64,000 bases of DNA from Bifidobacterium sp. ESL0728 (GTDB lineage: Bacteria; Actinomycetota; Actinomycetes; Actinomycetales; Bifidobacteriaceae): NCBI RefSeq assembly GCF_029392015.1, contig NZ_CP113925.1, positions 1,364,001 through 1,428,000 on the forward strand. Reading direction: 5' to 3'. Positions 1 through 64,000 of the stretch are shown here, in pieces (positions within the stretch are counted from its first letter, which is position 1; each line of letters begins with the position of its first letter). A program made the translations under genes and the position numbers. The notes below the pieces were generated by a model. That model did no database searches. It saw only the letters and a list, made by a program, of their open reading frames with translations, and was not told where the DNA came from.

Positions 1-827
1 GAAGCTGCAGAATTGTCGACTGAAGCTTGGTTCTGCAGCATAACCGGATCGTTCAAACCGCAACGCCTATCCATAATCACTTTGGAATTGCGCAGGTTCT
101 CCAAGGTTGTAGTGGACCGGTCTTCTTTAATAATCTTGTCGGCCGGCACGCCCCGTTCCTCGATAAGGTAGCGTTTCATCGCCTCGGCTTCGCTGATTTC
201 CTCGTCGGCTCCCTGCCCGCCTGAAACGATGAACAGGCCGTGACTGTGCTGCCGATTCCACAAATCAACGGCTTTGTCGATGCGCCCACGCAGCAACGGG
301 GTAGGCTTCGTTCCCTGCAGGCCGGCACCCAAAATAATGATGTAATCGTATTTGCGGCGTCTCGGCAGTATTCGGTAAATGGTGAAATAGAGCAGCAATG
401 CCGCGAACGTGAAGAAGAACCAGAGACCTTCCAAGGCGATCAGCAAGCCAATGCCCTTGCCCCATCGCGCCGCGTTGAAATAAAAGGTCAGCGGATAAAC
501 GGCCACGCACACCATCATGACAAGCGCAAACAGGGCGGGCAGAATGGTGGAAAGCGAAAACCCCTCATGACGCACGACGATCACGGTATTAATCAACAAA
601 AACCCGACGACGACGATTGGCGTGAATACGGCCACCAGCACAATCGGGATGAACGCCCAATCCCGCCAGAAATCAAGCATCAGCGCACTCGAAAGGCACA
701 GCACAAACAGGGCGAGCCACACGGCGTTGCGGAAGCGCCGCGGTTCCTGGACTACAGAGAAAACGAGCAGAAGGCCGAAGAATACGGCAGGCCCATACAA
801 CAACGCCAGCTGCCACCAATCAGTCAT
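1..827 (-). CDS. YdcF/SanA-like DUF218 membrane protein (3' end outside window)
   Basis: The minus-strand frame is open from an ATG at 827 to the left edge, so the C-terminus is missing. AGGAAGGGG sits just upstream of the ATG. The first 160 or so residues form several hydrophobic segments (roughly residues 5-25, 38-60, 63-85, 95-115 and 130-155). A DUF218 domain follows, starting near residue 160 with YDYIIILGAG, then LRGRIDKAV and FIVSGGQGADEEISEAE. That order matches the YdcF/SanA family, whose members are membrane-anchored and linked to envelope processes. The enzymatic role of the family is poorly defined, so I give no specific function. It is followed on the same strand by nothing visible, because the window ends. 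Confidence 0.8.
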   Translation of the reverse strand, partial: MTDWWQLALLYGPAVFFGLLLVFSVVQEPRRFRNAVWLALFVLCLSSALMLDFWRDWAFIPIVLVAVFTPIVVVGFLLINTVIVVRHEGFSLSTILPALFALVMMVCVAVYPLTFYFNAARWGKGIGLLIALEGLWFFFTFAALLLYFTIYRILPRRRKYDYIIILGAGLQGTKPTPLLRGRIDKAVDLWNRQHSHGLFIVSGGQGADEEISEAEAMKRYLIEERGVPADKIIKEDRSTTTLENLRNSKVIMDRRCGLNDPVMLQNQASVDNSAA

Positions 828-971
828 TGGTCCCCTTCCTTACGTTTATGCGTTTCCTGTGTTTCTGCGTTTTCCGTCCACTGCGTTTCCGGCTTATTCA
901 GACTTCAACCTGGCCGCGCTTACCCTGCTTTTCAGACAACGCAAGCACGGGCGGGATCCGGTTTGGCGCTT

Positions 972-2543
972 TCATGCCTTGCGCTCGTTGATGTCGGCAA
1001 GTCCCGCGACATCGCTCGCGTAGAAGCGCGAAAGGTCGCCGGAGAATTTCCTGATGCTTTCCGGTGCAGTGTAAAGCATGTGACCGGCAGGATAGTAGGT
1101 GAACGCCACGTTGCCACGCAACGGCTTGGGCAGCGCCATGTGGTCGATGTCGTATTCGGTCTGGTTGAACGGCGTGCACAGGTCGTAGATGCCGTTGCCG
1201 ATCATAACCTTCAGCGTCGGTTCGTGTGCGATCGCGGCAGCGAGGTCGGGCGTGACCGTCGGGAACGGGATGTGTGCGCCCCATGAGGTCTTGGCGCCTT
1301 CAGGCAGCGAGTGCCACCAAGTCCAGCCTTTGCCCGGTTCTGTCGACTCCCAATCGAAATCGGCGAAACCGCGTCGTTCCTCGGTGCCGTCCCAGCCGAG
1401 TTCGTCGCGCAAATAGGCGTTGGCGACGCTGGAATAGGCTGGGTCGAGGAAGCTGTCGTCAACGACGAACGTCTCTTCCTGGGCGGTGCGGTCAAGGTCG
1501 TAGCCTTTGCTGCGTCCGTCGTAGCGTCCGACGATCATGCCAGTGTCCTCGCCGCCGTTGTGGCGCAGCAGTTCCTTGCGGAATCGCATGTCGAGCACAC
1601 GCAGGTCGGAATCGTAAACGTATTGTTCACTCAATCCGGTCAGCTCGGCGTAGCGCTTGGCGACGCTGCGTTTGGTGGTCTCGTCGATGGCATCGCCCTG
1701 CGCCAAGGCGGTACGAAGCGGGCCGTTGGCGAATTCGCGGGCCGCGTTCAAATGCGTTTCGATATCTACATCCTGGCCGGCCTTGCCGTGGTAGTGCGCA
1801 ACGGTGGCGTATGTCGGGAAATAACCGACATAGAACTGGTCGGAAGTGTCGAAGGTAAACGCATAATCAAGGATATTGGAAATCAGGACCAAGCCGTTAA
1901 GCGCCACGCCGTCCTGCTGAAGTCGATACGACAGCGCCGCCCCGCGCGTGGTGCCGTAGGATTCGCCCAGCACGTATTTCGGCGAGTTCCAGCGGTGGAA
2001 GCGGGTCAGGTAGGCGCGGATGAACGCGCTGAATCCTTTGACATCGCCATCGACGGAGAACAGCTCTTTCCTTGCCTTTTCGGCGATCTGTGAGAATCCG
2101 GCTCCCGGCGCGTCGATGAAAACGATGTCCGAATACGGCAACATGGTGTATGGATTGTCTTTGAGACCGTAGGGAGCGGCAGGAACCGGGGCTGCATCAG
2201 GGATGTCGATACGCTTGGGGCCAAGCGACCCCATCATCAGGAACGTTGAGGACGAGCCGGGGCCGCCGTTGAAGATGAAGGTGACCGGACGCGTGGTGTC
2301 GGCTTTGCCGGTTTCGTCAATCAGTTCGAAGGCCACATAGAAATCGCTGGCCGCGGGTTTCACGTCCTTGGTATCGATGGTGATGGTGCCGACGGTCGCC
2401 TGATAATGAATGGTCTCGCTATTGAGCTCCATCGCGTGGCTCGTGGTGTGTTCGCCGGTCGGGCGAAGTTTCGGCTCCGTCGGTTTCGCGCTTCCGTTAC
2501 CTTGTTTGGCTGCGTTTTCCTGTGACATCGCGTCCTCGCTCAT
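972..2543 (-). CDS. S10-type serine carboxypeptidase-like hydrolase
   Basis: This is a 523-residue protein with an alpha/beta-hydrolase fold of the peptidase S10 type. The oxyanion-hole segment NGGPGSSS is near residues 92-99. The nucleophile Ser195 lies in GESYGTTRG, a probable catalytic Asp in NGIYDLCTPF near 454, and the His in YPAGHMLYT near 488. S10 enzymes remove C-terminal residues from peptides. No signal peptide is visible, so the bacterial protein is probably cytoplasmic and its substrate is unknown. AGGAG seven bases before the ATG supports the start. The gene stands alone beside the AT-rich island that begins just upstream of its start. Confidence 0.88.
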   Translation of the reverse strand: MSEDAMSQENAAKQGNGSAKPTEPKLRPTGEHTTSHAMELNSETIHYQATVGTITIDTKDVKPAASDFYVAFELIDETGKADTTRPVTFIFNGGPGSSSTFLMMGSLGPKRIDIPDAAPVPAAPYGLKDNPYTMLPYSDIVFIDAPGAGFSQIAEKARKELFSVDGDVKGFSAFIRAYLTRFHRWNSPKYVLGESYGTTRGAALSYRLQQDGVALNGLVLISNILDYAFTFDTSDQFYVGYFPTYATVAHYHGKAGQDVDIETHLNAAREFANGPLRTALAQGDAIDETTKRSVAKRYAELTGLSEQYVYDSDLRVLDMRFRKELLRHNGGEDTGMIVGRYDGRSKGYDLDRTAQEETFVVDDSFLDPAYSSVANAYLRDELGWDGTEERRGFADFDWESTEPGKGWTWWHSLPEGAKTSWGAHIPFPTVTPDLAAAIAHEPTLKVMIGNGIYDLCTPFNQTEYDIDHMALPKPLRGNVAFTYYPAGHMLYTAPESIRKFSGDLSRFYASDVAGLADINERKA

Positions 2544-3059
2544 ATTGCGACTCCTTAGAATAATTGTTCGTCCTGTTTCCAGCCTAACGCAGAGCCGTCT
2601 CTTTAAGACACCGTATGGGAATATTCAACACCAAAATCAGTTCGTCCAGTTGTTTTGCAAAATTTTGGGGAAAATGGACGAAGAGGATTCATTATGACTT
2701 ATGCGGAAAGGCTGAATTCAAAAGCAACGGAATACAACCAAACAGGTATTGATGCCATGGAAGCCGACAGAGAATTTCAAACCCCAAACTGGACAGAGTC
2801 GATTTATTTCTCCTGATATTTTTTTGAAATCACCCACTCGATATTAAATCTATCTGTTATCATACTTTCGTTATCGCTAACTGAAAATTACCATTTACGA
2901 TAATCAGGTTTTAATAAGGCCTCAATTTGGAATATAGCAACGACAATTCTATAGCAACGCTTGCTTCAGACGCGTTGAATGCATCTTAGACAAAGAGTCT
3001 TGCCACGTGACTGTATAATTAAATTGCGAATCAATGTAGATAAACTTCAAGGAGCAAAA
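2544..3059. other. AT-rich intergenic region at the left edge of a decayed island
   Basis: Base composition falls sharply here compared with the flanking peptidase gene. I see no long gene. A 40-codon ORF at 2694-2816 is listed separately. A TATAAT at 3014-3019 could be the -10 element for the gene at 3060, but no convincing -35 sits at the right distance. The rest looks like degenerate DNA. Confidence 0.5.
2694..2816 (+). CDS. Possible 40-residue small ORF of unknown function
   Basis: An ATG at 2694 is preceded by GAGGA at a suitable distance, and the frame stays open for 40 codons to TGA. The predicted peptide is polar with mixed charges and ends in SIYFS. It matches no family I recognise. 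It could be a small gene or the truncated start of a lost longer gene, since it lies in a region with other gene remnants. Confidence 0.3.
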   Translation: MTYAERLNSKATEYNQTGIDAMEADREFQTPNWTESIYFS

Positions 3060-3563
3060 ATGAACGAGAAATTTGTTCTTGTAATCCAAGCAGGACATCA
3101 ACAAAAAGACGATTCTAATAATGCGAAACCGAATGAAACTATAAAGTATCTATTTAACACTGCTTTCGAAAATGGAGGTAAAGTCACTTTTAAGACAAAT
3201 GTCCAATTCGGCTTAGTCAAGTTTAAAAAATATAAAACCAAACAGGTGATATTAACCGTTCGAAAGAACGACGGAAGTCATGCAGCACTTATAGGAGATG
3301 TGCACTTTGAAAACGGAGAACCACTTGCGGACAAGAATTATTCGCACACTAATCCGATTGTCATACAACATCAGAAAGAGTTCCCGCCTGCTGAAAATTT
3401 CAAAACCGAGGAGGCAGCTGGTTGGATAGCTTTAGACAATGTGACACTGGTAGCTAATTTCGATGCCACTGGTTATATTAACGATGAAAATCCTGAAAAA
3501 TTAAAGAAACTAAGCGACGTCTTGCATACAGGATTCCGGCATGGCTACTTTTACACCATTTAA
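3060..3563 (+). CDS. Unrecognised AT-rich accessory gene
   Basis: This 167-residue protein starts at the ATG preceded by AAGGAGCAAAA. The upstream in-frame ATG at 2979 lacks a binding site, so I rejected it. The protein is hydrophilic and soluble-looking, with no membrane segment or signal peptide. It has many Lys, Asn and Phe residues and a beta-rich pattern (KVTFKTNVQFGLVKFKKYK, QVILTVRKND). I do not recognise the family. Its A+T-rich codon use differs strongly from the surrounding chromosome, which suggests acquisition by transfer. It sits between the peptidase gene and integrase remnants. Confidence 0.6.
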   Translation: MNEKFVLVIQAGHQQKDDSNNAKPNETIKYLFNTAFENGGKVTFKTNVQFGLVKFKKYKTKQVILTVRKNDGSHAALIGDVHFENGEPLADKNYSHTNPIVIQHQKEFPPAENFKTEEAAGWIALDNVTLVANFDATGYINDENPEKLKKLSDVLHTGFRHGYFYTI

Positions 3564-3713
3564 ATCGTGCGATATATTAAGGCAAGTCTAGTGAGTTTTT
3601 AAAATTAACAATTTATTTGCTTTTGACTTGCCTCAGAATTCATTCTTCTTTGCAAAGCATTAGTTTTTGAATTTCTTCAGTATTTGTGTACAATTCTTTT
3701 TGAATTTACTAAA

Positions 3714-4005
3714 GAACGACTTGTTCATTCAAAACTGGAACCGAAAAGCTTAATGCGCCAACAAGGAATGACACCCTCCGCTTTTCTGCTTCTTCTACAG
3801 CCACTGTAACGGATACAGAACGCGTGACTTTCCCGACTTTCGCACCGACCCCTCCGGGCAGGGACGTAATGTATACGATATCCCAACAATTCATTGGTCA
3901 ACCTGACACGATTACAGAAATCAAAGGAACACTCCGAAAACCTTATAAACTCGTTGAAAATGGAATAAAAAAACTCCTAGAAAACGCTTGAAAGTCCTGA
4001 TTGAA
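3714..4005 (-). pseudogene. Truncated, diverged remnant of an integrase 5' end and its upstream region
   Basis: This stretch aligns by eye with 7541-7855, which covers the first 40 or so codons and the upstream region of the intact-length integrase. Shared segments include GAACGACTTG, a GGAACCGAAA(A)G, CGCACCGACCC then TCCGG then CAGG, TATACG then TATCCC, GGTCA then CTGACA, and a GAAAG-rich tail. Homology stops abruptly at about 3713 inside what would be the integrase reading frame. I read it as the leftover integrase end of a second, older element of the same family. The 61-codon minus ORF at 3709-3894 is not credible as a gene. Confidence 0.55.
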
Positions 4006-4150
4006 AGCCATAGAGATCCCCTATTTTTAAAAATATTCCTTTATTCCCATCGATTATTATCAGTGAGCCGATCCGGTGTAATTTCTTGCGTAGCTCATTG
4101 TTGAAATACCCTGAGATGTAATGGCATATTCTGCCATATGCCTACAGAGT

Positions 4151-4413
4151 TCATAGATTCGGCGTGCGCCCGGGCAGCAGGTCAGCCAGTTCCAGACCGA
4201 GTGCCTGTAAGACGGTGAGCATGTTCCTCAGGATGGGATTGGCAGGCGTATTAGGTTCTGCTCACCGCGTTCGAACTTCCAGTAGTTGATGTGGGACAGT
4301 CCCTAATCATCAGCCACTCTGTCTTGAGCAAAGCCATTGGATTCGCGTACCCGCTCGATGCTCAGCCCTAGCTCCCTCGCGTAGCCCGCTCATGCATCCT
4401 CATAGGCTTTCAT
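4151..4413 (-). pseudogene. XRE-type helix-turn-helix regulator pseudogene
   Basis: Conceptual translation from an ATG at 4413 gives an XRE-like sequence: LGLSIERVRES, then AQDRVADD, then GLSHINYWKFERGEQN. In a shifted frame it continues as ILRNMLTVLQALGLELADLL and ends at a TGA at 4151. Two in-frame stops (codon 8 and the codon after VADD) and a frameshift near 4230 disrupt it. Intact relatives are small cytoplasmic DNA-binding repressors, often carried by integrative elements. The gene is divergent from the surface-protein gene at 4550 and may once have controlled it. Confidence 0.7.
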
Positions 4414-4549
4414 AACACCCATGCAACCGCTATATCATGTATACGTGATCATACGTGCATGGCAAAAGTGCGGGTGGACAATATCGCATGACAGCCGGTC
4501 TTGTCGTATTGCGAGAATGGACGCAGGAAGAACACAAGGGAGATTCGAC

Positions 4550-5749
4550 GTGAGCGACAACGAAGAGAACAAGACGGGGCCGAAAGACGAAGAAGGCGTC
4601 GAGGCTGCGGAAGACAAGGAAACCGTCGAGAATCCGAAGGACATCGAACCGGACAAAACCAGTGACAGCGTGGAAACCGTCGATGATTCCGAGAACACCG
4701 AGGATGAAGCCGAACCGAAGAGGAAACATGGCCGGAAGTTTTATATCATGATTGCGGCGATAGCGGCCATCGTGATCGTAGGCGGTTACGGCGGCGTTGC
4801 ATATGCTTCCAATAACCAATACAATTCGAGCATCTGTTCCTCGAAACAGGCTTCAGAGGCTTTCATCAGCGAATACAACAAGGCACAGAAGCTCGTGAAA
4901 GATGTGAAGCTGGAGCAAGTGGCGGATGCGAAGACGCTCACCGCTTTGCAAGGCGAGCTAAAGGCATCCGAGAGGAACACCACCGAGACCCCGACGGTTA
5001 GCCCGAACGGCATGTTGGTGTGGGAGACTTCGAGGGCGAAGGGCATTCAGAAGAACTACACGGAAAAGGTCAACACGGAGACCAAGAAGCTTGCCGACCT
5101 CGAGGGCAAGGTGACGGGTTCGCGGGTTGACAAGGCGAAGGCTGATTTGAAGGCGTCACTTAAGGCGGCTAACGACCTGTACAATTCGTCGAACGGGCAG
5201 GTGGCGGACAATGCGACCCGTGACGCCCTGAAGAAGGTCATCGACGAGGCGACCGGCATGAAGGCCAAGGGTATTAAGCCCTTGACGGATATGCTTTCGA
5301 AGCTTGACGCCGCCCAGAAGTCGGTCACCGCTTCCCAAGCCGCAAAGCAGCAGGCCGACGCAGCCGCGCAAGCCGCTGCCCAGTCCGCTCAGGACGCGCA
5401 AGCCCAGCAGCAAGCTGCTCAGTCGGGTGGTTCCATGCAGGGTTCCAACGGAGGGTATTCGGCTCCGTCCCGTAATGGTAGTTCCTCACGAGGTGGCAGC
5501 AGCCGTTACAGTGCCCCGAGCCGTGGCAATGGTTCCTCAGCCCCGCACCACTATAACGCCCCAGCCCCAAGCCAGTCTTCAGGCGCCCCTCACTACAGTG
5601 CCCCGAGTGCTCCTTCTCATTCTTCTCCAGCTCCGTCCAACAACGGCTCCGGCTCCACTTGGGATGGTTCAGGTAGTTTAGGAAATTGGAATACACCTGC
5701 AGCTCCGGGTCAGCCTATGAACACTTGGATTCCAATCAATATGGGTTGA
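4550..5749 (+). CDS. Single-pass membrane protein with acidic N-tail and Ala/Gln then Ser/Pro/Gly-rich exterior
   Basis: I chose the GTG start because GGGAG lies eight bases before it and because the longer reading frame begins inside the pseudogene promoter area. The 399-residue product has an acidic cytoplasmic tail of about 60 residues and one transmembrane helix near 64-86 (YIMIAAIAAIVIVGGYGGVA). A helical, coiled-coil-like region follows to about residue 270. Then come an Ala/Gln run and a low-complexity Ser/Gly/Pro tail with repeated YSAPS and HYNAPA-type motifs. This layout is typical of a surface-exposed stalk protein. I do not recognise a specific family. It is probably cargo of the integrated element. 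Confidence 0.75.
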   Translation: MSDNEENKTGPKDEEGVEAAEDKETVENPKDIEPDKTSDSVETVDDSENTEDEAEPKRKHGRKFYIMIAAIAAIVIVGGYGGVAYASNNQYNSSICSSKQASEAFISEYNKAQKLVKDVKLEQVADAKTLTALQGELKASERNTTETPTVSPNGMLVWETSRAKGIQKNYTEKVNTETKKLADLEGKVTGSRVDKAKADLKASLKAANDLYNSSNGQVADNATRDALKKVIDEATGMKAKGIKPLTDMLSKLDAAQKSVTASQAAKQQADAAAQAAAQSAQDAQAQQQAAQSGGSMQGSNGGYSAPSRNGSSSRGGSSRYSAPSRGNGSSAPHHYNAPAPSQSSGAPHYSAPSAPSHSSPAPSNNGSGSTWDGSGSLGNWNTPAAPGQPMNTWIPINMG

Positions 5750-5758
5750 TTGAATAAC

Positions 5759-5797
5759 TAATAAAGCCTCCTTACATATAGTGAGGAGGCTTTATTA
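5759..5797 (+). terminator. Intrinsic terminator after the surface-protein gene
   Basis: A perfect 14-bp stem (TAATAAAGCCTCCT and its complement) encloses an 11-base loop. The stem lies ten bases after the stop codon at 5749, and its flanks carry the A and T tracts. It could work in both directions. Confidence 0.85.
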
Positions 5798-6328
5798 TGC
5801 CCTTATATCCGCCCGAATCTTTTCAAATATGGGGGCACAGACCATGGATATCCTCTCCCAGGTAGTTTCCCTGTGGCCTAGGGTGTTCCTCGTGTCACAC
5901 GGCCGAATGTGTGCCTGTTATCGAATGATATTTTCGTCTTGATTAGGGCTTTTGAAATTGTATCGTTCGTATCGTGGTTGGAGTCAATGATGTCGTTTTT
6001 GGATAATCTGCCTTCGATGAATAACGTGTGTCCCTCAGGATTTTCATTGTTCAGTCGTCTCTCCATTCAGGTCGTAGTAGCGGCGCGAAACGCCGCAATA
6101 ACAGACCCAACACTTCAGAAAAAAGACACAGAAGTGCGACACACCGACGACTGCGGATTTGAAAACGGCAAAGGCGCTGCAAACGCTGCGAAGCGCAGAT
6201 ATCAAGACACAGATACAGAAGCGGGGTAAAAGGGTAACACTATCCCTTTTACCCCGTAAGCGGCAGAACGCGAGACCGTCAGACCGGAGCCGTTTCGACG
6301 GCTCTGCCGCGCCCGCTACGGCCTCAGG
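5798..6328. other. Gene-poor stretch between surface protein and integrase
   Basis: ORFs exist on both strands (5909-6229 plus, 5878-6066 minus) but have no binding site or recognisable domain. The minus ORF starts at an ATG in the segment rich in IIDSNHDTNDT and could be a gene fragment. The only clear structure is the perfect hairpin at 6222-6256. Confidence 0.5.
6222..6256. repeat. Perfect 13-bp hairpin downstream of the integrase
   Basis: CGGGGTAAAAGGG and its exact complement flank a nine-base loop. It lies about 75 bp past the integrase stop (minus strand). There is no U-run on either side, so it is not a textbook terminator. It could be an element-end structure or a transcript-stabilising hairpin. 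Confidence 0.7.
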
Positions 6329-7658
6329 CTACGCGCGGGGCGCTGTGCCCGTGGCCTTCACGGGCTTGCGACGCCATTTCTCCGACTCCAGAGCCTCCAA
6401 CTCATCCTCAAGCCTCTGTACCCTGTCCCGGGCATCCTGAAGCCGTTTCCTCGCCGTAGCAAGCTCAGTCCTGACAAACTTCGGCGTGCGCTCGGGTGCG
6501 ACCAACGAATCGAACACCTTATCGGCCAAACGCTTCTCACCACGATCGGCGGCACGCTGGTAGAGCTGTAGACTGATTTCGGCATCTGCATGGCGACCAT
6601 ACTGCTGCACTTTCTTGGGAGTCCCGCCGACCACGGCAGCCGTGGTGATGGCCGTGGCGCGAAGCGTATGGAAATGCAGGTCGGGACGTCCGGCGGCCTT
6701 ACGCGCCCCGTCGAAGATACCACGAAGCGTATTCGGATTCATGATGCCCCCGCCGCGCGAGGGCACCACCATGGCTTCAGGAGCTTTGTCGCGAAGCTCA
6801 GTCATGTGCTGTCTGAGCATCGGCACGAAACCGTCAGGTATGGGCAGGTCGGCGTTGCTGCTCTCCGTTTTGGTTCCCTTCAAACGCAACTCTCCCACGT
6901 CTCCCTTGCCACGCGACAAGGAATGGCGCACATGCAACACACCCCGCTTGAAATCGAAGTCGCGCCTCTGCAACGCACATACCTCCGAGATACGCAGGCC
7001 GAACACCGCCCCCAGATACACCACGATACGACAGTAATCAGGCATGGCACGGTAGATAAGCTCCAGCTCTTCCTGAGTAGCGGCAGGAATATCCGACTGC
7101 TTGGACTTCGGCAGTTTCGGGTTCGGCCTCGTGCAGGGCGATTTTTCCACGATGCCCTCACGCACGGCCTTGGCGAATATCTCCTTCAAGGTTTGGTAGG
7201 CATGACGTTGCGAATGGACGCCATCGTTATAGCCGTCCAGCCACACGTTTACATCACCCTCAGTGATATCGGAGAGTTTCATGCCGTCGAAGAAACCGGT
7301 CAAATGAGCAACGGCCTCACGCTTCTTGCGCATGGACGCCTCGGTCAGTTGAGAGCCATCGGCGGCACGATAGCTTTCAAGGAATTGGGCGGCATAATCG
7401 GAAAACAGCACCTCGTCGCGTTCTAGAAGCCGTTCGCGTTCCTTGGGAGGCAACCACTGCTCATGGTCACGCTGGCAATGCTCAAGATAGTCCTGTTCAC
7501 CGTCGAGCCAAGCCTGAGCCAACGCCTTCGACCCCAACGGGAACGACTTGCTTAATCTGCTGGCCGGAACCGAAAGGATTGGTGTAGCGGGCGAGCAGCG
7601 ACACCGCCTCACCCTTCCTGTTCTTCCTGTAGGTAATCGTCCCGAACTCAGAACGCAT
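6329..7658 (-). pseudogene. Tyrosine recombinase/integrase with a 5' frameshift
   Basis: The natural start is the ATG at 7658, preceded by AGGAGAAAAGC. That frame encodes MRSEFGTITYRKNRKG and on through PFGSGQQI, then leaves the integrase frame at about 7552. The remainder continues one frame over from SKSFPLGSKALAQAWLDGE to a stop at 6329. Removing one A in the AA at 7552-7553 would join the two parts smoothly. Downstream, the catalytic domain looks complete: Arg in GLRISEVCAL, HTLRATAIT and the Tyr in LQLYQRAADRG. A C-terminal coiled coil follows. The enzyme would integrate an element into the adjacent tRNA-Ala gene. The break may be a real inactivation, a sequencing error or recoding. A shorter product from 7612 is open but lacks the true N-terminus. 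Confidence 0.8.
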
Positions 7659-7860
7659 TGCTTTTCTCCTCGGCATACCGCACCGACCCTTCCGGTCAGG
7701 TGCGTAACCTAAATCGTAACCTAAATATACGTTATCCCGACCATTTATGGGTCATACTGACATCATCTTGAAAACCAAGAAAACAGGCGGAAAGCCTTGG
7801 AAACACGCCGAAAACGGCATGAAAAAAGGCTTCCGAGGAAACCCTCGAAAGCCTTACCGG

Positions 7861-7933
7861 TGGAGCTAGGGAGATTCGAACTCCCGACCCCCTCCATGCC
7901 ATGGAGATGCGCTACCAGCTGCGCCATAGCCCC
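7861..7933 (-). tRNA. tRNA-Ala (GGC anticodon)
   Basis: The cloverleaf is complete. The acceptor GGGGCTA pairs with TAGCTCC. The anticodon stem TCTCC/GGAGG carries loop ATGGCAT with anticodon GGC, and the T arm contains GTTCGAATC. The discriminator is A and the full CCA is not encoded. The 3' end faces the integrase start 200 bp away, the usual geometry for tRNA-targeted integration. I did not find a second copy of the 3' end to the left. Confidence 0.95.
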
Positions 7934-8138
7934 GGTCTTGATTTAATTATTGCTCCTTGCGAAGCCTTAGATACTTTACAACAAACTCCCCAAATGACCA
8001 AACCGGCGTGTCGTTGGAAAGCCTCTAACTACGGCTAAGACAAGACGGCACAAGACTTTTCGTTCGATTATCTTCCTTCAAGAAAACCACTACGCTAATT
8101 GAAAATAACGAAACAACCAGGAACGGCACAAGCATAGA

Positions 8139-8180
8139 AAGGCCGGATTGGAAGCCTCGTTCCGCTCCCGATCCGGCCTT
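8139..8180 (-). terminator. Intrinsic terminator candidate of the Ser/Gly-rich membrane protein gene
   Basis: A perfect 10-bp stem (AAGGCCGGAT with ATCCGGCCTT) lies 21 bases past the stop codon at 8202 on the minus strand and is followed by TTCTATGC. The U tract is weak, but position and stem strength support a terminator. Confidence 0.65.
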
Positions 8181-8201
8181 CCTGATGTCAACTCACCATG
8201 C

Positions 8202-9545
8202 TCACTTCTTGGCTCCGGAAGTCGCGCCAGGCGTGCCTGTTCCCGACTGAGAGCCTGAAGAAGTCGATCCGGATTCGTTGCCGCTCGTACCCGTGCTGCC
8301 GGAAGTCGAGCCACTCGTGGAACCGGAATCTGTAGAGCCGTTACTGTTACTACCGCCGCTCGTGCCGCTGCTCGATGAATCGGTGGAACCGCTGGAGGAA
8401 CCGTTCGAATCCGAAGTGGTGCCGCCGGTTGTTCCGGAATTGCTGCTGCCCGAATTGCCGCTGCTTGAATTTCCAGAATTTCCAGAACTGTTGCCGGTTC
8501 CTGTGCCGTTGGAGGCCGAACCGCTCTGGGAGCCGGAATCGGAAGTCGTGCCGGAATTGTTTTGATTGGTCGTATCGCTGTTCTTTTGCGTGTCGTTATC
8601 GGTTTTCCGGTTGCTGTCAGTCGGCGTATTGCCGGAATCATCCTTCTGTTGTTTCGGGTTCTTGGTGGTCGAATTCGTGACGATATTACGCACCACGTGA
8701 TCGGTGCCTTCACCCTTGGTCACGAGCGAAATCACGCCAGCAGTGATGCCCACTGCAACCAAAGCACTGACAACGGCGACAACGATTGCCAGCCGCTTGT
8801 AGCGCTTCTGCTTGGAAGAATCGAACACACGGATATGGCCGTCGCTCTGCCCCGGGCCGCCCTTGAGCTTTTTGCCGGTACGGGAAACAGCTTTACCCTG
8901 CTGTTTCTGACCGACCGGCGGCATCACCGTGGTCTTGCCTGAAGCCACAGGTGTCAAAACCTGGGTGGAATCGTTCTTGGTCTTGTCGCTGCTGTTTTGG
9001 ACAACGTTTTTATCGCCCTTATCCTTTGTGGCTCCGGCGACGCTTGTATCGCTTCCGTCCCTATCGTTCCCGGCAATATTCTTGCCATCCTGTCCATTTA
9101 CGGACAACGTTTTGGTCGCGTCATTTTGCTCCGAGCCGGTTCCCATCTTCTCGGTACGTGCCAACGCGGCCAAACTCGGCGAAGTCCCGTCCATACGCAA
9201 AACAGGAGTGCCATGGACGCTTTGCACCGCGACCGGATTCGTCAATTGCCCATGATGCTCGGCGTCGGAGCCGATGACCCGTGTTTCATCATCCGAACCG
9301 GCGCCAATGGCGGCCTGCTGTGCGGTATCGTCATTCTGCGGCGCGTTCTCCTGGAACTTCTTGCCGGATTCCTTGAGCACATTCTGATAGATCTGTGAGG
9401 CGACCGCCGAAACGATGGAACCGACGGCGACACCGATTACCGAACCCGCAATGCCGATTTTTGCTGCCAACAGGAACGAAGTGACCGCAGCTAGCGCACC
9501 GGCTATGATCTGCGAGACGGAAATCCCCTTGAAAAAATTCTTCAC
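8202..9545 (-). CDS. Membrane protein with long Ser/Gly/Thr/Asn-rich low-complexity tail
   Basis: This 447-residue protein begins at a GTG (9545). No strong ribosome binding site is visible, so the start is uncertain. Hydrophobic helices lie near residues 10-28 and 30-50, and another near 252-275 (KRYKRLAIVVAVVSALVAVG). Between them is a polar linker of about 200 residues. After the last helix comes a tail of about 150 residues made mostly of Ser, Gly, Thr and Asn, resembling wall-spanning linkers. I see no sortase motif. The function is unknown. A surface or envelope location is inferred from topology. Confidence 0.75.
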   Translation of the reverse strand: MKNFFKGISVSQIIAGALAAVTSFLLAAKIGIAGSVIGVAVGSIVSAVASQIYQNVLKESGKKFQENAPQNDDTAQQAAIGAGSDDETRVIGSDAEHHGQLTNPVAVQSVHGTPVLRMDGTSPSLAALARTEKMGTGSEQNDATKTLSVNGQDGKNIAGNDRDGSDTSVAGATKDKGDKNVVQNSSDKTKNDSTQVLTPVASGKTTVMPPVGQKQQGKAVSRTGKKLKGGPGQSDGHIRVFDSSKQKRYKRLAIVVAVVSALVAVGITAGVISLVTKGEGTDHVVRNIVTNSTTKNPKQQKDDSGNTPTDSNRKTDNDTQKNSDTTNQNNSGTTSDSGSQSGSASNGTGTGNSSGNSGNSSSGNSGSSNSGTTGGTTSDSNGSSSGSTDSSSSGTSGGSNSNGSTDSGSTSGSTSGSTGTSGNESGSTSSGSQSGTGTPGATSGAKK

Positions 9546-9788
9546 GATACATAAGACTAACGAACGAAATTGGAAAAACCTGAAAACCGAGCAAAACCTT
9601 GCCGAACGCTTACAGGTAGGAAGCTAAATATTACAAAACCCCGGTGACGGCGAACACGAATGTCGAATTATACAAATAATTGTCACTATCGAAAAAGATG
9701 TCTGCACCGCTGTTTCACCACTTCAAGAATGGAAACCAAGGAAGAATGATAACCATTCAGGAACTCCGAAAAAGGCAGAGAACTACTA

Positions 9789-10850
9789 CTACTTGCGCCG
9801 GTCGTGCACCCAGTCTTCCACCCGACGGAACAGGTTGACGATTATGGAACGGTGCACAATGGACATCAGCACTGCCAGGAAAATCAACGCGAAACCGACC
9901 AGGGTCGCAAAGGTCAACGTCGATCCCCAGAAGAGTATGGAGAACAGTTCGGAGAACAGGCTTTCGGTACACATCACCACCGAGGCCGACGATGCCGAGA
10001 CGTGCGCCAGACCGATGTTCTGCATAAGCTGCGCCAAGGTGGTGGCTCCGATGAACAGATAAAGGAAGCTTATGATGATTTTCGGTTCGAGCCACGAGGC
10101 GTTCGGCATGGGCTCGGTGAGGATCGCACCAATCAGGAACAGCACGCAGGCCACGGCGAATTGGACGAAAGTGACCGCGATGGCATTGAATTTCTTGGAA
10201 TAGACGCCGAGATAGGTCAGGTTGAATGAGAACACGACGGCGCAACCGATGGTCAACCAGTCGCCCAGTGAAGGGGAAAGCGAAAGACCACCGGGTTTCA
10301 GTGAAACGAAGCCGACACCGATTAGACAGATCACGCCGGCGATGATGTTGATGTTATGCGGCCTGTTTTTCGTGGCGAACCAAGCGGCGAAAGGTGTAAG
10401 CACGCAATAGGAAGCCGTCAGGAACGCGCTTCGTCCGGGGTCGATCGTCAGAAGGCCCTTGGTCTGCAGGACCATGGTGCCCCAGTAGGTGACACCGACG
10501 ACGAGGGCAGGCACAAGCATCGATTTGTTGAGCGAGCGAATGATGGTTTTATGAAAAAGCAGGAACATGATGAGGCACGCCCCGCCGGTGCGCAACGCCA
10601 TCAACCATTGCGGTGTGATCGCGGCCATCGCAATCTTGGCGACCAGGTAGCTGCCGCCCCAAAGCATGGCGCAGCACAGCAGCATAAGACGGGCCAAATT
10701 GGGCGGGAAATTGCGGGAAAGCCGGCTACGCAAACCTTGGAAACCACGCCGTCCGGTGCCTTTTGACGAAAGATAGGAGGCAAGCGTATGGGCCATGGCC
10801 CTCTCCCTCTTGTGCATCTCCTGCATGTCCGAATCCGTATCGTCAGCCAT
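9789..10850 (-). CDS. EamA/DMT-family drug/metabolite transporter
   Basis: The product is a 353-residue protein with about ten hydrophobic helices in two similar halves, the EamA (DUF6) arrangement. Recognisable parts are LCCAMLWGGSYLVAKIAM near residue 60 and the second-half helices around FNLTYLGVYSKKF and FLYLFIGATTLAQLMQNIGL. Such proteins export small metabolites. The substrate cannot be inferred. The first ATG (10850) has a weak binding site. An in-frame ATG at 10796 is preceded by the better GAGGGAGAGG, so the first 18 residues may not be translated. Confidence 0.85.
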   Translation of the reverse strand: MADDTDSDMQEMHKRERAMAHTLASYLSSKGTGRRGFQGLRSRLSRNFPPNLARLMLLCCAMLWGGSYLVAKIAMAAITPQWLMALRTGGACLIMFLLFHKTIIRSLNKSMLVPALVVGVTYWGTMVLQTKGLLTIDPGRSAFLTASYCVLTPFAAWFATKNRPHNINIIAGVICLIGVGFVSLKPGGLSLSPSLGDWLTIGCAVVFSFNLTYLGVYSKKFNAIAVTFVQFAVACVLFLIGAILTEPMPNASWLEPKIIISFLYLFIGATTLAQLMQNIGLAHVSASSASVVMCTESLFSELFSILFWGSTLTFATLVGFALIFLAVLMSIVHRSIIVNLFRRVEDWVHDRRK

Positions 10851-11271
10851 GTCGGGCTTTCTCTTTCAACTTCCGTTTCGGCGAGGGACCCGACAAGCCT
10901 GCGCCGACTACGTTTCTCTTCGTATCGTCGCCTGCAGCAAACGTGAGCCACTTCGCGTCAACAGACATTTAAACCACGTATTGTTATCTAAATTAGGTCA
11001 TTTTCTCGCTGCGACACGCCTAGAAACACAATGAAATTTTGCTCATTCCAACATTTCACGCATTGGTCACATTTTTGTATCGCAGATTTGTGAATTCAGG
11101 TAAATACTGCATTTAAAAAGGAGAGTGCAATAGTCCTTTCATAACCGTTTGGCCGCTGTTTCGGTTTGGCGGTATGCGGTGAGCAATGTCACACGCTTTT
11201 ATCAGTGAACTCGGGCTCAACGACGTAAGATAGAAGCGTATAGAAAGCAGTTCGATTGAAAGGACAGCAAT
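10851..11271. other. Intergenic region between divergent transporter and PPOX-fold genes
   Basis: The region holds the divergent promoters of the two flanking genes. It contains several AT-rich blocks and no credible gene, RNA structure or repeat that I could identify. Confidence 0.4.
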
Positions 11272-11676
11272 ATGGCTACTCTTACCCCGGAAATGAAGGA
11301 ATTCATCAACAACAATCTTGCCTGGATCGCGACCGTCAGCAAGGAGGGCCAGCTCGATCTCGGCCCGAAGATGTCGATGTTCGTGCTCGACGACAACCAC
11401 CTCGCCTATCACGAGCGCACTGCCGGCCAGCATTATCGCAATCTTGAGGACGGCAGCCCGCTGGTGATCTGCTTCGCCAACCTGGAGCAGAAGAAGGGCT
11501 ACCGCTTCCGCGGCAACGTCACCCTCCACTCCGATGACGCCATCTACGACGAGCAGGTCAAGGTCGCCGAGAAGAACGGCACCAAGAAGCCCGCCACCAT
11601 CCCGGTCCTCGAGATCACCGAGATCCAGGACCTCTCCGCTGGCCCCAAGGCCGGCACCACCATCAGCAAGGACTGA
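11272..11676 (+). CDS. Pyridoxamine 5'-phosphate oxidase-fold (split-barrel) flavoprotein-like protein
   Basis: This 134-residue protein begins at an ATG with AAAGGACAGCA upstream. Its layout fits the PPOX/FMN-binding split barrel: an N-terminal helix (TPEMKEFINNNLAWIATVS), then strands with GQLDLGPKMSMFVLDDNHLAYHE, and GYRFRGNVTLHSDD in the second half. Members bind FMN, F420 or haem and reduce or sense small molecules. The cofactor and reaction here are unknown. The gene is monocistronic and ends at a strong terminator. Confidence 0.8.
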   Translation: MATLTPEMKEFINNNLAWIATVSKEGQLDLGPKMSMFVLDDNHLAYHERTAGQHYRNLEDGSPLVICFANLEQKKGYRFRGNVTLHSDDAIYDEQVKVAEKNGTKKPATIPVLEITEIQDLSAGPKAGTTISKD

Positions 11677-11723
11677 ATGATTGCTGGCGATGGCTTGAAC
11701 CCAATGATTTAAGCCATTGATTA

Positions 11724-11758
11724 AATGAGGGTCTCCCCTTTTGGAGGCCCTCATTTTG
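11724..11758 (+). terminator. Intrinsic terminator after the PPOX-fold gene
   Basis: A 13-bp stem (AATGAGGGTCTCC pairing with GGAGGCCCTCATT, one G-U pair) has a six-base loop and is followed by a short T run. It begins 47 bases after the stop. Confidence 0.9.
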
Positions 11759-11803
11759 TATGCTTGCTATGTCATGTGTCGTTGATTGGTTAAAGGAACG
11801 AAA

Positions 11804-12502
11804 ATGTGTCGTAGGTTCTCACTTGATCTTGACTGGAACGCCGTCGGTCGCCAATTCGAGGTAGCCGATGAAGACATCAAAACCCAGACGCTGCCTGCGC
11901 GCACTTTTCGCGTCGAACCAAAACAGACAATCGGAGTCATCGCAGCAGATAACAAAGGCAAACGACACTTGCGCGGCGGAAACTGGTCATTGATACCGTC
12001 TTGGAGCGAAACCCCGCAGCTCGCCTACCCCACCTATAACGCGCGTATGGAATCCGCTGCGCGGAAACCCACGTTCAGGGACGCGATGCGTAGCTGCCGA
12101 GCAATCATTCCTGCCGCTGGATATTTCGAATTTAAAGGCAAACGGCCGTTCTATTTCCATGCTCCTGAGAACGTGACGCTTGCTATGGCAGGTTTGTATT
12201 CGTGGTGGCGGGCAAATGCCGCTTCTGAATGGCGTCTGACGGCTACCGTCGTGACTTGCGAGGCAATCGACGGTCTGGCTGAAATCCACAACCGTATGCC
12301 ACTGCTCATTGCAGCAAGCATGATTGAAAAATGGCTTGATCCTGAGGTCGAAGGCAACGACATCATCTCGCAAATTCACGATGTAGGACTTGGTATATCA
12401 GAAAACCTTTCCTATTATGAGGTGGCTGAACCAAAATCAGGAGAGGACGACCCGGGGTGTATTCGTCCGATCCAGAAAGATGACCCGATTAGCCTCTTTT
12501 AA
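11804..12502 (+). CDS. SRAP/HMCES-family abasic-site processing protein
   Basis: I start the gene at the ATG (11804) after AAAGGAACGAAA so that the second residue is Cys (MCRRFSLD). SRAP proteins expose this Cys after Met removal and link it covalently to abasic sites in single-stranded DNA. Other family signatures are present: YNARMESA, AGYFEFKGKRPF with the catalytic Glu, and EIHNRMPL with the conserved His. The product is 232 residues, the usual length of the bacterial YedK type. It acts on DNA in the cytoplasm, protecting stalled forks. It has no operon partner here. Confidence 0.92.
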   Translation: MCRRFSLDLDWNAVGRQFEVADEDIKTQTLPARTFRVEPKQTIGVIAADNKGKRHLRGGNWSLIPSWSETPQLAYPTYNARMESAARKPTFRDAMRSCRAIIPAAGYFEFKGKRPFYFHAPENVTLAMAGLYSWWRANAASEWRLTATVVTCEAIDGLAEIHNRMPLLIAASMIEKWLDPEVEGNDIISQIHDVGLGISENLSYYEVAEPKSGEDDPGCIRPIQKDDPISLF

Positions 12503-12830
12503 GGCAACTGTCAACGACTCGATACCCACTATCCGAACATCGTCTTTCTTCTCGGATCCGCAACGCTGATATCATCAATGATGTATTTTTTGAATCCCGG
12601 GATCCGTCTCTAAACATTGAATAATCCGATTATGTTTCGGCTGCACACAAAGCGTTCGACGACGAACACTCCATTGGCGTTTCGCAGCAAGGGAACTTAT
12701 CAGCTGTCGGCGTATCCGCTTCTCGACAAGCCAAAAGAAGATACCAATCCCTTGCTCTGCGAGACAATGGGAATGGGGGAAGCTGCCAATCGGCGGCAAA
12801 TCCTTTGCATAACGAAAGGAATCAACAGTT
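12503..12830. other. Intergenic region upstream of the aldo/keto reductase gene
   Basis: This is a 328-bp gap between two plus-strand genes. The plus ORF at 12617-13078 running through it overlaps the reductase gene in another frame and is a shadow. I see no clear terminator, RNA or repeat. Confidence 0.4.
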
Positions 12831-13790
12831 ATGGCAGAAAATCGCATCAACGTCGGGCAAAGCGACCTCAAGGTCTTCCCACTGGTGCTCGGCGGCAACA
12901 CCTTCGGCTGGACCAGCGACGACAAGACCAGCGACGCCGTGCTCGACAAGTACGTCGACGCCGGCGGCAATTTCGTGGATACGGCCGACGTCTATTCGGC
13001 TTGGGTTCCCGGCCATTCGGGCGGCGAATCCGAAATCGTGCTCGGCCGTTGGCTGGCAACCCGCAAAAACCGCAATGACATGGTCATCGCCACCAAGGTG
13101 AGCGAACATCCTCAATATCCCGGACTCTCCGCCAAGAACATCGCTGCGGCCGTCGATGAGTCGCTGCTGAGGGTCGGAACCGATTACATCGACCTTTATT
13201 ACGCGCATTTCGACCATAAGGATACCCCGCTGGAAGAGACCGTCGCCGCCTTCGACAAGCTGGTCAAATCCGGCAAGGTCCGCGCCATCGGCATTTCCAA
13301 CTTTTCGGCCGACCGCATCGAGGAATGGCTCAAAATCGCCCGCGAGAACGGTTACACGCTGCCCGTCGCCCTCGAACCGCAATACAATCTCGTCTCCCGA
13401 GGCAACTACGAGAAGACGCTGGCCCCCGTCGCCAAGCGCGAGCAGCTTTCCGTATTTCCCTACTTCGCTCTGGCTGCGGGATTCCTGACCGGCAAGTACC
13501 GTTCGGCCGCGGACGCCGAGGGTAAGGCACGTCAAGGCATGGTCGCTGATTACCTCACGCCCGACGGCTTCGCGCTGATCGATGCGCTCGACAAAGTGGC
13601 CAAAGCCCACAACGTCGCCATCGCCACGGTCTCGCTGGCTTGGCTGCGCCATCGTCCGCAGGTCGCCGCACCAATCGTCTCTGCCCGTATCCCGGAGCAA
13701 CTGCCGGACCTGCTGGCTTCCAGCACACTCACACTGAGCGATGCCGAGGTCGAAGCGCTCAACAAGGCCTCCGAGCCTTTCGCCAAGTAA
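12831..13790 (+). CDS. Aldo/keto reductase
   Basis: The product has 319 residues with the (beta/alpha)8 AKR fold. The catalytic Asp and Tyr are in GGNFVDTADVYS, the Lys in MVIATKVSEH, and the position usually taken by His falls in DLYYAHFDH. The NADPH-binding end shows APIVSARIPEQLPDLLAS. AKRs reduce aldehydes or ketones to alcohols with NADPH. The substrate is not predictable. GAAAGGAATC precedes the ATG. The 3' end runs directly into the inverted-box array at 13818. Confidence 0.92.
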   Translation: MAENRINVGQSDLKVFPLVLGGNTFGWTSDDKTSDAVLDKYVDAGGNFVDTADVYSAWVPGHSGGESEIVLGRWLATRKNRNDMVIATKVSEHPQYPGLSAKNIAAAVDESLLRVGTDYIDLYYAHFDHKDTPLEETVAAFDKLVKSGKVRAIGISNFSADRIEEWLKIARENGYTLPVALEPQYNLVSRGNYEKTLAPVAKREQLSVFPYFALAAGFLTGKYRSAADAEGKARQGMVADYLTPDGFALIDALDKVAKAHNVAIATVSLAWLRHRPQVAAPIVSARIPEQLPDLLASSTLTLSDAEVEALNKASEPFAK

Positions 13791-13813
13791 TACAAGACAA
13801 CATGTCAAAGGTT

Positions 13814-13863
13814 AAATGTGATTATCTCTGTACTTTTTACGAAATGCAGAGATAATCACATTT
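13814..13863 (+). terminator. Perfect 17-bp hairpin at the 3' end of the aldo/keto reductase gene
   Basis: AAATGTGATTATCTCTG and its exact complement enclose a 16-base loop. A short T run follows the right arm. It can serve as a terminator for the upstream gene, yet it is also the first box pair of the 61-bp array described next. Confidence 0.6.
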
Positions 13864-13980
13864 TTCACGTCTTTTCCGTTATTAGCTCTGTATCCAGAAT
13901 CCTTTCGCAAAGCTAATCACACTTTGAGGGCAAATTTCGTGATTGACTCCGCAACTTTGACGATATGCAAAGTTAGCCAC
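13818..13980. repeat. Array of three 60-61 bp units with alternating inverted 15-bp boxes (array 1)
   Basis: Box b copies start at 13818 (GTGATTATCTCTGTA), 13878 and 13939. Box a copies, their inverse complement, start at 13845 (TGCAGAGATAATCAC), 13906 and 13966. The b-to-a spacer is 12-13 bp and the a-to-b spacer is 18 bp throughout, while the spacer sequences differ. The first pair is perfect and the later pairs are degenerate. It occupies the gap between the reductase and the convergent glycosidase. A second array with the same geometry lies at 40824-40988. I know of no named family that fits. Confidence 0.75.
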
Positions 13981-14014
13981 AATCCGCAACGCGACGCAGA
14001 CTCTCCTCGACCAA

Positions 14015-15310
14015 TCACACCGCATGATGCTCGACATGGAGCAGGGGTACGGAGGATTCGTCTTCGTAGATGTCAGAGTGCGGAGTCGAGTCTAGATTCA
14101 TGTCGATATGGAGCTTGGCACTGCCGTCACGAGCTTTGAGGTCATAGGCATAATGGCGGTTTTCGAGCAAGGTCGGCTCCGTGGTGGCGTCAACCATCCA
14201 CGGACGCGCACTTCTGATTGCGGCCAATTGACCGGTGAGCCGGTACATCCATTCGCCGTCAAGCGACAGGTTTTCCGGCGTTTCCGGGTATTCGGGACGA
14301 ACGATGTCGTCGCCGCCGACCCCATCGGTTTTGTCACCCAACATGGCTCGCTCATCGCCGTAATAGACCGAGGGCGTGCCGCCGACCGTGAAGAGGATCA
14401 CAGCAGCCAGCGCAAGCTTTTCCTCGTCCTGGATTTGGCTGGCAATCCTGGTGACGTCGTGGTTGCCAATGAACGTCTGTGGCGTAAAGGTCTCCAGGAA
14501 CGTGTCGTGACGCTTCAGACACCAATCAAGTTCGAAGAAATTCGCTTCCTTGAGACTGCTCCAGATCGCTTTCCACAGCTCATACTGGGTGACGGTGTCA
14601 ATGGTCGAATCACGTACAAACTGCGGATAATCACCATGAATGGCTTCGCCTATGAACCACGCATCCGGAATTTCACGGCGCACACGAGGCAACACCTTGG
14701 CCCAGAAAGCAGACGGCACCGTCGTGGCCGCGTCCAGACGCCAGGCATCCACGCCACGGCGCATCCAATGAGTCATTACATCGGTCACCAGATCGGCGAC
14801 CCGAGACGCCTCATGGTTGAAGGCGGGAAGAATCGCATGGCCTTCGAAATTCTTATAATCGAGCGTTCCGTCTTCGGCCGAAAAGAAGCTGAACATGTCA
14901 TCGCTATTATGCCCGACGGACTTTCCGGCTTCAACCTCGCCTTCCGCCCGTTTGAGTTCACGCTGGAACTCCGGGAAATCCCTGCCGACGTGATTGAAAA
15001 CGCCGTCCAGCATCAACGCGATTCCGCGTTGATGGCAAGCCGCCACCAAACGGTCGAATGCCTCGTCGTCACCGAGTCTGGGGTCGATCTTGTAAAAATC
15101 GATGGTGTCGTAACCATGGGTGTCGGAATCGAAAATCGGGCCAAGTAAAAGTCCGTCGCAGCCCATGCCTTTCATGTAATCCAGCCAGTTGATCAGACGA
15201 TCAAGCCTGGGGGTCTTCAGACGTTGCGCATCGGATTGCGGGCGCACCGGAGCCCCGCAGAAGCCCAAAGGATACACCTGCCACCAGATCCTACGGCTCA
15301 TTTCGTTCAT
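14015..15310 (-). CDS. GH13 alpha-amylase family glycosidase
   Basis: This is a 431-residue TIM-barrel enzyme of glycoside hydrolase family 13. Signatures: LMLDGVFNHVG (region I), DAWRLDAATT with the nucleophile Asp (region II), FIGEAIHGD with the acid/base Glu (region III), and FIGNHDVTR with the transition-state Asp (region IV). It should cleave or transfer alpha-glucosyl linkages in oligosaccharides in the cytoplasm, since no signal peptide is visible. I use the ATG at 15310, preceded by GAGG at good spacing. An in-frame ATG at 15358 would add 16 residues. The exact subfamily is undecided. Confidence 0.88.
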   Translation of the reverse strand: MNEMSRRIWWQVYPLGFCGAPVRPQSDAQRLKTPRLDRLINWLDYMKGMGCDGLLLGPIFDSDTHGYDTIDFYKIDPRLGDDEAFDRLVAACHQRGIALMLDGVFNHVGRDFPEFQRELKRAEGEVEAGKSVGHNSDDMFSFFSAEDGTLDYKNFEGHAILPAFNHEASRVADLVTDVMTHWMRRGVDAWRLDAATTVPSAFWAKVLPRVRREIPDAWFIGEAIHGDYPQFVRDSTIDTVTQYELWKAIWSSLKEANFFELDWCLKRHDTFLETFTPQTFIGNHDVTRIASQIQDEEKLALAAVILFTVGGTPSVYYGDERAMLGDKTDGVGGDDIVRPEYPETPENLSLDGEWMYRLTGQLAAIRSARPWMVDATTEPTLLENRHYAYDLKARDGSAKLHIDMNLDSTPHSDIYEDESSVPLLHVEHHAV

Positions 15311-15640
15311 CTTATGCCTCGTTTCCTGCCAGGCCCGCGTCATTCTAGTTTCCAGCATTCAACTTTACCAGCAGAAAGCCACGTAAACGGCTGCTTCATC
15401 CGGATTTACCATGTAGCCGATTGCGTTTGCGACATGCGACCCGAATAACAAAACCACATGTTCCATGGCCTGGTAGCAGAGATTTTTCTTTTGAAAATGT
15501 AATAGTGATAAATGTATCCGAAACATAACGAAAGCCGCCGAAACGCTTCTTGCGCGATGGCGGCTTTCATCTTGCTGCAGGAGCCTCAAACCGATATCAC
15601 ATCATGTTTGAAGCCCTACCCATCAGCAGAAACTTCGTTT
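15311..15640. other. Intergenic region containing one terminator
   Basis: The gap lies between the glycosidase start and the end of the Lys/Ala-rich small gene. Apart from the hairpin at 15530-15568 I see only AT-rich sequence that may hold the glycosidase promoter. Confidence 0.4.
15530..15568 (-). terminator. Intrinsic terminator candidate of the Lys/Ala-rich small gene
   Basis: The 10-bp perfect stem GAAAGCCGCC/GGCGGCTTTC lies about 70 bases past the stop at 15641 in minus orientation. Its A/T-flanked arms fit a terminator. Confidence 0.7.
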
Positions 15641-15895
15641 TCACTTGTTGTCGCGAACCTGCTGCTTGACCGCGTTCTTGGCCTCGGTGGCCTGCTCCTT
15701 GCCCTGTGCTACCGCGCTTTCGCCCTTGGCCTTGGCCTCATCGGCCTTATCAGAGCACTTGTCTTTGACATCATCAGCCTTCTTTTTGGTGTCATCGACC
15801 ACATCTGCAGCCTTGTCCTTCACGTCGGCAGCGGCTTTGCCAAGCTTCTCGCCGGCTTGCTTGGCTGCATCCTTGGCGTCATCGAAAATACCCAT
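15641..15895 (-). CDS. Small Lys/Ala/Asp-rich helical protein (CsbD/LEA-like composition)
   Basis: An ATG at 15895 with AAGGGGAATTATT upstream gives 84 residues beginning MGIFDDAKDAAKQAGEKLG. The protein is almost entirely Lys, Ala, Asp and Glu in an amphipathic helical pattern (DVKDKAADVVDDTKKK). This composition resembles CsbD-like and LEA-like stress proteins. It is a composition match, not a proven homology. A longer reading frame to 15988 lacks a binding site. Monocistronic with its own terminator. Confidence 0.75.
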   Translation of the reverse strand: MGIFDDAKDAAKQAGEKLGKAAADVKDKAADVVDDTKKKADDVKDKCSDKADEAKAKGESAVAQGKEQATEAKNAVKQQVRDNK

Positions 15896-16104
15896 AATAA
15901 TTCCCCTTGTTTTAAGAGATTCAATCCACCCGACCCTCACCGAATGATCGTATGTGATGGTCGAGGTACGAAAACATATCGTTGCCATACACTTATTATC
16001 TTAGCCTATAAATCCATATGTAAGACTAAACACCTACGCATTGTATGACCGGACTAAATGGCTTGAAAACCTGGAAAACAGGACAATTTCGGTGAAAAAC
16101 CAAA

Positions 16105-16830
16105 TCAGAGCTTAGGATTCTCCCATTCGGGCGTATCGGCGATGGCAGGCCCGTGATTGTAGTCGGAAAGAGCCCACCGCAGCGGTTTGCCGACAATGGC
16201 AATGGGAATGAGCCTGGCCCAGTGCGCGTTGCGCATCGAGAAGACAGCAGAATTGGCGTCGGCGTCTTCGTCCGCGTTCAAAAGGGTACGTACGGTATCG
16301 GCGATGCAGGCACCGTGCGAGAAGACGTAAAGGTCGGTGTCCGGCTCGGCTTTGCCAGCCCATTCTGCGATGGCCTGCGTCCCCCGTTGACCGACATGCT
16401 TGTCCGGTTCGACGTTATGTTTGAGTTCGCCGCCCTCGCCGTGAAGCCAGGAGGTGAAATCCTCAGGATACTTTTCCATGATATCCCGGGTCGCCTGACC
16501 TTCCCAATCGCCATAGTGCCGTTCGCGAACTCGCGGGTCCGGATGGACTTCCTCGCCGATCAGGTCGGCGAAGGCATGGGCGGTGGCCATGGCTCGTCCC
16601 AGATCGGAAGCGACGATCAAGCGATGCCGTTGCTGGTCCTTCTGGCCGTCAACATAAAGCTCCTTCAGGGCCCGGCCGGTCTGATGGACCTGCCAATTGC
16701 CGACTTCGTCAAGAGGAATATCGGTGACGCCTTGAATACGGCCGGAAGCGTTGTAGGCGGTACGTCCGTGACGCACCAGCGTCAGCGACCGGACGTGGAC
16801 ATTGGGATCGAATAGCGTATTGAAATCCAT
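16105..16830 (-). CDS. Histidine phosphatase (phosphoglycerate mutase-like)
   Basis: The product has 241 residues. The catalytic RHG motif is in LTLVRHGRTAYN near residue 20. The second phosphate-pocket segment includes RERHYGDWEGQ, and a late YVFSHGACIADTVR carries the second His. Members remove phosphate from small molecules or sugars using a phospho-His intermediate. The precise substrate is unknown. TAGGAG before the ATG supports the start. It follows rsfS in the same direction and probably shares its transcript. Confidence 0.9.
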   Translation of the reverse strand: MDFNTLFDPNVHVRSLTLVRHGRTAYNASGRIQGVTDIPLDEVGNWQVHQTGRALKELYVDGQKDQQRHRLIVASDLGRAMATAHAFADLIGEEVHPDPRVRERHYGDWEGQATRDIMEKYPEDFTSWLHGEGGELKHNVEPDKHVGQRGTQAIAEWAGKAEPDTDLYVFSHGACIADTVRTLLNADEDADANSAVFSMRNAHWARLIPIAIVGKPLRWALSDYNHGPAIADTPEWENPKL

Positions 16831-16927
16831 CGTTAACTCCTAGATACTGATGGAATGGTCATAGTGTTCAATCCTGGGACGCAGTGCTCACGCCGACGGA
16901 TATCATTCATGGCCTTTCGACGATTGT

Positions 16928-17323
16928 TCACTCGTCGGCGGATTTGTCTTCAGACGTTTTGGGCAGCTGAAGGTCGATGGCCGGGCAGTCCTGCCAAAGC
17001 CGTTCGAGATCGTAGTATTGACGTTCTTCCTCGTGCATGATGTGGATGACGAAATCACCGTAGTCGAGCAGCACCCAACGAGCCTCGTCAAGACCTTCAC
17101 GGCTGCGAGGTTCAAGCTTTCCACCCTTGGTGTAAAGTTCCTTTTCGATTTCCTCGGCCACGGCCAGAACCTGGCGTTCACTCGAAGCCGTAGCGATGAG
17201 CATGGCATCGGTGATGGCGATGGGACCGGTGACGTCGAAGGCGACGATATCCGTGGCCTTCACCCGGTCGGCCGCAACCGCTGCCAGACGCAGGGCCTCA
17301 ATGGTGGATTGCAATGCTGCCAT
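16928..17323 (-). CDS. rsfS: Ribosome silencing factor RsfS
   Basis: This 131-residue protein belongs to the RsfS/Iojap family. The core reads DIVAFDVTGP, TDAMLIATASSERQVLAVAEEIE, then WVLLDYGDFVIHIMHEEERQYYDLERLW, the family hallmark. RsfS binds ribosomal protein uL14 and blocks subunit joining when nutrients are scarce. GGGAG sits nine bases before the ATG. It lies four bases from the glmU stop and upstream of the histidine phosphatase, so the three are likely co-transcribed. Confidence 0.95.
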   Translation of the reverse strand: MAALQSTIEALRLAAVAADRVKATDIVAFDVTGPIAITDAMLIATASSERQVLAVAEEIEKELYTKGGKLEPRSREGLDEARWVLLDYGDFVIHIMHEEERQYYDLERLWQDCPAIDLQLPKTSEDKSADE

Positions 17324-17326
17324 AAA

Positions 17327-18709
17327 TCAACGCTCCCATTCGGGCTTCCAGCCCTCTACAACGTGTTGTGTGTTCTCCGAATATACCATCGAATCGTCAG
17401 GCACCGCATGACGGATGACCGAACCGGCCCCTGTGGTGACATTGTCGCCGACCTCGACGGGCGCGACGAAAAGGTTGCCGGCACCGACGTGGACGTTCGA
17501 GCCGATGTGGGTGCGGTTCTTGTGCACGCCGTCATAGTTGGCGGAAATGGTGCCGCCGCCGATGTTGGTGTGCTCGCCCAATTCGGCGTCGCCCATGTAG
17601 CTTAAGTGCGGCACCTTGGTGCCCGCGCCGATATGCGCCTTCTTCATTTCGACGAACGCGCCGGCCTTCGTGCCCTCCTCCAGCCTGTTGCCAGGACGCA
17701 GATAGGTCCACGGGCCGATATTGGCGTCGGTGCCGATATGCGATTCCTGCACGCGGCTGCGTTCCACCGTTGCGCCGGCTTCGACCTGCGCGTCAATCAG
17801 CGTGGTATACGGCCCGATGACGGCGTTTTCGGCAACGGTGCTGTGACCCTGCAGGAAGGAGCCCGGAAGCACAGTGACATCCTGTGCCAGCTCGACATCG
17901 TCTTCGATCCACGTGGTCTCGGGGTCGAGAATCGTGACGCCTTCACGCATCCAGCGCTCGCAGATACGCAGGTTGTGCTTGCGGGAAAGATTGGCCAGCT
18001 GTACACGATCGTTGACGCCTTCGACGCTCAGGGCATCGGAAGCGGCAAGAGCACCGACTTTGCCGGTTTTTCGAGCGCTTTCGAGTGCGTCGGTCAGGTA
18101 GAACTCCCCTTGCGCATTCTGTGAATCAAGCCCTTGCACCGAACGAGCGAGCACGGCGGCATCGAACACGTAAACGGAGGTATTGATTTCGTGGACGGCG
18201 AGCTCGCTGCTGTTGGCGTCCTTCTGCTCAACAATGCGCAGCACGCTGCCGTCGCTATCGCGGATGATGCGTCCGTAACCGGTCGGGTCTTCAAGGTTGG
18301 CGGTAAGCACGGTGGCGTCATTGCCGCTGGCCTTATGGAAGGCAAGTAGAGCGTCGAGCGTTGCGGTGTCGAGTAACGGCATATCGCTGGCGGCGATAAG
18401 CACCGGGCCAGTGAGCTGGCCGTCTGAATCGAGCTGTTTCATGGCGCACTGCACGGCGCGACCGGTGCCGGGGATATCGTCCTGCTGAACGATCTCGACG
18501 TGTTCGTTATAGCTTTGCGCGGCTTTGGCCACACGCTCGGCCTGATAATGCACGACGACAGCAAGTGTCTCGGGATCAAGTGCGGAAACGGAAGCCATCA
18601 CGCGCTCAAGGAAGGTTTTCCCGGCAAGTTCGTGAAGGACTTTGGGTTTCGACGAACGCATACGCGTGCCTTCACCGGCCGCGAGAATGATTGCAGCACT
18701 CAATGCCAT
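17327..18709 (-). CDS. glmU: Bifunctional UDP-GlcNAc pyrophosphorylase / GlcN-1-P acetyltransferase
   Basis: The product has 460 residues. The N-terminal nucleotidyltransferase domain starts with AAIILAAGEGTRMRSSKPKV. The C-terminal left-handed beta helix contains hexapeptide repeats and HIGAGTKVPHLSYMGDAELG, with GGGTISANYDGVHKNRT, the acetyl-CoA/acceptor site. It makes UDP-N-acetylglucosamine for peptidoglycan. TTGGAG precedes the ATG. It heads the glmU-rsfS-phosphatase group, downstream of tRNA-Gln. Confidence 0.96.
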   Translation of the reverse strand: MALSAAIILAAGEGTRMRSSKPKVLHELAGKTFLERVMASVSALDPETLAVVVHYQAERVAKAAQSYNEHVEIVQQDDIPGTGRAVQCAMKQLDSDGQLTGPVLIAASDMPLLDTATLDALLAFHKASGNDATVLTANLEDPTGYGRIIRDSDGSVLRIVEQKDANSSELAVHEINTSVYVFDAAVLARSVQGLDSQNAQGEFYLTDALESARKTGKVGALAASDALSVEGVNDRVQLANLSRKHNLRICERWMREGVTILDPETTWIEDDVELAQDVTVLPGSFLQGHSTVAENAVIGPYTTLIDAQVEAGATVERSRVQESHIGTDANIGPWTYLRPGNRLEEGTKAGAFVEMKKAHIGAGTKVPHLSYMGDAELGEHTNIGGGTISANYDGVHKNRTHIGSNVHVGAGNLFVAPVEVGDNVTTGAGSVIRHAVPDDSMVYSENTQHVVEGWKPEWER

Positions 18710-18807
18710 ATCTACTCCAATTCCGGTGCTTCAAAAGCGAAACACTAATTCAATATGCAAATCGGCTGGCATCCGATACACGGAAAGTCAGCCGACTTGA
18801 ACTTCAG

Positions 18808-18878
18808 TTCCTCCACCTGGATTCGAACCAAGACTAAGGGTTCCAAAGACCCGTGTGCTGCCTTTACACCATGGAGGA
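18808..18878 (-). tRNA. tRNA-Gln (TTG anticodon)
   Basis: Acceptor TCCTCCA pairs with TGGAGGA. The anticodon loop CTTTGGA carries TTG, and the T arm has GGTTCGAATCC. The discriminator is A. It sits between prs and glmU on the same strand. I see no integrase or repeat next to it. Confidence 0.93.
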
Positions 18879-19013
18879 ATAGCGCGGCCTTGAAGACCGA
18901 ACCGTTTTTCTATTATGCTGGTCACCTCTGACAACCCGACACGCTTGACGGCGAATCATTGAGCTTTCAGACTCCGGCAACCAGTAAAACATGGACATCC
19001 CGACACCATCGAA

Positions 19014-20036
19014 TCAGGCGAAGAGGAAGCCTTGCCCGTGGTGCTCGGGGTAGTTGTCGAAGAGCTTGGCGACCGAGCCGTCCTCGAAGACGGCCTTGAT
19101 GGCGCTGGCGAGCAACGGTGCGATGGAAAGCACGGTAAGCCCGTCCCAACGCTTGGATTCGTCGATTGGCACCGTGTCGGTCAACACGACCTCGCGTGCG
19201 CCACAGTTCTTGAGGCGATCGACGGCAGGGTCGGAAAGCACGCCATGTGTGGCGACGACGGTCACGGATTTTGCACCGGCCTGCTTCAAAACGTCGCAGG
19301 CGCCGACGATAGTGCCGCCGGTATCGATAAGGTCATCGACCAGAACGCAATCCTTACCGAGAACATCGCCGACCACGCGGTTGGAGGTGGCGTGGTTCGG
19401 GCGGTTGATGTCGCGGGTCTTGTGGACGAAGGCGAGCGGGCCGCCTCCCAGACGCTGTGCCCACTGCTCGGCCACGCGGATACGGCCGGCGTCCGGGGAG
19501 ACCACAGCGACATTGTCGAGATTGCCTTCGAAACGATCACGGATGTAATCGACAAGGACAGGCATGGCGATCAGATGATCGACCGGGCCGTCGAAGAAGC
19601 CCTGGGACTGCGCGGCGTGCAGGTCCACGCTCATCACGCGGTCAGCCCCGGCAGTGCGAAGCAAATCAAAGACGAGACGGCAGGAAATGGGCTCGCGGCC
19701 AAGATGCTTCTTGTCCTGACGGGAATAGCCCAGAAGCGGGCAGACAGCGGTGATGGAACGCGCCGACGCGCGCTTCAATGCGTCGATCATAATGAGCTGT
19801 TCCATGATGGCCTTGTTGACATCACCGGCATGGCTTTGCAATACAAAGACATCCGCGCCACGCACCGATTCGGTGTAGCGCACATACATCTCGCCGTTCG
19901 CGAAATCGTATGCTGTAGTCTTCAAAACGTCGATACCAAGCTGGTTGGCGACGTCCGCCGCCAGCTGGGGATGCGCCCTGCCGGTGACGAGTATGAGATT
20001 CTTACTGGGCTTTCCTTCTAGGATTGCGCTCACCAT
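19014..20036 (-). CDS. prs: Ribose-phosphate pyrophosphokinase (PRPP synthetase)
   Basis: The product has 340 residues. It starts MVSAILEGKPSKNLILVTGR, and the ATG is directly preceded by GGAGAT. The PRPP-binding motif is DCVLVDDLIDTGGTIVGA, and the ATP/flexible-loop region is GYSRQDKKHLGREPISCRL. It makes PRPP from ribose-5-phosphate and ATP for nucleotide, His and Trp synthesis. An adjacent GTG one codon later is the alternative start. The 22-codon upstream extension of the frame is not credible. Confidence 0.95.
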   Translation of the reverse strand: MVSAILEGKPSKNLILVTGRAHPQLAADVANQLGIDVLKTTAYDFANGEMYVRYTESVRGADVFVLQSHAGDVNKAIMEQLIMIDALKRASARSITAVCPLLGYSRQDKKHLGREPISCRLVFDLLRTAGADRVMSVDLHAAQSQGFFDGPVDHLIAMPVLVDYIRDRFEGNLDNVAVVSPDAGRIRVAEQWAQRLGGGPLAFVHKTRDINRPNHATSNRVVGDVLGKDCVLVDDLIDTGGTIVGACDVLKQAGAKSVTVVATHGVLSDPAVDRLKNCGAREVVLTDTVPIDESKRWDGLTVLSIAPLLASAIKAVFEDGSVAKLFDNYPEHHGQGFLFA

Positions 20037-20082
20037 ATCTCCAAACGTTATCGTCTGTATGAACCACAGCCATAGTAGCTTC

Positions 20083-20331
20083 TCAACGCGACGGGGACAC
20101 ACTCGGTTCGTTCACATCGGATTCGTCCCGATCGCGCGAGGTCTCCGAATGGTCGGAAACCGACAAGAACTCGTGAAGCACGATAAAGGCACAGGTTATA
20201 TTCAGCGCCATAAACACCGAACCTACATATCCGTAGCCCAGCAACCATTCCCCGTTAGTTACCAATATTGCCTGCAAAAGGATAATCACTGCCAGACACA
20301 CCTGAACGATACGGAGCCGGGTCTTTTTCAT
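20083..20331 (-). CDS. Small two-helix membrane protein
   Basis: The ATG at 20331 has GGAGGA six bases upstream. The 82-residue product has two hydrophobic helices (IVQVCLAVIILLQAILV and VGSVFMALNITCAFIVL) and a hydrophilic, acidic C-tail. No family recognised. It sits between nadD and prs on the same strand and may be co-transcribed with them. Confidence 0.65.
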   Translation of the reverse strand: MKKTRLRIVQVCLAVIILLQAILVTNGEWLLGYGYVGSVFMALNITCAFIVLHEFLSVSDHSETSRDRDESDVNEPSVSPSR

Positions 20332-20400
20332 CGTCATTCCTCCATTGGTTTATCGGTGAGATTCATCACTGATACCAAGAGTAACATGACAGATCAAAAA

Positions 20401-21204
20401 TCAGAGCTGAGCATAAAGCCCATGCTTGGCAATGTATTGCACCACGCCGTCAGGGACGAGATACCACACCGGTTCGTTCAACGAGACGCGATGGCGGACA
20501 TCGGTCGATGAAATCGCCAACGCGGGAATCTCAAGCGTGTCGACCTCGACTTGCGTGCGCATATGCTCAGGGCTGGTGTATCCGGGGCGCGTGACAGCTA
20601 CGAAACGCGCCAGCCCGAACATATTGCGCGCTTCCTTCCACTTGAGGATTTCGGCGACGGCGTCGGCACCGGTGATGAAGAACAGCTCTGCATCAGGATT
20701 CAACGTGTGGATGTCACGCAATGTATCGATGGTGTAGGTGACGCCCGGACGGTCGATATCGACACGGGAAACAGTGAATTTGGGGTTCGATGCCGTGGCG
20801 ATGACGGTCATCAGATAGCGGTCTTCGGCATTGGTAACATCTTTGTCAAGCTTGAAGGCCGGACGGCCAGTGGGGACGAAAATCACTTCGTCAAGGTCGT
20901 AAACCCAGGCCACCTCGCTTGCAGCCACCAAATGGCCGTTGTGGATGGGATCGAAGGTGCCGCCCATGATGCCGATGCGGCGACGACCGCTTTTGTCGTG
21001 TCTGTCTCTCGGCTTGGTTTTTGACGCATCAATCGAATTGGGATCGTGATGTGAAGACAGACCGGACATTTTTCGCGCCTGGCCAGGATAGCGAGAAATG
21101 TTGATGTCGCCGGCGGGAAGAGCGTCGGCCTTTGGGGTATACTTCACAGACCCGTTATCGTTGTTTGCCGGCAGCGAGCCGTTGGAAGTCGGGGCGTTGC
21201 TCAT
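20401..21204 (-). CDS. nadD: Nicotinate-nucleotide adenylyltransferase
   Basis: The product has 267 residues. The nucleotidyltransferase motif [20 protein letters not shown] starts near residue 78, and the downstream [10 protein letters not shown] (ISST.R class motif) is present. It adenylates NaMN in NAD synthesis. The first 75 residues are a polar extension not found in compact homologues, so the true start may lie further in. The ATG overlaps the stop of the upstream gene in an ATGA, which implies translational coupling and supports the long start. Confidence 0.93.
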
Positions 21205-21971
21205 GCTTTGCCATCACCTTTGTGCTTACCCTTATTGTCTTTCTGCGATTTGTCGGCCTCGCTCTCTTCGCGCTTCTCGTCGGCCTGTTCCGTCTGTTCC
21301 TCGATGTCTTCGACGGTGGCATGCTCGCTTGGGTCGATCTTGCCCATGTCCTCGTCGTATTCGTCCTGAACGACGCGACGAATCTCGGCAAATGTCGGGA
21401 TCGGGAAATCGGGCTGGTAAAGGCGGCGCACGGAAGCGACGCACTCGGTGGCACGCACCAGCAGGTCGTTCATGGCGTCAATGCCACCTTTGGCTTCCTG
21501 CTTGCTGAATTCGGCGATGTAACGTTCCATCGCCGCAAGACGTTCGGCCACGGTCTTTTTGCCGTCTTCGTCGAGATCGACGACGTCGTCCGCGTCCATT
21601 TCCGGCCAACCGACGAGCGCGGCATCGGCATATTCAAGGGAGGCGCGCTGATCGGCGGTGGCGATGCCATCCTCGACCTGCACCAAGAAGACGTAACGGA
21701 CGATGGCAAGGCGTTCCGAGGCAACCTTCAATGCGATACGAGGATTGCTGATGTCGGTGCCGCGGTCTTGGGCCAGCTGATAGTCGGCCTTGACTCCGAA
21801 CTGTTCCTCTGCCTGCCGAGCCACTGCATTGTCTTGCGGCCGCTTTTGGCTGTCCGTTGCCGTGGTGATGGGTCGGTTTTCGGGATTCTGATCGACGGAA
21901 ATGCCGCCCTCAAGGCTTCTGCTTTCGCCGCCGGTCTTGGCTTCATCATTGCTCTGTTCAGCGTCGTTCAT
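21201..21971 (-). CDS. Acidic hypothetical protein between proA and nadD
   Basis: The ATG at 21971 follows AAGGACACGAC. The 256-residue protein is highly charged, with an Asp/Glu-rich centre ([14 protein letters not shown]), a helical middle ([16 protein letters not shown]) and a Lys/Glu/Asp C-tail. It has no membrane segment or recognised domain. Its stop overlaps the nadD start, and its 5' end lies 20 bp past the proA stop, so it is part of a proA-X-nadD transcript. A role linked to NAD or proline metabolism would be a guess. Confidence 0.75.
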
Positions 21972-21990
21972 GTCGTGTCCTTCACTCCCG

Positions 21991-23307
21991 TCAAGCCCGC
22001 ACCTGGCCGGTGCCGTAGCCAATCCATTTGGTTGTTGTCATTTCGGTCAAACCCATGGGGCCACGGGCATGCAGCTTCTGCGTCGAGATGCCCAATTCGG
22101 CTCCAAAACCGAACATACCGCCATCCGTGAATCTTGAGGAGGCGTTGGCCATAACCACTGCCGAATCGATACGTTTGGTGAAACGCTCGATGGCGCTGTA
22201 ATCCTCGGAAATGATGCACTCGGTGTGGCCGGTGGAATGGGCGTTGATATGCTCGATTGCCTGATCGAGGGAACCGACGACCTTGACACCCATTTTCAGC
22301 GCGAGGTATTCGGTGTCCCAATCCTCGGGCGTGGCATGAAGCAGCTTCACGTCATCAATATCGCTTCCACCGATAATTCCGTAAGCCTCGTCATCAGCAT
22401 GAAGCTCCACACCTGCATCTGCGAGCGCCCTCGCGGCAAGCGGCAGGAAGTCCTTGGCCACGTCGCGATGAACGATCAGCTTTTCAGCCGCATTGCACAC
22501 ACCGACACGTTGCGTTTTGGCGTTCAGGATGATCGGGATGGCCTTGGCGAAATCCGCAGCCTTGTCGACGTAGATATGGACGTTGCCGGCACCGGTCTCA
22601 ATGACCGGTACCTTGGAATTGCGGACGACGGCCTGGATAAGCCCTGCTCCCCCACGCGGCACCAGCACGTCGATATGGCCGCGCGCTTCCATCATCGCCG
22701 TGGCCCCCATACGCCCGAACTTGTCGACGGAAGCGACCAACGCTGGGTCGAAACCCTGTTCCTGCAACGTTTTCTGGATAACGGCAAGCGTCGCCTCGTT
22801 GGTATGTTGCGCTTCGTGGCCACCGCGAAGCAAGACGGCGTTCCCGGATTTGAGGCACAGCGAAGCGACATCGACGGTCACATTGGGACGGGCTTCATAA
22901 ATCATGCCGAACACGCCGATCGGAACCCGCACTTCGTTAAGCCTCAGGCCATTGGGCAACGTCGAACCACGCACGATCTGGCCGATCGGATCGGGAAGCG
23001 TGGCGACGTGACGGACGCCGTCGGCTGCTGCCTTCACGCGCGCCTCGTCAAAGAGCAGACGGTCGAGCTTCCCTTCGCTCATACCGGCCTGCCTGGCCTC
23101 GCTCATATCGAGGCTGTTCGCCTCGGCAATCCTCATGCTGCCCGCCTCAAGCTCATCCGCGATAGCGTTGAGCAGGGTATTTTTCTGTTCGGTATTGGCT
23201 TCGGCGAGTACCCGTTGAGCCTTTGCCGCGGCGTCACCCATGGCGCAAACTTGCCCGAACACCTCCGGATCAAGTATCGCCGAATCCTGATGACCACGTG
23301 CGACCAT
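21991..23307 (-). CDS. proA: Glutamate-5-semialdehyde dehydrogenase (gamma-glutamyl phosphate reductase)
   Basis: The product has 438 residues with the aldehyde dehydrogenase superfamily fold. ProA signatures include [35 protein letters not shown] and [14 protein letters not shown] with the catalytic Cys. It reduces gamma-glutamyl phosphate to the semialdehyde in proline synthesis. AGGGGAGAGTTTT before the ATG at 23307 fixes the start. The nine extra upstream codons are unlikely. It is divergent from thrC. Confidence 0.95.
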
Positions 23308-23539
23308 AAAACTCTCCCCTAACGCTGCAAACACATTTTCCTAAAATTTTTCAGCGTCTGCCAGACCCTTAAGGGACTGGCGAACACCGTATCCATTGCC
23401 ACTGATTGTATGCCTTGCCGCGTCCAAAATGATTCGAATTCATTGATTTGGACACCTTCAATATTAGGGCTTGCGTTCCATTAGACTGTTTATCAGCGAA
23501 TTCAAGGAAACCAGCCACAAGAAAAACGAGGCATTTGTG

Positions 23540-25114
23540 ATGAATACCACCTTCCATAGCACCAGAAGCTCTTCTGAGAAATGGACGAGCCGTCAGGCCA
23601 TCCGTCAAGGGCTTGCGGGTGACGGCGGGTTGTTCGTCACCGACGATTTGGGCAAACAACAGATCGATGTCGCCGCTTTGGTCGGCAAATCCTATCAAGA
23701 CATGGCTCGAACCGTGTTGGGCGTACTACTGCCCGACTTCTCGACTTCCGAACTCGATGAATGCGTACGCGCGGCCTACGGTTCCCAGTGGCTCGACAGC
23801 GCCATCACCCCGCTGAAACCGCTGGGCGACGATTACATTCTCGAGCTCTTCAACGGGCCGACCAGCGCGTTCAAGGACGTGGCGTTGCAGATTCTCCCGC
23901 AGTTCATGGCACGGACGACTTCGACTATCGCTTCTTGCGAATCGAGCAAGTCTGTTTTGGGCGACAAACCTGCCACGGCAGACGCTGATGACAAGAATGT
24001 CAGACACGCCACAACACCTGCAGACGGAAAAGTGATGGTACTGACGGCCACTTCCGGCGATACCGGCAAAGCGGCGCTCGCAGGATTCGCAGGTACCCCC
24101 GGCACCGGCATCACCGTTTTCTATCCCGAAGGCAAGGTCAGCGAGATCCAACGTCTGCAGATGACCACCCAGACCGGCTCGAACGTCAACGTGTGCGCAG
24201 TCAAAGGCAATTTCGATGACGCGCAAACCGCGGTCAAACGCATTTTCGGCGATAGGGACTTGGCCGCGAAACTTGAGAAAAGCAACCACGTCTCGCTTTC
24301 CTCAGCCAATTCCATCAATGTCGGCAGGCTTGTGCCACAAGTCGTCTATTACTTCTCGGCTTATGCGCAACTGGTCGAACTCGGTGCCATCAAGGTCGGT
24401 GACCAGGTCGAATTCGTGGTGCCCACCGGCAATTTTGGCGACATTCTCGCCGGCTACTACGCCAAAAAACTCGGGCTGCCGGTCGGCAGGCTGACCGTGG
24501 CCAGCGACCGCAACAACGTGCTCTTCGATTTCCTGACCACCGGCACCTACAACCGCAAGCGCCCGTTCTACGAAACCACCTCACCGTCCATGGATATCCT
24601 CGTCTCCTCGAACCTCGAACGTATGCTCTACTACATGTCGGATGGCGACACCAAACTTATTCGCGGACTGATGGACGATTTGCAAAACAAGGGTTCATTT
24701 ACGATTTCCGATTCCTTGCTCGCACGAATCCGCGGACTGTTCTCTTGCGGCTGGGCCGACGAAAATCAGGTGAGCCTTGCCATCACCGACTGCTGGAACG
24801 CCAACCATTACGTCATTGACCCACACACCGCCTGTGGTTATCATGTGCTCTCCCAGATGCCTCGTGAAGCCACCATGCCGCGCGTGCTGCTAAGCACCGC
24901 CAGCCCCTACAAGTTCCCGCGCGTGGTCGGCAAGGCGCTTGGCCTCGACACCACCGGTACCGACTTCGATTGCATGGACAGGCTCTCCGAAGTCACCGGC
25001 ACCACCGCACCTGCGAACTTGCGCGGCTTGGAGCACACCACCGAACGTTTCACCGATGTCATCTCCATCGAAGAGATGAGCAATTACGTTAGAAATGCTT
25101 CTCAGAAGCTTTAA
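23540..25114 (+). CDS. thrC: Threonine synthase
   Basis: The product has 524 residues. The PLP lysine is in FNGPTSAFKDVALQ near residue 118, and the phosphate loop is in LTATSGDTGKAALAGF. It converts O-phosphohomoserine to threonine. The ATG at 23540 follows GAGG. The longer reading frame from 23471 has no site. A hydrophilic insertion of about 35 residues (STIASCESSKSVLGDK to TTPADGK) sits between the PLP lysine and the phosphate loop and appears lineage-specific. Monocistronic with a terminator. Confidence 0.95.
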   Translation: MNTTFHSTRSSSEKWTSRQAIRQGLAGDGGLFVTDDLGKQQIDVAALVGKSYQDMARTVLGVLLPDFSTSELDECVRAAYGSQWLDSAITPLKPLGDDYILELFNGPTSAFKDVALQILPQFMARTTSTIASCESSKSVLGDKPATADADDKNVRHATTPADGKVMVLTATSGDTGKAALAGFAGTPGTGITVFYPEGKVSEIQRLQMTTQTGSNVNVCAVKGNFDDAQTAVKRIFGDRDLAAKLEKSNHVSLSSANSINVGRLVPQVVYYFSAYAQLVELGAIKVGDQVEFVVPTGNFGDILAGYYAKKLGLPVGRLTVASDRNNVLFDFLTTGTYNRKRPFYETTSPSMDILVSSNLERMLYYMSDGDTKLIRGLMDDLQNKGSFTISDSLLARIRGLFSCGWADENQVSLAITDCWNANHYVIDPHTACGYHVLSQMPREATMPRVLLSTASPYKFPRVVGKALGLDTTGTDFDCMDRLSEVTGTTAPANLRGLEHTTERFTDVISIEEMSNYVRNASQKL

Positions 25115-25136
25115 AGAAGCCGTCGGACTGAAATTG

Positions 25137-25180
25137 AAAGGGCTTACGGGCGACTAATTGCGTCTCGTAAGCTCTTTTCT
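25137..25180 (+). terminator. Intrinsic terminator after thrC
   Basis: A 12-bp stem (AAAGGGCTTACG/CGTAAGCTCTTT, one G-U) lies 22 bases after the thrC stop and is followed by TCTTTG. A good position for rho-independent termination. Confidence 0.8.
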
Positions 25181-25292
25181 TTGATTGTTCACAGTTTCTT
25201 GCGCTCGTAGATCTGTATCAAAGCCTGCCAAATAACACGAACACCACTGCGATCACGATTGCATCAACGCTCTTTCACCCTTGCCAAATGCT

Positions 25293-25670
25293 TTACTTGG
25301 CTTTCTTGTACTCAGTCTCGAGCATATCCATCAGGTCAATAAGCGGGATGTCGGCCGCTTTCGCTACTACTCCCACCTGTCGCAAGGCGTTGCGTACCTG
25401 ACCGGCGAGCTTCTTCCTCATCCGCTCATCGCCTTTTTCGGCGACGAACGAACCCTTGCCCTGCACATTGACGATGATGCCTTCATCCGCCAGTTCGTTG
25501 TAGGCCCGGGTGACAGTGAGAACGGAGATACGCAGCTCACGGGCCAGCTTGCGCAGGCTCGGTAGCGCTTCCCCACTCTTGAGCTCGCCGTTCAACACGG
25601 CCTCGCGAATCTGACGTTTGATTTGTTCGTAGATCGGTTCCCCGGACACGGATGAGATGATCAGTTTCAT
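25293..25670 (-). CDS. GntR-family regulator, YtrA type
   Basis: This 125-residue protein has a winged helix near the N-terminus (PIYEQIKRQIREAVLNGELK, then LPSLRKLARELRISVLTVTR) and a wing with VQGKGSFVAEKG. It has only a short C-terminal helical dimerisation part. The YtrA subgroup has this architecture and usually represses linked ABC transporter genes. No such genes flank it here, so its target may lie elsewhere or only be itself. AACAGT/ACTGTT elements lie directly upstream. Confidence 0.9.
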   Translation of the reverse strand: MKLIISSVSGEPIYEQIKRQIREAVLNGELKSGEALPSLRKLARELRISVLTVTRAYNELADEGIIVNVQGKGSFVAEKGDERMRKKLAGQVRNALRQVGVVAKAADIPLIDLMDMLETEYKKAK

Positions 25671-25722
25671 CTATGCCTCTTTCTTTTCTGATCAGTGTCC
25701 AGCAGAACCCCTGATGCACATC

Positions 25723-25792
25723 AACAGTTCTACTGTTACATATAACTATATAACAGTTAATTCCACTGTGCAAATCGGTACTATAACAGTTT
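25723..25792 (-). promoter_or_regulatory. Candidate operator of the YtrA-like regulator
   Basis: An inverted pair AACAGTTCTACTGTT at 25723-25737 is followed by further half-sites TAACAGTTA (25751-25759) and TAACAGTTT (25784-25792). They lie 50-120 bases upstream of the regulator start in AT-rich DNA. Clustering of the same half-site suggests autoregulation. This is inference from position and repetition. Confidence 0.5.
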
Positions 25793-25879
25793 CGTTTATT
25801 TGGAAATTACCTGCAGAATGAGCGTTTATCCCAATAAAACAGATATTGAACTTACAAAATTTTATGGCCAGTTGCCATA

Positions 25880-26539
25880 TCAAAGCACTTTAGGCGCATC
25901 CGCGAAGTCGCTAATCACTCCATCGGCAATCTGTATAATAGCTGGTCTGTCCTCAAGTGAATAGTCATCTTTCATCGCCCAAACATGCATGCCAGCTGAT
26001 TTTGCAGCTTTTACGGCCACCAACAGATCCTCGAACACGGTGCAATCCTTGGCGGCTATTCCCAAACGCGACGCTGCGGCAAGATACACCTCAGGGCTAT
26101 GTTTGCTTTTTGCCTCGGTATCCTCCACGCTTACTACCACATCGAAGAACTTCCGGATGCCCACGTGCTCCATGCCGACCTCACGCACCTGCGGTGAAAG
26201 CGATGTCGCCACAGCCAGCCGTGCGCCGCTCGACTTCAGATAATCCAGATATTCAACCGCATGCGGTTTGGCTTCGACGGTAGTTCCATACGCCTCAAGC
26301 ACCATCGAATCCCACAGCTTCGCGAGCTCGCCAGGAGTGTCATTCAGCCCATAACGTTCAATCGTGTAACGCGCCACTTCCTCAGGCCTCATTGCATTGA
26401 CAACACCCATATAATCGTCGGTCAGCGGGATATTACGGCTATGAAAGAAGTCAATATCAACCTGATGCCACACGTCCATCGAGTCAAGCAACGTCCCATC
26501 CAAATCAAAGATGGCTGCTTTGCCTTCGTTCGTTTTCAT
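25880..26539 (-). CDS. HAD-superfamily phosphatase (beta-phosphoglucomutase-like)
   Basis: The product has 219 residues. Motif I is AIFDLDGTLLDS with both catalytic Asp residues. Motif II is LAVATSLS, Lys (motif III) is in EAKSKHSPEVYLAAA, and motif IV is CTVFEDLLVAVKAAKSAG. The cap domain lies between motifs I and II as in subclass I phosphatases. Members hydrolyse sugar phosphates or related metabolites. The substrate is unknown. GGAGAGAGT precedes the ATG. A palindromic repeat lies 23 bases upstream. Confidence 0.9.
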   Translation of the reverse strand: MKTNEGKAAIFDLDGTLLDSMDVWHQVDIDFFHSRNIPLTDDYMGVVNAMRPEEVARYTIERYGLNDTPGELAKLWDSMVLEAYGTTVEAKPHAVEYLDYLKSSGARLAVATSLSPQVREVGMEHVGIRKFFDVVVSVEDTEAKSKHSPEVYLAAASRLGIAAKDCTVFEDLLVAVKAAKSAGMHVWAMKDDYSLEDRPAIIQIADGVISDFADAPKVL

Positions 26540-26561
26540 GTACTCTCTCCAAACTACCGAC

Positions 26562-26651
26562 GCTGTTGGGTCGGAATATACAATGCTCAGGCACCCTCCA
26601 GGCCGGTAGGCAAGCTTTACGCCTGATCATCGCATATCCCGCCCCAACAGC
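26562..26651 (-). repeat. Palindromic repeat, reverse-oriented copy (pair 1, diverged)
   Basis: The outer arms GCTGTTGGG and CCCAACAGC pair perfectly. The inside retains ATACAATGCTC, GGCCGGTAGGC, CTTTACG and CATCGCATAT, which match copy 57804-57895. It is the most diverged member. It lies 23 bp upstream of the HAD phosphatase start. Confidence 0.7.
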
Positions 26652-26777
26652 TCATGCTACAGAAAACTAACTCTACTCACTTGCGCAAAGAAACAGCCTG
26701 AAGCGAATAAAAAATAAATCTCTTAACACTTGGAATTTACAAGATATCTGAATGCATTTGTTTCTCGTTGTTGATTA

Positions 26778-26867
26778 GCTGCCGGCTGGGATATGCGATG
26801 TTAGACCGTAAAGACTTGGCCTGAGCGGCCCGGAGCGTGTCGAACATCGTATATCCCAGCCGGCAGC
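26778..26867 (+). repeat. Palindromic repeat, forward-oriented copy (pair 1)
   Basis: Outer arms GCTGCCGGCTGGG and CCCAGCCGGCAGC pair exactly. The core has GACCGTAAAGACTTGGCC, then GAGCGGCC, then CGGAGCGTGTCGAACAT. It begins 25 bases past the recN stop on the minus strand. The core is nearly identical to the copies at 39197 and 58107, while the outer arms are unrelated yet self-complementary. Confidence 0.85.
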
Positions 26868-26892
26868 GACTGACCGTTGAACACTTATTTGC

Positions 26893-28701
26893 TCACAACT
26901 TGCTGGAGTCGAGGAGTTCTTGGGCGTGGCTGAGAGACGTGGCGGATTCGCTGCCGGAGAGCATTCTCGCGATTTCGTGGATGCGGGCGTCGCCGGTGAC
27001 TTCGTTGACTCTCGTCTCGATTGGAGCCTTTGAGCTGGCGTTTTCAGCGCTGCCCTTGCTGACCACGAATTGGGAATCGGCCCATGAAGCGACCTGCGCC
27101 AAGTGGGTGACCACGATGACCTGTGACGTCTGGGAAAGCTTGGCCAAGCGTTTGCCAAGCTCGACCGCGGCCTTGCCGCCAACTCCGGCATCCACCTCAT
27201 CGAAGATGAACGTCATATCGTTAGACTCGAATGTCCGCTTTTCAGCCACGGACAGTTCGAGCGCCAGCATGAGTCGGCTGAGTTCGCCGCCAGATGCGCT
27301 TTTGCCCATCGGCAATTTCGGTGAGCCGGGGAACGGTGTGAATAGGAATTCGATGTCGTCAATGCCATTGACATCCAAAGGCCAAGTAGAAGAAGCAGCG
27401 TCTGCTTCGTCGTTTTTCGAAGCTGGTTTATCCTTCGGCGACGATTTGCGCTGCACAACCCGAATCTCAAGCCCTGCTCCGGCCATGGCCAAAGCCGAAA
27501 GCTCTTTGGTGACAGTATTGGCTAGACCAGTGGCCGCAACTTTCCGTTTTTTGCTCAATACCTGAGCCGCTTTCAACGCATCATCAAATGCCTGCTTGCG
27601 TTGAGCTTTGATCTCCTCCACCTTCTCCGGCGAGGCATCCAAATCCTCGACTTCGAACGCTGCTTTGTCTCGCCAGGAAATGACATCCTCAAGTGCCGGC
27701 CCCCAGCGACGGGTCAACTCGTCGAGCTCGTGAATACGAGAGTTGATGGCGTCCAATCCTTCAGCATCTTCGTCAGTATCCATTTCGTTTGAAAGCGAAA
27801 ATACAATATCGGAAAGGTCGGCGTTCAATGATTCCAAGCGATCGGCCGCCTCGCTGAAAACACCGCCGACATGAATGGTGCGCAGCGCTTGGATGGCATG
27901 ATTGATAGCATCTGATGCACTCTGAGCGTCACTGTCCGAATCGACTTGCGAGGCATCCAACGCAGAAAGTGCCGATCCTACACCCTGCGCGATTTCCGCC
28001 GCATTCTCAACGCGCGAACGTTTATCTTTAAGTTCTTCATCCTCACCTGTTTTAGGATCCACCTTGTTGATCTGTTCGATGGATTCGCGCAGGTAATCGG
28101 CACGTTGACGGGCCGAAGCCTCCTGATTGGTGAGATTGTGAAGCCGCTCGTCCATCGCTTGCAGATTCTCCCAAGCCACACGATACACTTCGCGCTCGGC
28201 CTTGTCATCGGCAGCCATATCAAGAAATTCCCGTTGCCTGGCAGGCGAGGCAAGACGCAATTGATCGGCCTGCCCATGAATGGTCACCAGTTCTGACGCG
28301 ACATTGCCAAGAACGTTTCTGGGAACGCTATGTCCGCACAGCACAGCGCGAGAACGCCCGGAAGCCGGAACGGTACGTGAAAGAAAAAGCTCCAGCCGGC
28401 CGGTTTCGTCGGGGTCGGAGTCGGTTTCTGAACTATCAGAATCCAGCACACCGGCATCTAGCGCAAGACCTGCCGCCTTGCCGCTCTCGTCGACATCAAA
28501 AATACCTTGCGCCCAGGCCGAATCCGCGCCGGCAGCGACCCTTCCAACATTGGCTGTCGCGCCGGAAATGAGCCTAATCGCACTGAGCAACATGGATTTG
28601 CCTGCGCCGGTTTCGCCGGTAATGGCCGTCATCCCCTTGCCCGGAGTCAATACCGCAGAACGAATGGGCCCGAGATTGCGCACTTCCAGTTCTTCAAGCA
28701 T
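26893..28701 (-). CDS. recN: DNA repair protein RecN
   Basis: The product has 602 residues in the SMC-like order. The N-terminal ATPase half holds Walker A GETGAGKSMLLSAIRL. Long helical coiled-coil arms run through the middle. The C-terminal half has SASGGELSRLMLALELS (signature) and FIFDEVDAGVGGKAAVELG (Walker B). RecN acts in double-strand break repair, tethering ends. It begins six bases after the NAD kinase stop, with AAAGGTGAG upstream. Co-transcription with NAD kinase is common in bacteria. Confidence 0.96.
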   Translation of the reverse strand: MLEELEVRNLGPIRSAVLTPGKGMTAITGETGAGKSMLLSAIRLISGATANVGRVAAGADSAWAQGIFDVDESGKAAGLALDAGVLDSDSSETDSDPDETGRLELFLSRTVPASGRSRAVLCGHSVPRNVLGNVASELVTIHGQADQLRLASPARQREFLDMAADDKAEREVYRVAWENLQAMDERLHNLTNQEASARQRADYLRESIEQINKVDPKTGEDEELKDKRSRVENAAEIAQGVGSALSALDASQVDSDSDAQSASDAINHAIQALRTIHVGGVFSEAADRLESLNADLSDIVFSLSNEMDTDEDAEGLDAINSRIHELDELTRRWGPALEDVISWRDKAAFEVEDLDASPEKVEEIKAQRKQAFDDALKAAQVLSKKRKVAATGLANTVTKELSALAMAGAGLEIRVVQRKSSPKDKPASKNDEADAASSTWPLDVNGIDDIEFLFTPFPGSPKLPMGKSASGGELSRLMLALELSVAEKRTFESNDMTFIFDEVDAGVGGKAAVELGKRLAKLSQTSQVIVVTHLAQVASWADSQFVVSKGSAENASSKAPIETRVNEVTGDARIHEIARMLSGSESATSLSHAQELLDSSKL

Positions 28702-28707
28702 AGGATC

Positions 28708-29748
28708 TCACCTTTCGGATGAACCTTGTTTTCCGGGCTGGTTTCGTCCATCGAAACCTTTAGCCGTGCTCTTCCGATTGTTCTCACCTGCATCGCCGTT
28801 ATCGTTAGAGTGGAAAGCCCGAACCTTGTTTTCGTCCGCAATAATGTTCTCGCGCTTGCGTTCCTCAAGCCGCGAACGTTGGCGAAGGCTGACGCTTGGG
28901 AGGTTGAATTTCGTGACCAAGCGATTGGTGAACGGAACACCGGAAAGACTGGCCAACTTTACCGTCAGCGAGGAAAGATGAACGGTGGTGCGCGTGCCGT
29001 ATCCGAGTTTCATCTTCCTTCTGCCGTCGCAGCAGATCCAGCCTTCGGTCAGCGAATCGTCAATCACATCAACGGTAAAACGCGAATGCTCCCCAATCAC
29101 CATCGGACGGGTGAACAAGGCATGTGCAGCAAGCGGTATCAACTGCAATGCTTTGACATCCGGCCAGATAATCGGCCCTCCGGCAGAGAAGGCATAGGCC
29201 GTCGAACCGGTCGGGGTCGAGATAATCACGCCGTCGCAACTGAACGAACTGGCTTCCACGCCGTCGACACCGACGGAAAGTTCGATCATATGGTCGCGGT
29301 CGGCCTGCTGAATCGTGATATCGTTCAACGCCCAATCACTTACCGTCTTTTTGCCGTCTCGGGAGGTCACGGAAACCCCGGCAAGGTTGCGTTCGTCGAT
29401 CGAATAGTCCCGGTCGGCGACACGCGCGATGGCCTCGCTTAATTGGAAGCTTTCGAATTCCGCAAGGAAGCCGACATGGCCCAGATTGACGCCGAGGATA
29501 GGGATTTCGGTGTTGTGCACCAGCTCGGCCGCGCCCAGAATCGTGCCGTCGCCGCCGAGCACGACGACGATTTCCGTATCACTGCTGACGATGGGTGAAG
29601 TCTCTCCGAATCTCGGCGGGTCGAGGCTGTCGACGATCCGAACACTGAATCCAGCATGCTGCAGTTGTTCGACCGCCTCGCGCACGACAAGACTGGTCTC
29701 GGCAAGCCGAGCATGTGTGACCACGACCGCATGGCGCTTACCCACCAT
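28708..29748 (-). CDS. nadK: NAD kinase
   Basis: The product has 346 residues. The family motif is VVLGGDGTILGAAELV, with LGVNLGHVGFLAEF, NDITIQQ and GDGVIISTPTGSTAYAF-like (CDGVIISTPTGSTAYAFSA) downstream. It phosphorylates NAD to NADP. A Lys/Arg/Asn-rich C-terminal tail of about 50 residues follows the catalytic domain and looks disordered. AGGACG precedes the ATG. Paired with recN downstream. Confidence 0.95.
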   Translation of the reverse strand: MVGKRHAVVVTHARLAETSLVVREAVEQLQHAGFSVRIVDSLDPPRFGETSPIVSSDTEIVVVLGGDGTILGAAELVHNTEIPILGVNLGHVGFLAEFESFQLSEAIARVADRDYSIDERNLAGVSVTSRDGKKTVSDWALNDITIQQADRDHMIELSVGVDGVEASSFSCDGVIISTPTGSTAYAFSAGGPIIWPDVKALQLIPLAAHALFTRPMVIGEHSRFTVDVIDDSLTEGWICCDGRRKMKLGYGTRTTVHLSSLTVKLASLSGVPFTNRLVTKFNLPSVSLRQRSRLEERKRENIIADENKVRAFHSNDNGDAGENNRKSTAKGFDGRNQPGKQGSSER

Positions 29749-30079
29749 CGTCCTGCCTCTTTTCCTGTTTTAAGACTACGAAAACAAAATCCGTTCTACC
29801 CATATCCTAACCGGACAGTGTCTACAAACGAGCTTACCCCGGAACACACCGACAACAAGTGACGCAATGACATGAAAGCTTTGAAACGACAGATACGACA
29901 ATAACATTTCAAACAAAAGACTGGTATTTAAAAACAATATTCAATATCTTCTGATATCAAGAAATCTTGAATTTTGACGGATTTTCGTCTTCTGATTTCG
30001 TTTTTGCTCTCATTTCCGGTAATACAGAAAGAAAAAGGCACCAGAAAATGCCTTTCACAATTGCCGGAAAGAAGGCGAA
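29749..30079. other. Divergent intergenic region before the bactofilin-like gene
   Basis: AT-rich spacer between the divergent NAD kinase and bactofilin-like genes, presumably carrying both promoters. No RNA, repeat or ORF with a binding site is visible. Confidence 0.4.
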
Positions 30080-30769
30080 ATGAACCTCAATACATTCGGC
30101 GGAACCATTGAGGGCAACGATTACGATGCCCTCATCACCCACGGCAATGCCGTTATGCAGCAAGGCGTTACGTTCGACACACTCGTGGTCAAAGGGATTT
30201 TGCAGGCACCGAGCTGCCATGGTCGCAGAATCATCATGGACGGAGGAATGTTGAACGCTTCGGGCGAAATCATCGCCGACTCGCTTTCTGGACATGGTCA
30301 CATCGTCGCCCATAAACATATTGATTCACGCAAGATTTCTTTTATCGGTGAAATGAAAACGGATTCCCGGATTGTCGTCAAAGAATCCCTCCAAGTAAAC
30401 GGCTCAATCAAAGCCAAATCATTGGTGGCGCCAAACGCTAAGATAATCGGCCATACCCACATTGAGGAATACACTGAAAGCGGCAAACTCGAAATCAAAC
30501 CGATGCAAACAACGATGTTCGAAAGATTCGGGATGAACGAATATTTGGAACCCAACAACCTTCAACGCATCGTTGCCACGAACGTGGTGCTGTGCAACAC
30601 CATCTGTAAGAACATCGACGCCAGCTATGTTGCGTTGTCAGGTCATACGCATGTCGAAAAAGTAGTGTATGAAGGTGATTTGCGGCTCGACAAGACTTCC
30701 AGCGTAAGGCTCATCGAGCATCGCTGGGATGAGGACGAGGACGATATGATTCAGCGCAAAGTGGCATAA
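30080..30769 (+). CDS. Bactofilin-like repetitive beta-helix protein
   Basis: The ATG at 30080 has GAAGG upstream. The 229-residue product has a run of short strand-turn repeats: VVKGILQAPSCHGRR, MLNASGEIIADSLSGHGHI and SLQVNGSIKAKSLVAPNAKI. These suggest a right-handed beta-helix like bactofilins and polymer-forming cytoskeletal proteins, with no membrane segment. The family assignment is from fold pattern only, so the role (scaffold) is inferred. It is the only plus-strand gene in this block, and its 3' end overlaps the convergent tlyA by 19 bp. Confidence 0.6.
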   Translation: MNLNTFGGTIEGNDYDALITHGNAVMQQGVTFDTLVVKGILQAPSCHGRRIIMDGGMLNASGEIIADSLSGHGHIVAHKHIDSRKISFIGEMKTDSRIVVKESLQVNGSIKAKSLVAPNAKIIGHTHIEEYTESGKLEIKPMQTTMFERFGMNEYLEPNNLQRIVATNVVLCNTICKNIDASYVALSGHTHVEKVVYEGDLRLDKTSSVRLIEHRWDEDEDDMIQRKVA

Positions 30770-31509
30770 AGCAGGTATTCTTCATTTCCATGAGTCCCCT
30801 GTATCGGTGAGGGGCACGTGGCAACCACCTTAAGCCCACTGGCTTCGGCACAATCACAAACCGTTTTCAACGCTTTTTGGCGCAGCCTTGGATCTTCCAC
30901 CACGCCGTTTTTGCCCAAATGGCCTTTGCCCACCTCGAACTGCGGCTTGACCAAGAGCAAGATATCGGCATGGCCCGCAGCTACTTTCGCAATGACCGGA
31001 ATCACATAGGTCAATGAGATGAACGATACGTCGGAAACGATGAAAGACGGACGATATGGCAGGTCTTCGGGCTCAACATCACGAATGTTGAGCCCGCTCA
31101 TCTCGATGATGCGCGGGTTATCGGCAATCCGTGGGTCAAGTTGGCCATGTCCAACGTCCAGTGCGATAATTTCAGAGGCTCCATGACGCAGCAGCACGTC
31201 ACAGAACCCACCCGTGGAAGCGCCGATGTCCAAGCAATGCTGGCCTTTGGGTGACGGCAGGCCAACATCGGCGAACCGTTCGAATGCGCCAAGGAGCTTG
31301 TAGGCCCCTCTCGAAACGTAGTCGTCACCGGTATCAACCAAAACGGTCTCGTTGCCTTCCACCTGCATGGAAGGCTTGTCCGCAGGTTGGCCGTCGACTG
31401 TCACTTTGCCGGAACGGATGAGACGCTGGGCCCGCGTGCGGCTGTGTGCCAGACCTGCCGAAGCCATGTATGCGTCCAAACGCATTATTCGACGTCCCTC
31501 GTTGGTCAT
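30751..31509 (-). CDS. tlyA: TlyA-family rRNA 2'-O-methyltransferase
   Basis: The product has 252 residues. An N-terminal S4 RNA-binding domain (MRLDAYMASAGLAHSRTRAQ) is followed by an FtsJ-type methyltransferase fold with SAM motif HCLDIGASTGGFCDVLLRHG. In actinobacteria TlyA methylates ribosomal RNA and affects capreomycin sensitivity. The start at 31509 overlaps the upstream stop in ATGA, consistent with translational coupling. A start at the RLDAY Met (31485) is also possible. Confidence 0.92.
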   Translation of the reverse strand: MTNEGRRIMRLDAYMASAGLAHSRTRAQRLIRSGKVTVDGQPADKPSMQVEGNETVLVDTGDDYVSRGAYKLLGAFERFADVGLPSPKGQHCLDIGASTGGFCDVLLRHGASEIIALDVGHGQLDPRIADNPRIIEMSGLNIRDVEPEDLPYRPSFIVSDVSFISLTYVIPVIAKVAAGHADILLLVKPQFEVGKGHLGKNGVVEDPRLRQKALKTVCDCAEASGLKVVATCPSPIQGTHGNEEYLLYATLR

Positions 31510-31709
31510 ACTCGCTGCTGGCTGTTCAAATCCTCATTCAGTGTTCCCAAAACATCCCGGAACGCTTCGATTTTCTGCTCATCATCCATATCGGGCAAAT
31601 TTTCGAGTTTAGGGTAACGTGCGCGAAGATTGTCAGATGAGGTTTCGCCTTTGGCCTCAGGACCGTCAGAATTTCCTGAATGAGCAATTTCATCATATTG
31701 AGAAGCCAT
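31506..31709 (-). CDS. Small acidic hypothetical protein coupled to tlyA
   Basis: The gene encodes 67 residues, mostly polar, with a helical C-terminal half (DEQKIEAFRDVLGTLNEDLN). Its stop overlaps the tlyA start, and the HAD-IIA stop lies eight bases upstream of its start. A small gene in this slot is plausible, but I do not recognise the family. Confidence 0.65.
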   Translation of the reverse strand: MASQYDEIAHSGNSDGPEAKGETSSDNLRARYPKLENLPDMDDEQKIEAFRDVLGTLNEDLNSQQRV

Positions 31710-31717
31710 GAACCCTC

Positions 31718-32746
31718 CTAAAGTCTGAAATCGGGAAGCCGCAATGCTGCGGTATCGACGTTCTCGTCGTCAGCCAGGTTCCATAGAAGGCTGCACGCGG
31801 CACGCAACGCGTTGGTATCGGTGAGATCGCTCACACGGACTTCGTCACCAACCAGTTGTGCAGAGGCGCCTACACACTTCCATTGGCTTTTCGAAATCTG
31901 AACCGGTGCCGGCATCGCTTCGTGCAGCTCACGCAAGTCGCGGGAGATAAAAGTCGGACGCAGATGGGGAACGGCCAGCATCAGCTGCTTGGGATCGGCG
32001 ACGCCCGTAAGCACGACCAAGGAATCATAACCGCCACGGTTGCCGGCCTCGATATCCGTATCGAGCCTATCGCCGATGGCCAGGCAATGGTTCTTCGGCA
32101 CCAAAGTGGTTCCGTCATGCGAGGCAAGCAATCGCGCTTCGTCATACATGGCGGCTTCCGGCTTACCTGCCGACGCAACCGGTTCGACACCGGTTGCGTT
32201 GATGACGGCTTGAACCATCGAACCACAGCCCGGAGCGATGCCCAGTTCCCGCGGAATCGTCAGATCGCGATTGGTCACGAAATACCGTGCGCCACGTTCC
32301 ACGGCAAAGGCCGCATTGGCAAGTTCGTTCCATGTGACCTCGGGGTACCAACCTTGCACGACCGCAGCCGGATCGTCCTCGACACGCTCGACAACGTTCA
32401 GACCTTGCTTTTCCAATTCCTCACGCAGATGTCCCGCACCGACCATGAATACCTTGGCGTCTTTCGGCACGGCACGAGCCACCATTCGGGCCGCGACAAC
32501 CGACGAAGTGATGATCTGCCACGGCTCGACCTTCAGGCCGAAACCACGCAACTGATCCACGACGGTCTGCTGATAGCGCGAAGAATTGTTGGTGGTGTAC
32601 TCGATTGTCATACCATGCTGTTGGGCTTTGGTAATCGACTCGCTGGCGTAATCCACCGGGTTCTTGCCCCGGTAAACCACGCCGTCGAGATCCAGCAATG
32701 CGAGGCCATAAGCCTGTTCAATCGGTTCTTCGGTTGCCTTGAGCAC
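31718..32746 (-). CDS. HAD-IIA hydrolase (NagD/PNPase-like)
   Basis: The product has 342 residues from a GTG start with GAGGAG upstream. Motif I is LALLDLDGVVYRGKNPV, and motif II is the TTNNSSR segment typical of HAD-IIA. Motif IV is LAIGDRLDTDIEAGNRGGYDS. Members dephosphorylate nucleotides or phosphoglycolate; the substrate is not decided. It lies between the TPR protein and the small tlyA-linked gene, all probably in one transcript. Confidence 0.9.
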   Translation of the reverse strand: MLKATEEPIEQAYGLALLDLDGVVYRGKNPVDYASESITKAQQHGMTIEYTTNNSSRYQQTVVDQLRGFGLKVEPWQIITSSVVAARMVARAVPKDAKVFMVGAGHLREELEKQGLNVVERVEDDPAAVVQGWYPEVTWNELANAAFAVERGARYFVTNRDLTIPRELGIAPGCGSMVQAVINATGVEPVASAGKPEAAMYDEARLLASHDGTTLVPKNHCLAIGDRLDTDIEAGNRGGYDSLVVLTGVADPKQLMLAVPHLRPTFISRDLRELHEAMPAPVQISKSQWKCVGASAQLVGDEVRVSDLTDTNALRAACSLLWNLADDENVDTAALRLPDFRL

Positions 32747-32754
32747 TGTCTGTA

Positions 32755-35037
32755 TTACTCCTCTTCGCCGGACTCGTCTTTTTCGTCGGCGACTTCCTGT
32801 TTGACAGCGGGATCAGCGGAATCTTCGGCACCCTCAGCGGTTTCCTCGGCAGGCAACTCGTTCTCGTCGCCGTCGGCATCTCCTTCGGTTTCCGCTTCGT
32901 CATCCTCGCCGACCTCGCCTTGCGCATCCTGATCGGCAACGGAGTTCGCAGAATCATCTGGTTCGCCGGATTCGTTGACGATTTCGGTGCTGTCGGCGTT
33001 TTCCTTGGCCGTAGCTTCGGCGCTTTCCTGCGCTTCCGGTGTCTCTGGGTCGAGAGCGGACTGGGACTGATCGTCGAGATCGGCATCGGTATCCAACTCT
33101 TCGCCTACTTCCTCATCGGATTCGGCATCCGCTTTGTCGGTGTCGTCTTCGTCCGCATTCCTGCCCGCATCATCTGAACCGTCTTTATCAGAGTATTCAG
33201 ACCCGGAATCATCCGAATCCTCAGAATCTTGAGAATCCGAATCACCGTCGTAATCCTCGTCATCCTCATAGGGATCGGGCGCATACTGCGCATCATCCTC
33301 CGTAATCCCCAGTTCTTCCATCATGTCGTCGGGCAGACGCTCGAGGTCGTAGTCGATGACCACTTCGTCGGCATCTTCATCGTCCTCGTCTTCGTCAGCA
33401 TACTTGTTTTCAAGCTGCTCGATGGTGGTGTCGAGGTCGGCTGCCTCGTCTCCGCGTCCGCCTTCTTCGAGGAAGTACTGCTCGGCCTGCAGCGCACGCA
33501 TACGGTAGGCTCCGGGAAGTCCCTTGGTACCTGCCAGCTTGCTGACCACGTCAACGGCCTTGTCCCAAAGACCCAGATCTCCCAGCGCTCCGGCATAGAC
33601 CAGGAACATCTCGGCCTTGGATTCGCCGGTAAGTTGCTTGGCGTCGTCGGACATCGCCATCTCGATGGCACGTTTCGGGTTGCCCAAGCCGCGTTCGCAG
33701 TCGGCGATGAACGGCAGATAATCGTTGTAGCCGTTCATACGGTGTGCTGTGCGGAATTCCTTCAGCGCAGTCTTGTAATCGCCCTGACGGTAGGCGATGA
33801 ACGCCAGAGTCTCACGTGAGAAATCAATGCGGGAGGCCTGGTGCGCCACCCACTCGGCGTGGTCACGGGCGGCCTTCGGGTCGCTTTCCTCAAGCGAATA
33901 AGCGGCGAGAATGTGCAGGCCGATGTTCTCGGCGTGCTCCTTGGAAAGTCCCCTCAGGCGTTCCTTCTCGTCCTTGGAGAGCATCGACCATTCCATGCCT
34001 TTGGGCATGCGCGGCTCGCCGGGGCGACGGTCGGTATACGGGTTCTGCGAGGGGAACGAGACCGTGCCATCGGAATTGCGGCGCGGGCCGTTGTGCATGT
34101 ATTCTTCGCGACCATCATTATGAAAACCGCCACGGCGGTCATCACGTCGGTCATCGCGGTGATTGTTGTAGCTTCTGTATCCACCGCGTTCGCCGTCTCG
34201 GCGGTCGTCACGGTGGAAGTCACGACGATCATTGCCATGGGAGTTGTAGCCGCCCCTACGGTCATTGTTGCGACGGAAATCACGGCTGTCGCCGTCACGA
34301 CGATCATTGCCACGGTATCCCCCGCGTCGATCGTCGTCATGCCCACGATAGCCGCCAGAACGATAGCCGCCGCGACGATCATCATTGCGATGGAAGTCCC
34401 TGCGATCGTCTTCCCCGCGATAACCGCCACGACGATCGTCATCGTGCCGGTATCCGCCTTTGTGGAAGTCACGACGGTCGCCATCCTTGTGGAAATCACG
34501 CCTGTCATCACGATGGAAATCCCTGCGGTCCCCGTCACGATGGAAGTCGCGGCGATCACTGCCGCCGCGATAGCCGCCGCGTTCGCCGTCACGGTGGAAA
34601 TCACGATGCCCGCCACCGTTGCCGCGGTAGCCGCCGCCACGTCGATCGTCGTCATGCCCACGATATCCGCCGGAACGGTAACCACCACGACGGTCGTCGC
34701 TGCGATGGAAGTCCCTGCGATCGTCGCTTCCGCGGTAGCCGCCGCGTTCGCCGTCGCGGTGGAAATCGCGACGATCCCCGTCGCCGTGTCCGCGGTAACC
34801 GCCACGTTCGCCGTCACGGCGATCATCACGATGGAAGTCGCGGTGTCCACCGTTGCCGCGGTATCCGCCGCCACGCCTGTCGTCATCATGCCCGCGATAT
34901 CCGCCGTGTCCACCCTTGTGGAATCCACCGTGGTTGTTGCCGCGATACCCGCCGTGACCTCGATAGCCGCCACCTGAACGGGACGAACCGTGACCGTATG
35001 AATTGCCGTCGCGGTTGCCGCGCTGTTCTTCTGCCAT
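32755..35037 (-). CDS. RGG/DRR-repeat protein with TPR-like centre and acidic tail
   Basis: This 760-residue protein has three parts. Residues 1-330 are Gly/Arg/Asp/His/Tyr-rich repeats (GGYRGHDDDRRGGGYRGNG, RRDFHRD) resembling RNA-binding RGG regions. Residues about 350-560 are helical and TPR-like (HILAAYSLEESDPKAARDHA, FIAYRQGDYKTALKEFRTAH). The last 190 residues are almost all Asp, Glu and Ser. AAAAGG precedes the ATG. The function is unknown. Binding RNA or ribosomes is inference. The N-terminal repeat block has a near-regular DNA period, which invites length variation. Confidence 0.8.
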   Translation of the reverse strand: MAEEQRGNRDGNSYGHGSSRSGGGYRGHGGYRGNNHGGFHKGGHGGYRGHDDDRRGGGYRGNGGHRDFHRDDRRDGERGGYRGHGDGDRRDFHRDGERGGYRGSDDRRDFHRSDDRRGGYRSGGYRGHDDDRRGGGYRGNGGGHRDFHRDGERGGYRGGSDRRDFHRDGDRRDFHRDDRRDFHKDGDRRDFHKGGYRHDDDRRGGYRGEDDRRDFHRNDDRRGGYRSGGYRGHDDDRRGGYRGNDRRDGDSRDFRRNNDRRGGYNSHGNDRRDFHRDDRRDGERGGYRSYNNHRDDRRDDRRGGFHNDGREEYMHNGPRRNSDGTVSFPSQNPYTDRRPGEPRMPKGMEWSMLSKDEKERLRGLSKEHAENIGLHILAAYSLEESDPKAARDHAEWVAHQASRIDFSRETLAFIAYRQGDYKTALKEFRTAHRMNGYNDYLPFIADCERGLGNPKRAIEMAMSDDAKQLTGESKAEMFLVYAGALGDLGLWDKAVDVVSKLAGTKGLPGAYRMRALQAEQYFLEEGGRGDEAADLDTTIEQLENKYADEDEDDEDADEVVIDYDLERLPDDMMEELGITEDDAQYAPDPYEDDEDYDGDSDSQDSEDSDDSGSEYSDKDGSDDAGRNADEDDTDKADAESDEEVGEELDTDADLDDQSQSALDPETPEAQESAEATAKENADSTEIVNESGEPDDSANSVADQDAQGEVGEDDEAETEGDADGDENELPAEETAEGAEDSADPAVKQEVADEKDESGEEE

Positions 35038-35160
35038 ATGCTTATGCCTTTTTGCTTGGGTTCGGTCATCCCGCTATCTGAAATTGAACGGGACAATCCT
35101 AAATATTATTTTTGTAATAAATTCTAATCCACTTGATTGAAGCTTGATGAAAGCTTGCTG

Positions 35161-36483
35161 TCAGCCGAGTTCGACGGCACCGACCGCCTTTTTTCCACGC
35201 CGAATCAGCGCGAAATGATCCGCCAAGAAGTCCTCACCGGTCAGTTCCTGGTCCTGGTCCTCGACACGCACGTTGTTGACGTAGACGCCGCCGGATTTGA
35301 TGGTCTTGCGCGCCTCGGAAATCGATTTGAAGAGCCCTGCGGTAACCGCGGCCTGCGCCACACGTTCGCCGACAACGGCCTTGGCGAAAACCTTCTCGCC
35401 TTCCTCGTTCTCGATCTTCAGACCCTCGATGGAGGATTCCAGCATGTCGGAGCCGATGGACTGCAGATCGCCGCCACGGCCGAATAACGCCGAAGCCGCG
35501 TCAATCGCCTCTTGAGTGGTCTTTTCTCCGTGAACGAAGCTGGTGACCTCCCAAGCCAATGCTTTCTGCGCCTCGCGGGCGCCGGGGTTGACCTCGGCCT
35601 CATGGGCGAGTCGCTCGATCTCGGCCTTGGGAAGGAACGTGAAGGCCTTCAGAAGCTTCAGCATCTCGCCGTCAGGCTGGTTGTACCAGAACTGGTAGAA
35701 CTTGTAGGGGCTCAACATCGTCGGGTCAAGCCACATGGCGTTCCCTTCGGACTTGCCGAATTTCTTGCCCTGGCTGTCGGTGATGATGGGGCTCGTGAAC
35801 ACGTTGACGTTCTCACCGCGCACCTTGCGGATCAGGTCGAGGCCGCTGGTGAGGTTGCCCCACTGGTCGGAACCGCCAAGTTGCAGCGTGCAGTTGTATT
35901 CGTCAAAGAGGTGCAGGAAATCGTTGCCTTGCAGAACCTGATAGCTGAACTCGGTGAAGGAAATGCCTTCCTCGCTTTTGAGCCTGCGTGCCACCGTGTC
36001 CTTGGCGAGCATGGTTCCCATGCGGAAGTTCTTGCCGACGTCGCGCAGAAAATCGATGACCGACATATTGGCCGTCCAATCGTAATTGGAGACGAAACGC
36101 ACAGGATTGTCGCCGTCGGTGACGAGAATCGTGCCGATTTGCTTCTTCAACCTGCGGGCCCAGCCTTCGACGACATCCTTGGGATTCAAGGTACGTTCGC
36201 CGCTTTGACGAGGGTCGCCGATGAGACCGGTGGCGCCGCCGACCACAGCGATGGGATGGTGACCGGCTTCCTGCAGATGGCGCATGTTGATGAGCTGCAC
36301 GAGATTGCCGATATGCAGCGAGGCTGCGGTGGGGTCGAAACCGCAATAGTAGGTAATCGGCCCGCCGTTCAACGCTTTGGCGAGCTGATCGCGGTCCGTG
36401 GACTGCGAAATCAGCCCGCGCCAGTTCAATTCATCGAAGACGGAGTCGAATCCCGCTTCCTTGAAATTGGTGACGTGAGCCAT
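35161..36483 (-). CDS. tyrS: Tyrosyl-tRNA synthetase
   Basis: The product has 440 residues. Class I motif 1 is in [18 protein letters not shown] (HIGN), and the KMSKS loop is [14 protein letters not shown]. The C-terminal S4-like domain ends with [16 protein letters not shown]. It charges tRNA-Tyr. AGGGGAATACGGTT precedes the ATG. No T-box leader is visible upstream. A hairpin at 36579-36601 lies in the upstream gap. Confidence 0.96.
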
Positions 36484-36578
36484 AACCGTATTCCCCTATT
36501 CTTTTGTATCAAAACAATCGGAGCCGAACAGCTCCCGAACCAATCTATTTTCGCAGATGACGGCGACACAGCAATATC

Positions 36579-36601
36579 AGACTCAATGCTGAATTGAGTC
36601 T
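36579..36601. repeat. Short hairpin between tyrS and the SGNH hydrolase
   Basis: AGACTCAA pairs with TTGAGTCT around a seven-base loop. It follows the SGNH gene stop at 36691 by about 90 bases on the minus strand. No T tract follows, so a terminator role is doubtful. Confidence 0.45.
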
Positions 36602-36690
36602 TGACCAATGATTTATTTGTTATCACGAAGTTATTAGTATTTTACAATCACTTATATTATTATTTGATTCCCTGAAAAACGAACAGACCT

Positions 36691-37440
36691 TTATTCCGCA
36701 ACAAAATCCTGAACGAATGAAGAACCAAGCTTGGCGACCACGCCTTCGACCATATAGCTGTAGCCTTTGGCACTGGGGTGGAAGTGATCTGGAGAGAAGA
36801 AATCGGGAGCGTCGGCATGCACGTTTTCGTGAATCATATCGACATACGTGGCGTGGCGCTCGGCACAGACTTCCTTGCTCACGGCTGCCTGCTCATCCAT
36901 CTCATGCTCGAGTGCTCGGCGCAGCGCCTTGCCCAACGACGGCTCATGCTGCATCTGTCCAGGACTCAAGACGATGACATGGCCGCTCAGCGGTTTGGCC
37001 TCGTCGAGGACGGCGGAAAGATCAGCACGCCATTCATCGAGCGTTCGATTGGCCATGATGTCATTGGAACCGGCACAAAATGCCAGGATATCGAACTTCT
37101 TGCCTGACTTCAGCACTTCGGGAAGCAGACGGTAGCGGACGCGCCGCATCGTGGCGCCCAGCTTTCCATGGGCTTCCCAGCTGACATCACGCTTGAACTT
37201 GTCCGCAAACCCTTGCGCAAGGTCGGGTATAAGACCCTCCTGCTGGTTTTGCGTACCACAGGCAGCCACCATAGAATCACCTATGGCGCACAAGGTCAAA
37301 GGCTCGGCATTGCTGGGTGTTGACTGGTCGAATTTCCGGACACCAAATGGGTCTCCGCCGGGAGCCTCAGACAGATGAATCGTATGCTTCGCCCACATCG
37401 CCTCGATAGTCGCTATCGGAGTTCCGATACCCAACGTCAT
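36691..37440 (-). CDS. SGNH/GDSL-family hydrolase
   Basis: The product has 249 residues. Block I is AIGDSMVAACG with the catalytic Ser, the Asn of block III is in CAGSNDIM, and block V DHFHPSAKG carries the Asp-His pair. SGNH enzymes are esterases or lipases; the substrate is unknown and no signal peptide is visible. I use the ATG at 37440. A GTG three codons upstream (37449) is an alternative with a tighter-spaced AAAGG. Confidence 0.85.
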   Translation of the reverse strand: MTLGIGTPIATIEAMWAKHTIHLSEAPGGDPFGVRKFDQSTPSNAEPLTLCAIGDSMVAACGTQNQQEGLIPDLAQGFADKFKRDVSWEAHGKLGATMRRVRYRLLPEVLKSGKKFDILAFCAGSNDIMANRTLDEWRADLSAVLDEAKPLSGHVIVLSPGQMQHEPSLGKALRRALEHEMDEQAAVSKEVCAERHATYVDMIHENVHADAPDFFSPDHFHPSAKGYSYMVEGVVAKLGSSFVQDFVAE

Positions 37441-37513
37441 GCCTTTCACGCCTTTCTGCCTAGCTTGCTTTCAGCATGCCATCGTACTCAAGGTGAAGTA
37501 AAAAAATGTCAAA

Positions 37514-39046
<1,533 letters not shown>

Positions 39047-39057
39047 CTAACTGTGCG

Positions 39058-39142
39058 GAGGCCTGGGGATATACGTTATTCCGGACGCTCCTTGGCCGCT
39101 CGGCCATGTCTTACGCCGTAACAACGCATATCCCCAGACCTC
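39058..39142 (-). repeat. Palindromic repeat, reverse-oriented copy (pair 2, diverged)
   Basis: Outer arms GAGGCCTGGGGAT and ATCCCCAGACCTC pair with one mismatch. The core GGACGCTCCTTGGCCGCTCG then GTCTTACG is the reverse of the family core. It sits 57 bp upstream of argH. Confidence 0.75.
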
Positions 39143-39196
39143 AATCACGACTGTTTAATAATCTTCAAAAACAAATATTTATCATCATAAGTCAAA

Positions 39197-39369
39197 GGAG
39201 GGGTTGGGATATGCGATGCTCGACCGTAAAGACTTGGCCTGTGCAAAATCAGAGATTTTGCCTTCGTGCTCGATACATCGCGCTCACTTCGCCTAAACGA
39301 AGCCCACTGGGCTTCGTTCTTAACGGCTCAGCCCGGAGCGTGTCGAGCATTGTATATCCCAGCCCCTCC
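39197..39369 (+). repeat. Palindromic repeat, forward-oriented long copy (pair 2)
   Basis: Outer arms GGAGGGGTTGGG and CCCAGCCCCTCC pair with one G-T. The core TGCTCGACCGTAAAGACTTG is intact, but about 85 bases are inserted in the apical loop. The insert contains two small hairpins (GCAAAATC/GATTTTGC and CGAAGCCCA/TGGGCTTCG). It lies 75 bases past the argG stop. Confidence 0.8.
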
Positions 39370-39399
39370 CGCCACAGTAAGTGACCTCAAATATAAGGA

Positions 39400-39431
39400 T
39401 TGCTAGGCAGCTCCTACGAACTGTCTAGCAA
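39400..39431 (-). terminator. Candidate terminator hairpin after argG
   Basis: TTGCTAGGCAG pairs with CTGTCTAGCAA (one G-U) 13 bases past the argG stop on the minus strand. No strong U run follows, so it may attenuate but not fully stop transcription into argH. Confidence 0.55.
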
Positions 39432-39443
39432 CTGAATGAATAA

Positions 39444-40682
39444 TTATTCGACGGAGTTGTCCGGGACTTCGATACCATTGCCGAATTTGACGTCGCGAGC
39501 GGCGGCCACCTTGTCGGGCAGACCGTAGATCGAGATGAATCCGTTGGAAGCGTTCTGGTCGTAGGTGTCGCCGGAATCGTAGGTGGCGAGCTTGTAGTCG
39601 TAGAGCGAAGAATCGCTGCGGCGGCCGGTGACCACGGCGCGGCCTCCGTGCATGACCATACGGATTTCGCCGGAAACATAGCGCTGCGTGTCTTCGATGA
39701 AGGCGTTCAAGGAGCGGACCGCAGGCGAGAACCATTGGGCGTCGTAGACCAGCTCGGCCCAACGCTTGTCGATGTCGCGTTTGATGCGGTGCTGTTCGCG
39801 TTCGAGGCAGCAGTTCTCAAGCTCTTCGTGCGCGGCAATGAGCGCCACCGCACCAGGTGCTTCATAGAGTTCACGGGATTTGATGCCGACCAGACGGTCT
39901 TCAATCAGGTCGATGCGGCCGATGCCCTGGGCTCCGGCGCGGCGGTTCATCTCTTCGATGGCCTGCAGCGGGGTGACATCCTTGCCGTCGATCTTCACCG
40001 GCACGCCCTGCTTGAATTCGATGACGACCTCATCTTCGACAGGTGGGAAGGCCGGATCGTCGGTGTAGGTATAGCAGTCCTTGGTCGGTCCGTTCCACGG
40101 GTCTTCGAGGAAGCCGGTTTCAATGGCGCGGCCCCAGACGTTCTGATCGATGGAATACGGGCTCTTTTCGGTCTGGGTGATGGGCAGCTTGTGATCCTTG
40201 GCGAACTGGATCTCGACGTCGCGGGTCAGAGAAAGATCGCGAATCGGGCTGATGGCCTTAAGATTCGGGTCGATGGAGGCGATGGAGACCTCGAAACGCA
40301 CCTGGTCGTTACCCTTGCCGGTGCAGCCGTGCGAAATCGTGTCGGCGCCGAACTGGTGGGCGGCACGCACGAGATGCTTGGAGATCAAAGGCCTGGAAAT
40401 GGCGGAAACCAGAGGATAGACACCTTCGTACTTGGCGTTGGCCTTCAACGCCAGCATGCAGTATTCCTTGGCGAATTCCTCACGTGCATCGACGACATAC
40501 GCTTCCACCGCACCACAGGCCAGCGCGCGCTGACGAATGGTTTCAAGGCTTTCGCCACCCTGACCAACGTCCAAGGAAACAGCGACGACGTCTTTGCCTG
40601 TGCGCTCCTTCAAGTACGGAATCGCCACGGAAGTGTCAAGACCTCCGGAATATGCGAGTACGATGCGGTTCTTATCGCTCAT
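39444..40682 (-). CDS. argG: Argininosuccinate synthase
   Basis: The product has 412 residues. The ATP-pyrophosphatase P-loop is [14 protein letters not shown] near residue 9, followed by [15 protein letters not shown] and [14 protein letters not shown]. It condenses citrulline with aspartate. The gene has its own upstream region with candidate ARG boxes and probably starts a separate transcript from argR. Confidence 0.97.
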
Positions 40683-40703
40683 GACAGCCCTTTCTTCAAA
40701 ACT

Positions 40704-40738
40704 TTATACAATATATATACGCCTTTATGTATACATAT
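40704..40738 (-). promoter_or_regulatory. Candidate ARG boxes upstream of argG
   Basis: Two AT-rich palindromes lie 20-55 bases upstream of the argG start: TTATACAATATATATACG and TTATGTATACATAT. They resemble the site upstream of argC (ATGTATACTTATACAT) and fit ArgR operators in general form. Inference, since the exact bifidobacterial consensus is not computed here. Confidence 0.6.
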
Positions 40739-40823
40739 TCAATTTATGGACGGAAACGTCCACAATGCGGGATACAAGCCACACACGCACAGCCTATCCG
40801 AACGGACACCCACACTCAATTCC

Positions 40824-40988
40824 GTGATTTTCCCTGCACTTCGAATCAGAATGCAGAGATAATCACACTTTCCGGCCGTATCCCGTGATTAACTCTGCAC
40901 CAAACGCCTGTATACAGAGACAATCACCCTTCATGGCCATTTTTTCTGATTTTCTCTGCACGCGCCCATCCCGTACAGAAAAAATCAC
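40824..40988. repeat. Array of three 61-bp units with alternating inverted 15-bp boxes (array 2)
   Basis: Box b starts at 40824 (GTGATTTTCCCTGCA), 40885 (GTGATTAACTCTGCA) and 40946 (CTGATTTTCTCTGCA). Box a starts at 40852 (TGCAGAGATAATCAC), 40913 (TACAGAGACAATCAC) and 40974 (TACAGAAAAAATCAC). Each box recurs every 61 bp, with 13 and 18 bp between neighbours. Spacer sequences differ from those of array 1 at 13818, but their lengths match. Confidence 0.8.
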
Positions 40989-41046
40989 TCCTTGAGCAAA
41001 TCAGCTATCCCCTCACGAAAACTTTTGCCATGCAATGGCTTTTGTA

Positions 41047-41655
41047 TCAGGCACCTTGGTGCTGCCCACGCGAAACAATGTCAAGCAGCCATTGCATGCG
41101 CGTCACGGCGGCATCGTCATCATCGCAAACCAACAACACCGTATCGTCGCCGGCGACCGTGCCCAGGATTCCCTCGATGGGCTGCTTGTCAATAACGCTT
41201 GCCATGTATTGCGCAGCGCCGGACGGGGTGTGCACGATGACCAGATTTCGCGCCGCGGCCGCAGAGGTGATCAACCCCGAAAGCCCTCGCGAAAGCTGCT
41301 GGTCGATTTTTTCAGCCGTGGCGTCGTCGAATTCGGGCTCGACACCCAGCGTATAAGCCATTTCCCCGGTTTTAAGCCGTGTCTTCACCGCCTTCATCTC
41401 ATCAAGGTCACGGCTCAGCGTAGCCTGGGTGACTTCGATGCCACGATCGGCAAGCAGTTCAAGCAGCTGCCCTTGTGAGGAGACCACCGAGTTGGAAAGG
41501 ATCTCCTGAATAACGCTCAGACGGGCAGTCCTGTTCGTCGGATGCTGCAACTTGGTCTCCGAGCCTTGCTCTCCACCGTTTGGCACAGTTCCGGCAACAT
41601 CAGACGAATCATAATTGATATCGGCGGTAATATCGCTTTCCTCAGTATCGTTCAT
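41047..41655 (-). CDS. argR: Arginine repressor ArgR
   Basis: The product has 202 residues. The winged-helix part is [20 protein letters not shown] then [20 protein letters not shown]. The C-terminal arginine-binding oligomerisation domain includes [21 protein letters not shown] disordered, acidic N-terminal extension of about 40 residues is unusual in length. Its ATG overlaps the argF stop in ATGA. It should sense arginine and repress the surrounding arg genes. Confidence 0.94.
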
Positions 41656-42617
41656 TTGAGCAATTCCTTGTCATTTCGAAGTTTCCCGATCAGCCAAGTC
41701 AACAAAGCCTTTTGGGCGTGCAACCTGTTTTCTGCCTCGTCCCACACCACCGATTGCGGGCCGTCGATCACCGAGGCGGTGACCTCCTTGCCACGGTAAG
41801 CTGGCAGACAGTGCTGGAACAACGCATCAGGTTTAGCGAGTTTCATCAATTCGTCGTTGACCTGATAATTCCAGAACGGCTTGGAGCGTACACCATATTC
41901 GTTTTCCTCGCCCATCGACACCCAGGTGTCGGTGAAGATGCAATCGGCGTCCGCCACGGCTTCTCGCGGATCAGTGGTCACCAGAATCGAACCACCGTTC
42001 TGCGCTGCTATACGCTTGGCGTCCTCGACGATCTGCGGGTCGGGAAGGAAGCCCTGCGGGCCGGCCACGCGTACGTTCATACCTGCGGTCGCCCCGCCTA
42101 GCAGGTAGGAGTTGGACATATTGTTGGCCGCGTCTCCGAGGTAGGCGATGGTCTGGCCTGTGAGGGCGTCGACTCCCCCGCGATGTTGCGCGATGGTGAG
42201 GAAATCGGCGAGAATCTGGCAGGGATGGAACTGGTCGGTCAAGGCGTTGACAACAGGGACGGTGGCATATTCCGCCATCGTTTCCACACGATTCTGGCCG
42301 AAGGTACGCCAGACGATGGCGCTGGTCATGCGAGTGAGCACGCGTGCCGTATCGGCCACGGGTTCGCCACGGCCAAGCTGGGAGCCGGACTTGTCGATGA
42401 CCAAAGGATAACCGCCAAGCTCGGCGACACCGACGGAGAAACTGGAACGCGTCCGGGTGCTGGGTTTGTCGAAAATCACCGCGACACCCTGCGGGCCTTC
42501 GAATGGACGATGATAATAGCGGTCTTTCCAGAACTTCATGCCAAGTTCCAGGATTTCCTTCTGCTCATCGTGATTGACATCATCATCCCGGAGCATATGC
42601 CGAAGCTGACCTGCCAT
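41652..42617 (-). CDS. argF: Ornithine carbamoyltransferase
   Basis: The product has 321 residues. The carbamoyl-phosphate site is in [16 protein letters not shown], and ornithine-binding elements include [13 protein letters not shown] and [11 protein letters not shown]. It makes citrulline. The ATG at 42617 is preceded by AAGGAG at six bases. The frame's earlier ATG sits inside the binding site. The start region is preceded by candidate ARG boxes. Confidence 0.96.
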
Positions 42618-42685
42618 AACCATCTCCTTTTACTGATTTGACCATTAAAATATACCGCATAAAACTGAAATATTAAGATTCTATC

Positions 42686-42703
42686 CGTATATTGGTATAT
42701 ATA
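42686..42703 (-). promoter_or_regulatory. Candidate ARG box between argD and argF
   Basis: GTATATTGGTATATATAC, an imperfect AT-rich palindrome, lies about 70 bases upstream of the argF start. It suggests argF-argR have their own arginine-controlled promoter. Confidence 0.5.
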
Positions 42704-42833
42704 CTACAATAATTATCTAAATCTAATAATTTTGCCGCATCCCTTTGGCATCGTAGATCCTGTCTGTAACGTATCAAGCAATGCCGTATGAAACAAAATA
42801 CTTCGAAAGTTCACAGGTAAGAACGAATCGAAC

Positions 42834-44171
42834 TCAGTCATTCGGCAAATCGAACGGGATTTTGGCAAGAATCGATACGGCTTGGTCCACGTCATCGCTG
42901 CCGACAATCAGAGGCGGTGCAAGACGCAAGGCGTCCGGAGCAACGGCATTGACAATCAGCCCATGGTCGAGGGCCCAGTTCATGGCGGCATGCGAGCATG
43001 GATGTGTCAACGAAATGGCATTGAGCAACCCACGACCTCGCACAGACGCGAACAGCGGGTTGCCGCAAGCCATGATCGCTTTACGAAGTTGGTTGCCACG
43101 GGCTTCGGCATTGGCCACTAATCCGTCATCCTCGATGACCTGCAACGTGGTCAACCCGGCCGTGGTCGCAAGCGGGCCACCGGCGAACGTGGAACCGTGC
43201 AGCCCCGGCGAGAAGAGCGAGGCAAGAGGCTTGCCGAAGGCGATCATGCCACCCATCGGAAAGCCTCCGGCCACGCCTTTGGCAAAGGTGATGATATCGG
43301 GAGTGATGCCACCGGAAAGGTCCTCGCGCTGGAAGGCGAACCATTTGCCGGTTCGACCGATGCCGGTCTGTACTTCATCGATGATCATCAGCGCATGATT
43401 GCTGTCACAAAGTTCGCGGACACCCTTGACGTATGCCGGGTCAAGCGGACGCACGCCGGCCTCACCCTGGATGAGTTCGAGCATCACCGCTGCCACTGGG
43501 CCGACACCATTCTTTCCGGTCTCGTCGAATGCTGCCTGCATGGCTTTCAAGTCTCCGGCTTCGACAAACTCAACCGCTGGCAGCAACGGGTTATAGGGTT
43601 CACGAATCGACAGCTTCCAAGTGGCGCTCAAAGCTCCCATGGTCCGGCCGTGAAATCCATTGGTCAGCGCTAGGATTCGGGCCGGGGCGCCTCCACGTTC
43701 GGGGTCGCCGCCTGGCAATGTTGCGCCATAGAGCTTGGCCATTTTCATCGCGGCTTCGTTGCCTTCGGCCCCGGAATTTCCGAAGTAGACACGGGAACCT
43801 TCCGGAGCCCCGGAAATCTCCAACAGCTTTTGCGCAAGTTTGATCTGCGGAACCGAGGCGAAATAATTGCTGACATGCGCGACTTTCGCAGCCTGCTCGC
43901 CAACCGCTTTGACCCATTTGGGATGCGCGTAGCCCAGCGAATTGACCGCGATGCCCGCGAGGAAATCGAGGTATTCGTTGCCGTCCACGTCCCAGACATA
44001 CATGCCTTCGCCATGGTCCATGACGCGCAGCGGCGTACCGAAAGCGTGGGTATGCACCTTTTCGTATTCCGCGATCCATTGCTCGCTTTCCGGCCCGATC
44101 GACGTCGTTGCGGCAACGCGACCTTGGCTTACATTTTTGGAATCAGTCATATTGTGATTGTCGTTGTTCAT
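42834..44171 (-). CDS. argD: Acetylornithine aminotransferase
   Basis: The product has 445 residues with a class III PLP aminotransferase fold. VYFGNSGAEGNEAAMKMA and LMIIDEVQTGIGRTGKWFAF are clear; the PLP Lys is in ITFAKGVAGGFPMG. It converts N-acetylglutamate semialdehyde to N-acetylornithine. GAAGGTG before the ATG. Next gene upstream is argB (103 bp gap). Confidence 0.95.
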   Translation of the reverse strand: MNNDNHNMTDSKNVSQGRVAATTSIGPESEQWIAEYEKVHTHAFGTPLRVMDHGEGMYVWDVDGNEYLDFLAGIAVNSLGYAHPKWVKAVGEQAAKVAHVSNYFASVPQIKLAQKLLEISGAPEGSRVYFGNSGAEGNEAAMKMAKLYGATLPGGDPERGGAPARILALTNGFHGRTMGALSATWKLSIREPYNPLLPAVEFVEAGDLKAMQAAFDETGKNGVGPVAAVMLELIQGEAGVRPLDPAYVKGVRELCDSNHALMIIDEVQTGIGRTGKWFAFQREDLSGGITPDIITFAKGVAGGFPMGGMIAFGKPLASLFSPGLHGSTFAGGPLATTAGLTTLQVIEDDGLVANAEARGNQLRKAIMACGNPLFASVRGRGLLNAISLTHPCSHAAMNWALDHGLIVNAVAPDALRLAPPLIVGSDDVDQAVSILAKIPFDLPND

Positions 44172-44274
44172 TGTGTCGCACCTTCAAGTTCATTTTGTAT
44201 TATGATAGTATGGAGACTTCATTGATTTCACTACATAACCAATAGCTTTCGCTACTACATTGCCCTGTCGCAAG

Positions 44275-45276
44275 CTATCTTCCGTTTCGTCGTAGCTTCA
44301 TGCCGTCACCGGGCACGACCATGGTGCCGATGCCGGCGCTGGTGAACACCTCGTTCAATATGGAATGCGGCTGCCGGCCGTCGATGATATGCGCTCGCGG
44401 GACCCCTCCATCCAGCGCACGTACACAGGCACGCATCTTCGGTACCATACCGCTTTGCAGCGTTGGCAGAACCTCACGCAGCTTGTCGACGCCGATGGAG
44501 CTGATAAGCGAATTTTTGTCGGGCCAATCGTCGTAAAGGCCATCCACATCGGTCACAATGACCAGCTTACGGGCATGCAGTGCGACAGCGAGGGCCGCAG
44601 CCGCCGAATCCGCATTGACATTGAAGACTTCGGTGGGATCATCAGCATTCGGCGCTATCGAAGAAACGACGGGAATTCGGTTCTGCGCGATAAGGCTTTC
44701 AACCGCCGAGGGATTGACTTCGGTGACTTCGCCGACCAAGCCTATGTCCGTTTCCACTCCGTCGATAACGGGACGATAGCGTTTCGCTCCGAACAGCGAC
44801 CCATCCTCGCCCGAAAGACCGACCGCGTGCGGGCCGTGGGCATTGATCAGCCCGATCAGCTCACGCGAAACGGAACCCGTCAAAATCATTCGCACGACCT
44901 TCATGATTTCCGGCGTCGTAACGCGCAGTCCCGCCTTGAATTGCGAATGGATGCCAAGATCTTTGAGCATACTGGATATTTGCGGGCCGCCACCGTGCAC
45001 GACGATCGGGTGCATGCCGACCTGCCTCAGAAAGACCATATCCTCGGCAAAGCATCGTTTCAGATGTTCGTCGACCATGGCGTTGCCGCCGTATTTGACG
45101 ACGATGCGCTGACCGGCGAATTCCTCCAGCCACGGCAACGCCTCGATCAGAACCTCGGCTTTCTGCTCGTCCTTTAAGTCGTTGTGCACGTCAAATGTAT
45201 ATTCGTCAGCTTTCGTCGTTCCTCCATCGATTGGCTTCACCAATGGCTGCGATTGTTCGACTTCATCTGTCGCCAT
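44275..45276 (-). CDS. argB: Acetylglutamate kinase
   Basis: The product has 333 residues. [12 protein letters not shown] (kinase loop) and [15 protein letters not shown] are the substrate sites. It phosphorylates N-acetylglutamate. I use the second ATG (45276), which has GAGGG at six bases; the first ATG is too close. The N-terminal helix ([20 protein letters not shown]) resembles that of arginine-inhibited enzymes. Confidence 0.95.
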
Positions 45277-45391
45277 TTTCATCCCTCGGTCGCTTGGTAA
45301 TTTCTACGTTCCGTTTGTCGCATATCTTTAATTGATGATTATTCATCTATTTGAAAATCTGTTGAACCTTTCTTTGATTTCTCTGGAAATC

Positions 45392-46573
45392 TCAGGATTC
45401 GTAGTCGGCGTTGATATGCACGTATTCATGGGTGAGGTCATCGGTCCATACCGTTGCGGTTTCGGCGCCTTTGTTGAGGTTGATATCGATATCGACTTCT
45501 CGACCCTCCATCTTGACTTCGGAACGGTCAACCCCTGCACCGCCGTGTTCGCAGACACGCACACCGTTGATATCGACGGTGACATCTTGCGAATCGTAAG
45601 CTGCCACGCCCACCGGAACAGTACCCAAGGAACTGACGATACGTCCCCAGTTCGGATCGTTGCCATAGATCGCGCATTTCAGAAGGTTCGAGCCGGCAAC
45701 CGCACGGGCACATGCCAAAGCCGCTTCCTCGCTTTCCGCTCCGCTTATTGTCACCTTGATATCGTGGGTGGAACCTTCACCGTCGCCGATAATCTGACGA
45801 GCCAAACTGGCACAGGCATCATGAACCAAGCCGGCGAATTCCTCGGGATCCGGGGTGACGCCGGAAGCCCCAGATGCCAGCAGCAGCACCGTGTCGTTGG
45901 TGGACATGCATCCGTCCACGTCGATGCGATTGAACGACTTGTCGGTGGCAGCGGCCAGAACGGCCTGCAATTGAGCGGCGTCAACCACGGCGTCAGTGGT
46001 GATGACACAAAGCATCGTAGCCAGTTGTGGTGCGATCATTCCCGAGCCCTTGACCATGCCGCCCACGCGATAACCATTACCTTCCAGCTTCACGGTTTTG
46101 GCTTTGGTGTCGGTGGTCATGATGGCTGTGGCCGCGTCGATGCCGGCTTCGATGTTGTCGCTTAGAGCCGAAGCCGCTTTGTCGACGCCGGCCAACACAT
46201 TATCCAAAGGTAATAATTCCCCGATCAGCCCAGTCGAGCATACCGCGATGTCTCCGGTATCAACCGGATGTTCGCCGCCAAGCACTTCGGCGACCTTGAT
46301 CGCCGTGGCCTCGCTCTGCCTAAGCCCGGCCTCACCGGTGCAGGCGTTGGCGCCGCCGGAATTGAGCACAACCGCTTTGATATGTCCGTCAGCGACGGCC
46401 TTGCGAGACCATTGCACCGGCGCGGCGCAGAAACGGTTGGCAGTAAACACGCCCGCCGCGGCATCGAGCGGCCCGTTGTTGACGACCAGCGCCAAATCAC
46501 TTTTATCCTTGTTCGCTGAAATTCCGGCATTGACGCCGGCGGCGGAAAACCCTTTTGCAAATGTCACGCTCAT
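45392..46573 (-). CDS. argJ: Bifunctional ornithine acetyltransferase / N-acetylglutamate synthase
   Basis: The product has 393 residues. The autoproteolysis site is APQLATMLCVITTDA, where the Thr before Met-Leu-Cys starts the beta chain. GANACTGEAGL and GNDPNWGRI are further family segments. It recycles the acetyl group from acetylornithine to glutamate. Its ATG overlaps the argC stop, so the two are translationally coupled. Confidence 0.95.
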   Translation of the reverse strand: MSVTFAKGFSAAGVNAGISANKDKSDLALVVNNGPLDAAAGVFTANRFCAAPVQWSRKAVADGHIKAVVLNSGGANACTGEAGLRQSEATAIKVAEVLGGEHPVDTGDIAVCSTGLIGELLPLDNVLAGVDKAASALSDNIEAGIDAATAIMTTDTKAKTVKLEGNGYRVGGMVKGSGMIAPQLATMLCVITTDAVVDAAQLQAVLAAATDKSFNRIDVDGCMSTNDTVLLLASGASGVTPDPEEFAGLVHDACASLARQIIGDGEGSTHDIKVTISGAESEEAALACARAVAGSNLLKCAIYGNDPNWGRIVSSLGTVPVGVAAYDSQDVTVDINGVRVCEHGGAGVDRSEVKMEGREVDIDINLNKGAETATVWTDDLTHEYVHINADYES

Positions 46574-47703
46574 GGCGCCACTCCAATCGTTGTCAGTCCT
46601 TGGTCTTCGGGAAGTCCGAGTGCGATATTCAGGGATTGCACCGTCTGCCCTGCCGTGCCGCGGTTGAGATTATCGATAGCGGCAAAACCATAGAGGCGCT
46701 TGGCGTTCCTGTCAACGGCTACCTGAACCTGAGCCGCGTTGGACCCCAGCACGTTCGCCGTCGCCGGCATGTCGCCGACGCCCAAGAGCTCAATGAATCG
46801 CTGACCTTCATAGGCCTGAGCAAAAACCTCGCGAATGCTTTCATCACTCATCGCCTCGCCTTTGTCGCTCAGCTTGGCCGAAACCACTGCGAGGATTCCA
46901 CGGGCCATCGGCACCAATACCGGGGTGAAACCGACTTGGATGTCCGCTTCAGGTTTGTTTTTGAAACCCAAACCGGTATGCTCATCACATTCACCGGAAA
47001 TCGCCGCCGCAGCATGCCTAAGATTCTGCACAATCTCCGGAATGTGTCGGTGAACTCCACCTACCGAATACGGCGTCGCACAACCGAATGCCTCAGCAGC
47101 CAGCAGATTCGGACGTTTGAGATTTTTGCCTGCTCCGGAATACCCGACGGCAAGATCGGCTACGATGTCGTCGAATTTCACGAGCCCCTCGGCCACTGCA
47201 GGCTGGAAAGCCAAGGTGACCGCCGTGACGTTGCATCCGGGGCCTGCTATCAACGATGCGTCAGGCAATTTTTCACGTTGACGCCGGTATTCCCCGTTGG
47301 CGTCTTTGCCGACAATCAGTTCCGGCATGCCATAGACCCACGGTTGATGAAAATCGCCGCCATAGTATTGCGCCCAAGCCTCGCCGGATTCGAGCCTGTG
47401 GTCGGCTCCCAAATCGACTATCGCACAATCGGCATGAAGCTTTTCGGCCAAAGCTCCCGATACCCCATGCGGCAGAGCAAGAACGATGACATCATGATTG
47501 CTGAGCGCTTCAGGCTTCGTTGGCTCGATGATCATATCCTTTAGCGTTGGAATATGCGGCATGTGCTCACCAAGTTTGCTTCCGGCAGAAGTCTCGCCGG
47601 TCACAGTGGTTACTTCGAACGCAGGATGTGCCGCGAGTATACGCAGCATCTCCCCTCCCGCATATCCGCTGGCACCAGCTACCGCCACCGTGTATTTGCT
47701 CAT
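46570..47703 (-). CDS. argC: N-acetyl-gamma-glutamyl-phosphate reductase
   Basis: The product has 377 residues. The NADP fold starts VAVAGASGYAGGEMLRILAAH, and the catalytic Cys is in GPGCNVTAVTLAFQ. It is the first gene of the arginine cluster. The ATG at 47703 follows AAAGG at eight bases. Earlier GTG/ATG codons (47712, 47709) are too close to the binding site. Confidence 0.95.
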   Translation of the reverse strand: MSKYTVAVAGASGYAGGEMLRILAAHPAFEVTTVTGETSAGSKLGEHMPHIPTLKDMIIEPTKPEALSNHDVIVLALPHGVSGALAEKLHADCAIVDLGADHRLESGEAWAQYYGGDFHQPWVYGMPELIVGKDANGEYRRQREKLPDASLIAGPGCNVTAVTLAFQPAVAEGLVKFDDIVADLAVGYSGAGKNLKRPNLLAAEAFGCATPYSVGGVHRHIPEIVQNLRHAAAAISGECDEHTGLGFKNKPEADIQVGFTPVLVPMARGILAVVSAKLSDKGEAMSDESIREVFAQAYEGQRFIELLGVGDMPATANVLGSNAAQVQVAVDRNAKRLYGFAAIDNLNRGTAGQTVQSLNIALGLPEDQGLTTIGVAP

Positions 47704-47753
47704 CGGCATCACCTTTCTTGAAGATGATGCTAAGACTACATATATTCACTATT

Positions 47754-47769
47754 ATGTATACTTATACAT
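47754..47769 (-). promoter_or_regulatory. Candidate ARG box upstream of argC
   Basis: ATGTATACTTATACAT is a perfect 7-2-7 palindrome 51 bases upstream of the argC start. It is preceded by a similar ATATATTCACTATTATG stretch. This is the expected position for ArgR control of the cluster. Confidence 0.65.
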
Positions 47770-48009
47770 CCAAATAGTGGACACAATAAAATACAATTCA
47801 TCACTTTCGACAAACCATAGTTCAACGAGTATCTGTCAAAAACTTCTTGACCGGGAAAACCGGAACCGCCGGGCACACAATTTGGCCGGTATCCCCGGAT
47901 TTGATCGATACATCGAACCGGTATACAAAAGTCCTCGGTCACTGCCGTGAACAAGGACTTTCTCAACTATGAATGGTTAGCTAAACCGTCAATAACATGG
48001 CGTAAGAAC

Positions 48010-48873
48010 CTAGGCACTCACTGAACCGTCACTGCCGGAACCACCGGATCCGGAACCATATTGATTCATCAACTGCTGTGAGAAATCGTTAAGATTGATA
48101 CCTTTGGAAAACAGCCATAGCTCGAAGACTGTCGCGATGACGCCGAGTACCATGCACACGGTGGCCACCGCGAACCCTTTCATATGGTATTTCTTGGTGC
48201 GCCACATGGAAACCGCACCGGTAATGGCAGGCAGGAACGTAATCGGCAGAAACAGAAGGATAATCGAAAGAATCGCCATCGGATCCCAATGTCCTTTAAG
48301 TGGGTTCTGGACGGGATCGTTCATATCAACGCCGTTGCGCATATCCGGCTGATATCCGGGTGATCCCGGCTCCCCTGGCATGACCGGGCCGTTGTTGTAC
48401 GGCTGTCCGTTGTTGTACGGCTGCCCATATGGGCTGTTGGGATTGTTGCCATAACCTCCAGGTATCTGGTTAGGGCCGCCGTAAGGGGCATTGCGCTGAT
48501 TGCCTTGATAGGGGCCCACGGCATTGCCGTATCCCCCGCCCATTTGCGGGTCATATTGCCTGTTCTGAGCATTCATTGGCGTGTTCTGATTTTTTGGTTT
48601 CTCTTCAGGCTTGCCATAGACGTAGGGATTGTATTGCGAAGGGAATTGGCTGGCCATGGCCCCATATTCCGGGACTTTCATCTGACCGTATTGGGGCTGT
48701 GATGGATTCGCACCGCTGGAAGCAGAAGCTGTATTCCGCGCCTCGGTACCTCGCGTGCCTTGCGAATCCTCGGATGACGGATGCTCCGGAACCTGACCCA
48801 TCGGAGCCGTATTGGACGAGGGATCCTCACGTTGCCTGCCGTTCACATCGAACGGGTTTTGAGATTCATTCAT
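48010..48873 (-). CDS. Proline/Gly/Asn/Tyr-rich protein with C-terminal DUF4190-like membrane part
   Basis: The ATG at 48873 has GGAG six bases upstream. The first 190 residues are low complexity with PYGQPYNNGQPYNNG and similar repeats. Two hydrophobic helices follow (MAILSIILLFLPITFLPAI and FAVATVCMVLGVIATVFEL), joined by a basic loop, as in DUF4190 proteins. A cytoplasmic Pro-rich tail and membrane anchor are inferred. The function is unknown. Confidence 0.75.
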   Translation of the reverse strand: MNESQNPFDVNGRQREDPSSNTAPMGQVPEHPSSEDSQGTRGTEARNTASASSGANPSQPQYGQMKVPEYGAMASQFPSQYNPYVYGKPEEKPKNQNTPMNAQNRQYDPQMGGGYGNAVGPYQGNQRNAPYGGPNQIPGGYGNNPNSPYGQPYNNGQPYNNGPVMPGEPGSPGYQPDMRNGVDMNDPVQNPLKGHWDPMAILSIILLFLPITFLPAITGAVSMWRTKKYHMKGFAVATVCMVLGVIATVFELWLFSKGINLNDFSQQLMNQYGSGSGGSGSDGSVSA

Positions 48874-48902
48874 CAAGCACTCCAAAATCAGGTAGATATT
48901 TG

Positions 48903-48938
48903 ACGGAGTCTGCGAACCTTTTGGCGCACAGACTCCGT
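48903..48938 (-). terminator. Terminator hairpin after pheT
   Basis: ACGGAGTCTG pairs exactly with CAGACTCCGT across a 16-base loop, 37-72 bases past the pheT stop. Confidence 0.65.
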
Positions 48939-48974
48939 ATCATTTCCATTCCCAAGATTTCTCAGGAATGATTG

Positions 48975-51578
48975 TCAGGCACGCAACTGTGCACCAATCG
49001 TTTCCGCGTTATCGACAATAGCCTTGCGGATGGCCTCCGTGTCGTCGCCGGTAAGCGTCTTATCCGGAGAGCGGAAAGTGACCGAGTAGGCAAGCGACTT
49101 CTGATGGTCGCCGAGTTGGTCGCCGGAGAACACATCGAAGAGTTCGATGGACTCGAGGTTATCGCCTGCGGCCTCTTCGATGACCTGCTGCAATTGCGCG
49201 GCGGTGACCGTATCGGGAACTGTGAAAGCGAGGTCCTGCTTGACAGGCGGGAAGGTCGAAATCGGCTTGGCCTGCACCGGCTTGCCGCTCAACGTGGCGA
49301 AGAGGGCAGTCAGGTTCAGCTCGAACGCTGCGGAATGCTCGGGGAAACCGAGCGCCGTATTGACGTGCGGGTGTAGCTCGCCAACCATACCAACGAACGT
49401 ATCGCCTGCCATGACCTTGGCGGCACGGCCCGGATGCCATTGCATCGGCACTTCCTGCGGTTCGGGCTGCACAATGGAGACATTGGCTCCGAGACGATCG
49501 ACCACGCGGTTCATCGCTTCGACGGCATCGCTGTAATCGACATCACGGCGTTCCCCGAGCCAGCCGGTTTCCACAGCCTTGCCGGTCAGAATCGCGGCGA
49601 CATGCAACGGCTGCTCGGGCAGACCGGCATCGAGCGCCTTCAACTGCTCATCGGTCGGACGCTGGCCACCGGGCAGAGCCGGAATGGCCGGGGCGTTCGG
49701 ATTCCAGAGATAGACGTGGCCGATTTCATAGAGAGAGATGTCCTGAAGCCCACGACGCAGGTTGCGCTGCACGGTCTGGGCCAGTGTCGGCAGAACTTCA
49801 CGACGCAGATACGGACGATCGCCGGCGAGAGGGTTGGCGACTTCAACGCTCACCGGCTTGATCTTGTCGGCATCGTAACCGAACGCCTTGAAGTCGGCAT
49901 CGCCGACGAACGGATAGCTCAGTGTCTCCACCAAGCCATATTCAGCAAGCTCATTGGCCACGTCGCGCTGGCGCTGCTGGTCGGGGGTCAGTCCGACTTC
50001 GCCTTCGACGGGGGCCGGCGGCATGGTCACGGGAATCTCGTCATAACCGACGAGACGCGCGATCTCCTCGACCAAGTCGCAGGGCATGGTCAGATCGGGA
50101 CGCCACGTCGGAGGCACCACGGAAATGTGGCCGTCTTCCTTACCGTCGCTCACCTTGCAACCGATGTCTTCGAGAATCTCGCGGATACGCTTGTCGGAGG
50201 TATCAAGACCGGTGAGGCGCTTCGTCTCGGTGAACTTGAAATCGATGGCCTCACGGGGCTGCGTATTGTTGACATCGATAGGTGTATCGGAAGGCTCGCC
50301 GTGGCCGTACTTGGCCATCAGATCGGCGGCCATCTGGGCGGCAGCGGGCTGCAGCGCGTAATCCACACCGCGCTCGTAACGCTTGGAAGCCTCGGACGGG
50401 GTCTTGTGGCGGCGTGCGGAACGGGCGATAGTCACCTGGTCGAAGTGCGCGGATTCCAGAAGGATGTTCTTGGTGTCGGCCGTGACTTCGCCGTAAAGGC
50501 CACCCATGACACCGGCGAGTCCGAGAATTCGGGAGCTGCGCTTGCCGTCGGGCGAATCGGTGATGAGCAGATCTTCGACGCTCAGGTCGTGCTTCTTGCC
50601 GTCAAGCGTCGTCAGTGTCTCGCCCTTGTTGGCGCGACGGACGACAATCGGCCCGCAGATCTTGTCGAGGTCATAGGCGTGCATCGGCTGACCCAGATCC
50701 ATCATCACGTAGTTGGTGACGTCCACGGCCAACGAAATCGAACGCATGCCAGCACGGATCAGGCGGCGGCGCATCCAGCTCGGCGTCTCGCTTGCAGGGT
50801 CGAAGTTGCGTACGATACGCGCATAGTAGCGGTCGCAGCCGGGCACGCCGTGAATCGGGTTGTTGTCTTCGATCTCGACTTCGATGTCGCCCTTGCCGTT
50901 TTCGGCGACCTTTGGGGTTTCTGCGTTGAGCGCGTCGACCGGATCGGTATAGGCTGCACCCGTGGAATGGTGGTATTCGCGTGCCACGCCGCGATAGGAC
51001 AACGTGTAGCCGCGGTCTGGGGTGATGTTGATCTCCAGCACCGGCTCGTCGAGATGCAGCAGGTGCATCACGTCGTCGCCGGGCTTCAGGGCGTCGGCCT
51101 CTTCCTTGCTGAATCCGTAATGGTTCAGCAGGATGATGCCGCTGTGGTCGCTGCCCAAACCAAGTTCACGCTCCGAGGCGCACATACCGTTGGAGATGTG
51201 GCCATAGGTCTTGCGGGGTTCGATCTTGAAATCGCCAGGCAATACAGCGCCCGGAAGAGTCACGACGACCTTCTCTCCGGCCGCCATGTTCGGCGCGCCG
51301 CAGATGATGCCGCGTGGCACCTTGTTGCCGTTTTCGTCGGTGTCGTTGTATTTCTCGCCGACGTCGACATGGCACCAGTTGATGATCTTGCCGTTCTTCT
51401 GCGGTTCCGGCGTGCAGTCGACCACGTAGCCGACCACGATCGGGCCGGTGACCTGCGAGGAATGGATCTCCTCTTCCTCAAGGCCGACGTGAACCAGGTC
51501 CTTGGCAAGCTGTTCATACGTGAGACCGGCCGGAACCTCGACATGTTCCTTGAGCCAGTCAATATCTACCATTGGCAT
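48975..51578 (-). CDS. pheT: Phenylalanyl-tRNA synthetase beta subunit
   Basis: The product has 867 residues. The N-terminal EMAP-like tRNA-binding domain contains GPIVVGYVVDCTPEPQKNGK; the B3/B4 editing region follows (HAYDLDKICGPIVVRRA), and the B5 domain and ferredoxin-like anticodon part (FPPVKQDLAFTVPD) end the protein. It forms the alpha2-beta2 enzyme with PheS. The start has GGGGGAG upstream, seven bases after the pheS stop. Confidence 0.97.
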   Translation of the reverse strand: MPMVDIDWLKEHVEVPAGLTYEQLAKDLVHVGLEEEEIHSSQVTGPIVVGYVVDCTPEPQKNGKIINWCHVDVGEKYNDTDENGNKVPRGIICGAPNMAAGEKVVVTLPGAVLPGDFKIEPRKTYGHISNGMCASERELGLGSDHSGIILLNHYGFSKEEADALKPGDDVMHLLHLDEPVLEINITPDRGYTLSYRGVAREYHHSTGAAYTDPVDALNAETPKVAENGKGDIEVEIEDNNPIHGVPGCDRYYARIVRNFDPASETPSWMRRRLIRAGMRSISLAVDVTNYVMMDLGQPMHAYDLDKICGPIVVRRANKGETLTTLDGKKHDLSVEDLLITDSPDGKRSSRILGLAGVMGGLYGEVTADTKNILLESAHFDQVTIARSARRHKTPSEASKRYERGVDYALQPAAAQMAADLMAKYGHGEPSDTPIDVNNTQPREAIDFKFTETKRLTGLDTSDKRIREILEDIGCKVSDGKEDGHISVVPPTWRPDLTMPCDLVEEIARLVGYDEIPVTMPPAPVEGEVGLTPDQQRQRDVANELAEYGLVETLSYPFVGDADFKAFGYDADKIKPVSVEVANPLAGDRPYLRREVLPTLAQTVQRNLRRGLQDISLYEIGHVYLWNPNAPAIPALPGGQRPTDEQLKALDAGLPEQPLHVAAILTGKAVETGWLGERRDVDYSDAVEAMNRVVDRLGANVSIVQPEPQEVPMQWHPGRAAKVMAGDTFVGMVGELHPHVNTALGFPEHSAAFELNLTALFATLSGKPVQAKPISTFPPVKQDLAFTVPDTVTAAQLQQVIEEAAGDNLESIELFDVFSGDQLGDHQKSLAYSVTFRSPDKTLTGDDTEAIRKAIVDNAETIGAQLRA

Positions 51579-51585
51579 TGTTGGT

Positions 51586-52653
51586 TCACTCCCCCATCAC
51601 AAACTGTTTGCTGAAACGCACGTCGCCTTCCACGAGGTCGTGCATGTCGTTGATATCGTGGCGCAGCAAGAGCGTACGCTCCATGCCCACGCCGAACGCA
51701 AAGCCGGTGTAAACGTCCGGGTCGAGACCCGCCGAACGTAATACGTTCGGGTTGACCATGCCGCAGCCGCCCCATTCGATCCAGCCGGGGCCACCCTTCT
51801 TGTCGGGGAACCAGAGGTCCAGCTCTGCACTGGGCTCGGTGAACGGGAAGTAGCTCGGACGCAGGCGGCTCTTGGCCTCCGGGCCGAACATCGAAACGGC
51901 GAGCTTGTCGAGCACACCCTTGAGATCGCCCATCGTCAGTCCCTTGTCGACGGCCAGCGCCTCACACTGGTGGAAGACAGGAGTATGCGTCGCATCGAGT
52001 TCGTCGGTGCGGAACACGCGGCCGGGAGACGCGATATAGAGCGGCACACCGCGCGTCAGCAGCGCGCGCACCTGGTCGGAAGAGGTCTGCGTACGCAACA
52101 CCATGTTGCTTCCGACGAATCCTGCGGCATCCTTGGCCTGATTGCCCTTGACGTAGAAGGTGTCCTGCATCTGGCGGGCAGGATGGTCGGGGCCGAAATT
52201 CAACGCGTCGAAGTCGTACCATTCGGTTTCCACTTCGGGACCTGCGGAGATCTGCCAGCCCATGGAGATGAAGAGGTCTTCGACGTCCTCCATCAGCTTG
52301 GGCAGGGGATGACGTGCACCCAGCGGCTTGCGGTTGACCGGCAAAGTCATGTCGACCGTCTCGGAAGCGAGTTGACGGGTCTCTTCTTCGGCCTTGACCT
52401 GTGCTTCCTTAAGTCCAAAGGCACGTCCGAAATCGGCGCGCAGCTTGCCCATGAGCTGGCCGGCACCTTTCTTCTCGTCCTTTGGCAACCCACCGATGGC
52501 ACGGCTGGCCTGCGTCATCGCTGACTCAGCCCCGGCGTACTCCGTCTTGATGGCTTTGAGCTCCTCCATAGTGGAGGCACTCTTGATTTTCGAGATGCCC
52601 TCGGCGACCGCATCGGTCACCGCTCCTGCATCGAATGACGCACTCTGTGCCAC
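51586..52653 (-). CDS. pheS: Phenylalanyl-tRNA synthetase alpha subunit
   Basis: The product has 355 residues from a GTG start with AAAGGAAAGGG upstream. Class II motifs are visible: HPARQMQDTFYV (motif 1 region), VFRTDELDATHTPVFHQCE (motif 2) and FGVGMERTLLLRHDI (motif 3). It forms the catalytic part of PheRS with the downstream pheT. No T-box or leader peptide is evident upstream. Confidence 0.97.
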   Translation of the reverse strand: MAQSASFDAGAVTDAVAEGISKIKSASTMEELKAIKTEYAGAESAMTQASRAIGGLPKDEKKGAGQLMGKLRADFGRAFGLKEAQVKAEEETRQLASETVDMTLPVNRKPLGARHPLPKLMEDVEDLFISMGWQISAGPEVETEWYDFDALNFGPDHPARQMQDTFYVKGNQAKDAAGFVGSNMVLRTQTSSDQVRALLTRGVPLYIASPGRVFRTDELDATHTPVFHQCEALAVDKGLTMGDLKGVLDKLAVSMFGPEAKSRLRPSYFPFTEPSAELDLWFPDKKGGPGWIEWGGCGMVNPNVLRSAGLDPDVYTGFAFGVGMERTLLLRHDINDMHDLVEGDVRFSKQFVMGE

Positions 52654-52816
52654 GAGTACCCTTTCCTTTAAGTTTTTTCAAACGTTGAAACGTCGCGGAA
52701 TGACATGCGCAAAAGTCATGAATTCCAAGCGTTTACAGCCTTTTCATTGTTTCAATATGACTAGACATAGCACGCTATCCGGTTGCGCTTGTTATCAGTC
52801 GATAAAAAAATCGGTT

Positions 52817-53941
52817 CTACTGACGGTGTCCGGCGTCGCGAGCCATCGCCAAGGTAAAGAGCATCACTGACGTGCTGGTGGCGAGATTCAGCGATTCGGC
52901 CTTGCCATACAGCGGAATTGACACGATGCGCTGTACACGCTCCAGCACATCGGCAGGCAACCCACGAGCCTCGTTGCCAAACAGGATGACGTAAGAACGT
53001 TGAGCGTTTGAACCCGCTTTGTTCCCATCGCTTTCAACGCTTCCAACGCTTCGTTCATTCTTATCAACCGGGAACAACGAAGAATCGTGGTCTTCCCGAT
53101 TGGCGGCATTGCCGTCTTGCGAATGCCTGAGTCCGGTCGCCACGTCAATCAACGATTCCGGCCTGACCTTTTGTGTGCCGTAGACATCAGCCGCCATCAC
53201 CTCGCGGTGCTGTTCGCTAGCCCACGCAAAGAATTCTTCTGTACCCATGGTGACCACCGGCAGATGGAACAGGGAACCTGCCGTGGAACGGATGACCTTC
53301 GGATTGAACCGGTCGACGCAATCGTCCACGAAAATCACCGCACGACACCCTGCGGCATCGGCCGAACGAATCACGGTTCCTGCGTTGCCGGGGTCACGTA
53401 TCTGCCAGAACGCGGCGACCGTGTCGTCGGACGGAACAGAATCCGACTTGCCCTCAGACGTTTGAGAAGTCTCAGTCCTATTGTCATCTTTTCTGGCGTT
53501 GCTTTTTACATCGGTCCCACGGGTGACAAGATTATGGACTACTTTCGTATCCTTTACATCGCTGGATTCCCCGTGCTCAAAGCCATTAATCATACGGTTT
53601 TGTGCGGCGTCAAGATTGCCGACCGCAACAATGCCCTGCGCGTCCGTGCTCATACGATGCATCACATCACCGGTGACCTGATGAATGTACAGCCCCTGCT
53701 CGTCAGCTTCACGCGCGATTTCCTCGACTACTGACGAAAGCAACCCGGACTGCCTATCGTTCATTTGCACATAGCAATCCTCGACCACCTCGGGCATCCA
53801 TCGGACAAGTTCACGCACGGATTGCGGCCCTTCGACAAGGAACTTTCCGGTCTTCCTGCGAGCCTTGGTCTTTTCCAGCTCCGCCACGCGCTTGACACGC
53901 TCGGATTTGGGATTTTCAATAATGTGCTGATTAAAAGGCAT
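52817..53941 (-). CDS. TrmH/SpoU-family RNA 2'-O-methyltransferase
   Basis: The product has 374 residues. The N-terminal substrate-binding domain includes RVAELEKTKARRKTGKFLVE. The SPOUT knot motifs are RDPGNAGTVIRSADAAG, YVILFGNEARGLP and VSIPLYGKAESLNLATSTSV. Two polar insertions (about 135-175 and 275-310) are rich in Ser, Asp, Lys and Asn and look disordered; compact homologues lack them. The target rRNA or tRNA position is not predictable. It is transcribed toward pheS. Confidence 0.9.
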   Translation of the reverse strand: MPFNQHIIENPKSERVKRVAELEKTKARRKTGKFLVEGPQSVRELVRWMPEVVEDCYVQMNDRQSGLLSSVVEEIAREADEQGLYIHQVTGDVMHRMSTDAQGIVAVGNLDAAQNRMINGFEHGESSDVKDTKVVHNLVTRGTDVKSNARKDDNRTETSQTSEGKSDSVPSDDTVAAFWQIRDPGNAGTVIRSADAAGCRAVIFVDDCVDRFNPKVIRSTAGSLFHLPVVTMGTEEFFAWASEQHREVMAADVYGTQKVRPESLIDVATGLRHSQDGNAANREDHDSSLFPVDKNERSVGSVESDGNKAGSNAQRSYVILFGNEARGLPADVLERVQRIVSIPLYGKAESLNLATSTSVMLFTLAMARDAGHRQ

Positions 53942-54100
53942 GGCTACATGTTACGCGAAGATATTGCCATCGACCTGTATCGAATAATTTCCCCAACTTA
54001 CTTAAGACAACTGACTTAAGACAGACAATAAAAACTTGATCATATTCAATAACCTACAATAAATATCAAATCAAACGTATGAGCATTCGCCAGTAAAAAC

Positions 54101-56929
54101 TCATCCGCCAAAGAAGGCGAAGGTACCGGCGAAAGCCGCAGAAATAAGGGAAACAGTAGGGACCAAGGCGCAGACGATGACGAAGATCCAATCGCGGGGA
54201 TGAACATGGCTGACACGGGCATGGGTCCGGGGAATGTCGCCGCCGAATCCGCGCGCTTCCATCGCCGTCGCCAACGTGGTGGAACGACGGATGGAAAGGA
54301 CCAGCAAGGCGAAAGTCTGCGGGAAGAAGGCCTTGACCTTGTTTTCGTCGCCGAGACCACGAGAGCGACGGGAGGCGGTGAGCGCAGCCCAATCGTCGCG
54401 AAGAACCGAGAAAAGCCGCATTCCGGCGAGGCCACCATAGACGAATCGGTCGGGCAGATGAAGGATCTGGCTGAAGGAATCGGCCAGGTCCGTGGTCTCT
54501 ACGCCTAGAACGGCGATAATGGCCGGTATGCCAACGGCCAGGATACGGATACCGGTGGCGAGCGCGAGCATCGCCGAACGGTCGGTGACGGTGATCATCG
54601 CCCAATGCCACCAGATTCTGCCGCCCTCCTTGCCATAGAGCAGGACGGCGAGCGCCGAGCCCGGAGCCCCGATGAACACCGGCCATGTCGATTTGACCAC
54701 GCGCCACGGCTTGAGGCCGATGCATGCCAGCAAAATGAACTCGATCAGCAGCGCGACGCTGGCCGAAACCCAGTCAAGACTGAAAATCAACGGCAATGCG
54801 GCGATGAACCCACCCAGCATTCTGAACGTCGGGTTGAGCGAGGCGAGGAACGGTGAACGGCTGGACTGACGCTCTTTCTCGTCGCGCTCGTTGACCGGGC
54901 TGACGGTGATGGTGCCATCGATGGGCGCGGAATCGGTCTGTTTGGACATCGCGGCATCGTTATCGACAGATTGGTCGGACTGTGTTGCTTCCGTTTCCAC
55001 ATCGTTGCCGCTTGCCTTACCAATGCCTTCTGGAGAATCGCTTATCGCACCATCTTCTGCTGCTTGCGCACCGTCATGTTGCTGTTTATCAGCACTGTCA
55101 GCAGCGACACCTCGAACGGTTTCCGCCACACTGACTACATGCATCGAACGCACGCCTTCGGTGTCACCTTGCGCCTGCAACTCGATGACACGAGCGCCCA
55201 GAGCCGTCACCAAATCACGATCATGTGTCACCACAATGACGCTTACCCCATCACCTCGCAACGAATGAATCAACGAGACGATCTGCATCCAGGTGCGTCT
55301 GTCCTGACCGAACGTCGGCTCGTCTAAGATGATGACGCGAGGTGCGGCGGCAAGCGAGGCTGCAACAGTCAAACGACGCTTTTCGCCGCCGGAAAGCGTA
55401 TACGGATTTACCGAGGCATATTGTGAAAGCCTGAACCGGCGGAGCAACTTCATGGCTTTCTTCTTGGCCTTCTCCTCGGGCGTCCCTGTACGCAACAGCC
55501 CGAGCATCACCTCTTCAAGCACGCTGCCACGCGCAAACTGGTGTTCGGGATTCTGGAAAACGTAGGAGATGCGCGCTGCCAGTTCCGTCGATTTCCAATC
55601 CATTGGAGAATTGCCGGTTGCCCCTTTTGCCAATTCAGGAGAAGCTTCGACGCTGCCCGCCACAGGTTCCAACAACCCGGCCAATGTCAAGGAAAGCGTG
55701 GACTTGCCGACTCCGTTACGTCCGACCAATGCCGTGATCTGCTCGGCGGCGAAGGAAACATTGATATGTTCGGCTATCGCTTTGCCGTTACGGCCGATAG
55801 CCAGGTTTTTGGTCGAGAGCAGCACCTTGCCGTCACCGAGAGCAGGGTCGCTGTCTGGCTCGTCATCGGTGTAAATACGATGGATTTCATCTTCCGGTCG
55901 TCGGTATTTATCCGGCATCCAGATACCGAGGGCGGCAAAATCCAAATCACGGTTTTCGAACACTTCGTCCGGAGTGCCGTCGGCCACGACGATGGTGCGC
56001 CGGAACCCGCTGTGGTCAATCTCAGCATCATCACCGACCTGCGTGATTCGAGCCTTGACCTGGTCGTCCGATTCCAACCCCAGAACGATGACCCTATCAA
56101 TAAGGTCTATCCATGGGCCGGCGCGATGCTCGACGAGCAACATGGTCGCTTCGGTGTCACCTAATACATCAGAAACGGCGTCAATGACTTGCGAGACCCC
56201 CTCAGGATCAAGGTTCGCGGTCGGTTCGTCCAGAAGCAACGCCCCAGGCTGCATGGCCAGTGCCCCGGCCAAGGCCAGACGCTGCATCTGCCCACCACTC
56301 AAATGCATGGTGGAACGGTGCAGCTGAAGCCCTTCGAGACCTACCGCGGCAAGGCTTTGTTTCACACGTTGCCAAATCTGCGGACGCGGCACACCCATGT
56401 TTTCAGGGCCGAAAGCGACGTTGTCGCCCAAGCGCTCGAAAATCGTCTGCGAGTCCGGGTCCTGCAGTACCAGTCCAACGCGGCCGTGCGCGGCGACCGC
56501 CGGCACACCGTCGACGAAAACGCCACCTTCGGTCACCCCGCCTTCTGAATCCTCGACAGCGACGACTTTTCCCGTCTCGTTCTCTCTGGCATCGTTCGCG
56601 GCTTCCACTGCATCCCCGCCAAGCAAACCCGAGGCGCCTTCGAGGATCGTCGATTTTCCGATGCCCGAAGCACCAAGGAGGAGCACATGCTCACCGGGAC
56701 GGATGTCAAGGTTCAACCCACGGACGGCGAAATGACGGCGCGAAGCATGACGATAGCCCCAATTTTTGAAACTTATCGAAGCAGGCGCAACCTTGGGGGA
56801 GACCTTGCCCAAAGAAGGTCCCGCATCTTGCAAAACCCTGCCATCCGTACCGGCATGGTCGTCCAAGGCACCCTGTTGCGAGCCGTCACCGTTCCGGTTA
56901 TCGGCTGCCTTGGATTGCTCGCCTTGCAT
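54101..56929 (-). CDS. Fused ECF transporter EcfA-EcfA-EcfT protein
   Basis: The product has 942 residues with two ABC ATPase domains and a T component in one chain. Domain 1 has Walker A LLGASGIGKSTILEG near residue 86, LSGGQMQRLALAGALA and LLLDEPTANLD. Domain 2 has LVGRNGVGKSTLSLTLAG, LSGGEKRRLTVAASLA and ILDEPTFGQD. The C-terminal 250 residues have several membrane helices and the EcfT Ala-Arg-Gly-type motifs (SRRSRGLG, MEARGFGG). It energises the S component encoded upstream. I start at the ATG (56929) after AAGGGGAACG; the frame's first codon is a TTG. Confidence 0.92.
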   Translation of the reverse strand: MQGEQSKAADNRNGDGSQQGALDDHAGTDGRVLQDAGPSLGKVSPKVAPASISFKNWGYRHASRRHFAVRGLNLDIRPGEHVLLLGASGIGKSTILEGASGLLGGDAVEAANDARENETGKVVAVEDSEGGVTEGGVFVDGVPAVAAHGRVGLVLQDPDSQTIFERLGDNVAFGPENMGVPRPQIWQRVKQSLAAVGLEGLQLHRSTMHLSGGQMQRLALAGALAMQPGALLLDEPTANLDPEGVSQVIDAVSDVLGDTEATMLLVEHRAGPWIDLIDRVIVLGLESDDQVKARITQVGDDAEIDHSGFRRTIVVADGTPDEVFENRDLDFAALGIWMPDKYRRPEDEIHRIYTDDEPDSDPALGDGKVLLSTKNLAIGRNGKAIAEHINVSFAAEQITALVGRNGVGKSTLSLTLAGLLEPVAGSVEASPELAKGATGNSPMDWKSTELAARISYVFQNPEHQFARGSVLEEVMLGLLRTGTPEEKAKKKAMKLLRRFRLSQYASVNPYTLSGGEKRRLTVAASLAAAPRVIILDEPTFGQDRRTWMQIVSLIHSLRGDGVSVIVVTHDRDLVTALGARVIELQAQGDTEGVRSMHVVSVAETVRGVAADSADKQQHDGAQAAEDGAISDSPEGIGKASGNDVETEATQSDQSVDNDAAMSKQTDSAPIDGTITVSPVNERDEKERQSSRSPFLASLNPTFRMLGGFIAALPLIFSLDWVSASVALLIEFILLACIGLKPWRVVKSTWPVFIGAPGSALAVLLYGKEGGRIWWHWAMITVTDRSAMLALATGIRILAVGIPAIIAVLGVETTDLADSFSQILHLPDRFVYGGLAGMRLFSVLRDDWAALTASRRSRGLGDENKVKAFFPQTFALLVLSIRRSTTLATAMEARGFGGDIPRTHARVSHVHPRDWIFVIVCALVPTVSLISAAFAGTFAFFGG

Positions 56930-56971
56930 ACGTTCCCCTTTTCGACGCCTCAAAACTCTACCCGATGCCGC

Positions 56972-57601
56972 TCACTTGGCGGCGGCGCGGATCTGACGGC
57001 CGGAAGCGAATTTGTCGATGGCGCCGGTTTTGGCAATGGCGATGTAGAGATACCACATCAATACGCCGGCCACCAACGCGCCGGAAATCACCGTGGCGAC
57101 CAAGTACCATACTCCATAAGCGCCGGTCATCTTAAAGCCCTGCAGATGGGTGAAGAACGTATAGGCCCAACAACCTACGGCCGAGACCACGCCGGAAAGT
57201 GTCATCGTGACTAGATTCCACACCTTGTAGGCCACGCAAAGAAAAACGACTTCGGCGCAAAGCCCCTGCACCAGTGCAATCAGAAACGTCTCCATGCCGC
57301 CCCAGCTGTTGCCGAGCAACGATTCGAGCACGCCGGCGACGACTTCGGCATAGGTGGCCGCGCCAGGTTTACGCACGATAACCGCGGCAAGTGGACCGGC
57401 GAAAAGCCAAAGCCCGTTCATCAAACCGCCAAGGCCGGGGATTAGAGCATCCAGAGGAGAACCTATCGGGCCGTATAGCAGGGCCGCGGCCCAATAGACG
57501 AACGTGCTGGCCACTCCGATGACCGAAGCGACGGCGATATCGACGACGCGCCACCGAAGGTTCGGCCTGGAGACGATGGTTGTTCGATTTGACGATGACA
57601 T
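56972..57601 (-). CDS. ECF transporter S component, YkoE-like (thiamine/precursor uptake)
   Basis: The product has 209 residues with about six hydrophobic helices. The ATG at 57601 follows GAAAGG. YkoE-type features are RWRVVDIAVASVIGVASTFVYW and LNGLWLFAGPLAAVIVRKPGA-like sequence (GLMNGLWLFAGPLAAVI, RKPGAATYAEVVAG). S components bind the vitamin; here thiamine or HMP is inferred from the TPP riboswitch directly upstream and the fused energising module downstream. Confidence 0.85.
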   Translation of the reverse strand: MSSSNRTTIVSRPNLRWRVVDIAVASVIGVASTFVYWAAALLYGPIGSPLDALIPGLGGLMNGLWLFAGPLAAVIVRKPGAATYAEVVAGVLESLLGNSWGGMETFLIALVQGLCAEVVFLCVAYKVWNLVTMTLSGVVSAVGCWAYTFFTHLQGFKMTGAYGVWYLVATVISGALVAGVLMWYLYIAIAKTGAIDKFASGRQIRAAAK

Positions 57602-57659
57602 GATTTGTGCCTTTCCGCTGTGCACACCGCTTATCGGCGCGCATTTCAAGGCACGGGAA

Positions 57660-57757
57660 AAGAGAGACGTCCGTGCGCCGGCATTGTCCGGACTCACGTT
57701 CATTCGGTCGAGGAAATCCTCATCTCAGCCAGCCGTAAAGACCAGCCCCCGTGTCAG
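57660..57757 (-). promoter_or_regulatory. TPP riboswitch (THI box)
   Basis: On the minus strand the leader has CACGGGGGCTGG, then GGCTGAGATGAGGAT, then CCGAATGAACGTGAGTCCGG and ACAATGCCGGCGCACGGA. This order matches the thi-box: CTGAGA in the pyrimidine-sensing arm, and the GAAC-TGA-CCGGA-AATGCCGG-G arm binding the pyrophosphate. It lies about 60 bases before the ykoE-like gene, with a pyrimidine run between that could hold the expression platform. Confidence 0.9.
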
Positions 57758-57771
57758 TTCGCCATCCTAGA

Positions 57772-57929
57772 GCAATCCCCTGTCAATCGGCCTACGGGTA
57801 GTCGTGTGGGGGTTGGGGCATACAATGCTCGACACGCTCCGGGCCGCTCAGGCCGAGTCTTTACGGTCGAGCATCGCATGCCCCAACCCCCACACTTATG
57901 CACAGAGGAATCTGATTGACAGGGGTTGC
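57772..57929. repeat. Outer inverted repeat framing palindrome copy 57804-57895
   Basis: GCAATCCCCTGTCAATC (57772-57788) pairs with GATTGACAGGGGTTGC (57914-57929), one base deleted. It encloses the palindromic repeat at 57804. Confidence 0.7.
57804..57895 (-). repeat. Palindromic repeat, reverse-oriented copy (pair 3)
   Basis: Outer arms GTGTGGGGGTTGGGGCA and TGCCCCAACCCCCACAC pair perfectly. The core reads CGACACGCTCCGGGCCGC, CAGGCC and GTCTTTACGGTCGAGCATCG, the reverse of the forward copies. It lies just upstream of the TPP riboswitch. Confidence 0.88.
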
Positions 57930-57933
57930 GGGA

Positions 57934-58054
57934 GGTGGTTCACCAGCGAATAGCTACCGCATGAATAAGGAACCTTATGACAGTGAGCTTGCAATTCGCA
58001 CGTATGCATTTAGAAAAATTGAGCATGCGGCAGCTATTCGCTTGGAGTACCACC
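57934..58054. repeat. Imperfect inverted repeat between the pair-3 palindromes
   Basis: The left arm (57934-57963, ending AGCGAATAGCTACCGCATG) is largely complementary to the right arm (58024-58054, starting CATGCGGCAGCTATTCGCT). The loop is 60 bases. The arms are unrelated in sequence to the family-1 core. Confidence 0.7.
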
Positions 58055-58106
58055 GACCCTGATTCTTTACTATTTGGAGATTACAGCGAGTTCGCTTCCC
58101 TAAGGA

Positions 58107-58205
58107 TTAGTGGCGGCGGCAGATATGCAATGTTCGACCGTAAAGACTTGGCCTGAGCGGCCCGGAGCGTGTCGAACGTTGTATATCTGCCACCGCCACG
58201 ACTAA
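58107..58205 (+). repeat. Palindromic repeat, forward-oriented copy (pair 3)
   Basis: Arms TTAGTGGCGGCGGCAGA and TCTGCCACCGCCACGACTAA pair except for one mismatch and a two-base bulge. The core GACCGTAAAGACTTGGCC, GAGCGGCC and CGGAGCGTGTCGAAC is identical to the 26778 copy. It begins 31 bases after the M20 peptidase stop. Confidence 0.87.
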
Positions 58206-58235
58206 CGTCAGACGACGAGAAGGCGAGTTAGTGGA

Positions 58236-59603
58236 TTACTTCGCGAGTTTGGTTAGGATCAGGGCCTCGGTGAGGACGTTGTTTTTTAGGCTTTGAAGGT
58301 CAATCGACTCGTTGGGGCTGTGGGCGTTGCCCTTGGGGTCTTCTGGTCCGGTAACCAAGACCTGAGCCTTGGGGAAGATGCGCTGCAGCTCGGGAATGAA
58401 CGGGATCGAGCCGCCTTCGCCCTTGTTGATCGGGTCGACGCCGAACGCCTCGCGCATCGATTCCAATGCATCCTGGGTGGCTTCGGCATTGGGGTCCATG
58501 CTCCAGCCCATGCCGGCGTCGACCATCGAAACCGAGACTTCAGCACCGAACGGCGCGTGGGAAGTGAGGAAGTCCGTAACGGCCTTGGCAGCATCTTCAG
58601 GACGCTGGTTTGGCGCGGTGCGGATGGAAAGACGGAAACGCGTTTCGTTGGCGATGACGTTGAACGAACCCTCGACCGGATGGGCATCGAATCCGATGAC
58701 CGAGATGCTCGGCTTGGTCCACAGGCGCGAGGCGAGAGAACCTGTGCCGGCGAACCGGTAGGAATCGACCACGGAGGAATCGGCACGTACGCTGGCCTCA
58801 TCCAAGTCACGCTGAAGCCCACCGACCGGGTCTCCTCCGACAAGACCAGGGATATTCAGCGATCCATTTTCGTCATACATCGAAGCGATAAGCATGGATG
58901 ACAGAGTATTGGCATCGAGAATCGGGCCGCCGAACTGGCCGGAGTGCACGGGATGTTCCAGCGCCTTCACGGTGACATCCAAGTCGGTATTGCCGCGCAG
59001 ACTAGTGGTGAGGCTGGGGATTTCGGCGCTCCAGTTGCCGGAGTCGGCCACGATGATGACATCGGAATCGAACTCGTCGCGATGCGCCTCGATGAAAGGA
59101 ATGAAGCTCGGCGAGCCCATCTCCTCCTCGCCTTCGATGAAGACCTTGATATTGACCTTCAAATCGTCACCCAATGCATGCAACGCGCCGGAATGGATGG
59201 CAATGCCGCCACCGTCGTCGGTCGCGCCGCGTCCGTAAAGACGGCCATCGACCTCGGTGGCCACAAACGGGTCGGTATCCCATGCCGAGGCGTCCGGCAC
59301 CGGCTGAACGTCGTGATGAGCGTATAGCAGCACGGTGGGAGCGTCAGGATTGACAATCTTCGAACCGACCACTTCAAAAGCTCCGGGGGTGCCGTCAGGA
59401 TTCTTGGACTGCACCACTTTGGCGTCCACCCCGCGTTTTTTAAGTTCGTCAGCCACGAATTGCGCCGAACGACGCATGTGCTCACCGGTGATGCCTTGTG
59501 CGGAAACCGATTTCAGTGCAACCTTCCTGCTCAACAGATCGACAATGCGATCAAAATCGGCGTCGACCCGCGAATGCAGTTCTTCCTTGCTCAATGCAGC
59601 CAT
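58236..59603 (-). CDS. M20-family metallopeptidase (dipeptidase-like)
   Basis: The product has 455 residues. Metal ligands are in LLYAHHDVQPV, GRGATDDGGGIAIH and FIEGEEEMGSPSF, the di-zinc centre of M20/M25/M40 enzymes, with a dimerisation domain in the middle. It probably cleaves dipeptides; DapE or carboxypeptidase activity cannot be ruled out. AAGGAGCATGAC before the ATG (59603) fixes the start; the nine-codon extension includes the binding site. Confidence 0.92.
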   Translation of the reverse strand: MAALSKEELHSRVDADFDRIVDLLSRKVALKSVSAQGITGEHMRRSAQFVADELKKRGVDAKVVQSKNPDGTPGAFEVVGSKIVNPDAPTVLLYAHHDVQPVPDASAWDTDPFVATEVDGRLYGRGATDDGGGIAIHSGALHALGDDLKVNIKVFIEGEEEMGSPSFIPFIEAHRDEFDSDVIIVADSGNWSAEIPSLTTSLRGNTDLDVTVKALEHPVHSGQFGGPILDANTLSSMLIASMYDENGSLNIPGLVGGDPVGGLQRDLDEASVRADSSVVDSYRFAGTGSLASRLWTKPSISVIGFDAHPVEGSFNVIANETRFRLSIRTAPNQRPEDAAKAVTDFLTSHAPFGAEVSVSMVDAGMGWSMDPNAEATQDALESMREAFGVDPINKGEGGSIPFIPELQRIFPKAQVLVTGPEDPKGNAHSPNESIDLQSLKNNVLTEALILTKLAK

Positions 59604-59746
59604 GTCATGCTCCTTATCAGACTTGTCCATTCATCTCGATAATCACACAGGCCCGAGAAAAAACAGAAGAAACCCGTCCGGAATCGTTTGAATCGCTACA
59701 TATTCACCGAGGTTTGCGCGTCGATACTCTCCCCTAATCTCAAACT

Positions 59747-60367
59747 ATGACATGGAATCCCTTCAGCAAGGACAAGAAGAAGGAAGCGGCGCAGAAATCC
59801 GCCGATTCCGCAGCAAATAAACCTGATGAGCAGGAAGGCAAAGGCCACCCGACACCCAAGCGTAAGGTCGCCGAGCAACGCAACCTTCATCCTCTCGTTC
59901 CAAAAGACTCCAAGGCCGACAAGAAAGCCGCCAAGGAACGAATCAAGAAGAAAGAAGACGAGCAGTACGAGGCGATGCGTACCGGCGACGTGGCCCATAT
60001 GCCGCGTGTCGAGCGCGATCCTGCCCATATTTACGTCCGCGATTACGTCGATGCCCGCTTCAACCTCGCCGAATACTTCCTTCCGGTGTTTTTCATCATC
60101 ATGATCGTCACCATGGTCATTGCCTTCGAATGGCCTGCACTTTACGGTCCGCTGCTTGCGGCGATGTATATCTATCTGATTCTCGCAATTATCGACATCG
60201 TCGTCATGTGGCAGAAGCTCAAGAAGAAACTCATCGAAAAGTTCGGAGAAAAATCGGTGGCGAAAGGTACCCGCATGTGCTCGTATGCTTGGAGTCGCGC
60301 CCTTCAGCTTCGCCGTTGGCGCGTACCTAGGCCGACGTCGAAGAAACGCGGCAACTGGCCGAAGTAA
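59747..60367 (+). CDS. DUF3043 membrane protein
   Basis: The product has 206 residues. A Lys-rich cytoplasmic N-terminus (MTWNPFSKDKKKEAA) precedes VRDYVDARFNLAEYF and two membrane helices (PVFFIIMIVTMVIAF and YGPLLAAMYIYLILAIIDIVV), the pattern of actinobacterial DUF3043. The function is unknown. It is divergent from the peptidase and ends at a terminator before lpd. Confidence 0.87.
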   Translation: MTWNPFSKDKKKEAAQKSADSAANKPDEQEGKGHPTPKRKVAEQRNLHPLVPKDSKADKKAAKERIKKKEDEQYEAMRTGDVAHMPRVERDPAHIYVRDYVDARFNLAEYFLPVFFIIMIVTMVIAFEWPALYGPLLAAMYIYLILAIIDIVVMWQKLKKKLIEKFGEKSVAKGTRMCSYAWSRALQLRRWRVPRPTSKKRGNWPK

Positions 60368-60399
60368 AGCCGTTCGTACGTCCTGTTTTCATAAGAAAT

Positions 60400-60441
60400 T
60401 ACCTTTGCGTCCGTTCATCGAATATACGCAAAGGTATTTTT
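60400..60441 (+). terminator. Intrinsic terminator between the DUF3043 gene and lpd
   Basis: TACCTTTGCGT pairs exactly with ACGCAAAGGTA, followed by five T residues. Strong rho-independent form. Confidence 0.9.
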
Positions 60442-60472
60442 ATTTATTAAGACTTATAGATTCGGAGTAAAG

Positions 60473-62002
60473 ATGCAGACCACACATGTCGACATCGCCA
60501 TCATCGGCGGCGGGCCCGGCGGGTATGCCACGGCTTTGCGCGCCAGCGAACTGGGACTTTCGGTCGTACTGATCAATCGCGAAGAGAGACTCGGCGGTAC
60601 CTGCCTCAACCGCGGATGTATCCCGTCGAAAGCCCTCATCACCGCTTCCCGTGCGATTGCCGATGTCGGTGATGCGAAACGTATAGGCATCAACGCAAGC
60701 ATCGAAGACATCGATTTTGTGAAACTGAACGCTTTCAAGAACGAGATGGTCAGGGCGATGACCGATGGCCTGGCAACCCTGCTTTCGACGAGAAAAGTGG
60801 CAGTGATTAACGGTGAAGCCTCAATTGCAGAGAATCATCGCGTCAAAGTAAATATCAGCGAAACGAAGAACACAAACGCTCTTTCCAACGGTTCAACGAC
60901 CAAGGAACACCATTCCAAAGCCGATTTGCAATCTGTCAGACAATCCAAAAGCGCGTGTAACTCCTCCATCGAGATCACAGCCGACAATATCGTGGTAGCC
61001 ACTGGCTCGCGCCCCAGGCCTCTGCCGGATCATCCTTTCGAAGGCGCAGTGATCGATTCGACCCAGGCGCTCGGCCTGCTGCCATTCCCGAAGTCTGCGG
61101 TCATTGTCGGGGCCGGCGCCGTAGCGGTGGAATTCGCCTCGATGTGGAATGCGGCAGGCGTTGACGTGACTCTGCTGATCCGCCACGAACGTGTGCTTTC
61201 CCACACGCACCGTCGCACTTCGATGGCGCTGACCCGTGCATTGGCCAAAAACGGAGTCCATATCGTCACCCACAGCCATGTCGGCGATATCAAAAGCGTT
61301 GCAGGCATCGCAGGCGCAACCGTCTGTTATTCCACCGACAAAGATGAAACCGTACGTGAGGTCCAAGCCGACTTCGTGCTGACAGCGATTGGACGCGACC
61401 CCAACACCGACGCCGATTGGTTCGACAACGCAGGCATCGAACTGGACGAACACGGTCTGGTGAAAACCGATGATCTCGGACGTACCAGCCAACCCGGAAT
61501 CTGGGCGTTGGGGGACATCACCGTCGGGCCGGCACTGGCCTACCGAGCATTCGAACAGGGCATCGTCATCGCCGAAACCATCGCCGGCCGAAATCCCCGA
61601 CCGGTCGACAACAACACCGTCCCCGAAGTCGTCTTCTCCACTCCGGAATTCGCCAGCGTGGGATTGACAATCGATGCAGCCAAAGCAAATCCGGCCATCA
61701 TCGAGCCCAAAGAGACCGTCTACCCGATGATGGGCAACGCACGAATCCTCATGAGCGGCGAAGCAGGGTCGATGTCGGTGGTAAGCGGAGCATACGCCAG
61801 CAAACCCGATACACCGGTAATTCTGGGCGTCCATATGCTCGCCCCGGATGCCGGCGACCTGATAGCGGAGGCCGAAGAACTGATCGGCAATCGCGTGCCG
61901 CTCAGCGATGCCGCACGCCTTATTCACCCCCACCCTACTTTCAGCGAAGCGTTCGGCGAGGCTCTGCTCAAAGCGGACGGACGGCCGTTGCACACCCGAT
62001 AA
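60473..62002 (+). CDS. lpd: Dihydrolipoyl dehydrogenase (orphan)
   Basis: The product has 509 residues. FAD site IAIIGGGPGGYATALRASEL, redox pair GGTCLNRGCIPSKAL, NAD site SAVIVGAGAVAVEFASMW and C-terminal His-Pro-His-Pro-Thr in LIHPHPTFSEAFGEALL complete the class I flavoprotein set. It oxidises dihydrolipoamide. No pyruvate or 2-oxoacid dehydrogenase genes are nearby, and bifidobacteria generally lack them, so the partner is unclear. A polar insertion (about 125-165) precedes the second FAD segment. Confidence 0.93.
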   Translation: MQTTHVDIAIIGGGPGGYATALRASELGLSVVLINREERLGGTCLNRGCIPSKALITASRAIADVGDAKRIGINASIEDIDFVKLNAFKNEMVRAMTDGLATLLSTRKVAVINGEASIAENHRVKVNISETKNTNALSNGSTTKEHHSKADLQSVRQSKSACNSSIEITADNIVVATGSRPRPLPDHPFEGAVIDSTQALGLLPFPKSAVIVGAGAVAVEFASMWNAAGVDVTLLIRHERVLSHTHRRTSMALTRALAKNGVHIVTHSHVGDIKSVAGIAGATVCYSTDKDETVREVQADFVLTAIGRDPNTDADWFDNAGIELDEHGLVKTDDLGRTSQPGIWALGDITVGPALAYRAFEQGIVIAETIAGRNPRPVDNNTVPEVVFSTPEFASVGLTIDAAKANPAIIEPKETVYPMMGNARILMSGEAGSMSVVSGAYASKPDTPVILGVHMLAPDAGDLIAEAEELIGNRVPLSDAARLIHPHPTFSEAFGEALLKADGRPLHTR

Positions 62003-62122
62003 CTCATTAAATCCATTGCAAAGTTTCCCGAAATACGGCGTAAGTGCATGTTTTGCGTCGCAACCACTCCCTAAAATCGTGATTTAGTTTGTTCGTGCCA
62101 GAAAATACAAGTGAGGAAGTCG

Positions 62123-62917
62123 ATGGCCAAAGAGAAAAAGGCGAAGAAAGACAAGAAAAAAGGCCCGAAAGTCATTACTCAGATTCGCCAGATCTATAAG
62201 TACACCCATGCGGAAGACAAGTCACTCCCCTGGCTTTTGGCAGGTGCGTTCCTGCTGCCGGTCGTGATCGGTGTCATCGTCGGTCTACTCATGCATTGGG
62301 GCTGGCTTACCTGGATCTTCATGATGATCCTGCTGGTGATGGTCGGCGTGCTGCTCTTCACCATGACGCTGACCAATCGTTCGGACAAGGTCGGCTATGC
62401 CAAGCTCGAGGGCCGGCCGGGTGCCGCCATCAGCGTGCTCAGCAATATCAACAAGGCTGGCTACAGCTTCCCTCAGACCCCGGTATGGATCGATCCGAAG
62501 ACCAAAGAGGCCATATGGCGAGGAACCGGATACAACGGCGTCTACCTGCTGGCCGAGGGGAGCGTAAGCCATACGAAACGCCCGTTGGAACGTCAAAAAC
62601 AAGCCATCAAAGGTGTAACCGCAGGAAGCGACATCCCCGTCTTTTCGATATCAGTAGGAACCGAAGAAGGACAGGTACGGCTCAAGGACCTGCGCAAGAC
62701 GGTGCTCAAGTGCAAAAGTTATGAGACCATTGAACACAGATTCGCTTTCATGAACAAGATTCATCCTCGTCGTCGCTTCGTACTTACCAAGGAGCAGCTT
62801 GAAACACTGAACGGTCGCCTGCACACCCTTCAGGAGAAGCGCGGCCTAGGCATTCCCAAGGGCATGGACCCGATGCGCCCGCAACATATCAGCCGCAGAG
62901 CCATGCGCGGCCGGTGA
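62123..62917 (+). CDS. DUF4191 membrane protein
   Basis: The ATG (62123) follows GAGGAAGTCG. The product has 264 residues with a Lys-rich N-terminus and two helices (WLLAGAFLLPVVIGVIVGLL and WLTWIFMMILLVMVGVLLF), then a soluble C-terminal half (PGAAISVLSNINKAGYSF). It matches actinobacterial DUF4191; the function is unknown. It is next to lpd and glnA, as in related genomes. A terminator follows. Confidence 0.87.
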   Translation: MAKEKKAKKDKKKGPKVITQIRQIYKYTHAEDKSLPWLLAGAFLLPVVIGVIVGLLMHWGWLTWIFMMILLVMVGVLLFTMTLTNRSDKVGYAKLEGRPGAAISVLSNINKAGYSFPQTPVWIDPKTKEAIWRGTGYNGVYLLAEGSVSHTKRPLERQKQAIKGVTAGSDIPVFSISVGTEEGQVRLKDLRKTVLKCKSYETIEHRFAFMNKIHPRRRFVLTKEQLETLNGRLHTLQEKRGLGIPKGMDPMRPQHISRRAMRGR

Positions 62918-62923
62918 TTCAAT

Positions 62924-62954
62924 CCTCTCGTGACCAAATCGCGAGAGGTTTTTT
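62924..62954 (+). terminator. Intrinsic terminator after the DUF4191 gene
   Basis: CCTCTCG pairs with CGAGAGG across an 11-base loop, followed by six T residues, starting seven bases after the stop. Confidence 0.92.
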
Positions 62955-63092
62955 CATTTCAATTTCCCTGATAATTCAACGAATTCCAATTAAAAATCAT
63001 CGTCCGAAACATATTCGTAACTCAATGCGCGACCTCTGGAAACTCATTACCTTACACTTGGACATTGTTAGCACAACGAAAGGAGCGGTCCA

Positions 63093-64000
63093 TTGACTGC
63101 ACTCGAAACGAAGGAAGACCTCGAAGCCCTCATCAACACGGAAGGCGTGGAATACATCTCCGTGCGCTTCACCGACCTCTTAGGCGGTCAGCAGCACTTC
63201 ACGGTGCCGGCAAGTGAATTCCTCAAGGACGCGTTCACCGACGGAGAGCCGTTCGACGGATCATCCATCCGTGGCTTCCAAGCCATCGAGAACTCTGATA
63301 TGAAGCTGGTTCCGGATGTGTCCACCGCTTTCCTCGATCCGTTCCGCAAGCACAAGACACTCGTTGTAGCCCATTCGGTGGTCGACCCGATCACCATGGA
63401 ACCCTATTCGCGCGACCCGCGTCAGGTGGCCGCCAAGGCCGAAGCCTACATCAAGGCGACCGGCGTGGCCGACACTGCCTGCTTCGCCCCCGAGGCCGAA
63501 TTCTTCCTCTTCGATTCCGTCCGTTACGAGAACACGATGCAGCGTTCCTTCTATGAAGTCGATTCCGTCGAGGCACCATGGAACACCGGCGCCGAAGTCG
63601 AGGCCGACGGCTCGGCCAATGTCGGTTTCAAGAACCGCGTCAAGGGCGGCTACTTCCCTCCGGCCCCGCAGGACCACAACCAGGACCTGCGCGACGACAT
63701 GGTCGCCAACCTTCAGAAGGTCGGCCTGATTCTCGAACGCAGCCACCACGAGGTCGGCGGCGCAGGCCAACAGGAGATCAACTATCGTTTCAACACCCTG
63801 CAGCACGCCGGTGATGACCTGCAGAAATACAAGTACGTCGTGCACGAAACCGCTTTCGAGGCAGGCAAGGCCGTGACCTTCATGCCCAAGCCCATCGCCG
63901 GCGACAACGGCACCGGCATGCACTGCCACCAGTCGCTGTGGAAGGACGGCAAGCCGCTCTTCTACGACGAGAATGGCTACGGCGGCCTTTCCGACATCGC
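63093..64000 (+). CDS. glnA: Type I glutamine synthetase (3' end outside window)
   Basis: A TTG start at 63093 follows AAAGGAGCGGTCCA. The visible 302 codons encode [20 protein letters not shown], then [36 protein letters not shown] and the catalytic-domain segments [13 protein letters not shown] and [18 protein letters not shown]. It makes glutamine from glutamate and ammonia. The adenylylation region, if present, lies beyond the window. Confidence 0.96.

Follow-up and report, generated by a model that had tools for sequence, protein, structure and literature searches.

What kind of element is the array between argR and argG of Bifidobacterium sp. ESL0728, and is it held together by constraint, or by no more than chance or a shared origin with a second array of the same spacing nearby? 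Both arrays lie in one window, the whole stretch of 64,000 nucleotides that was analysed, taken from a genome of 2.59 Mb that is labelled G000 here. Array 2 (window 40824-40988) consists of six 15-bp boxes: b1 (GTGATTTTCCCTGCA, 40824-40838), b2 (40885-40899) and b3 (40946-40960) are on the plus strand and alternate with a1 (40852-40866), a2 (40913-40927) and a3 (40974-40988) on the minus strand. Box b of this family, termed F1, reads GTGATTnnCTCTGCA, and box a is its reverse complement; the steps of 28 and 33 bp leave spacers of 13 and 18 bp and give a period of 61 bp. Array 1 (13818-13980) has boxes as in array 2, with b at 13818, 13878 and 13939 and a at 13845, 13906 and 13966, in steps of 27 or 28 and 33 bp. 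The gene that we take to be argG (39444-40682, minus strand) has its start codon 141 bp from array 2, and the 3' end of what we take to be argR (41047-41655, minus strand) is 58 bp from it; array 1 starts 27 bp past the end of a gene taken to be aldo/keto-reductase-like (12831-13790, plus strand) and stops 34 bp before the end of a convergent gene taken to be alpha-amylase-like (14015-15358, minus strand). These identities rest on sequence, and for argR also on its neighbours, without a profile search.

A ruler score free of any motif model (six 15-mers set on the 28/61 ruler, with +-1 allowed; maximum 75) was 62 for array 2 (at 40824) and 58 for array 1 (at 13817). In 60 first-order Markov randomisations of the window it did not exceed 43 (mean 40.9), and a chance origin of the ruler in array 2 was rejected. 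The preliminary description, made from sequence alone, had given the six box positions of array 2, its 13- and 18-bp spacers and 61-bp period, its place in the argR-argG gap and the recurrence of its ruler at a second locus; all of these held, the placement by gene coordinates and the recurrence by the motif-free score. It had also suggested a comparison with any other arrays in the genome, among which arrays 1 and 2 proved to be two of nine in family F1. Elsewhere in the window, the ruler score reaches 46 at 34741, slightly over the random maximum, near a 12-bp tandem repeat (34730-34760), and a perfect 18-bp tandem repeat of 1.9 copies occupies 48389-48423.

Box families and their place in the genome

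The nine F1 arrays were obtained by pattern search and with a covariance model, R1, trained on 15 windows, some of them overlapping, taken from eight F1 arrays. Eight of them are strong (about 675.4, 700.1, 702.1, 929.7, 1377.8 [array 1], 1404.8 [array 2], 1919.6 and 2338.0 kb) and one is weak (1218.9 kb). A second family, F2, which was first seen as weaker R1 matches, has the core GTGCTTTTC followed by nCACTG or nCCTCAG and a period of 62 bp. Model R2 returns 19 strong sites for it (E <= 2.3e-10), one of which, at 341.8 kb, carries a GTCGCA-type box; weaker R2 matches at 633.8, 716.8, 2056.8, 2219.8 and 2520.3 kb were left out of the 19. A single genome holds F1, F2 and the GTCGCA-type site together, and the constraint is not bound to the F1 box, as unlike box sequences share nearly the same spacing. 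Models R1, R2 and R3 (the last described below) were trained on part of the arrays they recover, and those matches are circular.

Of 42 steps from a to b in F2, 41 are of 27 bp, and the sole exception (17 bp) is about one helical turn shorter. Its half-boxes are of two kinds, X and Y. Across the 13/14-bp spacer they are unlike in 25 of 27 classed b-a pairs (YX 13, XY 12, XX 2), a count that leaves out eight of the 35 pairs that could not be classed as X or Y; across the 18-bp linker they are unlike in 15 of 31 classed pairs, so no rule holds there. The b-a segments of F2 carry direction: b-14-a is asymmetric, and both orientations are present.

All 27 arrays counted in this genome, from which the weak F1 array at 1218.9 kb was excluded, are intergenic by the calls of a home-made ORF scorer. 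As scored, 10 occupy convergent gaps, 16 co-directional gaps and one a divergent gap; the last has a tRNA-Thr on the minus strand at its right and so is also 3' of a gene, and one co-directional array follows a tRNA-Arg that the gene caller missed. Against a window background of four convergent among 44 gene pairs, the convergent excess gives a Fisher p of 0.006, or of 0.012 without the convergent case at 1470.8 kb, whose left neighbour is 2.2 kb off with no convincing gene between. Some convergent arrays fill their gap, with flank distances of 27/34 bp for array 1, 14/19 bp at 1536.9 kb and 17/0 bp at 1662.6 kb. The co-directional arrays lie at a median of 59.5 bp from the upstream gene end and 104 bp from the next start (14 of the 16, two being omitted), and 10 of the 14 are closer to the upstream gene end. 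The arrays are located 3' of genes.

Other Bifidobacterium genomes

With ESL0728 included, R1 has matches in 18 and R2 in 16 of 112 Bifidobacterium genomes, and several other words are set on nearly the same ruler. The period is 63 bp for GTGATATTCCGGCGGA in G037 and CGTCCTTAACTGCGCG in G040, 62 bp for CGTGACnGAC in G023, and 52 bp for GTTACTAACTCAG in G036, G077, G099 and G108. For GGTACTTTTCCCC (G016, G048, G053) it is 61 bp, made up without exception of 31- and 30-bp steps at the three loci that were read; these arrays are found around 1473-1638 of L147 (G053), L148 (G016) and L150 (G048). A joint model of six families, R3, added CGTCACTCTGTGCGCG, with a period of 63 bp, in G010, G035, G047 and G067, and further boxes, judged by eye, in G011, G021, G032, G076 and G102, those of G021 and G032 being less regular. 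R3 matches 26 of 189 genomes of the taxonomic family, training genomes included, and 25 of these are inside the genus; the lone match outside it, G155, is doubtful. R1, R2 and R3 together have matches in 32 of the 112 genus genomes and none in the other 80 (E 0.001), and stricter filters applied in searches covering more than 40 genomes. In several families the 16-18-bp linker tends to have GGCC at its centre, flanked by A/T tracts.

A strict F1 pattern run against the genomes of 84,980 species returned three stretches, all from Bifidobacterium sp. ESL0763, in a search from which records near the window's own were possibly excluded; ESL strains originate from bee guts. The array family is dispersed over scattered Bifidobacterium species, and the box sequence varies both between species and between arrays within one genome. 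Carriage by phage was considered and rejected: GAAAAGCAC-18-GTGCTTTTC occurs in two viral contigs, both with one identical lone hairpin, and the strict F1 pattern has no match in viral contigs.

At some orthologous places the box family itself differs. Three genes, named from their sequences as threonine aldolase, orn and rplJ, were followed. For threonine aldolase, 26 genomes were searched, 24 had the gene and the flanks of 23 were inspected (G023, in which it is split, was omitted). Its 3' side has F2 in G000, G084 and G089, F1 in G083, G086 and G093, F2 and then a GTTGCTTTTCTTCCTG box within one array in G087, short GTCGCA-type copies in G088, G090, G091 and G092, and a remnant in G082, with no such array in the remaining genomes of the 23. 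The G083 array is shorter than those of G086 and G093 by exactly one 61-bp unit. The array of G087 (L218) is a mosaic of two box families on nearly one ruler; in the same flank of G037 (L224), TCTTCAATCTGAGAGGCAG repeats both ways round, in a different inverted repeat cluster.

The flanks of orn were inspected in 25 of the 26 genomes (G013 omitted). F2 is present 3' of it in G000, G082, G084, G087 and G089, the GTCGCA type in G091 and G092 and, decayed, in G088, TCTGCTTTTCAACGCA in G090 and G093, and CTGATTTTCATCGCA in G083 and G086 and, less well preserved, in G085; G053 and some other genomes that lack an array there have a short gap. Before rplJ, the GTCGCA type is found in G091 and G092 and F2 in G000. 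The rplJ stretch of G092 (L122, 6666-6921) is again a mosaic, in which the GTCGCA type is followed by F2-type boxes with the ruler nearly unchanged. Box type is partly common to several loci of one lineage (GTCGCA in G088, G091 and G092; F2 in G000, G084 and G089), and different types also occur at different loci of one genome, as in G083 and G086 (F1 at threonine aldolase and another at orn), G090 and G093. With several box types in one genome, it is not enough to suppose one protein and one word for each lineage.

Conservation of the boxes and the proposed explanation

The argR-argG region was aligned in 11 relatives. G086 has three units of the array, G083 two and G091 a decayed array; it is absent in the other eight, with no substitute by eye. 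Measured from argG, the boxes of G000, G086 and G083 lie at positions that differ by no more than 2 bp. In fixed registers, box identity for the pairs G000-G086, G000-G083 and G086-G083 is 79/90, 49/60 and 50/60 (82-88%), against 36/75, 16/44 and 23/44 in the in-register spacers (36-52%) and 130/188, 114/186 and 139/192 at argG four-fold sites (61-72%); the Fisher p of box against spacer is 2.9e-8, 4e-6 and 9.9e-4, respectively. A MAFFT alignment that these registers supersede gave 81% versus 52% for G000-G086, with G083 out of register. Recognition of boxes by their likeness to the consensus biases the comparison towards box identity. The unchanged spacing, with spacers that are 36-52% identical where a quarter is expected at random, indicates that the same arrays were kept in place. 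The preliminary description had named as the null that both arrays descend from a single, recently duplicated segment and have since only drifted neutrally; that null was run, and the greater identity of boxes than of spacers in the orthologous argR-argG arrays speaks against it. The claim of a constrained system, not chance, is supported, while the function of the arrays is still inferred and no binding protein has been found. At argR-argG, then, the boxes are conserved in place while the spacers drift; gene conversion remains a possible source of the box conservation.

In six F2 pairs at orn, boxes are 85-90% and spacers 71-81% identical, with p below 0.05 (uncorrected) in five of the six comparisons and 0.34 in one, and four-fold sites (66-83%) are near the spacer values. 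At the opp locus, G000 and G084 share 84% in boxes, 70% between boxes and 82% in the flanks, and the conservation of the flanks to the level of the boxes counts against box-specific constraint there. The threonine aldolase arrays of G000 compared with G084 and G089 show 76% in boxes and 64% between boxes, and were left out of the fixed-register comparison because the arrays are out of register.

RNA folding of array 2 gives z of -7.0 and -9.2 for its two strands, and that of array 1 (plus strand) -5.5; strong folding is expected, because alternating inverted boxes must fold. Pairing in the F1 alignment reaches 83.5%, where shuffles average 84.4% (the other register: 84.8 against 85.0), and in the F2 alignment 82.7 against 84.4, with no covariation in either, although the rows include overlapping windows from single arrays. 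Across the 13/14-bp spacer of F2, pairing falls to 79.5 against 84.1 shuffled, with 500 of 500 shuffles equal or higher, because the half-boxes are of two unlike kinds. Boxes that are conserved singly, without covariation, fit double-stranded protein sites better than RNA hairpins. At the gathering score, Rfam recognises only two tRNAs in the window, and at nine array loci it gives only a tRNA piece and weak matches under that score; with no convincing match, a known structured RNA family was rejected as the identity of the arrays.

A scan limited to loops of 3-8 detected no intrinsic terminator (GC stem and T-run) inside array 2. Between array 2 and argR, a small hairpin with a T-run stands at 41027-41039 on the plus strand, the only terminator-like site by scan in 40600-41200. 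A T-run follows the GC core in F2 and in many modules of G007, a genome considered below, and a conserved T-run is absent from the F1, F3, F4 and F9 boxes. In the threonine aldolase gap, some genomes without an array there have a strong hairpin, with a stem of 16 bp in G085, 12 bp in G025 and G001 and 11 bp in G061, and with T's after the stem or at its end; the same search gave none in G013, G037 and G082, and hairpins without a T-run in G012, G048, G016, G053 and G040.

Array 2 is one member of a dispersed BIME-like family, in which each 15-16-bp box is proposed to be recognised, as double-stranded DNA, by a sequence-specific protein; this recognition is an inference, and no partner has been identified. 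The reader of a given box may be one of a few proteins with different specificities that would bind cooperatively along the array, the box starts of an a-b pair being about 33 bp apart, near three helical turns, and proteins and sites are inferred to have changed together between lineages. Less securely, a filled array may form a boundary that would limit read-through, convergent transcription or the spread of supercoils, and since the array is symmetric on both strands, it could do so from either side. Taken whole, this explanation (BIME-like arrays as cooperative protein sites, with a boundary at gene 3' ends) is the best we have, and we think it slightly more likely to fail than to stand, the binding itself being inferred. 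The boxes as protein sites are better supported than the boundary role, and a selfish reading is not excluded. No candidate gene for the partner emerged from the neighbours of arrays in G084, G091, G092 (two loci) and G093, which look ordinary by eye, without a profile search. The presence of several box types in one genome weakens the main reading and strengthens its selfish rival.

That rival holds that the arrays are a selfish, REP/REPIN-like population, in which palindromic modules were copied into 3' intergenic space, where insertion is tolerated, by an unidentified enzyme other than a RAYT; the box families would be successive waves, and the arrays would resize by recombination between units. 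In its favour are the dispersal across the genome, the patchy presence at argR-argG, the several box types per genome with mixed-type arrays in G087 and G092, the asymmetric b-14-a segments in both orientations (YX 13, XY 12) and the 48-bp modules of G007, which in the stretches examined mostly stand alone. It is also favoured by the array of G083, which has lost exactly one 61-bp unit relative to G086 and G093, a change of copy number that could fit mobility too. Against it, no Y1_Tnp gene is found in G000 or G082-G093 (a test of that transposase family only), and at argR-argG the boxes are better conserved than spacers and four-fold sites, which is unexpected for a dead insertion. On balance we lean away from this reading without being able to dismiss it. 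The view that the arrays are RNA elements, hairpins transcribed at the 3' ends of messages where they would end transcription or shield the mRNA, draws on the strong folding, the 3' location, the T-run in F2 and many G007 modules, and the strong hairpins in the threonine aldolase gap of several species without an array there. It appears improbable, given the lack of covariation in the F1 and F2 alignments, the unlike F2 half-boxes in 25 of 27 pairs, the absence of a terminator-like site in array 2 by scan and of a conserved T-run in F1, F3, F4 and F9, and the array-free threonine aldolase gaps that have no hairpin (three genomes) or one without a T-run (five).

Two other explanations can be set aside almost completely. 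That arrays 1 and 2 are one recent duplicated segment under neutral drift would suit their similar boxes, but the family has nine arrays, with orthologues in other species whose boxes are conserved over spacers. That array 2 regulates the arginine operon locally, as a set of extended ArgR sites, would suit its position between argR and argG, but F1 boxes adjoin unrelated genes at eight other sites, and eight of the 11 aligned relatives keep argR-argG without the array. A bolder form of the protein-site explanation, to which we would give rather less than even credence, is a genus-wide system of unknown DNA-binding or DNA-cutting proteins co-evolving with their sites. Its unit would be a fixed 48-bp module (two inverted 15-16-bp arms with a centre of 16-18 bp), in many cases recurring every 61-63 bp, with the recognised word rewritten in one lineage after another, in some cases at unchanged places on the chromosome; the direction of the F2 b-14-a segments would suit a recombinase or a heterodimer.

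The function of REP-like dispersed palindromes is unsettled, because the roles of structure, mobility and binding are not easily told apart. In these arrays the word varies whereas ruler and locus are kept, and this points the search to the ruler and to a DNA-binding partner, in bacteria that are culturable, harmless and of wide interest. Rulers of 61-63 and 52 bp over unlike words also allow helical phasing on double-stranded DNA to be tested directly. Such an array family would also give a place to a B. animalis motif that was reported without explanation (PMC5217627).

Comparison with known systems

The closest likeness is to REP/BIME and REPIN elements. Like these, the arrays are made of short, dispersed palindromic elements that alternate in orientation and lie near 3' ends in convergent and co-directional gaps, and, as in REP/BIME, there are several sequence families, of which a genome can hold more than one. 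REPs are placed 3' of genes and belong to many sequence families in the description by Di Nocera and colleagues (PMC3733652). A REP unit is, however, a 20-40-bp GTAG-tagged hairpin, whereas a single 15-bp box is not self-palindromic and no GTAG is seen by eye in the F1 consensus; the arrays also differ in having two strict spacings and a box type that depends on the species at one locus. The gene for RAYT (Y1_Tnp, PF01797) has no match in G000 or in G082-G093, which rules against a RAYT-driven REPIN identity in these genomes. Y1_Tnp is present in seven of the 112 Bifidobacterium genomes (G016, G019, G033, G045, G060, G061 and G070), one of which, G016, bears arrays. For lack of self-palindromic tagged units and of RAYT, we call the arrays BIME-like and not BIME. 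The CGTC-tagged REPs (PMC3733652) are likewise dispersed palindromes without a known dedicated transposase, and CGTCCTTAACTGCGCG and CGTCACTCTGTGCGCG begin with CGTC. Stems of 8-9 bp and loops of mostly 4-5 nt characterise those elements, which come from five other phyla (PMC3733652), whereas the boxes of array 2 start with GTGATT or CTGATT and have spacers of 13 and 18; the main text of that paper mentions neither Bifidobacterium nor Gardnerella.

Within the genus, GGGACAG(N)15TGTCCC from Bifidobacterium animalis lactis AD011 was selected as a potential novel motif and is 95% intergenic (PMC5217627, Table 7). GGGACA-16-TGTCCC has 21 copies in G007 (1.93 Mb), which we infer to be B. animalis, and in the stretches read it is the core of a 48-bp module, TGCGTAAnnnGGGACA-16-TGTCCCnnnTTACGCA, mostly within TGCGTAAnnn...nnnTTACGCA. 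Its 48 bp equal the 15+18+15 module of the arrays described here, from which the G007 modules differ in being mostly single or loosely spaced, without tight 61-bp arrays. Several modules in L287-L291 of G007 resemble bidirectional terminators (A-tract, GC stem, T-tract). With bidirectional intrinsic terminators in general, the arrays share their position and, in some families, the A-tract, GC and T-tract; array 2, however, does not meet the criteria for a terminator by the scan, and pairing is not conserved beyond single boxes. They differ from a CRISPR array in that the repeats alternate in orientation and diverge and the spacers are only 13 and 18 bp long (cas genes were outside the test). 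The top-ranked results of the open-licence literature searched contain no description of the arrays in Bifidobacterium. Even without two of the features that define it, the arrays resemble a known kind of element, the REP/BIME.
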